From Candidatus Rokuibacteriota bacterium (lineage in GTDB: Bacteria > Methylomirabilota > Methylomirabilia > Rokubacteriales > CSP1-6), in assembly GCA_003221515.1 (NCBI GenBank), contig QHSI01000029.1:1-32211 (forward strand): 32,211 nucleotides of DNA. The letters are read 5' to 3'. The notes beneath the pieces are model-generated. The model was not told where the DNA came from. It saw nothing but the letters and a program-made list of their open reading frames with translations, and ran no database searches. The translations under genes were made by a program, and so were the position numbers. Of this stretch, positions 1 to 32,211 are shown one piece after another (positions within the stretch are counted from its first letter, which is position 1; every line of letters starts with the position of its first letter).

Positions 1-273
1 GAGGGACGCGGGTTCGCGGAGGTCGAGGCGGACGTCGCCGCCGAGGGCGCGCGGCGCGGTGGCGGGCGGCCCTCGCTCCTGCAAGACGTGATGCGCGGGC
101 GCCGCACCGAGATCGAGTACCTGAACGGCTACGTCTGCCAGCAGGGGCGGCGCGTGGGCGTGAAGACACCGATCAACGACGCCGTCGTCGCGGCCGTGAA
201 GAGCTTCCCGGTGGGTCAGCTCAAGCCCGACCCGAAGAACCTCGACCCGATTCTGAAGATCCTGCCGTTCTAG
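1..273 (+). CDS. panE: 2-dehydropantoate 2-reductase, C-terminal part (5' end outside window)
   Basis: The reading frame is open from base 1 and ends at TAG 271-273, giving the last 90 residues of a protein. The segment PSLLQDVMRGRRTEIEYLNG, followed by a lysine-threonine-proline-isoleucine-asparagine stretch (KTPIN), matches the C-terminal domain of the PanE/ApbA ketopantoate reductase family. That domain binds the substrate through Ser and Asn residues in this region, and the full enzyme uses NADPH to reduce ketopantoate to pantoate on the way to coenzyme A. The N-terminal Rossmann domain lies outside the window, so true PanE cannot be separated from a paralogous reductase. The stop is 2 bases before the next start codon, which suggests co-transcription with the acetyltransferase gene. 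Confidence 0.85.
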   Translation, partial: EGRGFAEVEADVAAEGARRGGGRPSLLQDVMRGRRTEIEYLNGYVCQQGRRVGVKTPINDAVVAAVKSFPVGQLKPDPKNLDPILKILPF

Positions 274-275
274 CG

Positions 276-797
276 ATGGCGACACGGGCGATGACGATCG
301 CGCGCCTGGCCGTCGTCGGCGACGCGGCCGCCATCGCCCGCATCTACAACCAGGGCATCGAAGAGCGGGTGGCCACCTTCGAGACCGAGCCGCGGACGGC
401 CGCCCAGATCGCGGCACAGCTGGCCGACAAGGGCGATCGGTTTCCCACCGTCGTGGTCGAGCGTGATGGCGTCGTCGTGGCGTGGGCGACCGCCGGGCCC
501 TATCGCGGCCGGCCGGCGTACGCGGGCGTCGCGGAGCATTCGGTGTACGTCGACCGCGCCGCGCGCGGCTCCGGCGCCGGCCGCGTCGCGCTCGAAGCGC
601 TGTTCCGAGAGTACGAGGCGCGTGGCTTCTGGAAGCTGGTCTCGCGGATCTTCCCGGAGAACACCGCGAGCCTCGTCCTGCACGAACGCGCGGGCTTCCG
701 GGTCGTCGGAACCTATCAGCGCCACGGCAAGCTCGGCGTCGAGTGGCGCGACTGCGTGATCGTCGAGAAGCTCCTCGGCGACGCCGCAGCGCGCTGA
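276..797 (+). CDS. GNAT family N-acetyltransferase, phosphinothricin acetyltransferase-like
   Basis: The 173-residue protein has the full Pat/Bar-type GNAT layout. The N-terminal DAAAIARIYNQGIEERVATF segment is typical of the family. The acetyl-CoA loop RGSGAG lies in the middle and the C-terminal part reads HERAGFRVVGTYQRHGKLG. Family members acetylate the amino group of phosphinothricin, methionine sulfoximine or related amino acids in the cytoplasm; the substrate here cannot be read from sequence. The family N-terminus normally begins close to MTIR, so the in-frame ATG at 291 (MTIARLAVVG) is an alternative to the ATG at 276. It follows the panE-like gene by 2 bases and ends just before two strong hairpins. 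Confidence 0.88.
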   Translation: MATRAMTIARLAVVGDAAAIARIYNQGIEERVATFETEPRTAAQIAAQLADKGDRFPTVVVERDGVVVAWATAGPYRGRPAYAGVAEHSVYVDRAARGSGAGRVALEALFREYEARGFWKLVSRIFPENTASLVLHERAGFRVVGTYQRHGKLGVEWRDCVIVEKLLGDAAAR

Positions 798-821
798 GGA
801 CCTATCGGAAAATCGAGGCGC

Positions 822-840
822 GCCCCGGCACAGCCGGGGC
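822..840. terminator. Hairpin, 8-bp stem, between convergent genes
   Basis: GCCCCGGC (822-829) pairs perfectly with GCCGGGGC (833-840) around a 3-base loop. It lies 25 bases after the acetyltransferase stop. No T tract follows, so action as an intrinsic terminator is an inference from position and stability. Confidence 0.45.
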
Positions 841-861
841 GGGTCCGAGCGCGGGGGGCTT

Positions 862-883
862 GGGGGGCCCTTCGGGGCCCCCC
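862..883. terminator. UUCG-capped hairpin, likely bidirectional terminator
   Basis: GGGGGGCCC (862-870) and GGGCCCCCC (875-883) form a perfect 9-bp stem closed by a TTCG loop (871-874), the very stable C(UUCG)G class when read on the plus strand. It sits between two convergent genes and ends 2 bases from the alcohol dehydrogenase stop codon. The fold is symmetric and so could act on both strands. No U tract is present. Confidence 0.55.
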
Positions 884-885
884 AT

Positions 886-1932
886 CTAGAACAGAAAAAC
901 TCCCTTGCCGGTGGTCTGCGTGTCGAAGAGGCGGTAGGCCTCCTCCGCTTGCTCGAGCCGGAAGCGGTGGGTGAGCAGACGTCCGAGGCTCACCTTGCGG
1001 TCGGCGATGAACTTCGCGCACTCGGCCTGGCCCACGCTCGAGAACGTCCACGATGCGTGGATCGTCAGCTGGCGCCGGATCATGTCCTGGCTGATGTCGA
1101 ACGTCGTCGTGTTGCCCTCGCCGACGAACGCCACGCGGCCCCAGGTCGTGGCGCTGCGCACCGCGGCCACGCGCGCGTCCGGGTTACCCGTACAGTCCAT
1201 CGCCGTCTCGACGCCCTCGCCGTGCGTGAGCTCGCGGACCGCGGCGACCGGGTCCGTCTCCTTCGCGTTGATGACCGCCTCGGCGCCGAACTCGCGCGCG
1301 AGGGCCAACCGCTCGGGGGCGACGTCGATCGCGATCACCCGGGCGCCCATCGCGCGCCCGAGCAGCGTCGCGCTGAGCCCGACCGGCCCCTGGCCGAAGA
1401 CCGCGAGCGTGTCGCGGCCGGAGACGTCCAGGCGCTTGAGCGCACCGTACGCGGTGCCGGTCCCGCACGAGATCGCCGCGCCCTCCTCGAAGGTGAGCGA
1501 CTCGGGCAGCGGGACGAGCGTGTACGCGGGCGCCGTCATGAACGGCGCGTGCCCGCCGTGGCCCGTCATGCCGTACACGACGATGCCCTGGCGGCAGAGC
1601 TGCGCCCAGCCGACGCGGCAGTGCTTGCAGCGGCCGCAGCCCTTGTAGTGGTGGACCATCACGCGCTGGCCCGTCGGCGCGTCGGCGTCGGCGACGCCCG
1701 GCCCGCGCCCGGCGACGACGCCGCACGGCTCGTGGCCGGCGACGACCGGTCCGCCCGTGCCGCCCAGGCCCAGCGCCGCCGCAGCGTTGCCGACGGCGCG
1801 GTACGGGTGCAGATCGCTGCCGCACATTCCCGACGCCTTCATGGCGACGACGACCTCGCCGGGACCCGGTGTCGGGTCCGGGAAATCACGAAGCTCGAGC
1901 TTTCGGCCTCCGAGAAAAACTACGCCGCGCAT
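886..1932 (-). CDS. Zinc-dependent alcohol dehydrogenase (MDR family)
   Basis: The 348-residue protein belongs to the medium-chain dehydrogenase/reductase superfamily. The catalytic-zinc residues are Cys37 (GMCGSD) and His67-Glu68 (GHEPCG). The structural-zinc set is intact: Cys99, Cys102, Cys105 and Cys113 in GCGRCKHCRVGWAQLC. The Rossmann motif FGQGPVGLSA follows near residue 180 and is the NAD(P) site. Such enzymes oxidise alcohols or polyols or reduce aldehydes; the natural substrate is not evident. The ATG at 1930-1932 has a strong ribosome-binding site (AAGGAGGG on the minus strand, 1936-1943). The gene is divergent from the MBL-fold gene and convergent with the acetyltransferase gene, separated from the latter by two hairpins. 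Confidence 0.92.
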   Translation of the reverse strand: MRGVVFLGGRKLELRDFPDPTPGPGEVVVAMKASGMCGSDLHPYRAVGNAAAALGLGGTGGPVVAGHEPCGVVAGRGPGVADADAPTGQRVMVHHYKGCGRCKHCRVGWAQLCRQGIVVYGMTGHGGHAPFMTAPAYTLVPLPESLTFEEGAAISCGTGTAYGALKRLDVSGRDTLAVFGQGPVGLSATLLGRAMGARVIAIDVAPERLALAREFGAEAVINAKETDPVAAVRELTHGEGVETAMDCTGNPDARVAAVRSATTWGRVAFVGEGNTTTFDISQDMIRRQLTIHASWTFSSVGQAECAKFIADRKVSLGRLLTHRFRLEQAEEAYRLFDTQTTGKGVFLF

Positions 1933-1950
1933 AAGCCCTCCTTTGCCGCT

Positions 1951-1959
1951 ACCCTAGCA
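1951..1959 (-). promoter_or_regulatory. Putative extended -10 promoter of the alcohol dehydrogenase gene
   Basis: On the minus strand this reads TGC-TAGGGT, an extended -10 element (TGn plus TAnnnT), 18 bases before the ATG. It resembles the TGC-TAGAGT before the FIST gene. No good -35 is visible. The complementary strand reads TACCCT and could serve the divergent MBL-fold gene. Confidence 0.35.
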
Positions 1960-1990
1960 CGCGGGAGTCGAGCCAATGAAGGGGGCGTCC

Positions 1991-2857
1991 ATGCCGACGA
2001 TCAAGCTCGGTGACGTGACGATTTCGCGGGTGATCGAGATCGACCGGTCGTCGTTCCCGACCGCGTCCATGCTGCCCGACTCGACTCCGGACCGGATCGC
2101 CGCTCACCATCCCTGGCTCAAGCCGCACTTCTTCGACGAGCGGACCGGCGATCTCGCGTCGCGGATCCAGAGCTACATCGTGCGGACGCCGCGGCACACC
2201 ATCGTGATCGACACCGGGGTCGGCAACGACAAGAACCGCAACGGCTCGCCCGCCTGGCACATGCGCAAGAGCTCCTACCTCGACGACCTCGCCGCGGCGG
2301 GCGTCACGCCCGATCACGTCGACTTCGTCCTGTGCACCCACCTGCACGTGGATCACGTCGGCTGGAACACGCGCTGGGACGGTGCGCGCTGGGCCCCGAC
2401 GTTCCCGACGGCCAAGTACGTCATCGCCGGCGCCGAGTGGGAGTTTTGGAAGTACGAGAGCGACGCCGGCAAAGAGGAATCGGGCTGCATCGCCGACAGC
2501 GTCGTGCCGGTGGTCGAGGCGGGTCAGGCCGTGCTCGTCGACAGCGACTACGCGGTCGATCAGTATCTTCGATTCGAGCCGTGGGTGGGTCACACGCCGG
2601 GCCACGTCTGCGTACGCCTGACCACCGCCGCCGGGACGGCCGTGTTCTCAGGCGACCTCATGCACCGGACCGTGCAGGTCGCCGAGCCCCAGTGGTCGAG
2701 CCGGTTCTGCTACGACGCGGCGCAGGCGCGCGCCACGCGCCGCGCGTTCGTCGAGCGCCACGCCGACTCGGGCACGATGATCCTGGCCGCGCACTTCCCG
2801 CATCCGGGCTACATCGTCCGCGAGGGCGGCGGCCACCGGTTCACGCTCGCGGCGTAG
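1991..2857 (+). CDS. Metallo-beta-lactamase-fold metallohydrolase
   Basis: The 288-residue protein carries the defining HxHxDH metal motif as His117-Leu-His119-Val-Asp121-His122 (CTHLHVDHVGW). A later histidine lies in VGHTPGHVCV, a bridging aspartate in FSGDLMHR, and a final histidine in LAAHFPHPG. This is a two-metal site. The overall form resembles the lactonase/quorum-quenching and general hydrolase branch of the superfamily, but the substrate cannot be assigned. I chose the ATG at 1991 (MPTIKLGDVTI) over the ATG at 1976 because a purine-rich GAAGGGGG sequence sits just upstream of it. The gene is divergent from the dehydrogenase gene and converges with the amidase gene with only 18 bases between stop codons. 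Confidence 0.9.
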   Translation: MPTIKLGDVTISRVIEIDRSSFPTASMLPDSTPDRIAAHHPWLKPHFFDERTGDLASRIQSYIVRTPRHTIVIDTGVGNDKNRNGSPAWHMRKSSYLDDLAAAGVTPDHVDFVLCTHLHVDHVGWNTRWDGARWAPTFPTAKYVIAGAEWEFWKYESDAGKEESGCIADSVVPVVEAGQAVLVDSDYAVDQYLRFEPWVGHTPGHVCVRLTTAAGTAVFSGDLMHRTVQVAEPQWSSRFCYDAAQARATRRAFVERHADSGTMILAAHFPHPGYIVREGGGHRFTLAA

Positions 2858-2875
2858 CGCCGCGGCGCTCCTGGA

Positions 2876-4309
2876 TCAGGAAACGAGCGCGGGTTTCCGA
2901 CTGAACCAGGGACGCGCGGCTTCGAGCTGCGCGGCCAGGCGGAACAGCGTCGCCTCGTCGCCGTAGCGGGCGACGATCTGCACGGCGACGGGCAGCCCGT
3001 CGGCCGTGTGGCCGAGCGGCAGCATCATCGCGGGCTGCCCGGTGATGTTGAACCACACGGTGAACGGCGAGAACGTGAACACCCGCTGCCAGTACTCGTC
3101 GACGTCGTCCATCATCATGTCGATCCAGCCGAGCTTCGGCGGCAGCGTCGCCAGGCCTGGCGTGAGCAGCACGTCCCAGTCGGCGTGGAACGCGGCCGTC
3201 TGACGGCCGAGCCGATGCGCGGCCTGGGTCGCGCTCACGTAGTCGGCGCCGCTCACCTTCTCGCCGAGCTTCGCGGTCGCCCAGGTGACCTTCTCAACTT
3301 CGTCTGCGCGGGCCGCGCGGCCTTTCGTCGGATGGCTGGCCAGGTTCACGACGGTGTTCGCCGACGCGAGCGTCAGGAACGTCGGGACCACCGCCGCGCG
3401 ATCGATCGCCGGGTCGGCCTGCTCCACGCGATGGCCGAGCTCGGCACAGAGCCTCGCGGCCTCGCCGAGCACGCGCAGGCTTTCGGCCTCGAGCTTGGCG
3501 CCGTTGGGTGCCTGGCTGGTCCACGCGATCCGCAGCGTGCCGGGCGCGGCGCCCACCTCGTCGCGGAACGGGCGCGCCGGCGGCGGCGCGGCGTAGGGAT
3601 CGCCCGCGCCCGGGCCGCACGTCGCGTCGAGCAGGGCGGCCGAGTCGCGCACCGAGAGCGTCACCGCGTGCTCGGCCGAGAGCCCGCCGAGCCCCTCGCC
3701 CAGGTACGGCGCCATTGTGTTGCGCCCGCGCGTGGGCTTGAGGCCGACGAGCCCGCAGCACGCCGCCGGCGCGCGTATCGAGCCGAAGCCGTCGGTCGCG
3801 TGTGCCATCGGGAGCATGCGCGCGCCCACCGCGGCGGCCGCGCCGCCGCTCGACCCGCCCGAGATCCGCGTCGGATCCCAGGGATTGCGCGTGGGGCCGT
3901 GGAGCTGCGGCTCGCAGGTGAGGGAGAGCCCGAGCTCGCACGTGTTGGTGCGGCCGAAGATGACGAGGCCGGCGCGCTTGAGCCGCCTCACGTGCTCGCT
4001 GTCGGCGGTGGGCGCGGGCGCGTCGGCGAAGAACCGGGAGCTCCGCGTCATCCGGACGCCGGCGATCGCCGCGGTCAGGTCCTTCATGAGAAACGGCACG
4101 CCCCTGAATGGCCCGTCGGGCAGGCCATCGGCGATCGCCCGCCGCCCGTAGTCGTAGAGCTCCATCGTCACCGCGTTGACCGCGCGGTTGCGCGCCTCGA
4201 CGCGCGCGATCGCGGCGTCGAGCAGCTCGCCCGGCGAGACCTGGCGCCGCCGCACCAGCTCGGCGAGGCCGAGCGCGTCGTAGCGCTCGTAGTCGGCGAA
4301 TCCGCTCAT
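2876..4309 (-). CDS. Amidase (amidase-signature family)
   Basis: The 477-residue enzyme carries the complete Ser-cisSer-Lys triad of the amidase-signature family: Lys76 in FLMKDL, cis-Ser153 in GGSSGG and nucleophile Ser177 in DGFGSIR. The 24-residue spacing between the two serines matches known members. The signature continues with PAACCGLVGLKPTRGRN. Family members hydrolyse carboxamides, including indoleacetamide, fatty-acid amides or misacylated tRNA. With no gatB or gatC partner nearby, a free-standing amidase is more likely than GatA. The usual glycine before GSIR is Phe here (DGFGSIR), which may affect the pocket. The start is the ATG at 4307-4309 (MSGFADYERY); an in-frame ATG at 4328-4330 adds seven residues. 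It is divergent from the metal transporter gene. Confidence 0.9.
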   Translation of the reverse strand: MSGFADYERYDALGLAELVRRRQVSPGELLDAAIARVEARNRAVNAVTMELYDYGRRAIADGLPDGPFRGVPFLMKDLTAAIAGVRMTRSSRFFADAPAPTADSEHVRRLKRAGLVIFGRTNTCELGLSLTCEPQLHGPTRNPWDPTRISGGSSGGAAAAVGARMLPMAHATDGFGSIRAPAACCGLVGLKPTRGRNTMAPYLGEGLGGLSAEHAVTLSVRDSAALLDATCGPGAGDPYAAPPPARPFRDEVGAAPGTLRIAWTSQAPNGAKLEAESLRVLGEAARLCAELGHRVEQADPAIDRAAVVPTFLTLASANTVVNLASHPTKGRAARADEVEKVTWATAKLGEKVSGADYVSATQAAHRLGRQTAAFHADWDVLLTPGLATLPPKLGWIDMMMDDVDEYWQRVFTFSPFTVWFNITGQPAMMLPLGHTADGLPVAVQIVARYGDEATLFRLAAQLEAARPWFSRKPALVS

Positions 4310-4378
4310 GCGCGTCTCATCGCCGGCCATGTTAGCCGAAACCTGCGCTCGTGGTGCGGGGCATAATGGGACGTCCTC

Positions 4379-5665
4379 ATGGTCGACACGCGCGAGCCCG
4401 AGCGGCACACTCACAATCCGGTCGCCCGCTACTTCAAGCTGCTCGGGCCCGGGCTCGTCACCGGCGCGTCGGACGACGACCCGAGCGGGATCACGACCTA
4501 CTCCGTCGCCGGCGCCTCGCTCGGCTACGGGATGCTGTGGACGGCGATGGCGACCCTGCCGCTGATGGCGGCCGTGCAACTCATCTGTGCGCGTATCGGC
4601 CTCGTCTCCGGGCGCGGCCTCGCCGGAGCGGTGCGGCGTCACTATCCGCGCCCGTTCCTCTACGTCGCGTGCCTGTTGCTTCTGGTCGCCAACGTCTTCA
4701 ACATCGCCGCCGACCTCGCGGGCATGGCCGACGCGACGGCGCTGCTCACCGGCGTGCCGCCGCTGGTGTGCGTCCCGGTCTTCGGTCTCGTGATCTGTCT
4801 GGTGACCGTCTACACGAGCTATGCACGCTTCGCCCGGTATCTCAAGTGGCTGACCGCGGTGCTGTTCGCCTACGTCGCGGCGGCGCTGCTGGCGAAGCCG
4901 GCGTGGCACGAGGTCCTCGTCGCCACGCTCGTGCCGAGCCTGCGCTGGGACCCGCTCTACGTCTCGACGCTCGTCGGCGTCCTCGGCACGACGATCTCGC
5001 CCTACCTCTTCTTCTGGCAGGCCTCTCAGGAGGTTGAGGAAGAAAAAGCTCGCGGCCGGCAGACCTTGGCCGAGCGGCAGGGCGCGACGCCGCACGAGCT
5101 GCGCGACGCGCGGCTCGACGTCGTCACTGGCATGTGCTTCTCGAATCTCGTGATGTACTTCATCATCCTCGGGACCGGCGCCACGCTCTACGGCGCCGGA
5201 CGGCGCGAGATCCAGAGCGCGCGCGAGGCCGCCGAGGCGCTCCGACCGCTGGCCGGCGACGCCGCCTATCTCCTGTTCGCGCTGGGCCTGGTCGGCACCG
5301 GGCTCCTCGCGATTCCGGTCCTGGCGGGGTCGGCGTCCTTCGCCGTCGCCGAGGTGTTCGGGTGGCGCTCGGGGCTCGATCTCTCGCCGCGGCGTGGTTC
5401 GCGCTTCTACCTAGTCTTCGCGGGAGCCGTCGCCGCGGGGATGCTGTTGGATCTGTCGGGAACGAACCCGATCCGCATGCTCTTCTTCTCCGCCGTCCTG
5501 AACGGGCTGCTGGCGCCGCCGCTCCTGCTCCTCGTCATGCTCGTCAGCAACAACCGCGCGATCATGGGCGAGCACTCGAATGGGATCTGGCTCAACGTGC
5601 TGGGCTGGTCGGCGACGGCTCTCATGTCGCTGGCGGCGGCCGCCTTCTTCGTGACCTCGCGGTGA
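4379..5665 (+). CDS. NRAMP-related divalent metal transporter with altered metal-site residues
   Basis: This 428-residue multi-span membrane protein opens with GPGLVTGASDDDPSG, the position of helix 1 in the NRAMP/SLC11 family, and has about eleven hydrophobic segments. In classical NRAMP the metal is held by Asp and Asn of a DPGN motif in helix 1 and by Met of an MPHN-type motif in helix 6. Here helix 1 reads DDDPSG (32-37) and helix 6 reads ISPYLFFWQ, with Ser207 at the usual methionine position. Those two changes suggest altered ion selectivity (Mg2+ or Mn2+ rather than Fe2+), which is an inference. A charged cytoplasmic loop (EVEEEKARGR) follows helix 6. Its stop is 13 bases from the DUF420 gene start. 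Confidence 0.85.
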   Translation: MVDTREPERHTHNPVARYFKLLGPGLVTGASDDDPSGITTYSVAGASLGYGMLWTAMATLPLMAAVQLICARIGLVSGRGLAGAVRRHYPRPFLYVACLLLLVANVFNIAADLAGMADATALLTGVPPLVCVPVFGLVICLVTVYTSYARFARYLKWLTAVLFAYVAAALLAKPAWHEVLVATLVPSLRWDPLYVSTLVGVLGTTISPYLFFWQASQEVEEEKARGRQTLAERQGATPHELRDARLDVVTGMCFSNLVMYFIILGTGATLYGAGRREIQSAREAAEALRPLAGDAAYLLFALGLVGTGLLAIPVLAGSASFAVAEVFGWRSGLDLSPRRGSRFYLVFAGAVAAGMLLDLSGTNPIRMLFFSAVLNGLLAPPLLLLVMLVSNNRAIMGEHSNGIWLNVLGWSATALMSLAAAAFFVTSR

Positions 5666-5678
5666 GGACGGCGGCGCC

Positions 5679-6197
5679 GTGAGAGACCGGTTCGCGCTCC
5701 TCGTGATCGCCGGCATGTCCGTCGCAATCGTCGGCCTGGTCGGCTATCTGCTCCTTGGCCATCAGCCGCCGAGCGCCGGGCCGGCCTGGGTCGCCGCGCT
5801 GCCCCTGCTCAACGCGTGCCTCAACGCGACGAGCGCTGCGCTGTTGACCGGCGGCTGGCTCTTCATCCGCCGACGCCGTGTCACCGCGCACAAGACGTGC
5901 ATGGTCTCGGCGCTCGTGGTGTCGACGCTGTTCCTCGTCTCCTACGTGACCTACCACTCGCTGGCGGGCTCGCGTCCCTTCGGGGGGCAGGGCTGGATCC
6001 GGCTGGTCTACTTCCCGCTGCTCGTCTCGCACATCGCGCTGGCGGCGGTGATCGTCCCGCTGGCCCTCACCACCGTCTATCACGCGCTCCGGGAGAGCTT
6101 TGCGCGGCACGTGAGGATTGCGCGCTGGACGCTCCCCCTCTGGCTCTACGTGTCGGTGACCGGCGTGCTCGTCTACTGGATGCTGTACCGGCTCTAG
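5679..6197 (+). CDS. DUF420 membrane protein, possible cytochrome oxidase assembly factor
   Basis: The 172-residue protein has about five transmembrane helices and the DUF420 pattern: LPLLNACLNATSAALLTGG, HKTCMVSA, SYVTYH, RLVYFPLLVSHIALA and a closing WLYVSVTGVLVYWML. DUF420 includes YozB/CtaM-like proteins linked to haem-copper oxidase assembly in Firmicutes. The conserved histidines in HKTCM, TYHS and SHIAL fit a haem or metal role, but no oxidase genes are nearby, so the function here is tentative. The start is GTG at 5679. Its Shine-Dalgarno-like GAGGA overlaps the stop of the metal transporter gene, which suggests translational coupling. Confidence 0.82.
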   Translation: MRDRFALLVIAGMSVAIVGLVGYLLLGHQPPSAGPAWVAALPLLNACLNATSAALLTGGWLFIRRRRVTAHKTCMVSALVVSTLFLVSYVTYHSLAGSRPFGGQGWIRLVYFPLLVSHIALAAVIVPLALTTVYHALRESFARHVRIARWTLPLWLYVSVTGVLVYWMLYRL

Positions 6198-6310
6198 CGC
6201 CTCGCCGTGTCGAGCAGCTCGCCGCGCAGGACCGTGACGGCCTTGCCGCCGAGCTTCACGCGATCGCCCACGACGCCGACGCGCGGATCCGGAGGCCCCG
6301 GCCCGAAGTG
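6194..6310 (-). pseudogene. C-terminal gene remnant, possibly PhzF-like
   Basis: The minus strand of this otherwise gene-free gap encodes PRVGVVGDRVKLGGKAVTVL plus a short tail ending at a stop (6194-6196). The pattern looks like real coding sequence and resembles the last beta strands of PhzF-type isomerases (…VxVGGxAVxVxxGEL). Further upstream in that frame the sequence becomes the promoter and start region of the divergent FIST gene, so only about 39 residues survive. I read it as the tail of a deleted gene. The family assignment is weak. Confidence 0.3.
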
Positions 6311-6321
6311 TAACAACAAAG

Positions 6322-6330
6322 TGCTAGAGT
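6322..6330 (+). promoter_or_regulatory. Putative extended -10 promoter of the FIST gene
   Basis: TGC-TAGAGT (6322-6330) is an extended -10 element. Six bases separate it from the ATG at 6337, so transcription would begin at or next to the start codon and the mRNA would be leaderless. No Shine-Dalgarno sequence precedes the ATG, which fits. The surrounding stretch is AT-rich for this genome. No convincing -35 is visible. Confidence 0.45.
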
Positions 6331-6336
6331 CCACCC

Positions 6337-7500
6337 ATGGTGGCCGCCGGATCCGGGCTCGCCGTCGGCGGGACGGCCGACAACGCCGCGCTCGAGGCGT
6401 CGCTCCACGCGCTCGCGAACAGTGGAGCCGATCGCGCCGACCTGGCGCTCGTCTTCGTCACCGGCGACGCGTACGGCCACGCGCACGCCCTCCTGCACGC
6501 GGTCCGGCGCGTCACCGGCGCGCCAGTCGTCCTCGGCTGTGACGGCGTCGGCGTCTTGACCGAGAAGCGAGAGGTCGAGGGCGAGTCGGCCGTCGCCGTC
6601 CTCGTGATCCGGTCCGAGCGCCTGGTCGCGACACCTTTCCTGCTGGAGGGGCAGGGCGAGCGCCCCGATCTCGGGACCGAGCTGGCCGAGCGGATCGGCG
6701 CCACCGTCGCCGAAGGCGGGTGCGTTCTGGTGCTGCCGGACGCGATCGGGTGCAACCCGCCGGCGCTCTTGACCCAGCTCCACGACGCCCTCGGCTTCGT
6801 GCCCGTGCTCGGCGCGCTCGCCGCCGGCGAGCCGATGTTCGAGCTCCACAACACCGAGGTCGCGCAGGGCGCCCTCGCCGGGGTCGCGCTGGCGGGCCTG
6901 ACGCCGATCATCGGCGTCACGCAGGGCTGCACGCCGATCGGCGAGCCCTACGTCATCACGCGCGCCGAGGCGAACGTGATCGAGCGCATCGCGAATCGAT
7001 CCGCGCTGGAGATGCTCGCAGAGGCCGTTCACTCGTTCCCCGACGGCGAGGCGCGCATCCAGCGCGCGGGCGTGTTCGCCGGCCTGGCGATGGATCCGGC
7101 CAAGTCCCCGCTCGAGCGCGGCGACTTTCTCGTGCGCAACCTCGTCGGCGCCGACCAGCGCAGCGGCGCGCTCGCGGTAGGCGAGCGCGTGCGCGTCGGG
7201 CAGACCGTGCAGTTCCAGATCCGCGACGCGGCGGCGTCGCGGGACGATCTCGTCGCGATGCTCGGGGAGGTGGCGGCGCGCCTGGACGGCCGGCGGCCGG
7301 CCTTCGGCTGCTACTTCGACTGCGCCGGCCGCGGGCGCGGGCTCTTCGGCGCGCCCGACCACGACGTCGCGCTGATCCGCGCGCGTCTCGGCGAATTCCC
7401 GCTGGTCGGATTCTTCGGCAACGGCGAGTTCGCGCCGATCGGCCGCCGCAACTTCTTCCACAACTACACCGGCGCGCTCGTCATCTTTCCGCAGGCGTGA
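6337..7500 (+). CDS. FIST domain sensory protein
   Basis: The 387-residue protein matches the two-part FIST_N/FIST_C layout. The N-terminal half contains the strand-loop VFVTGDAYGHAHALLHAVRR, a GCDGVGVL turn and a GCVLVLPDAIG segment. The C-terminal half ends with CYFDCAGRGRGLFGAPDHDV and LVGFFGNGEFAPIG, the most conserved part of FIST_C. FIST domains are thought to bind small ligands such as amino acids and usually feed histidine kinases or cyclic-di-GMP enzymes; this one is free-standing and has no output domain. The in-frame stop is 3 bases from the methyltransferase start, so the two probably form an operon. The ATG follows a putative -10 element by 6 bases. Confidence 0.85.
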   Translation: MVAAGSGLAVGGTADNAALEASLHALANSGADRADLALVFVTGDAYGHAHALLHAVRRVTGAPVVLGCDGVGVLTEKREVEGESAVAVLVIRSERLVATPFLLEGQGERPDLGTELAERIGATVAEGGCVLVLPDAIGCNPPALLTQLHDALGFVPVLGALAAGEPMFELHNTEVAQGALAGVALAGLTPIIGVTQGCTPIGEPYVITRAEANVIERIANRSALEMLAEAVHSFPDGEARIQRAGVFAGLAMDPAKSPLERGDFLVRNLVGADQRSGALAVGERVRVGQTVQFQIRDAAASRDDLVAMLGEVAARLDGRRPAFGCYFDCAGRGRGLFGAPDHDVALIRARLGEFPLVGFFGNGEFAPIGRRNFFHNYTGALVIFPQA

Positions 7501-7503
7501 GGG

Positions 7504-8091
7504 GTGCGCGGTCTCGAGCAGATCCCGTGGCTCTACGACGCGCTCTGCGCCCTGATCGAGCGCAGCGGGCTCGGCCCCTGGCGGCGATCGCTCGCCGACG
7601 GCGCGCGCGGGCGCACGCTCGACCTTGGGTGCGGCACCGGTCGCGGCCTGGCGCTCTACGATCCGGCGGTGCGCGCGATCGGGCTCGACCCCGCCTTCGG
7701 CTCGCTCGTTCGCGCCCGGCGCCGCGCGCGGCGAGTGCCGCTGGTGTGCGCCAGCGCGGAGGCGCTCCCGTTCCGGGCCGGCGTCTTCGACACCGTGGTG
7801 TCGAGCCTCGTCTTCTGCAGCGTGCCCGACCCCGCGCGCGGGTTGGCCGAGGTCAGGCGCGTGCTCCATCCGAACGGACGGCTCCGCATGCTCGAGCACG
7901 TTCGATCCCAGCGACGATGGAAGGCCGCGTTCCAGGACCGGGTCCAACCGCTGTGGACGCGCGTGAGCGGGGGCTGCCGCCCGAACCGCGAGACGGAGCA
8001 CACCGTGGAGCGGGCGGGCTTCGCGATCGAGAGCCACGAGCGGCGCGCCCAGGCCGACCTGCGGCTCTTCTCGGCGCGGCCCCTCCGCTAG
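7504..8091 (+). CDS. Class I SAM-dependent methyltransferase
   Basis: The 195-residue protein has the methyltransferase-11 layout. Motif I is LDLGCGTGRG (39-48). An acidic residue in GLDPAFGSL binds the SAM ribose, motif II is ASAEALPF, and the motif IV region is FDTVVSSLVFCSVPDP. The C-terminal pattern W…SGGCRPNRETEHTVERAGF resembles the METTL7/phospholipid N-methyltransferase-like branch, but the substrate is unknown. The GTG start at 7504 is 3 bases after the FIST gene stop, with GAGGGG over the junction acting as the likely ribosome-binding site. It converges with the Ehr operon; the 30 bases between the stops hold no obvious terminator. Confidence 0.88.
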   Translation: MRGLEQIPWLYDALCALIERSGLGPWRRSLADGARGRTLDLGCGTGRGLALYDPAVRAIGLDPAFGSLVRARRRARRVPLVCASAEALPFRAGVFDTVVSSLVFCSVPDPARGLAEVRRVLHPNGRLRMLEHVRSQRRWKAAFQDRVQPLWTRVSGGCRPNRETEHTVERAGFAIESHERRAQADLRLFSARPLR

Positions 8092-8121
8092 CCTCGCCGA
8101 GCGTGCCCGCCGCGCGGTCTC

Positions 8122-9708
8122 TCACAGGTCGTTGCCGGAGTACGAGAGGTTGAACGATTTGTTGCAGAGCGGAAAGTCCGGGACGATGTTCTTCAGCACC
8201 GCATATTCGAGCGCCGGCCAGTTCCGGAACGACGGATCGACGATCTTCACGCGCCGGAGCGACGCCGGCCCGTCGGCCAGCACCCAGTGCCAGACGGGGC
8301 CCCGCCACGCCTCGACGAGACCGAAGCCCTGCGCGCCGGCCGTCATCGCGGGCAGCGGGACGCGCGTGGGCCCGGCGGGATCGCGGTCGGCCGCGGCCCG
8401 GATCAGCCGCGTGGCCTCGCGCGCCTCGTCCAGGCGCACCATGGTCCGCGCCCACACGTCGCCTTCCGCGTAGACCGGCGCGCGCACCTCGAGCTCGGCG
8501 TACGCCGCGAACGGGGCATCGCGCCGCGCGTCCGCGTCGATGCCGCTCGCGCGCCCGACGAGCCCGACGACCTGCATCCCCCTCGCGATCGGCGTCGTGA
8601 GCCGCCCGGTGCCCTGGAGTCGCTCGAGCACCGTCGTGTTGGCGAGGCACACGCCCACGATCTCGACGAATTCGGTGACCAGGCGCTCGACCGTCTTCGC
8701 GACGTCCTTCAGCGCCGGGGCGCCGACGGCTTCCGCGACCCCGCCCGGCACGACGGCGCCGCGGAGGAGACGGTGGGTGGTGAGCCGCGCGTTCAATCTG
8801 AGCAGCTCCTCACGGAGCCGGAAGCAATGCGCGTGGCCGAAGGCGAAGCCGGTGTCGTTGATGATCATGCCCACGTCGCCGACGTGGTTGTAGAGGCGCT
8901 CGAGCTCCAGGAGCACGACGCGCAGCCACGCCCCGCGGGCGGGAACGGCGCAGCCGGTGAGCGCCTCGAGGGCCTGGCAGTAGGCGAGCGCGTGGCCGAC
9001 GGCCGTGTCGCCGGAGACGCGCTCGGCGAGCGCCGGCGTCCGCTCGAACGGAAGCGTCTCGAAGAGCTTTTCGGTGCCCTTGTGGACGAAGCCGAGTCGG
9101 GTTTCGAGGTTGACGATCGTCTCGCCCTCGACGCTGAATCGGAAGTGACCGGGCTCGATGATGCCGGCGTGGACGGGCCCCACGGTGATCTCGTAGATGC
9201 CCTCGCCTTCGACGCGGCGGAACGGGAACGCCTCACCCGCGTCGACGAAGTCGGTGCGCGCGGTCACGTCGCGACGCAGCGGGTGGTAGTCCGCCGGCCA
9301 GAACTGATGGAGGGCGAGACGGCGGAGATCGGGGTGGCCGAGGGGAACCAGGCCGAGCAGGTCGTGGATCTCGCGCTCGAACCGGCTCGCGGCGAACGAG
9401 CGCGTGGCCAGCGACGGGAACGACGCGGTCGACGCGGGCACCGACACGCGGACGACGACGGCGGGCCTCAGTCGCGCGGGCGCGAACACGTAGACGAGCG
9501 TGAAGTCACCATAGTCGGATCGCGTGTCGGTCGCCGCGAGGAACTGGCAGTGAGCGCCGAGCTCGGCCAGGCGATCGGCGAACGCCGGGATCCCCGCGCT
9601 GGACAGCCGGCACGCGATCGCCCCGGGCAACGACGGCGTCACCAGCGTCGCGCCCGCCTCGAGCGCGGCCCGCTCGAACGATTCGGACGTACTCGGCGCC
9701 GGGGGCAT
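8122..9708 (-). CDS. HyfG/HycE-like large subunit without NiFe-ligand cysteines (Ehr complex)
   Basis: The 528-residue protein is a fusion of a NuoC-like domain (about 1-160, including FEREIHDLLGL) and a NuoD/hydrogenase-large-subunit domain (about 165-528). The segment VGPVHAGIIEPGHFRF is typical of HycE/HyfG rather than of complex I NuoD. In NiFe hydrogenases the metal is held by RxCGxC and DPCxxC motifs. Here these read R230-VSGDT and D491-PSFRN, so the cysteines are replaced by Ser232, Thr235, Ser493 and Asn496. It therefore cannot bind a classical NiFe centre. Loss of these ligands defines the Ehr complexes, which sit between group 4 hydrogenases and complex I. It is the last gene of the operon, 1 base after the HyfF-like stop. 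The start ATG is at 9706-9708. Confidence 0.88.
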   Translation of the reverse strand: MPPAPSTSESFERAALEAGATLVTPSLPGAIACRLSSAGIPAFADRLAELGAHCQFLAATDTRSDYGDFTLVYVFAPARLRPAVVVRVSVPASTASFPSLATRSFAASRFEREIHDLLGLVPLGHPDLRRLALHQFWPADYHPLRRDVTARTDFVDAGEAFPFRRVEGEGIYEITVGPVHAGIIEPGHFRFSVEGETIVNLETRLGFVHKGTEKLFETLPFERTPALAERVSGDTAVGHALAYCQALEALTGCAVPARGAWLRVVLLELERLYNHVGDVGMIINDTGFAFGHAHCFRLREELLRLNARLTTHRLLRGAVVPGGVAEAVGAPALKDVAKTVERLVTEFVEIVGVCLANTTVLERLQGTGRLTTPIARGMQVVGLVGRASGIDADARRDAPFAAYAELEVRAPVYAEGDVWARTMVRLDEAREATRLIRAAADRDPAGPTRVPLPAMTAGAQGFGLVEAWRGPVWHWVLADGPASLRRVKIVDPSFRNWPALEYAVLKNIVPDFPLCNKSFNLSYSGNDL

Positions 9709-9709
9709 G

Positions 9710-11146
9710 TCAGCGCGCCACGATCGCCGCGACCCGGTCGAGCGTGGCCGCGAGCCCGGGCGGCCACGCGAGCCCGGTGAGCAGGAGCAGCGCGAGCGCA
9801 CCCGCCAGAGGAATCGCGCGAGGCCAGCCGCCGGCCTCCACGACGGGGTGCCGCGATGATGGCGCGCCGTAGAGGATCGCGTGCGTCGTGCGCAGGAGGC
9901 CCGCGAACGCTATCACGAACAAGATCAGCCCGACGGCCGCGATGAAGGGGAAGCCCTGCGTGAAGCCGGCGGCGAAGATCATGACCTCGCTGACGAAGAG
10001 GCCGAAGGGCGGCAGGCCGAGGAGCGCCAGCATCGCCGCGAGGAAGCCTCCGCCGGTGAACGGCATGGGCCCCATCAGACCGCTCACCGCCGAAATCTCG
10101 GTCGAGCCGTAGGCCTTGCGGATCCGCCCGGACAGGACGAACAGGACCGACTTGGCCAGGGCGTGGTTCGCGATGTGGAGCAGGGCACCGGCGGTGCCCC
10201 AGACGCCGCCGAAGCCGAGCCCCAGGCAGACGAGCCCGATGTGCTCGACGCTCGAGTACGCGAGTGTGCGCTTGTAGTTCGTCGACGTCCACAGGAACGC
10301 GGCCGCGACGGCGATCGACACGAGTCCGAGCGCCAGCAGGATGCGCCGGGCGAACTCCGGCCCCGCCGCGAGATCGACGACCGGCTTGAAGCGGAGGACC
10401 GCGTAGACGCCCACGCTCAGCAACACGCCCGACATGAGCGCGCTCACGGGCGCCGGCGCCTCGCTGTGGGCGTCGGGGAGCCAGGTGTGCATCGGCGCGA
10501 GCCCGGCCTTGGTGCCGTAGCCCACGACGAGGAAGACGAACGCCAGCTCGATGACCCGCGGCGCCAGCCCCGGCGCCAGCCGCACGACCGTCGTCCAGCG
10601 CAGCGCGTGGGCCTCGTCGCCGAACTGCTGGATCCCGGCGAAGTACACGAGGACGGTGCCCAGGAACGCGACGGCGATGCCGACCGAGCAGATCAGCAGG
10701 TACTTGTACGAGGCCTCGAGCGAGGACCGGGTGCGCTCGAAGTTCACGAGAAAGACCGAGGCGAGCGTGGTGCCCTCGATCGCGACCCACATGAGTCCGA
10801 CGTCGTCGGTGGAGACGGCCAGCAGCATCGTGAAGACGAAGAGGTGGAAGAGCGGATAGAAGCGGCCCGGCGCGTCGGGGCGGAGGTACGCCGGCGCCTC
10901 GGTGGCGGCGAGCGCCGCGACGACGCCGATGAGGGCGATCATCCAGGCGGAGAGCGCGTCGGCGCGGAGGAGGCCATCGACGGCGGCCAGCGGCCCGCCG
11001 CGGTTCACCTGGACGGCGACGCCGAGGGCCGCGGCCAGCGTGAACGCACTGGTGAGGCCGTGGAGGACCGTGGCCCGCGAGCCCGAAGCGCGCCAGAGAA
11101 CCAGCGCCCCCACGAGCGGAACGGCGAGGAGGACGATGAGCGTCAT
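9710..11146 (-). CDS. HyfF-like antiporter-type membrane subunit (NuoN/NuoL family)
   Basis: The 478-residue polytopic protein belongs to the proton-translocating antiporter-like family. It shows the key Glu124 in WVAIEGTTLAS, Lys213 in YGTKAGLAPMHTWLPDAHSE and the HANHALAKSVLF helix. The HyfF assignment rests on the MHTWLPDAHSEAPAPVSALM segment. At the position where the HyfB paralogue in this operon has Lys219, this protein has Ser244 (GVLLSVGVY), as is common for HyfF-type subunits. Its ATG (11144-11146) overlaps the stop of the HyfE-like gene by the four bases ATGA. It would form part of the ion-pumping arm of the Ehr complex in the inner membrane. Confidence 0.9.
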   Translation of the reverse strand: MTLIVLLAVPLVGALVLWRASGSRATVLHGLTSAFTLAAALGVAVQVNRGGPLAAVDGLLRADALSAWMIALIGVVAALAATEAPAYLRPDAPGRFYPLFHLFVFTMLLAVSTDDVGLMWVAIEGTTLASVFLVNFERTRSSLEASYKYLLICSVGIAVAFLGTVLVYFAGIQQFGDEAHALRWTTVVRLAPGLAPRVIELAFVFLVVGYGTKAGLAPMHTWLPDAHSEAPAPVSALMSGVLLSVGVYAVLRFKPVVDLAAGPEFARRILLALGLVSIAVAAAFLWTSTNYKRTLAYSSVEHIGLVCLGLGFGGVWGTAGALLHIANHALAKSVLFVLSGRIRKAYGSTEISAVSGLMGPMPFTGGGFLAAMLALLGLPPFGLFVSEVMIFAAGFTQGFPFIAAVGLILFVIAFAGLLRTTHAILYGAPSSRHPVVEAGGWPRAIPLAGALALLLLTGLAWPPGLAATLDRVAAIVAR

Positions 11147-11784
11147 CCGCGCAGCTCCCGCAGCCGGTCTACCTCGATCGAGTCGTGCTCGCGGCGCACC
11201 TCGACGACGACCGCCTCCATGATCAGGACGATCACGAGCACGTCGAGGAACACGCCGGCCTCGACGATGCCGGGCAAGCCGTAGGTGGCGAGGATCGCCA
11301 GGCCGAAGATCCCGTTCTCGAAGACGAGGAAGCCGAGGATGTGCCCGAGCGCGTCGCGTCCGGTGACGCACAAGAAGAGCCCGATGAGCGCGATCGCGAA
11401 CGCCAGCGGGATCGCGCCCTCGGTCGGCAGCTCGGCCGCCGCCGTGACCGGCAGCATGATCACGTAGGCGACGACGACGAGGGCGCCGGCGACGAGGACG
11501 GACATCCCCGACGACCGGCCGGGCGCGATCGGGCGCACCGGCGCGCCAGCGCCGATGCGCGAGAGCACGCGGGGGATCACCCACGCCTTGACCACGACGA
11601 CGACCGCGGCGACGAGGAGCAGCGCGCGCCGGTGGGCGAACAGGCCGACGGCGCTCGCCAGCGCGGCCAGCAGCAGCGATTGCGCGACGAAGAGCCGCCG
11701 CCGGGCCGGCCAGCTCTGCCGCCAGACGATCAGCAGCGTGACGACCAGGCCGAAGAACGCGAGGAGGTTCGAGACCGTCGTCAT
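11143..11784 (-). CDS. HyfE-like membrane subunit (NuoK-related)
   Basis: The 213-residue hydrophobic protein is close in length to E. coli HyfE. The C-terminal half contains the NuoK-like helices, including VTGRDALGHILGFLVFENG with its buried glutamate, followed by FLDVLVIVLIMEAVVVEVRR. NuoK-type subunits carry conserved acidic residues used in proton transfer. The ATG at 11782-11784 shares one base with the TGA of the HyfC-like gene (TGATG), and its own stop overlaps the HyfF-like start, so translation is likely coupled through the whole set. Confidence 0.88.
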   Translation of the reverse strand: MTTVSNLLAFFGLVVTLLIVWRQSWPARRRLFVAQSLLLAALASAVGLFAHRRALLLVAAVVVVVKAWVIPRVLSRIGAGAPVRPIAPGRSSGMSVLVAGALVVVAYVIMLPVTAAAELPTEGAIPLAFAIALIGLFLCVTGRDALGHILGFLVFENGIFGLAILATYGLPGIVEAGVFLDVLVIVLIMEAVVVEVRREHDSIEVDRLRELRG

Positions 11785-12725
11785 CAGACCAGGACCACCG
11801 CCATGACCGAGAGAATCGCCAGCGCGAACGAACCGGCCAGTAGCTCGGGGACGCGGAAGAGGCGCAGCTTCGCGACGGTCGTCTCCAGCACCGCGAGCGC
11901 GATCACGAGCAGCACGAGCTTGCCGGCCAGCACCAGGACGCCGAGCGGGATCGCCGCCGGGCCCGTCAGGCCACCGGCGCCCCACGGGAAGAAGAGGTTC
12001 GCCAGCAGCGTCATGAACAGGCAGAGCTTCATGGCGCTCGCCCACTCGACGAGCGCCAGGTAGCGGCCCGAATACTCCAGCACCATCGCCTCGTGGATCA
12101 TCGTCAACTCGAGGTGCGTCGCCGGATTGTCGACCGGTAGGCGGCCGGTCTCGGCGAGCATGACGATGAAGAACGCGGCGAATGCCAGCAGGTGGGCCGG
12201 ATTCGCCGCCAGCAGGGGCTCGCGGGAGAATCGCTCCACCACTCGGGCGAGGTCGATCGTCTCGGCGCGCATCGCGAGCGCAAAGACCGCAACGATGATC
12301 GTCGGCTCGGCCAGCGCGGCGACCGCGACTTCACGGCTCGACCCCATCCCGCCGAAGGCGCTGCCCGCGTCGAGGCCGGCCAGCGCCAGGAAGAAGGTCC
12401 CGAGCAGGAAGAGGTACATCAACAAGATCACGTCGCCGGGGAAGGCCAGCGGCGGGCGGGCCAGGAATACCGGCACGATGAGCGAGGCCACCAGCATCGT
12501 CGCGGCCAGGACGTAGGGCGTGGCGCGGAAGATCCACGAGGTCGTCGTCGAGACGACGACCTCCTTCGCGAGGAGCTTGCGGAGGTCCGCGTAGGGTTGC
12601 CACGGACTGGGGCCGCGCCGTCCCACGAGCCGCGCCTTGAGGGTGCGCAGCACCCCGACCAGCAGCGGCGCGCCTGCGCCGACCACGATCACCTGCGCGA
12701 CAGCCACCGCGATGGCCGCGATCAC
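11784..12725 (-). CDS. HyfC-like membrane subunit (NuoH family)
   Basis: The 313-residue membrane protein matches the NuoH/HycD/HyfC family. It has RRGPSPWQPYADLRKLLAKE after the first helix, then FGGMGSSRE, the charged loop AETGRLPVDNP (191-201) and THLELTMIHEAMVLEYSG. In complex I this subunit couples the redox arm to the ion-pumping arm, and the Glu/Arg-rich loops are retained here. Translation starts at GTG (12723-12725), which overlaps the HyfB-like stop as GTGA. The conserved N-terminus begins right at this GTG, which supports it over longer readings of the frame. Confidence 0.9.
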   Translation of the reverse strand: MIAAIAVAVAQVIVVGAGAPLLVGVLRTLKARLVGRRGPSPWQPYADLRKLLAKEVVVSTTTSWIFRATPYVLAATMLVASLIVPVFLARPPLAFPGDVILLMYLFLLGTFFLALAGLDAGSAFGGMGSSREVAVAALAEPTIIVAVFALAMRAETIDLARVVERFSREPLLAANPAHLLAFAAFFIVMLAETGRLPVDNPATHLELTMIHEAMVLEYSGRYLALVEWASAMKLCLFMTLLANLFFPWGAGGLTGPAAIPLGVLVLAGKLVLLVIALAVLETTVAKLRLFRVPELLAGSFALAILSVMAVVLV

Positions 12726-14632
12726 GCGAGCACCAGCATGATGAGCAGGACGGCCAGGATGTACGCGAGGTAGAGGTTCGCGCTGCCGGACTGGATCGCC
12801 CGGGCGGCGCGCGCGACCCCGCTCAGCCCGTCCAGCACCGGGCGGTAGAGCCAGTCGTCGAAGATCGAGCGTGTCGGGTTCTCGTACTCGATGCGCTCGA
12901 CGAAGAAGCGCGACTCCGGATGGAAGTCGATGTCGAGCTTCTTGGTGGGCCGATAGAGGAAGTCGAAGACCCGCTTGAAGGGGTTCGCGAACGCGGTCGC
13001 GGTGTATTCCATCCGCGCCGTCTGGCCGATCCGGCCGCAGCCCCACGTCTCGTAGGCGCGGCGGCGGCGCGAGGCGCCGGCCACCCGGAGTCCGAGCGGC
13101 AACGCGACCAGCGCCACGCCGAGGGCGGCGGCGATCGCGAGCGCCGAGCCGGTCGCGAATCCGTCCGACACCCGGAGCGTCAGCCAGTCGCCGAAGGCGA
13201 CGGGCGTCGTGTTGCCCAGCAGCGCGCCGGCGACCGTGGCGAGCGCCGGCACCACCCACGTGGGGCCGAGGCCGAGGGCGACGCACGTGACGGCCAGCAA
13301 GACCATGGCGATCCGCATCGACGGCGGCGCCTCGTGGGCGCGCGCGGCCGCCTCGCTCCGCGGCAGCGCGAGGAAGGTGATGCCGAATGCCTTGACGAAG
13401 CACGCCATCGCGAGGCCGCCCGTCAGCGCGAGCCCCGCGATCCCGAGCGCGAACGCCAGGCTCAGCGACGGCCGGGCGAGGTGGGTGTTCTGGAGCAGGG
13501 CCAGGAACGTGAGCCACTCGCTCACGAAGCCGTTGAGCGGCGGGAGCGCGGAGATCGCCGCCGAGCCCACCAGAAAGCACGCGGCGGTCCACGGCATCCG
13601 CTTGATGAGGCCGCCCATCTCCTCGATGTTGCGGGTGCCGGTGGCGTGGACGACGGCGCCGGCGCCGAGGAACAGCAGTGCCTTGAAGGCGGCGTGGTTG
13701 AGGGTGTGGTAGAGCGCCGCGACGACGCCGAGCAGCGCGAGCGCCTCGAGCCCGGCGCCCTGGTAGAGCAGCCCGGCGCCGATGCCGATCAGGATGATCC
13801 CGATGTTCTCGATGCTGTGGAAGGCGAGAAGCTTCTTGAGATCGTGCTCGACCAGCGCGTAGAGCACGCCGATCACGGACGAGACGGCGCCGACGATCAG
13901 GACGGCGACGCCCCACCACGGGGGCCCGGCGCCGAGCCAGTCGAAGCTCGCCCGCAGCAGGCCGTACACGCCCAGCTTGATCATCACGCCGGACATGAGC
14001 GCCGAAACGTGGCTCGGTGCGGCCGGGTGAGCGAGCGGGAGCCACACGTGCAGCGGAATGACGCCGGCCTTTCCGGCGAAGCCGAGGGCCAACAGCACGA
14101 AGGCCACGCTGCGCGCGCCACCGCCGAGACCGGGCGCGGCCGCGCGCCAGTCCGCGAACTCTGAACTTCCGGTCCAGGCGCCGAGCAGCATCATGCCGGC
14201 GAGCAGGCACGCGAGCCCGGCGTGGGTCATGACCGCGTAGACCCAGCCGGCCCGGAGCGACTCGCGCGATTCGCGCTCGTGCAGCACCAGCAGATAGGAG
14301 GCGAGCGACATCAGCTCCCACGCGATCGCGAACGTCATCATGTTCGCGGCCAGCGGCACCAGGCACATCGAGACGACGAAGACCAGGTACGCGCCCAGAC
14401 CGCGCCGCGCGCCGCCCGCGGAGCCGATCGCGTACACCGACGCGGGCGCGACACCGACGGCGATGACCAGCAGGAAGAATCCGGCGAGCGGGTCGAGGGT
14501 CAGCTGGAGGCCGCCCAGCGGGACGAGCCATCCGACCCGGAGCGTGAAGGCGCCGCCGAACATGCCGTGGAGGCCGAGCGCGGCGGCGCCGACCGCGACG
14601 AGCGCGGCGAGTCCGTACGCGAGGCGCGCCAT
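12722..14632 (-). CDS. HyfB-like antiporter-type membrane subunit (NuoL/NuoM family)
   Basis: The 636-residue protein has about fourteen helices and a cytoplasmic tail. Proton-path residues are conserved: Glu106 (FAIAWELMSLASYLLVLHE), Lys188 (GFAGKAGVIPLHVWLPLAHP) and Lys219 (LMSGVMIKLGVYGL). The C-terminal tail, beginning ETWGCGRIGQTARMEYTATA and containing FANPFKRVFDFLY, is characteristic of hydrogenase-4 component B. I placed the start at the ATG 14630-14632 (MARLAYGLAAL), which overlaps the TGA of the NuoB-like gene by one base; the frame is open further upstream but that would give a non-family extension across the NuoB-like gene. With the HyfF-like protein it would provide two ion-channel subunits. 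Confidence 0.9.
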   Translation of the reverse strand: MARLAYGLAALVAVGAAALGLHGMFGGAFTLRVGWLVPLGGLQLTLDPLAGFFLLVIAVGVAPASVYAIGSAGGARRGLGAYLVFVVSMCLVPLAANMMTFAIAWELMSLASYLLVLHERESRESLRAGWVYAVMTHAGLACLLAGMMLLGAWTGSSEFADWRAAAPGLGGGARSVAFVLLALGFAGKAGVIPLHVWLPLAHPAAPSHVSALMSGVMIKLGVYGLLRASFDWLGAGPPWWGVAVLIVGAVSSVIGVLYALVEHDLKKLLAFHSIENIGIILIGIGAGLLYQGAGLEALALLGVVAALYHTLNHAAFKALLFLGAGAVVHATGTRNIEEMGGLIKRMPWTAACFLVGSAAISALPPLNGFVSEWLTFLALLQNTHLARPSLSLAFALGIAGLALTGGLAMACFVKAFGITFLALPRSEAAARAHEAPPSMRIAMVLLAVTCVALGLGPTWVVPALATVAGALLGNTTPVAFGDWLTLRVSDGFATGSALAIAAALGVALVALPLGLRVAGASRRRRAYETWGCGRIGQTARMEYTATAFANPFKRVFDFLYRPTKKLDIDFHPESRFFVERIEYENPTRSIFDDWLYRPVLDGLSGVARAARAIQSGSANLYLAYILAVLLIMLVLA

Positions 14633-15141
14633 CAGCGCCGGCGCCTGATCGCGTCGAGCAGACCGGCCAGCAACGCCGCCGGGGACGGCGGACACCCCGG
14701 GATGACGGCGTCCACCGGGATCACGTCAGCCACGCCGCCGGCGACCGCATAGGAGCCGCGGAACAACCCGCCGTCACGCCCACAATCGCCGACGGCGATG
14801 ACGAGCTTCGGATCGGGCGTCGCCTCCCACGTGCGCCGCAGCGGCTCGGCCATGTTGCGCGTCACCGGCCCGGTCACCAGCAGACAGTCGGCGTGGCGCG
14901 GCGAGGCGACGAAGTGGAGACCGAATCGCTCGAGGTCGTAGTGCGGGCCGGTGAGCCCACTGATCTCGATCTCGCAGCAGTTGGGGGAGCCCGCGTCGAC
15001 CTGGCGGATGTGGAGCGACCGACCGAAGGCGCGCGTGATCTCGGCGGCGAGCCGCTCGCCGACGCGCTCGAGGTCGGACACGCGCGCCGGGGGCTCGGTC
15101 ACGATGCCGGTGCGCAGCGCGGTCCACAGTTGGCGGAGCAT
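14632..15141 (-). CDS. NuoB/HyfI-like iron-sulfur subunit of the Ehr complex
   Basis: The 169-residue protein matches the NuoB/small-hydrogenase family that carries the N2-type [4Fe-4S] cluster. All four ligands are visible: Cys55-Cys56 (SPNCCEIEI), Cys120 (VIAVGDCGRDGG) and Cys150 (VIPGCPPSP), with spacing like HycG/HyfI. It therefore still has its terminal iron-sulfur cluster although the partner large subunit has lost the NiFe site. In complex I this cluster gives electrons to quinone; what it reduces or oxidises here is unknown. It starts 3 bases after the ArsR-type regulator gene. Confidence 0.9.
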   Translation of the reverse strand: MLRQLWTALRTGIVTEPPARVSDLERVGERLAAEITRAFGRSLHIRQVDAGSPNCCEIEISGLTGPHYDLERFGLHFVASPRHADCLLVTGPVTRNMAEPLRRTWEATPDPKLVIAVGDCGRDGGLFRGSYAVAGGVADVIPVDAVIPGCPPSPAALLAGLLDAIRRRR

Positions 15142-15144
15142 CGG

Positions 15145-15507
15145 TCAGCGCCGCGTCGACCGACGCGCTTCCTGGCGGAGCGCGCGAAGCATCGTCTGGG
15201 TCCCGGCCAGCTGGGTGTTGAAGATCTGTCGCGCGACGTCGAGGAGCTCGCCGACCAGCACGTCGCGCATCGCGTAGCGGACCGTGGTCCCCTCTTTGCG
15301 GGCGGTGACCACGTGCTTGGCGCGCAGGACAGCCAGCTGCTGCGACACGGTCGACTGGTCGAGCTCGAGGCGGGCCTGGAGCTCCTGCACGCTGCGCTCG
15401 CCGGCCCGGAGGATCTCGAGGATCCGGATACGGATGGGGTGCGCCAGCGCCTTGAAGAACTCCGCCTTGAAGGACGGGAGATCGGGGGGCGGCGGCGGCG
15501 CGCTCAT
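15145..15507 (-). CDS. ArsR-family winged-helix regulator heading the Ehr operon
   Basis: The 120-residue protein has the ArsR/SmtB winged-helix fold: HPIRIRILEIL (23-33), recognition region LDQSTVSQQLAVLR (49-62) and beta-wing TARKEGTTVRYAM (68-80). It contains no cysteine, so it cannot use the CxC or other cysteine metal sites of classical ArsR/CadC/SmtB sensors. Such cysteine-free members may respond to redox, sulfide or metabolite cues through other residues, which is not resolvable here. Its stop is 3 bases from the NuoB-like start, so it is probably co-transcribed with and controls the Ehr operon. Promoter and inverted repeat lie immediately upstream, and the ATG is probably at or next to the transcript start. 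Confidence 0.88.
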   Translation of the reverse strand: MSAPPPPPDLPSFKAEFFKALAHPIRIRILEILRAGERSVQELQARLELDQSTVSQQLAVLRAKHVVTARKEGTTVRYAMRDVLVGELLDVARQIFNTQLAGTQTMLRALRQEARRSTRR

Positions 15508-15514
15508 GAGAATT

Positions 15515-15543
15515 CTTATATCAAAGTATTGTTATATAGCCAA
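15515..15543 (-). promoter_or_regulatory. Promoter of the arsR-Ehr operon
   Basis: On the minus strand, -35 TTGGCT (15538-15543) and -10 TATAAG (15515-15520) are separated by exactly 17 bases. The -10 ends 7 bases before the ATG at 15507, so the transcript would start at or beside the start codon. The -35 overlaps the last codons of the upstream glycosyltransferase gene. The region is strikingly AT-rich against about 70% GC around it. Confidence 0.6.
15517..15538. promoter_or_regulatory. Candidate ArsR operator (inverted repeat between -35 and -10)
   Basis: TATATCAA at the left end and TTGTTATATA at the right end form an imperfect inverted repeat of 22 bases. It fills the spacer of the promoter and overlaps both hexamers. 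ArsR-type repressors typically bind such AT-rich dyads and block polymerase, so autoregulation is likely. This is an inference from position. Confidence 0.5.
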
Positions 15544-16632
15544 GTCCTCACGCGGGACCAGCGCGCGGTAGACGTCCGCGGTCCGCGCCATCGTGGCGTC
15601 GATCGTGTACCGCTCGCGGACCATGGCCTGGCCGGCCCGCGCCATCGCCCGCGCGCGCTCGGGGTCGCGGAGCAGGTCCAGGATCGCGGCGGCGAGTGCG
15701 CCCGGGTCCGCCGGGGGCACCAGGCGGCCGTTCTCGCCGTCGCGGATCAGCTCGGGGCTTCCACCGACTGTCGAGGCCACGACGGGCGTACCGACCGCGA
15801 GAGCCTGGGGAATTACCTGAGGGATCGCCTCCGACCGGATCGAGGGGAGCGCCAGCACGTCGAGCGCCGCCATCACTTCTGGGATGTCCCGGCGGAACCC
15901 GGTGAGGTGCACGGATGCCTCCAGCCCCATCTGTCGGACGCGATCGCGCACCTCGTCGAAGCCGACGCCCGCGCCGACGATGAGGAAGCGCGTGTCGGGC
16001 GCCACCGCGAGCACCGCGCGGGCCGCCTCGAGGAATACGTTGTGCCCCTTCGAGCCGCGCACGTTGGCGACGAGGCCCACCAAGGCGGCGCCCGGCGGCA
16101 GCTCGAGCTCGTCACGCACGCGCTTGCCCGACACCGCGCCGTGGAACCGCGCCGCGTCGACGCCTGCGGGGATCGCCACCACGCGCTCCGGCGCGACGCC
16201 CGACGCGATCACGAGCGTGCGAACGGCCTCGCCGCTGGTGATGATCCGATCGGCGAGCCGATAGACGAGGGCGCGCCGCCGGCGGATCGGGATCGACACG
16301 TGTCGGCTCCGCACGACGGGCCGACCGAGCGACCGCGCCGCGATCCCGCCAAGCCAGCTGTCGATGGAGCTGTGGGTGTGGATCAGGCTCACGTCCCGCG
16401 CGCGCATGAAGCGCCGCAGACGGAAGAGGGCGCCGATGTCTGCCGCGCCGCGCATGCGAATCGCGACCGCTGGGATTGCCGTCGCCCGTGCCTCGGCGAG
16501 AAGCGGGCTGCCCGGCTGGCAAACGATCAAGGCGCCCCAGCCGTGGTCCAAGAGCCAGCGCGTCTCCGCAAGAGTGCGGATTTCCTGGCCCCCGTGCCCG
16601 TGGGAGGACTCGGTGTGCAGGACGGTGGGCAA
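15532..16632 (-). CDS. Glycosyltransferase family 4 protein
   Basis: The 366-residue protein has two Rossmann domains of the GT-B fold. The N-terminal domain begins HTESSHGHGGQEIRTL and contains LIHTHSSIDSWLGG. The C-terminal domain has GLVANVRGSKGHNVFLEAAR, FLIVGAGVGFDEVR and LPSIRSEAIPQVIPQALAVG. The last segment corresponds to the E-x7-E donor-site motif of GT4 enzymes, but the second Glu is Gln here, a variant seen in some GT4 branches. It probably transfers a nucleotide sugar to a cell-surface lipid or polysaccharide; acceptor and donor are unknown. The start is taken as TTG at 16630-16632 since the conserved N-terminus begins there and no ATG or GTG is available in frame. It ends inside the promoter of the arsR-Ehr operon. 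Confidence 0.83.
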   Translation of the reverse strand: MPTVLHTESSHGHGGQEIRTLAETRWLLDHGWGALIVCQPGSPLLAEARATAIPAVAIRMRGAADIGALFRLRRFMRARDVSLIHTHSSIDSWLGGIAARSLGRPVVRSRHVSIPIRRRRALVYRLADRIITSGEAVRTLVIASGVAPERVVAIPAGVDAARFHGAVSGKRVRDELELPPGAALVGLVANVRGSKGHNVFLEAARAVLAVAPDTRFLIVGAGVGFDEVRDRVRQMGLEASVHLTGFRRDIPEVMAALDVLALPSIRSEAIPQVIPQALAVGTPVVASTVGGSPELIRDGENGRLVPPADPGALAAAILDLLRDPERARAMARAGQAMVRERYTIDATMARTADVYRALVPREDLAI

Positions 16633-16686
16633 GGTTCCGCCTACCGCCCTGGGTGCTCGATGAGAGTTAAGGGGGTGTGAGTCGGC

Positions 16687-17043
16687 TTACCAGCGACCGC
16701 CGCGGGAGCCGCCGCGACCGGCGCCGCCGCCACCGCCGCCGAAGCCGCCGCGACCACCACCACCGCCGCGCCGGTCGCCACCACCGCCGCCTGTGCCTGG
16801 CGCCTTCGCCTTCTCGACCTGAATCGTCCGGCCGTCGAGGCTCGTGCCGTTGAGGCGGCTGATGGCCTGCTCAGCTTCCTCCGGAGTCGCCATCTCGACG
16901 AAGCCGAAACCGCGCGACCGCCCGGTGTCCCGGTCGGTGACGACGCTCGCGGACTCAACGCTGCCGGTGGCCGCGAAGGCCTCGCGCAGGCGCTCGTTCG
17001 AGGTGGAGAATGAGAGACCGCCGACGAAGAGTTTGACTGCCAT
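16687..17043 (-). CDS. RRM-type glycine-rich RNA-binding protein
   Basis: The 118-residue protein consists of one RNA-recognition motif (about 3-79) and a glycine/arginine-rich tail (81-118). RNP-2 reads KLFVGGL (4-10) and RNP-1 reads RGFGFVEM (44-51), with the aromatic residues that stack on RNA bases. Proteins of this form occur in cyanobacteria and many other bacteria, are often cold-induced, and bind single-stranded RNA. The tail, with runs such as GGGGGRGGFGGGGGG, is disordered and RGG-like. The ATG at 17041-17043 has a good ribosome-binding site (AAGGAG on the minus strand, about 8 bases upstream). The stop is 54 bases from the glycosyltransferase start. Confidence 0.93.
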   Translation of the reverse strand: MAVKLFVGGLSFSTSNERLREAFAATGSVESASVVTDRDTGRSRGFGFVEMATPEEAEQAISRLNGTSLDGRTIQVEKAKAPGTGGGGGDRRGGGGGRGGFGGGGGGAGRGGSRGGRW

Positions 17044-17162
17044 GGAAGGGCTCCTTCTGCCTTCCGAACCTGTGCGCGTCCGGAACTCGGAAAGGAGATC
17101 GGGGACGCGGCCTGACGGGGAGGAGGGTTCACGACGAACCGACGACCGCACCAGACAGCCGA

Positions 17163-17181
17163 AGTATACACTGGTCAACAA
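17163..17181 (-). promoter_or_regulatory. Putative promoter/operator region of the RRM gene
   Basis: On the minus strand TATACT (17163-17168) is a good -10, preceded by TTGTTGACCAGT (17170-17181). The same 12 bases occur in the lexA promoter at 23037-23048. Transcription from here would give a leader of about 110 bases, long enough for post-transcriptional control such as cold response. No matching -35 is evident. Confidence 0.4.
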
Positions 17182-17213
17182 CCTCCGCTACCGATTGTTG
17201 CCAGAGGTGCGAT

Positions 17214-17804
17214 CTGGTCGAGACGTTCATCGAGCATCTCAGGTACGCCGGGCTTTTCCTCGTGCTCCTGGCCGCTGGATTGGGTGCGCCGATACCCGAA
17301 GAGGTGCCGATCGTCGCCGCGGGCGTCCTGTCGCGCGCCGCCGCGCTGCGATGGTGGGTCGCGTTGCCCGTGTGCGTCGGCGGCGTGCTGTCCGGCGACA
17401 CCATCCTCTACTGGGTCGGCCATCACTGGGGTGAGCGGGTCCTCAACTGGCGCCTCGTGCGGCTCGTGCTGAGCCCGGCGCGCGAAGCGCAGCTGACCGC
17501 GGCGTTCCGGAACCACGGCGTGAAGATCGTGTTCACGGCGCGCCACGTGATGGGACTCCGCGCGGCGGTCTTCCTCACGGCCGGCATCGTCCGCGTGCCC
17601 TTCTGGAAGTTCTTCGCGATCGACGCCGGCGCCGCCCTGCTGGGCGTGCCGTTCAGCTTCGGGCTCGCCTTCGTGTTCGCGGACCAGGTCGAGTGGGTGT
17701 TCGCGGACGTGCACCGGGTCGAGCGCTGGCTCGGGCTCCTCGCCGTCATCGGCATCGCCGTCGGGACCGCCATCGCGGTCCGGCGGCGCAGCCCGCGGCC
17801 GTGA
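17214..17804 (+). CDS. DedA-family membrane protein, probable non-canonical start
   Basis: The protein matches the DedA/SNARE-associated family. It has the N-terminal YAGLFLVLLAAGLGAPIPEE, then GVLSGDTILYWVGHHWGERV, the FTARHVMGLRAAVFLTAGIVR segment with its conserved arginines, and two C-terminal helices. DedA proteins are scramblase-like transporters tied to undecaprenyl-phosphate or phospholipid recycling and envelope fitness. The first canonical start in frame is GTG 17262, but that would cut the conserved re-entrant N-terminal segment. The homologous reading runs back to a CTG at 17214 with an AGAGGTG ribosome-binding-like sequence 4-5 bases upstream, so I place the start there, giving 196 residues. 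A frameshift or sequencing error upstream is the other explanation. Confidence 0.78.
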   Translation: MVETFIEHLRYAGLFLVLLAAGLGAPIPEEVPIVAAGVLSRAAALRWWVALPVCVGGVLSGDTILYWVGHHWGERVLNWRLVRLVLSPAREAQLTAAFRNHGVKIVFTARHVMGLRAAVFLTAGIVRVPFWKFFAIDAGAALLGVPFSFGLAFVFADQVEWVFADVHRVERWLGLLAVIGIAVGTAIAVRRRSPRP

Positions 17805-17828
17805 CCCGGCGACTCCTAATGCTATATT
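17801..17828 (+). promoter_or_regulatory. Promoter of the histidine kinase gene, extended -10
   Basis: TGC-TATATT (17820-17828) is an extended -10 with a -35-like GTGACC at 17801-17806 (16-base spacer). Seven bases separate the -10 from the GTG start at 17836, which implies a leaderless transcript. No ribosome-binding site lies before the GTG. The -35 overlaps the DedA stop codon. Confidence 0.5.
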
Positions 17829-17835
17829 CGACTTC

Positions 17836-19146
17836 GTGATCGGCGCGACGTCGGCCGAGCGAAAGCCGTGGCACGCGATCTTCCGTCTGCTCGAGCGGGA
17901 CGAGCGCGCGTTCGCCGTGCTCCTCGCGGTGGTCATGGTGGGCGGCGTCGCCACGCTCGGGCTCGTCCCGCTCCGGCCGCGCCACCGGATCGACCTCTAT
18001 CATCTGGTCATCTGGTTCGCGGCGTACAAGGTCGGCGTCTTCGCGCTCGTGACCGTGAACCCGCGCGCGACCGGGACGTACTTCGCGGGCGCCCTCGGGA
18101 TCGACATGCTGCTGGTCTTCGCGCTCCTGGCCATGACCGGCGGCGGCGACAGTCCGTTCGTGAACCTCTTCTTCCCGCTCGTCGCCGTCAACGCCTACTA
18201 CTTCGGGCGGTGGATCGGTCTGCTGCTCACCGCGGTCGCCGGCCTGCTCTACTGGACGGCGGCGTGGCTCGCCCCGCCGGAGGCCGCGTGGACCGCCGTG
18301 GTGATCCTCATGGGGCTCGTCGGGCTGCCGGCGTTCGCGCTGGGCCACGTGGCCGACCGCGAGCGACGCTCGCGCGCCGAGGTCGAGCGCCTCAACGAGG
18401 AGCTGAAAGGCACGCTCTCGCAGCTCCAGGAGGCGCAGCAGGAGCTGGTCGTCGCCGAGCGCATGGCGACGGTGGGGCGCCTCTCGCTGCGGATCGCCCA
18501 CGAGGTCCGCAACCCGATCAGCGCCATCGAGCTCAACGCCGCGATGCTCGAGGACATCGTCCGCGACCCGAGCGACGAGCAGATGAAGGAGGCGCTGGGC
18601 CTCGTGGCCGCGATCCGCGACCAGGTCACCGCGCTCGACGCGCTGACCGAGGAATACCTGGCGTTCGCCCGGTTCCCGCGTCCCCATTTCGAGGAGGAGT
18701 CCGTCAACCACCTCGCGCAGGAGCTGGCCGACTTCATCCGCCCGGTCGCCACCCGCCAGGGATTGACGGTCCGCGTCGAGGTCGATCCGACCGTGCCCAT
18801 GATGGAGATCGACCGCGGTCTCCTGCGCCAGGCGGTGCTGAACCTCGTCAAGAACGGCCTGGAGGCGCTCTCGAGCGGCGGCGAGCTCACGATCGGGAGT
18901 CGCCTGGAGGGCGAGTCGGTCGAGATCTCGGTTTCCGACACGGGCGGAGGCATTGCCGCCGAGGTCGAGCCGCGGCTCTTCGAGCAGTTCTTCACCACGA
19001 AGCCCCAGGGCACCGGGCTCGGTCTCTCGATCACGCGCCAGATCGCCGAGGAGCACGGCGGTGAGATCCGGTGGGCCAACCGGGCCGGCCACGGCGCGAC
19101 GTTCACGATTCGCCTGCCGCTCAAGCGAGTGCGGGCCAATGCCTGA
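17836..19146 (+). CDS. Membrane histidine kinase (NtrB/ZraS-like)
   Basis: The 436-residue kinase has about six transmembrane helices (25-170), a coiled coil (176-212), the dimerisation/phosphoacceptor domain with His222 in IAHEVRNPISAIELN, and an HATPase_c domain. The ATP-site motifs are the N-box NLVKNGLEA (336-344), G1 DTGGGI (368-373), the F-box LFEQFFTTK and G2 GTGLGLS (392-398). There is no periplasmic sensor domain or PAS, so the signal is probably sensed within the membrane. It overlaps the NtrC-type regulator gene by 8 bases (ATG at 19139, stop at 19144-19146), which identifies the cognate partner. Confidence 0.93.
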   Translation: MIGATSAERKPWHAIFRLLERDERAFAVLLAVVMVGGVATLGLVPLRPRHRIDLYHLVIWFAAYKVGVFALVTVNPRATGTYFAGALGIDMLLVFALLAMTGGGDSPFVNLFFPLVAVNAYYFGRWIGLLLTAVAGLLYWTAAWLAPPEAAWTAVVILMGLVGLPAFALGHVADRERRSRAEVERLNEELKGTLSQLQEAQQELVVAERMATVGRLSLRIAHEVRNPISAIELNAAMLEDIVRDPSDEQMKEALGLVAAIRDQVTALDALTEEYLAFARFPRPHFEEESVNHLAQELADFIRPVATRQGLTVRVEVDPTVPMMEIDRGLLRQAVLNLVKNGLEALSSGGELTIGSRLEGESVEISVSDTGGGIAAEVEPRLFEQFFTTKPQGTGLGLSITRQIAEEHGGEIRWANRAGHGATFTIRLPLKRVRANA

Positions 19147-20521
19147 TCCGGCAACGCTGCTGGTCGCCGATGACGACCCGGGACTGCGCGAGAGCCTCGA
19201 GCGCACGCTGACCCGTGAGGGCTATCGCGTGGTACTCGCGTCGGACGGACGGGCCGCGCTCGAGCGCGTGCAGGCCGGCGGCGTCGACCTCATCGTGACG
19301 GATCTGAGAATGCCGGGATTGACCGGCCTCGAGTTGCTACGCGCGGCGAAGGCGATCAGGCCCGACGTCGACGTGATCTTGCTGACGGCGTTCGGCACCG
19401 TCGAGGAAGCGGTCAAGGCGATGAAGGACGGCGCCTACGACTTCCTCACCAAGCCGTTCCGGCGCGAGCAGCTGCTGAAGCTCGTCGACAAGGCCCTCGA
19501 GCGGCGCGACCTGATCGAGCAGAACAAGGCGCTCAAGAAGCAGCTGGAAGACATTCGCGCCAAGGGACAGATGATCGGCGCGAGCCCCGCGTTCCGGCGG
19601 ATGCTGACCCTCGTCGAGCAGATCGCCGACAGCTCCGCGACGATTCTCATCCAGGGCGAGAGCGGGGCGGGCAAGGAGCTGGTGGCGCGTGCGATCCACG
19701 AGCGGTCGGGCCGTCGCACCGGCCCCTTTGTGGCCGTCAACTGCGCGGCCCTGCCGGAGACTCTCCTCGAGTCCGAGCTGTTCGGCTACGAGAAAGGGGC
19801 GTTCACCGGCGCCGCCGGCCGCAAGGAAGGCCGCTTCGAGCTGGCGCACGGCGGCACGCTCTTCCTCGACGAGGTGGCCGACCTCTCGCTGGTCACGCAG
19901 CCCAAGATCCTGCGCGTGCTCCAGGAGGGCGAGTTCGAGCGCCTCGGGGGAACGCGCACGCTCCAGGTCGACGTGCGCATCGTGGCGGCAACCAACCAGG
20001 ACCTGGCCGAGATGGTGAAGGAAAAACGCTTCCGCGAGGACCTCTACTACCGCCTCAACGTCATCACCGTCCGCGTGCCGCCCTTGCGCGAGCGTCACGA
20101 GGACATCCGCGTCCTCGCTCAGCACTACCTGCGGGTCTACGCCGCCAAGAACGGCCGAAAGCTCGAGGGCTTCTCGAACGAGGCGCTGGAGCGGCTCGAG
20201 TCATATGCCTGGCCGGGCAACGTGCGGGAGCTCGAGAACCTCATCGAGCGCACCGTGCTGCTCGCCCGAAAGGATCGCCTCGACGCCGAGGACCTGCCCG
20301 AAGAGGTCGCGGGCGTGAAGCGCCCGCCGCGCGACGCGATTCTGGAGTTGGTCGGCACGCCGCTCGACGAGATCGAGCGGCGGCTGCTGGACGAGACGCT
20401 CCGCATCACCGGCGGCAACAAGACGCAGGCGGCGAAGCTACTCGGGATCGACGTGCGCACGGTGGCGCGCAAGCTCGAACGTCGCGACGACGACGTCGTG
20501 GAGGGCGGCGACCGGCCGTGA
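19139..20521 (+). CDS. Sigma-54-dependent response regulator (NtrC family)
   Basis: The 460-residue protein has three domains. The receiver (5-120) has acidic DDD 11-13, phospho-acceptor Asp55 in LIVTDLRMPG and Lys105 in FLTKPF. The AAA+ domain (about 145-380) has Walker A GESGAGKE (173-180), the sigma-54 contact loop GAFTGA (220-225) and Walker B LFLDE (241-245). A Fis-type helix-turn-helix closes the protein (NKTQAAKLLGIDVRTVARKL). It remodels sigma-54 RNA polymerase after phosphorylation by the upstream kinase. No clear -12/-24 promoter was seen in the window, so the targets lie elsewhere or are diverged. Its stop overlaps the next gene start as GTGA. Confidence 0.95.
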   Translation: MPDPATLLVADDDPGLRESLERTLTREGYRVVLASDGRAALERVQAGGVDLIVTDLRMPGLTGLELLRAAKAIRPDVDVILLTAFGTVEEAVKAMKDGAYDFLTKPFRREQLLKLVDKALERRDLIEQNKALKKQLEDIRAKGQMIGASPAFRRMLTLVEQIADSSATILIQGESGAGKELVARAIHERSGRRTGPFVAVNCAALPETLLESELFGYEKGAFTGAAGRKEGRFELAHGGTLFLDEVADLSLVTQPKILRVLQEGEFERLGGTRTLQVDVRIVAATNQDLAEMVKEKRFREDLYYRLNVITVRVPPLRERHEDIRVLAQHYLRVYAAKNGRKLEGFSNEALERLESYAWPGNVRELENLIERTVLLARKDRLDAEDLPEEVAGVKRPPRDAILELVGTPLDEIERRLLDETLRITGGNKTQAAKLLGIDVRTVARKLERRDDDVVEGGDRP

Positions 20522-21696
20522 AGGCCCTCCTGTTGACCCGCGAGTATCCGCCGCACGTCTACGGCGGCGCGGGCGTCGTGGTCGGTCAGCTCGCGCAGGC
20601 GCTGGCGAAGCTGATGGCCGTCGAGGTTCGCTGCTTCGGCGAGCGGTCCGCCGCCGAGGCGGCGGCGGCGATCTCGGTGCGCGGCTACACGCCCTGGGAT
20701 CGGATCGGCGGCAAGGACGCGCCCCGCTTCGCGCCCGCACTGGAGACGCTGTCGATCGCCCTCGCGATGGCGCGCGATCCCGTCGATGCCACCGTCGCGC
20801 ACGCGCACACCTGGTACGCCGACGTGGCGGGCCTCTGGATCCGCACGCTCCACCGGATCCCGCTGTGCGTGACCCTCCACAGCATGGAGCCACTGCGGCC
20901 GTGGAAGGCCGACCAGCTCGGCAGCGGCTACCTGCTGTCGAGCTGGATCGAGAAGACGGGCGTGGAGGCCGCCGATCGAGTCATCGCGGTCTCGCACCGG
21001 ATGCGCGAGGACATCCTGGCTCACTTCCGCGTCGATCCCGAGCGCGTGGTCGTCATTCACAACGGCATCGATCCCGACCAGTTCCGCCGGACCGAGAACC
21101 GCGACGTCCTGGCGCGCTACGGCATCCGCGAGCCGTACGTGCTCTTCGTCGGGCGCATCACCGATCAGAAGGGGATCTTCCACCTGCTCGAGGCGGCGCC
21201 CCGGTTGCCGTCGGGCGTGCAGGTCGTGCTCTGCGCCTCTGCGCCCGACACTCCCGAGATCGAGGCGCGCCTCCGCAAGGCGGTGCCGGAGCACCCGAAC
21301 GTCGTGTGGATCGGCGCCATGCTGCCGGTGCCCGACGTCGTCCAGCTCTACAGTCATGCCGCGGTCTTCGCCTGCCCGTCGGTGTACGAGCCCTTCGGCC
21401 TGATCAACCTCGAGGCGATGGCCTGCGAGACGCCGGTGGTCGCCTCGGGCGTCGGCGGCATCCTCGAGGTCGTGGACGACGGCAAGACCGGGTTGCTGAT
21501 CGAGCCGGGGCGGCCGGACGTGCTGGCGGCGGCCCTCGGCTCGCTGCTCGCGGATCGCCAGCGCGCCCGGGCCATGGGACGCGCCGGGCGCCTCCGCGTG
21601 GAGGCGCAGTTCAGCTGGGCCAGCGTCGCCGCGCAGACCCGCGAGGTCTACGCGGAGGCGGTGGCCGACTTCGCCCGGTCGTCGGAAAACGGCTAA
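20518..21696 (+). CDS. Glycogen synthase-like glycosyltransferase (GT4)
   Basis: The 392-residue protein resembles the GlgA/GlgM branch of GT4 first described in actinobacteria. It opens LLTREYPPHVYGGAGVVVGQ, followed by VAHAHTWYADVAGLW and CVTLHSMEPLRPWKADQLG. The C-terminal domain contains VLFVGRITDQKGIFHLLEAA and a complete E-x7-E motif in EPFGLINLEAMACETPVVAS. Members use ADP- or UDP-glucose to extend alpha-glucans or to make maltose-1-phosphate. The GTG start at 20518 overlaps the stop of the sigma-54 regulator gene (GTGA), so its translation is probably coupled to that of the two-component system. No other glycogen genes are in the window. Confidence 0.87.
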   Translation: MKALLLTREYPPHVYGGAGVVVGQLAQALAKLMAVEVRCFGERSAAEAAAAISVRGYTPWDRIGGKDAPRFAPALETLSIALAMARDPVDATVAHAHTWYADVAGLWIRTLHRIPLCVTLHSMEPLRPWKADQLGSGYLLSSWIEKTGVEAADRVIAVSHRMREDILAHFRVDPERVVVIHNGIDPDQFRRTENRDVLARYGIREPYVLFVGRITDQKGIFHLLEAAPRLPSGVQVVLCASAPDTPEIEARLRKAVPEHPNVVWIGAMLPVPDVVQLYSHAAVFACPSVYEPFGLINLEAMACETPVVASGVGGILEVVDDGKTGLLIEPGRPDVLAAALGSLLADRQRARAMGRAGRLRVEAQFSWASVAAQTREVYAEAVADFARSSENG

Positions 21697-21703
21697 CGCG
21701 CGC

Positions 21704-22492
21704 GTGCCCCCCCAGAGCCTGTCGACCCTCCGCGGCTTCGTCTTCGACCTCGACGGCTGCGTCTGGAGCGGCAACGCCCTCAACCCGGGCGCCGGCGACG
21801 CCCTCGCGGCGCTCGGCCGAGCCGGCCGCGGGCTCGCCTTCGTCTCGAACAACTCGCGCGCGACCGGCGCCGACCTGCGGGCGCGGCTGCAGGGCCTCGG
21901 CGTCGGCGTCGCCCACCACGTCCTGACGCCGCTCGAGATCATCGGCGTAGTGATCCGCGAAAGATTCGGACCGTCGCGCGTGCTCGTCATCGGCGCTCCC
22001 GAGCTGGCCGCCGTGGTCGCGGCGGCGGGCCACGAGGTCGTCGACGTGAAGGACTACCGGAAGGCGAGCGTCGTCGCGGTCGGCAACGACTTCGACCTGA
22101 GCTACGAGCGGCTGACCATCGCGGCGCGCGCCGCCGCAAGCGGAGCGCCGCTCGTCACGCCGAACGTGGATCCGCGCCTGCCGATCGAGGGCGGCGACTT
22201 CCTGCCCGGCTGCGGCGCGATCATCGCCGCGGTCGCGGCCGCGGCGGGCGTGCGTCCGATCGTGGTGGGCAAGCCCGAGCCGCCGCTGTTCCGCATCGCG
22301 CTCGAGCGGCTGGGGCTGCCGTCCGCCGCCGCGGCGATGGTGGGCGACAGCGTTCTGTCCGACATCCGCGGTGCCCGGGCCGTCGGCATGCAGACGGTGC
22401 TGTACGCGCCCGATGGCAACGCGCCAACCGGCGAGGCGGACGTCGTGGTGGGCTCGTTCGCCGAGCTGGCGCGGCTCGCCGGGGTCGGCTAG
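21704..22492 (+). CDS. HAD-IIA family phosphatase (NagD/PGP-like)
   Basis: The 262-residue protein has the HAD motifs: motif I FDLDGCVWSG (nucleophile Asp15, acid/base Asp17), motif II SNNSR, motif III lysine in VVGKPEPPLF and motif IV GDSVLSDIRGARAVGM. The C2A-type cap between motifs II and III places it with NagD, 4-nitrophenylphosphatase and phosphoglycolate phosphatase. Likely substrates are nucleotide monophosphates or small sugar phosphates. The start GTG at 21704 is 7 bases after the glycogen synthase-like gene, so the two may act together on sugar phosphates, which is an inference. Confidence 0.9.
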   Translation: MPPQSLSTLRGFVFDLDGCVWSGNALNPGAGDALAALGRAGRGLAFVSNNSRATGADLRARLQGLGVGVAHHVLTPLEIIGVVIRERFGPSRVLVIGAPELAAVVAAAGHEVVDVKDYRKASVVAVGNDFDLSYERLTIAARAAASGAPLVTPNVDPRLPIEGGDFLPGCGAIIAAVAAAAGVRPIVVGKPEPPLFRIALERLGLPSAAAAMVGDSVLSDIRGARAVGMQTVLYAPDGNAPTGEADVVVGSFAELARLAGVG

Positions 22493-22503
22493 CCGGACCC
22501 GCG

Positions 22504-22512
22504 TGTTACTCT
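22504..22512 (+). promoter_or_regulatory. Putative extended -10 promoter of the tatA-like gene
   Basis: TGT-TACTCT has the extended -10 form and is followed by 7 bases and the ATG at 22520. No ribosome-binding site precedes the ATG, so a leaderless transcript is plausible. No convincing -35 is visible. Confidence 0.35.
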
Positions 22513-22519
22513 AGCCGCG

Positions 22520-22984
22520 ATGTTCGACATCGGGCTGCAGGAGATGCTCGTCATCGGGGTTCTGGCGCTGCTGGTGTTCGGCCCCGGAAAGCTTCCCGAG
22601 CTCGGACGCATGGTGGGTCGCGCGCTGCGAGAATTTCGCCGTGCCAGCGACGAGTTCCGGTCGACCGTCGAGACGAACCTGCACATCAACGATCCCGATC
22701 CGATCATCGCCCCAACGCCCGCGTCCGTCGACGCCGCGCCGGCACCCGTGTTGCCGTCGGAGGCGGAAGGCGCCGTCGCCGCCGGCGATGCCACCCTGGT
22801 CGTGGCGGTCGAGCCGGGCGAGCCGTACTGCGCTCAGCGGACATCGCGGCTGTTCCACAAGAGCGATTGCAGCTGGGTCACGCGGATCCCGGAGCCCGAG
22901 CGGGCGTACTTCAAGCACGTTGTCGATGCCCGCGAGCAGGGGTACGTGACCTGCCCCGTCTGCGAGCCGTGGGAACCCGCCTGA
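22520..22984 (+). CDS. TatA/TatB-like translocase protein fused to a Cys/His-rich putative metal-binding domain
   Basis: Residues 1-50 are a TatA/TatB unit: one membrane helix ([15 protein letters not shown]), the hinge [11 protein letters not shown] and an amphipathic helix with basic residues. A Pro/Ala-rich linker (about 58-100) follows. Residues 101-151 form a separate domain with Cys104, His113, Cys117, Cys145 and Cys148 in a Y-C…FHKSDCSW…YF…[10 protein letters not shown] pattern. That pattern resembles the small Ada-like zinc-binding domain found at the ends of some secreted nucleases. TatA normally ends in an acidic tail, so this fusion is unusual. The tail would face the cytoplasm and could bind zinc or a substrate. 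No tatC is in the window. Confidence 0.85.
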
Positions 22985-23038
22985 TCCGTCGCGTCTGATT
23001 CGCTCGTTTAGGCCTCGCCGGGGCCGCACTCGCTTTTT

Positions 23039-23068
23039 GTTGACCAGTCAACACGAGTTGAGTAATAC
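23039..23068 (+). promoter_or_regulatory. lexA promoter with overlapping GTTGA-type operator
   Basis: -35 TTGACC (23040-23045) and -10 TAATAC (23063-23068) are 17 bases apart. Overlapping the -35 is the dyad GTTGAC-CA-GTCAAC (23039-23052), and a third half-site GTTGAG (23057-23062) completes the inverted pair CAAC-ACGA-GTTG. Such a dyad over the promoter is the expected place for a LexA autoregulatory site, though the sequence is not a classical SOS box. Confidence 0.6.
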
Positions 23069-23089
23069 TTCCGGATCGGGAGGCCGACC

Positions 23090-23731
23090 ATGCGAGAGCT
23101 GACGAACCGACAACGGGAAGTGCTGGGTTTCATGCGGAGCTTCCAGGTCAAGTACGGCGTCCCGCCGACCGTGCGCGAGCTCGGCGAGCGCTTCAAGATC
23201 ACCCCCCGCGCCGCGTTCGATCATCTCCGGGCCCTCGAGCGCAAGGGCGAGCTGCAGCGACGGCCGAGCGTGGGCCGAACCTCGCGGGCGCTGACGCTCC
23301 CCGACGTTGGCGGCGGCCGGGCGCACCAGTCCGTGCCGATCCTCGGCCGGATCGCCGCGGGCGCGCCGCTGCTCGCTCAGGAAAACCGGGAGGGCGAGGT
23401 GCCGATCGCCGCGGCCGCGCTGCCCGCTCGCGGCGAGGACGTCTTCGCGCTTCGTGTCCGGGGCGAGTCGATGATCGAGGCGCACATCTGCGACGGCGAC
23501 CTCGTTCTGGTCCACCGTCAGGACTCGGCGCAGCCGAACGACATCGTCGTTGCCCTGGTCGAGTCGGAGTCGGGCGGTGAAGGCGAGGCGACCGTGAAGC
23601 GATTCTTCCGCGACGGCTCGCGCATCGTGCTCAAGCCCGAGCACCCGACCATGGCGCCGATCGTCATCGATCCCGCTCGCCGCTCGATCCGCATTCTCGG
23701 GAAGGTCATCGGACTACTTCGAGGCTTCTGA
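23090..23731 (+). CDS. lexA: LexA repressor
   Basis: The 213-residue protein has an N-terminal winged helix (TNRQREVLGFMRSFQVKYGV, then PPTVRELGERF) and a C-terminal S24 peptidase fold. The self-cleavage site is Ala90-Gly91 (GRIAAGAP). The catalytic dyad is Ser127 (RGESMIEAHICDGD) and Lys170 (ATVKRFF). It represses SOS genes until RecA filaments trigger autocleavage. The ribosome-binding site GGGAGG lies 6 bases before the ATG. The recognition helix region (ITPRAAFDHLRALERKG) differs from that of E. coli LexA, consistent with a different operator. A small membrane protein gene follows 14 bases after the stop. Confidence 0.96.
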   Translation: MRELTNRQREVLGFMRSFQVKYGVPPTVRELGERFKITPRAAFDHLRALERKGELQRRPSVGRTSRALTLPDVGGGRAHQSVPILGRIAAGAPLLAQENREGEVPIAAAALPARGEDVFALRVRGESMIEAHICDGDLVLVHRQDSAQPNDIVVALVESESGGEGEATVKRFFRDGSRIVLKPEHPTMAPIVIDPARRSIRILGKVIGLLRGF

Positions 23732-23745
23732 TTCGGGAGGTCGCA

Positions 23746-23925
23746 ATGAGCTCACACGCCGTCTCGTACGCACTGCTTCATCGTCGCGGGTCGCGCGCCT
23801 TTTTTTTGGCGCGATCCGCTCAACACCTGGAGAGTCTTCGCCTCGGTCGCGAGATCGTGCGAGCGGCGGTGGCGCTCGGCGCCGTCATCGCCTGGGGTGG
23901 CGTTTTTCTGCTGGTCGCGGGCTGA
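23746..23925 (+). CDS. Small membrane protein in lexA operon (59 aa, unknown function)
   Basis: This short frame begins at ATG 23746, 5 bases after a strong ribosome-binding site GGGAGG (23735-23740), and ends at TGA 23923-23925. The product has a basic N-terminal half (HRRGSRAFFLARS) and one hydrophobic C-terminal helix (VRAAVALGAVIAWGGVFLLV). I do not recognise a family. It lies 14 bases behind lexA and would be on the lexA transcript, so SOS control is likely. Small single-helix proteins next to lexA or under LexA control act as division inhibitors in other bacteria (YneA, SidA), but no similarity is claimed. A T8 tract (23800-23807) lies inside the gene. The end overlaps the convergent HD-GYP gene by 41 bases. 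Confidence 0.6.
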   Translation: MSSHAVSYALLHRRGSRAFFLARSAQHLESLRLGREIVRAAVALGAVIAWGGVFLLVAG

Positions 23926-25807
23926 CGGTCCACGCCGGCATCAGCTCCCAGAGCTTCGCGTCGACGAAGAGGTCGAGCAGCGCGCCGTCCACGTGGCCGG
24001 CCCGTCGCTCATCGCCCAGGATGTCGAGCGCCTCGTCGCGGGAGACGCCGCGCTTGTACGGGCGGTCGCCCGCGGTGAGCGCGTCGTAGATGTCGGCGAT
24101 CGTCATCATCCTGGACTGTAGCGGGATCTCGTCGCCCTTGCGCTGGTGGGGATAGCCGGTGCCGTCGAGCTTCTCGTGGTGGGAGCGGGCGATCTCGGGA
24201 ACGCCGCGGAGTTCTTTGGTCCACGGGATCTTCGAGAGAAACGTGTAGGTGTGCACCACGTGCGACTGGATCTCCTTGAACTCGGCGGCGGTGAGACTCC
24301 CGCGCCGGATCGACAGAATCGCCGCTTCGTCGGGCGTGATCACGCGCCGGCGCTTGCCGCGATGATCCTCGAAGGTCCGGCGCGCGAGGCGCTCGATCTG
24401 CTCGGCGATGTCGCGCGGTAGCACGGCCGGCTCGTTGGCGGCGGTGATCCGACGCAGGCTCTCGTCGAGCTCCGCCAGGTATGCCGCCAGCTCGGCGTCC
24501 AGGGCGGCGGTCTGCTCGGTGAACCGGCGGCGACCTTTGTCGAGCAGGTGCTCGATCTTCTTGCCGGCGTAGCGGAGCTCGACCCCGCGCTTGATCAGCT
24601 CCACGCGCTGGCCGATCCGTTCGAGCTCGCCGGGAAGGAGCTTCTTGGCCTTCACCAGCACCTGCTCGCGGACGCCGACCTTGCCGAAGTCGTGCAGCAG
24701 GGCGGCGTAGCGGAGCTCCGTCATCTCCTCGGCGCTGAAGCGCCGGTCGCCGTAGGGCCCCGTGCGGCAGCGATCCACGACCTGCGCCAGACCGACGGTG
24801 AGATCGGCGACGCGGAAGGAGTGGCCCGACGTCGTCGGGTCGCGCGACTCGATCGCGACGACCGAGGCCTGCACGAACCCCTCGAAGAGCCGGCGGATCG
24901 ACTCGACCAGGTGGCTGTTGTGGATGGCGACGGCCGCCTGCGAGGCGAGCGAACCGGCGAGCTGCTGGTGGCGCTGGCTGTACCGCTGCACCGTCCGCTC
25001 GGTCTCCTCGACCGACGCGAACGGCCGCCCGAAGTCCGGCTTGCAGTTGATGAGCTGGAGCACGCCGATGGTCTCGCCCTGCGGGGTGCGCATCGGCACC
25101 ACCAGCATCGACTTGGTGCGGTAGCGGGCCTGCTCGTCGAACGAGCGGTTGATGTGGAACGGCACGCCGGGTGGCGGGTGGTACGCGTCCGCCAGGTTGA
25201 GGATCTCGCCGCTCAACGCGACGTGCCCGGCGACGCTCTCGCTCGTCAGCGGCAAGTGCGACTCGCGGAACGGGATCTTCACCGAGTCGTTCTGGGCCAG
25301 GACGAAGACAAGCGATCTCGTCCCGTCGGCCGTCTCGTCCACGAGATAGAGCGAGCCCGCGTCGCTGCGCGTGATCTCCCGGGCCCGGGTCAGGATCGTG
25401 TCGAGGAGGGCGTCCCGGTTGCGCTCGGCCGAGAGCCGAATGCCGATCTCGTTGAGCTCGAACAACTCGTGCTCGAGCTGCGTGAGCGCCGCGACGTGGT
25501 CGATGTCGGCGAAGGCGTTGCGGACCGCGCGGGCCAGGATCGGCGCGCTCACGCCCGCCGGGAGCAGGGCGTACCAGTACCCCGGCCAGGGCCCCGGCTC
25601 CTCGCCCTCGACGAGGGCCACGACGCGGAGCCGGCGATCGTCCCAGCGCCCCGCGGGGGCGTCGGCGCCGAGCAGCAGCACGGCGGGGACCAGCGCCGAC
25701 GCGTCGGTGGAAGCGGGCAGGGGAGCGACGTCGAACTCGTCGCCGAGCAGCCCTGCGGCGGCCGCCGCCGCGCGCGAGGCCGCGTCGTAGCGGACACGGC
25801 GGGGCAT
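23885..25807 (-). CDS. GAF and HD-GYP domain protein, putative cyclic-di-GMP phosphodiesterase
   Basis: The 640-residue protein has an N-terminal unassigned region (1-110), a GAF sensor domain (about 127-300), and an HD-GYP domain (about 310-625). The catalytic signatures are His372-Asp373 (LLHDFGKVGV) and HHEKLDGTGYP (543-553), followed by IADIYDALTAGDRPYK. HD-GYP enzymes hydrolyse cyclic di-GMP at a two- or three-metal site. The stretch between the HD and GYP motifs (about 380-510) is longer than usual and rich in charged helix. The start is ATG 25805-25807, 6 bases after a -10-like TACTTT with a -35 TTGACT. Its 3' end overlaps the small membrane protein gene. Confidence 0.9.
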   Translation of the reverse strand: MPRRVRYDAASRAAAAAAGLLGDEFDVAPLPASTDASALVPAVLLLGADAPAGRWDDRRLRVVALVEGEEPGPWPGYWYALLPAGVSAPILARAVRNAFADIDHVAALTQLEHELFELNEIGIRLSAERNRDALLDTILTRAREITRSDAGSLYLVDETADGTRSLVFVLAQNDSVKIPFRESHLPLTSESVAGHVALSGEILNLADAYHPPPGVPFHINRSFDEQARYRTKSMLVVPMRTPQGETIGVLQLINCKPDFGRPFASVEETERTVQRYSQRHQQLAGSLASQAAVAIHNSHLVESIRRLFEGFVQASVVAIESRDPTTSGHSFRVADLTVGLAQVVDRCRTGPYGDRRFSAEEMTELRYAALLHDFGKVGVREQVLVKAKKLLPGELERIGQRVELIKRGVELRYAGKKIEHLLDKGRRRFTEQTAALDAELAAYLAELDESLRRITAANEPAVLPRDIAEQIERLARRTFEDHRGKRRRVITPDEAAILSIRRGSLTAAEFKEIQSHVVHTYTFLSKIPWTKELRGVPEIARSHHEKLDGTGYPHQRKGDEIPLQSRMMTIADIYDALTAGDRPYKRGVSRDEALDILGDERRAGHVDGALLDLFVDAKLWELMPAWTVSPRPAEKRHPRR

Positions 25808-25813
25808 GGGACG

Positions 25814-25843
25814 AAAGTAGGACTGCGTTGCCGCCGAAGTCAA
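25814..25843 (-). promoter_or_regulatory. Promoter of the HD-GYP gene
   Basis: On the minus strand, TTGACT (25838-25843) and TACTTT (25814-25819) are 18 bases apart. Only 6 bases (CGTCCC) lie between the -10 and the ATG, so the mRNA should be leaderless. There is no ribosome-binding site upstream of the ATG. Confidence 0.5.
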
Positions 25844-25899
25844 GAAAGCGCCCCCGGCAGAAAGTGCCCCCGGCGCCGTGGGCGGGCGATCCGACCGCG

Positions 25900-25905
25900 T
25901 AGAAT
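25900..25905 (+). promoter_or_regulatory. Putative -10 element of the DNA ligase gene
   Basis: TAGAAT is followed by 10 bases and the ATG at 25916, which implies a leader of only a few bases. The same hexamer precedes the RecA-like ATPase gene and the tRNA gene. No clear -35 was found. Confidence 0.4.
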
Positions 25906-25915
25906 GTTTTCCGGA

Positions 25916-27484
25916 ATGACATCGGCGATCGACCTCGGGCGGCTCGCGGCCCTCTGCGAGCGGCTGCGCGCCAGCCCCGCCCGCCTCGGCAAGCTCGCGG
26001 TGCTCTCCGAGTACCTCCAGGCCCTGCCGGCCGACGTCGTGCCCGCCGCGGTGGCGTTCCTCACCGGACGCGCCTTCCCGGTTTCCGACGCCCGCGTGCT
26101 CGGCGTACGTTGGCTGCCCGCGGCCGAGCACGAGGCGACGGCCCCCCCGCTGACGCTGCCGGACGTCACGACGGCCTTCGGCGAGGTCGCCGCCATGCAA
26201 GGGGCGGGAGCGCGGCGAGCCCGCGACGAGCGACTGCGCGCGCTGGCCGCGCGAGCGACGGCGGACGAGCGGGAGACGTTGCAGCGGATCATCGTGGGCG
26301 AGATGCGCACGGGCGTGTCCGACGGTCTCGTGCTCGAGGCGATCGCCCGCGCCTATGCGATTCCGCTCGAGGCCGCGCGCCGCGCCGTGCTGCTGCTGGG
26401 CGATCTGTCGGCGATGGCGGCGCTGGCGGCGCGCGGCGGCGCCGCGGCGCTCGCGTCAGCGGCCGCGCGTCCCGGCGTGCCGCTCTCGCCGATGCTCGCG
26501 CAGATCGCCGAGGACTTCGAGGAGGTGCTGCAAGCCCACGGCGGGACGACGGCGCTCGAATACAAGTACGACGGCGCCCGGATCCAGCTGCACCGTGACG
26601 GCGAGCGATTCGCCATCTGGACGCGCCGCCTGTCCGACGTCACCGCGAGCCTGCCCGACGTCGTCGAAACGGCGCGGCGCGAGCTGGCGCCGGGCCCCTA
26701 CATCCTCGACGGCGAGGTCGTGGCGCTCGACGCCGCGGGCCGGCCCTTGCCCTTCCAGGAGCTCATGCGGCGATTCCGGCGGGTCCACGAGGTCGAGCGG
26801 CTCGCCCGCGAGATCCCGCTCGCCTTCCACTTCTTCGACTGCCTCATGGCCGACGGGCGTCCGCTCATCGACGAGCCCTATCGCGTCCGCTGGGATGCGC
26901 TGGCGGCCGTGACCGGCGGACGCCATCTCGCGACGCGGAGCATCGTGAGCTCGCTCGAGGCCGCCCGCGAGTTCCTGGCGCAGGCGCTCGCCGCCGGCCA
27001 CGAGGGCGTGATGGCCAAGGACCTCGGCAGCGCCTACGAGCCGGGAGGCCGCGGCAAGCGCTGGTTCAAGGTCAAGACCGCCGTCACCGCGGACTGCGTC
27101 ATCATCAGGGTGGACCGGGGCTCGGGCCGGCGGCGCGACTGGCTCTCCAACTACCATCTGGCGGTGCGCGACGGCGTCGAGTTCTCGGACGTCGGCAAGA
27201 CGTTCAAGGGACTGACCGACCAGCAGTTCATTCAGATGACCGAGCGCCTCTGGGCGCTCGCCGTCGGCGACGACGGCTACACCGTACGCGTGCGGCCCGA
27301 GGTCGTCGTGGAGGTCGCCTACAACGAAATCCAGAAGAGTCCGACCTATCCCTCGGGACTGGTGCTCCGCTTCGCGCGCATCACGCGCCTCCGCGACGAC
27401 AAGGCGCCGGGGCAGGCCACCACGCTCGACGAGCTGCGAGCGCTCTACGAGCGCCAGTTCGCGACCAAGGGACGGTCAGTGTAG
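25916..27484 (+). CDS. lig: ATP-dependent DNA ligase
   Basis: The 522-residue enzyme has the archaeal/LigB-type three-domain form: a helical DNA-binding domain (1-200), an adenylation domain (about 205-395) and an OB-fold domain. Motif I is EYKYDGARI with adenylated Lys217. Later motifs are LDGEVVAL (264-271), the motif III region FHFFDCL, motif IV EGVMAKD (363-369) and motif V WFKVK (383-387). It seals nicks in duplex DNA using ATP, and in bacteria such enzymes usually act in repair beside the NAD-dependent replicative ligase. I prefer the ATG at 25916 to the one at 25904, because the latter lies within the -10 hexamer. It ends inside the promoter of the next gene. Confidence 0.93.
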   Translation: MTSAIDLGRLAALCERLRASPARLGKLAVLSEYLQALPADVVPAAVAFLTGRAFPVSDARVLGVRWLPAAEHEATAPPLTLPDVTTAFGEVAAMQGAGARRARDERLRALAARATADERETLQRIIVGEMRTGVSDGLVLEAIARAYAIPLEAARRAVLLLGDLSAMAALAARGGAAALASAAARPGVPLSPMLAQIAEDFEEVLQAHGGTTALEYKYDGARIQLHRDGERFAIWTRRLSDVTASLPDVVETARRELAPGPYILDGEVVALDAAGRPLPFQELMRRFRRVHEVERLAREIPLAFHFFDCLMADGRPLIDEPYRVRWDALAAVTGGRHLATRSIVSSLEAAREFLAQALAAGHEGVMAKDLGSAYEPGGRGKRWFKVKTAVTADCVIIRVDRGSGRRRDWLSNYHLAVRDGVEFSDVGKTFKGLTDQQFIQMTERLWALAVGDDGYTVRVRPEVVVEVAYNEIQKSPTYPSGLVLRFARITRLRDDKAPGQATTLDELRALYERQFATKGRSV

Positions 27485-27487
27485 AAT
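27482..27487 (+). promoter_or_regulatory. Putative -10 element of the RecA-like ATPase gene
   Basis: TAGAAT overlaps the ligase stop codon (TAG 27482-27484) and lies 8 bases before the GTG start at 27496. It is preceded directly by TG. A leaderless internal transcript is possible alongside read-through from the ligase gene. Confidence 0.35.
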
Positions 27488-27495
27488 CGGCCGCT

Positions 27496-28383
27496 GTGAC
27501 GCCGCGCGTCTCCACCGGCCTTCCCAAGCTCGACGCCATGCTTGGCGGCGGCCTCTGGCCCGGCACGCTCACCGTCGTGTACGGCGCGACCGGGATCGGC
27601 AAGACCCACCTCGGCCTCACGTTCGCCGAGCACGGCCGCGTCGTCGACGGCGCGCGCGGGATCGTCCTCGACATGAACGGTCGCGGCGACTCGCAGCAGC
27701 ACGACGAGTACGCGGCGCGGCTCTTCGACTGGACGCTCCGGCCCTGGACGCACACGGTGACGCCGATGGCCGAGCCGTACCCGCCGGCGGGTCAGATGCA
27801 AGCCTTCTACTCGAACGCGTGTCGGTGGGTGGGGCGCCTGCGCGACTTCCAGGTGCCGACGCCCGACGGCGGCTTCGAGTTCGACTGGAACTGGAAGGCC
27901 GCCTACAACCACGCGCTCTACACCGTGCGGCCCTTCATGTACTTCCACTTCGCGGCGGGCTCGCGGCGCGTCGTGGTCGACGGCGTCGAGCCGATGGACT
28001 CGCCGGCCGACTCGATCCAGTTCTTCATGTTCGACGAGCTCTACCGCAAGATCGTCCACCGCGACGCTGAGACGCTCGGCATGGAGATCTGCCTACCGGT
28101 CTGGAAGCATCGCGCGTTCATCGATGGCCACCTGTACGACCACGCCGCGATCACGACGCTGCTGCTGGTGACGACCGAGGAGACGCGGCTGGAAGACCTG
28201 CTCGCGCGCAAGGTCGCGACCGGTGACATGGGCGCCACCGCGAACACGATCGTGGTGCTCGGCAGCGAGCGCGTGGGCAGCCGGCTGGCCCGCATGCTCT
28301 GCGTCGTCAAGCACCGCGGCAGCGCGATGAGCGACGAGATCGTCGAGTACCGCATCGGGGCGGGAGGCATCGAGCTCGGATAG
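27496..28383 (+). CDS. RecA/KaiC-like ATPase of unknown function
   Basis: The 295-residue protein has a RecA-superfamily core close to the KaiC/RAD55 branch. It opens VSTGLPKLDAMLGGGLWPGT, has Walker A GATGIGKT (30-37), Walker B VVVDGVEPMD (159-168) and the C-terminal VKHRGSAMSDEIVEYRIGAG typical of KaiC-like sheets. Between the Walker motifs is an aromatic-rich segment (FDWNWKAAYNHALY and FMYFHFAAG, 129-154), which I do not recognise from standard family members. Only one ATPase domain is present. It lies between a DNA ligase and a nucleotidyltransferase gene; the latter starts immediately after its stop. A role in DNA or RNA repair is an inference from context. Confidence 0.82.
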   Translation: MTPRVSTGLPKLDAMLGGGLWPGTLTVVYGATGIGKTHLGLTFAEHGRVVDGARGIVLDMNGRGDSQQHDEYAARLFDWTLRPWTHTVTPMAEPYPPAGQMQAFYSNACRWVGRLRDFQVPTPDGGFEFDWNWKAAYNHALYTVRPFMYFHFAAGSRRVVVDGVEPMDSPADSIQFFMFDELYRKIVHRDAETLGMEICLPVWKHRAFIDGHLYDHAAITTLLLVTTEETRLEDLLARKVATGDMGATANTIVVLGSERVGSRLARMLCVVKHRGSAMSDEIVEYRIGAGGIELG

Positions 28384-29838
28384 GTGACACGTTTCTTCGC
28401 TGTCCACGACCTCACCCCAGCGGCGCGTTCAATCTTGCTGACCGTGCGCGCGTCGGCCGGACGGGCCCGGGCACCGGCGCTCGTCGGTGGCGCCGTGCGC
28501 GATGCCGGTCTGCAGGGGATGACGGCGCGCTCCGGTGATCTCGACGTCACGGTGGAGTCTGGTGCGCTCGCGATCGCGCGCGACGTCGCCGCGCGACTGG
28601 GCGGCGCCTTCGTGCCGCTCGATCCCGAGCGCGGTACGGCGCGCGTGCTGGTGCGCGGCGCCTGCCTCGACCTGGCGGACTGGCGAGCGCCGACGCTCGA
28701 AGGCGATCTGGCGGCGCGCGACTTCACCGTGAACGCGCTGGCGGTGGAGCTCCGTCCGCTGCTGCGCGACGGCCGCGCCCCCGTGATCGACCCGACGGGC
28801 GGCCTCGCCGATCTCCGGGCGAGGCGGCTCCGCGTCCCCGATCCCCGCGTGCTGCTCGACGATCCGCTCCGCGCGCTCCGCGGCGTGCGGCTCGAGGCGG
28901 CGCTGGGGTTCCGCCTCACGCCGCCTACCGCGCGGGCGATTCGGGCCGTCGCCTCCCAGGTGACCACCGTCTCCGCCGAGAGAATCCGTGACGAGCTCCT
29001 GGCGATGCTCGCGCTGCGGCACGCGGCGTGGGCGCTCCGCCGCCTGGACACGCTGGGCCTGCTCGGCGCGATCGTGCCGGAGATCGAGGCGATGCGCGCG
29101 AGCCCGCAGCCGGCGCCGCACCGGTTCCCGGTGCTCGAGCACTCGCTCCGCGCGGTGGCCGGGGCGGACGAGCTGGTGGCGTGGCTGCCCGCGCTGCGCC
29201 CGTTCGGGGAGGAACTCGCGGCGCATCTCGCCGGCGAGCTCGGTGGCGGCGTGACCCGTCGCCAGATCCTCAAGCTGGCGGCGTTGCTCCACGACGTCGC
29301 GAAGCCGGAGACCCGCCGGGTGATCGACGGCCGCGTACGCTTCTTCGAGCACGACGTCATCGGCGCGGCGCACGCGCGGAGGATCGGCGACCGGCTCAAG
29401 CTTCCGACGCGCGCCCGGGGCGTCCTCGAGCAGCTGGTGCGCCACCACCTGCGGCCGATGCACCTGGCCGCCGCCGGCGGCGTGACCCGGCGCGCCGGCT
29501 ACCGCTTCTTCCGGGACCTGCGCGACGACGCCCGCGACCTTCTCCTGCTGTCGCTGGCCGATGCCTCCGCGGTGCGTGGCGAGTCGCCGCGCGCGGTCTG
29601 GCGCCGCGCGGGGCTCGTCCACGAGCTGCTGCGCGGCTGGGAGGAGCGGCCGGTGGGCGCCGCCGCGCCGCCCCTGGTGCGGGGCGAGGACGTCATGCGG
29701 CGCTTCGGGATCGCCCCGGGCCCCGCCGTGGGCCGGCTGCTCGATCGCGCGCGGGAAGCGCAGGCGCTCGGGCTCATCGCAACGCGCGAGGAGGCGCTGG
29801 CGTACCTTGACTCCCCTCGCGGCCGGACCCTAGAGTAG
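28384..29838 (+). CDS. CCA-adding/poly(A) polymerase-type nucleotidyltransferase with HD domain
   Basis: The 484-residue protein has a class II nucleotidyltransferase head: GGAVRD (35-40), catalytic Asp52 and Asp54 in SGDLDVTVE, then ARDFTVNALAVEL (111-123) and DDPLRALRGVRLEAALGF (159-176). A helical domain follows, and then an HD-type metal site, LAALLHDVAKPETR (298-311), with His303-Asp304. The head adds CCA to tRNA 3' ends or A residues to RNA; the two activities cannot be separated from sequence here. HD domains in such enzymes carry phosphatase or phosphodiesterase activity. The GTG start follows the ATPase stop with no gap. The neighbouring tRNA-Gly gene already encodes CCA, so a repair role is plausible. 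Confidence 0.9.
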   Translation: MTRFFAVHDLTPAARSILLTVRASAGRARAPALVGGAVRDAGLQGMTARSGDLDVTVESGALAIARDVAARLGGAFVPLDPERGTARVLVRGACLDLADWRAPTLEGDLAARDFTVNALAVELRPLLRDGRAPVIDPTGGLADLRARRLRVPDPRVLLDDPLRALRGVRLEAALGFRLTPPTARAIRAVASQVTTVSAERIRDELLAMLALRHAAWALRRLDTLGLLGAIVPEIEAMRASPQPAPHRFPVLEHSLRAVAGADELVAWLPALRPFGEELAAHLAGELGGGVTRRQILKLAALLHDVAKPETRRVIDGRVRFFEHDVIGAAHARRIGDRLKLPTRARGVLEQLVRHHLRPMHLAAAGGVTRRAGYRFFRDLRDDARDLLLLSLADASAVRGESPRAVWRRAGLVHELLRGWEERPVGAAAPPLVRGEDVMRRFGIAPGPAVGRLLDRAREAQALGLIATREEALAYLDSPRGRTLE

Positions 29839-29881
29839 CGGGCATCCTGAGAAACGGATCCCCTCGTCCGAGGAGGCGCTG

Positions 29882-31435
29882 ATGATTGGCTGGAAAATCG
29901 CAGTCGTTCTGCTTCTCACCCTGGTCGTGCCGATTGCGGCGAGCGCCGCGCCGGCCGGCAAGGTCGTGCTCGCCCAGGGCGTCGACCCCACGACGCTCGA
30001 CATGGCGAACCAGTCCGAGACGCCGGCATCGAACGTGGGTCGCCACATCTTCGACACGTTGTACGAGCGCGACCAGAACCTCAAGATCGTTCCCGCCCTC
30101 GCCGCCGAGATGCCGAAGTTCGTGCCGCCGTCGGCGTGGGAGGTCAAGCTGCGCAAGGGCGTCAAGTTCCACAACGGAGAAGACTTCAACGCCGACTCGG
30201 CGAAGTTCACCCTCGAGCGGCTGGGTGGGGGGCAGGGCAAGCTGCGCGGCTCGACGTTCTTCGCGCCGATCGACCGGGTGGAGATCGTGGACGCGTACAC
30301 GATCAAGGTCCACACCAAGAAGCCGTGGCCGACTTTCGTGCCGGTGATGACATTCGTGCAGAGCGGAATGCTGCCGCCGAAGGACTCGGCCGGCAAAGAG
30401 ACCGCCGATCTCTCCAAGAAACCGGTCGGCACCGGCCCCTACAGGCTCGTCCGCTGGTCGAAGGACGAAGAGATCGTCCTCGAGGCGAACACCGCGTACT
30501 GGCGCGGCGCCCCCGCCATCAAGACCGTGGTGTTCCGGACGATCCCCGACGACGCTGTCCGGGTGGCCGCGCTCCAGAACGGTGAGATCGACCTCGCGGT
30601 GAACATCCCGCCGCACCTCGGCGCGCTCATCGACAAGCATCCCAAACTCTTCCTGAGCACCGCGCCGTCCATCCGGACCATCCAGCTCATGTTCTACGCG
30701 CACCAGATGGACGCCCAGCACAAGCCGACCGGCCCCTACAACGGGCCGACGGCCGACAAACGCGTGCGCCAGGCGATCGCCTACGCGATCGACGCCGACG
30801 AGATCATCAAGACCGTGCTCGACGGCAAGGGCGTGCGGGTCGCCACGATGCTGCCGTCGATGCACTTCGGCTACGATCCGAAGCTCCAGCCCATCAAGGC
30901 GGACGTGGCGAAGGCCAAGAAGCTCCTGTCCGAGGCCGGCTTCGGCAGCGGCGTCGAGATCACGCTGCACGGCCCGAAGGGGCGCTACGTCCGCGACGTC
31001 GAAGTGGCCGAGGCGGTGACCGGCCAGCTCTCCAAGGCCGGCATCAAGACCACGCTCCGGACCTACGACTTCGTGACCTATCTGAACAGCATGGTCTACG
31101 TCCACAAGGCGGGACCGGTCTGGCTGATCGGGTGGGGCAGCGGGACGATGGACGCCGAAACCATCTACACGCCGCTGTTCAAGTCGCCGGGCATCTTCGT
31201 GAACTGGCACAACGAGGACTTCAACCGGATGGTGGACGAGGCGACGTCGATCATGGACGAGAAGAAACGCCTCGAGCAGTACCACCGGATCAACAAGCTC
31301 TGGGTCGACGAGATGCCGGCGGTGCCGCTCTACCAGCAAGTCGATCTCTACGGCGTCTCCAAGCGGCTCAACTGGAAGGCGCGGAGCGACGAGGTGCTCC
31401 AGGCGTACACGATGTCGCTCAAGGACGGGAAATAG
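29882..31435 (+). CDS. ABC transporter substrate-binding protein, family 5 (peptide/solute)
   Basis: The 517-residue protein begins with a Sec signal peptide (MIGWKIAVVLLLTLVVPIA, then ASA before the probable cut). No lipobox cysteine is seen, so it is probably soluble in the periplasm. The mature part has the SBP family 5 marks: LAQGVDPTTLDMANQSE, WEVKLRKGVKFHNGEDFNA, KPVGTGPYRLVRWSKDEEIV, RVRQAIAYAIDADEIIK and a closing RMVDEATS…RLEQYHRINKLW. Family members bind oligopeptides, opines, glutathione, nickel or sugars. No permease or ATPase gene is adjacent, so it is an orphan within this window. The ATG has a strong ribosome-binding site GAGGAGG about 6 bases upstream. Confidence 0.93.
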   Translation: MIGWKIAVVLLLTLVVPIAASAAPAGKVVLAQGVDPTTLDMANQSETPASNVGRHIFDTLYERDQNLKIVPALAAEMPKFVPPSAWEVKLRKGVKFHNGEDFNADSAKFTLERLGGGQGKLRGSTFFAPIDRVEIVDAYTIKVHTKKPWPTFVPVMTFVQSGMLPPKDSAGKETADLSKKPVGTGPYRLVRWSKDEEIVLEANTAYWRGAPAIKTVVFRTIPDDAVRVAALQNGEIDLAVNIPPHLGALIDKHPKLFLSTAPSIRTIQLMFYAHQMDAQHKPTGPYNGPTADKRVRQAIAYAIDADEIIKTVLDGKGVRVATMLPSMHFGYDPKLQPIKADVAKAKKLLSEAGFGSGVEITLHGPKGRYVRDVEVAEAVTGQLSKAGIKTTLRTYDFVTYLNSMVYVHKAGPVWLIGWGSGTMDAETIYTPLFKSPGIFVNWHNEDFNRMVDEATSIMDEKKRLEQYHRINKLWVDEMPAVPLYQQVDLYGVSKRLNWKARSDEVLQAYTMSLKDGK

Positions 31436-31452
31436 GGCCGGCGGAAGCGTTG

Positions 31453-31458
31453 TAGAAT
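31453..31458 (+). promoter_or_regulatory. Putative -10 element of the tRNA-Gly gene
   Basis: TAGAAT, preceded by TTG, lies 12 bases before the tRNA 5' end. It matches the hexamer seen before the ligase and RecA-like ATPase genes. No -35 is obvious. Confidence 0.4.
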
Positions 31459-31470
31459 GGGAGGCGCCGG

Positions 31471-31545
31471 GCGGCCGTAATTCAGTGGCAGAATGCCAGC
31501 TTCCCAAGCTGGACGTCGCCGGTTCGAATCCGGTCGGCCGCTCCA
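31471..31545 (+). tRNA. tRNA-Gly (anticodon CCC)
   Basis: The sequence folds as a full cloverleaf. The acceptor GCGGCCG (31471-31477) pairs with CGGCCGC (31535-31541). The D arm is ATTC-AGTGGCA-GAAT. The anticodon stem CCAGC/GCTGG encloses the loop TTCCCAA with anticodon CCC. The T arm is GCCGG-TTCGAAT-CCGGT. The discriminator T is followed by an encoded CCA (31543-31545). It reads GGG codons. Its 3' end abuts a tyrosine integrase remnant, so it is probably the attachment site of a former integrative element. Confidence 0.96.
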
Positions 31546-31550
31546 AAAAC

Positions 31551-32055
31551 TCAAGGGGTTACGGGGAGACCCGTAACCCCTTGGCTGCGTCGAGTGACCA
31601 TCCAGTGACCACGGCTGCCGTCACAGTCCCTCGTCCGCGAGCCCTTCGCCGCAAGCGCCCCGTCCCGCCCACGTAGGTTCGGAATGAAGCGGTGGTATCG
31701 GCGATAGACCATCTCGGCATTGGTGTGCCCCAGTTGCGTTGCTACCCACCCCCGGGGATTCTCCTAGCTCCAACATGAGCGTGGCGAACGTGTGCCGTGT
31801 CTGGTACAGCGTGCGCGCGCGGAGCTTCGCTCGCCGAAGCGCTGGCCGCCAGACACGCTCGCGCAGATTCGTGATGTCGAGGGGCCCGCCGTCGCGGTTC
31901 GAGAACACCCATGGGCTCCGTACCGGACTCGCGGCCCGCTGCCCGCGAAGCGCCCGCTCGACGATCGCGAGCATCTGGACGGTCCGCTTCGACTCCACTG
32001 TCTTCGTCGGACCCGTCCCGAAGCGACTGACCGAACGTCGGACGAGGAGCATGAT
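31551..32055 (-). pseudogene. Tyrosine recombinase/integrase remnant, frameshifted and lacking its N-terminus
   Basis: The minus strand encodes the C-terminal catalytic half of a phage-type integrase. Frame A reads TKTVESKRTVQML, NLRERVWRPALRRAKLRART and LYQTRHTFATLMLELGESPG. After a shift at the G5 run (plus-strand C5, 31749-31753) the next frame continues GWVATQLGHTNAEMVYRRYH, with the catalytic Arg in TRHTF, the LGHT box and the nucleophile Tyr in MVYRRY. One extra G restores the canonical GESPGWVATQLGH when removed, so the gene carries a +1 frameshift or an assembly error. The final stop (31551-31553) is 5 bases from the tRNA CCA, the usual place for a tRNA-site integrase. The SAM-like N-terminal domain is missing; an unrelated gene fragment is fused in its place. 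Confidence 0.8.
31552..31583 (-). terminator. Intrinsic terminator of the integrase gene
   Basis: A perfect 14-bp stem (31552-31565 with 31570-31583) encloses a 4-base loop, GAGA on the plus strand. On the minus strand it is followed by AGTTTTTGG, a short U tract, so it terminates the integrase transcript before it enters the tRNA gene. The integrase stop codon lies at its edge. On the plus strand no U tract follows. Confidence 0.65.
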
Positions 32056-32211
32056 GTGTCGCAGGGGAAGCACGGCCGTGATCGCGGCGAGCTGGAGTTC
32101 GCCCTGAACGCCGCAGCCCACGATGGTCGCCGTGCGTGCGTCGGGGCGGGCCAGGAATTTCGCGGCCACCGCGGTTGCGGCACCCGTGCGAAGCGCCGTC
32201 ACACTTCCGGA
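32056..32211 (-). pseudogene. Ornithine cyclodeaminase/mu-crystallin family fragment fused to integrase
   Basis: Running in from the window edge on the minus strand, the frame encodes VTALRTGAATAVAAKFLARP followed by TATIVGCGVQGELQLAAI. This is the start of the NAD-binding domain of the ornithine cyclodeaminase/mu-crystallin family, with the Rossmann motif VGCGVQG. Near LPLRHIMLLV the sequence changes to integrase (VRRSVSRFGTGPTKT) without a stop. The dehydrogenase is thus cut in mid-domain and joined in frame to the integrase. Its 5' part may continue beyond the window. The junction is placed at about 32050-32070 by family pattern, not by a repeat. Confidence 0.7.

Follow-up and report, generated by a model that had tools for sequence, protein, structure and literature searches.

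The window, by which we mean the whole stretch of 32,211 nucleotides analysed, comes from a soil bacterium of the Rokubacteria/Methylomirabilota and carries an operon of seven minus-strand genes, tightly packed and partly overlapping, in the order ArsR-EhrS-HyfB-HyfC-HyfE-HyfF-EhrL. The features are as follows:

8122..9708, minus strand: EhrL, NuoCD/HyfG/HycE-like large subunit (528 aa; Pfam PF00329 and PF00346)
9710..11146, minus strand: HyfF-like antiporter subunit (478 aa; PF00361 and NCBIfam hydrogenase 4 subunit F models)
11143..11784, minus strand: HyfE-like small membrane subunit (213 aa; NCBIfam hydrogenase 4 membrane subunit model below cut-off, PF00420 weak)
11784..12725, minus strand: HyfC/HycD/NuoH-like subunit (313 aa; PF00146; top PDB match 7z0s_D)
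12722..14632, minus strand: HyfB-like antiporter subunit (PF00361 and HyfB model)
14632..15141, minus strand: EhrS, NuoB/HycG-like small subunit (169 aa; PF01058; top PDB match 7z0s_G)
15145..15507, minus strand: ArsR/SmtB-family regulator, the first gene of the operon (PF01022; NCBIfam HTH_metalloreg above cut-off)
15511..15538, minus strand: AT-rich TATATA-type promoter/operator candidate, TATATAACAATACTTTGATATAAGAATT, directly upstream of ArsR in surroundings of about 70% GC

The ArsR regulator, which contains no cysteines, also adjoins the operon in the Rokubacteria relatives, and nearly all of the relatives examined have a comparable AT-rich element ahead of ArsR. This conservation points to a regulated promoter belonging to the operon itself, the element being a candidate for an autoregulated promoter of the ArsR-led operon; a search of the element for a sigma-70 consensus gave no match. 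Control by a fluoride riboswitch, an idea taken from the Ehr operons of Burkholderia and M. branderi, was rejected for the window operon, as none was found in the window. On the plus strand, positions 17037-23731 encode a VTT-domain protein, a histidine kinase, an NtrC-type regulator, a glycosyltransferase, a HAD phosphatase, TatA and LexA, and the first part of this block also adjoins the Ehr operon in many Rokubacteria relatives.

Both antiporter-type subunits keep most of the usual charged translocation residues, namely E124, K213, H220, K292, H328 and K332 in the HyfF-like protein (with Ser at the TM8 lysine position) and E127, K209, H216, K240, K287, H334 and K338 in the HyfB-like protein. 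The latter residues are counted from the GTG at 14695; the start of this gene is probably the ATG at 14632, which overlaps the EhrS stop. The HyfC-like subunit is of the hydrogenase type, with HycD as its best match.

EhrL has a NuoC-like domain at its N-terminus followed by a NuoD-like domain, and its closest solved relative, by both sequence and fold (TMq 0.83), is the formate hydrogenlyase large subunit HycE of E. coli. A plus-strand reading of 8122-9708 was ruled out, since it yields no hydrogenase-like protein. The translation contains GPVHAGIIEPGHFRF at 177-191, RVSGDT at 230-235 and DPSFRN at 491-496, and the description of the protein in the initial annotation as hydrogenase-4-like, with the first of these segments cited as evidence, holds. 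The same annotation regarded RVSGDT as a degenerate RxCGxC and DPSFRN as a degenerate DPCxxC. In pairwise and profile alignments, RVSGDT indeed lies opposite HycE RVCGIC, but the second motif had been mislocated: the counterparts of DPSFRN are HycE ATYAN and Nqo4 APSFVN, segments of a conserved motif without metal ligands, and HycE DPCYSC aligns with NLSYSG (within NLSYSGND), so that C543 corresponds to S522 and C546 to G525. With these two correspondences, the alignments show that all four NiFe ligands of EhrL are replaced, as had been claimed, the positions being S232, T235, S522 and G525. In a 44-row alignment, these columns read C,C and C,C in the true hydrogenases L070 and L072, and S, T/S, S and G in the window and nearly all Ehr rows; neither ligand motif of the group 4 [NiFe] hydrogenases, RxCGxC or DPCxxC, is present in EhrL. 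The conserved E185 and H188 are kept, in a loop (177-191) of the hydrogenase EPGHF type. The AlphaFold model of EhrL cannot be relied on at 154-211 and 512-528, the very segments that form the pocket. The protein ends at GNDL, three residues past G525, close to the end point of mature hydrogenases, so that a maturation protease would have no tail to remove.

In the articles that cite Marreiros et al. 2013 (PMC6349859, PMC6728331 and PMC10284858), the Ehr (energy-converting hydrogenase-related) complexes are described as having lost the NiFe ligands and as possessing Mrp-antiporter-like subunits, both of which are seen in the window. EhrL is almost certainly an ordinary member of this known family, as the initial annotation had proposed. 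It is a group-4-like large subunit without NiFe cysteines, and NuoB-like, NuoH-like and antiporter-like subunits are encoded in the same operon. In a maximum-likelihood tree, all Ehr rows stood apart from HycE/HyfG, MbhL and NuoD, that is, from group 4 hydrogenases and complex I, with support of 100/99, and the window EhrL fell inside the Rokubacteria Ehr group; the deep positions in this tree are unsure because several branches (L071, L073 and MbhL) are long. The order of the operon is conserved in other Rokubacteria and in class-level relatives, and the six structural genes of a Rhodococcus plasmid are arranged as in the window. The gene list reported for M. tuberculosis Rv0081-Rv0087, regulator-NuoB-HyfB-HyfC-HyfE-HyfF-HyfG, also matches the window operon, a likeness drawn from the list and not from sequences. 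A close EhrL homologue was present in 51 of the 95 genomes of the phylum, and relatives sharing its features, with 44-80% identity, were found in Rokubacteria, Acidobacteria, Latescibacteria, one deltaproteobacterium and candidate phyla.

The NuoB-like partner (15141-14632) has cysteines at all four cluster positions (C55, C56, C120 and C150), as was first noted. Residues 53-56 form a tandem PNCC (codons at 14985-14974, minus strand), resembling the tandem-cysteine N2 motif of complex I, whereas the cluster-bearing relatives, including genomes of the same genus, have CxGC or CxAC (CNGC in known Ehr relatives). The codons for PNCC (CCC AAC TGC TGC) are three bases away from those for CNGC (TGC AAC GGC TGC), a difference too large for one sequencing error; PNCC was seen in one genome, that of the present Rokubacteria/Methylomirabilota host. 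The cysteines are kept in all Rokubacteria, Acidobacteria, Latescibacteria, Rhodococcus and alpha- and betaproteobacterial members examined.

A different pattern was observed in the Patescibacteria (CPR), whose Ehr operon and EhrL motifs resemble those of the window (44-45% identity) but whose EhrS has lost the [4Fe-4S] ligands. Of 380 genomes sampled from the Azambacteria phylum group, 12 yielded an EhrL homologue, and in all 13 CPR-group EhrS proteins examined (L033, L091, L032, L084-L090, L092, L093 and L095) at most one of the four cluster cysteines is kept, the sites typically reading T/D-N-A/S-C/A/E, GDD/GDG and GDPP/GNPP. In the same group, the SGD and NLSYSG pocket motifs of EhrL persist, as do the charged residues in HyfB, HyfC and HyfF, suggesting that electron transfer may be dispensable for some Ehr cores. 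Ion-translocation residues are retained almost throughout the Ehr rows. The cluster cysteines are also lost in EhrS of M. branderi (L073). In some relatives, the Ehr genes lie within or beside ATP synthase operons; for example, the Ehr operon of Azambacteria L033 (1572-12826) is located between atpA-atpG and atpD on the same strand, and that of L091 follows atpA-atpG-atpD on one strand. CPR large subunits without the cysteines are described in PMC7304191; neither the small subunit of Ehr nor ATP synthase comes up in the relevant text. The PNCC motif and the cluster-less CPR small subunits appear to be unreported in the articles cited here other than Marreiros et al. 2013, and we claim no priority.

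Several other arrangements were observed at further loci. A divergent Ehr clade is represented by Burkholderia L071 (8687-16103) and M. branderi L073 (8676-16115), in which the operons are preceded by fluoride riboswitches (RF01734; L071 8377-8447 and L073 8061-8134) and lie in fluoride-resistance islands with CrcB, a CLC-type channel, enolase, pyrophosphatase and DUF190, and EhrS is fused to ferredoxin-type domains. On the Methylovirgula plasmid pHY1 (L068 1-13809), the Ehr operon adjoins a divergently transcribed ATP synthase operon, and an Azospirillum lipoferum plasmid (L114 4108-13302) carries a hydrogenase cluster of group-4-like type, with an aldehyde ferredoxin oxidoreductase gene and HypA next to it.

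Judged from sequence, H2 is not a substrate of the window Ehr, and we consider it somewhat more probable than otherwise that the complex is a non-hydrogenase, single-cluster, redox-driven ion pump. The seven-gene operon would build a hydrogenase-4-shaped membrane complex under its own ArsR-type regulator, with the four EhrS cysteines holding one [4Fe-4S] cluster. A soluble, low-potential, ferredoxin-like donor would dock at the NuoI/HyfH site, the EhrS cluster would relay its electrons to an acceptor or ligand in the remodelled pocket of EhrL (E185, H188, S232-G-D-T235 and NLSYSGND), and the resulting conformational change would drive transport of H+ or Na+ through HyfC/E/F/B. The initial annotation had likewise predicted a single-cluster redox unit attached to two antiporter-type subunits; the antiporter-type subunits, together with the lack of a NuoI/HyfH-type ferredoxin gene among the annotated window genes, agree with this, while the redox role, given the odd PNCC and the cluster loss in a related clade, is one that we infer. 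The cluster cysteines and translocation residues retained across most of the family, and the ATP synthase genes around or beside Ehr genes in some relatives, also speak for such a pump. Against it, no gene for a donor or an acceptor recurs consistently beside the Ehr operon, the neighbours in the relatives being genes for radical SAM, peptidase, PilM, nucleotidase and other proteins, and the window EhrS departs from the CxGC of its relatives.

The main rival, which we regard as unlikely but as the strongest of the alternatives, is a redox-free ion translocator in which EhrS and EhrL would gate the antiporter-type subunits or sense a ligand on their behalf (in H+/Na+ exchange or pH homeostasis, for example), the retained cluster being structural or a redox switch and not a wire. 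The 13 CPR small subunits with their conserved EhrL motifs and HyfB/C/F residues, the Ehr genes of L033 inside and of L091 after the atp genes, and the cysteine-less EhrS of M. branderi all speak for it, but elsewhere all four cysteines persist without exception, implying that a cluster is under selection, and the Ehr of the Patescibacteria may belong to a derived branch that was repurposed. Since the pocket and pump residues persist in a related clade that lacks the cluster, electron transfer may not be the core function of the family. It is conceivable, if rather improbable, that the core job of Ehr is ligand- or conformation-gated ion translocation, that the Patescibacteria Ehr is a complex-I-like ion machine whose core has no redox centre, and that the cluster in the window is an accessory or a sensor.

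About as doubtful is a quinone oxidoreductase, in which the EhrS cluster would reduce or oxidise menaquinone where EhrL meets HyfC, in the manner of complex I. The cores of complex I (NuoB, NuoCD, NuoH and NuoL/M/N) and the window complex are homologous, EhrL to NuoD in particular, and the tandem cysteines of EhrS are NuoB-like. However, the 177-191 loop is of the hydrogenase type, HyfC is closest to HycD, and the Nqo4 residues His38 and Tyr87, the quinone head-group ligands of complex I, lie opposite I184 and G233 of EhrL; complex-I-style quinone binding by the window Ehr is unlikely. The window operon has neither NuoEFG nor NuoI, and separate NuoB and NuoD genes are present on contigs C28 and C125 of the same genome. 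In PMC6349859, quinone is put forward as a possible acceptor of FDH-Ehr, but for some lineages with Ehr no pathway of quinone synthesis was identified. The FDH-Ehr complex itself, proposed for Margulisbacteria and Saganbacteria (PMC6349859), would share the Hyf-type architecture; a formate-linked complex in the window is nevertheless quite improbable, as no formate dehydrogenase gene was found among the annotated window genes or beside the Ehr relatives whose flanks were examined.

The system of E. coli formate hydrogenlyase/hydrogenase-4 (7z0s) gives the top sequence match for EhrL, EhrS, HyfC and HyfB and the top fold match for EhrL, but the window operon differs from it in lacking a HyfH/HycF ferredoxin and a formate dehydrogenase, EhrL lacks the NiFe cysteines and the C-terminal extension, and the genome lacks HypD. 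Specifically, in this genome, estimated to be 95% complete, no PF00374 NiFe large subunit and no HypD were found, and a HypA-like match was weak and sub-threshold, so that neither the Hyp genes nor the C-terminal extension expected for maturation of a group 4 [NiFe] enzyme is in evidence. That EhrL is a true [NiFe] hydrogenase with motifs corrupted by an assembly error, a doubt raised with the initial annotation and to which only its overall similarity to HycE lends colour, is virtually impossible, since the replacements are common to the 16 relatives aligned with EhrL and identical in dozens of independent homologues, close homologues occur in 51 of the 95 genomes of the phylum, and HypD and a maturation tail are missing.

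Ehr is a known hydrogenase-like family, reported also in M. tuberculosis, and its natural EhrS variants, CNGC, PNCC and cluster-less, form a ready-made series for comparing redox with non-redox ion pumping. As far as conserved residues can tell, some Ehr versions have lost every core redox centre while the ion-pumping parts are retained. If the redox-free explanation is true, the Patescibacteria Ehr, with neither NiFe nor [4Fe-4S] ligands, would pump ions without a core redox centre.
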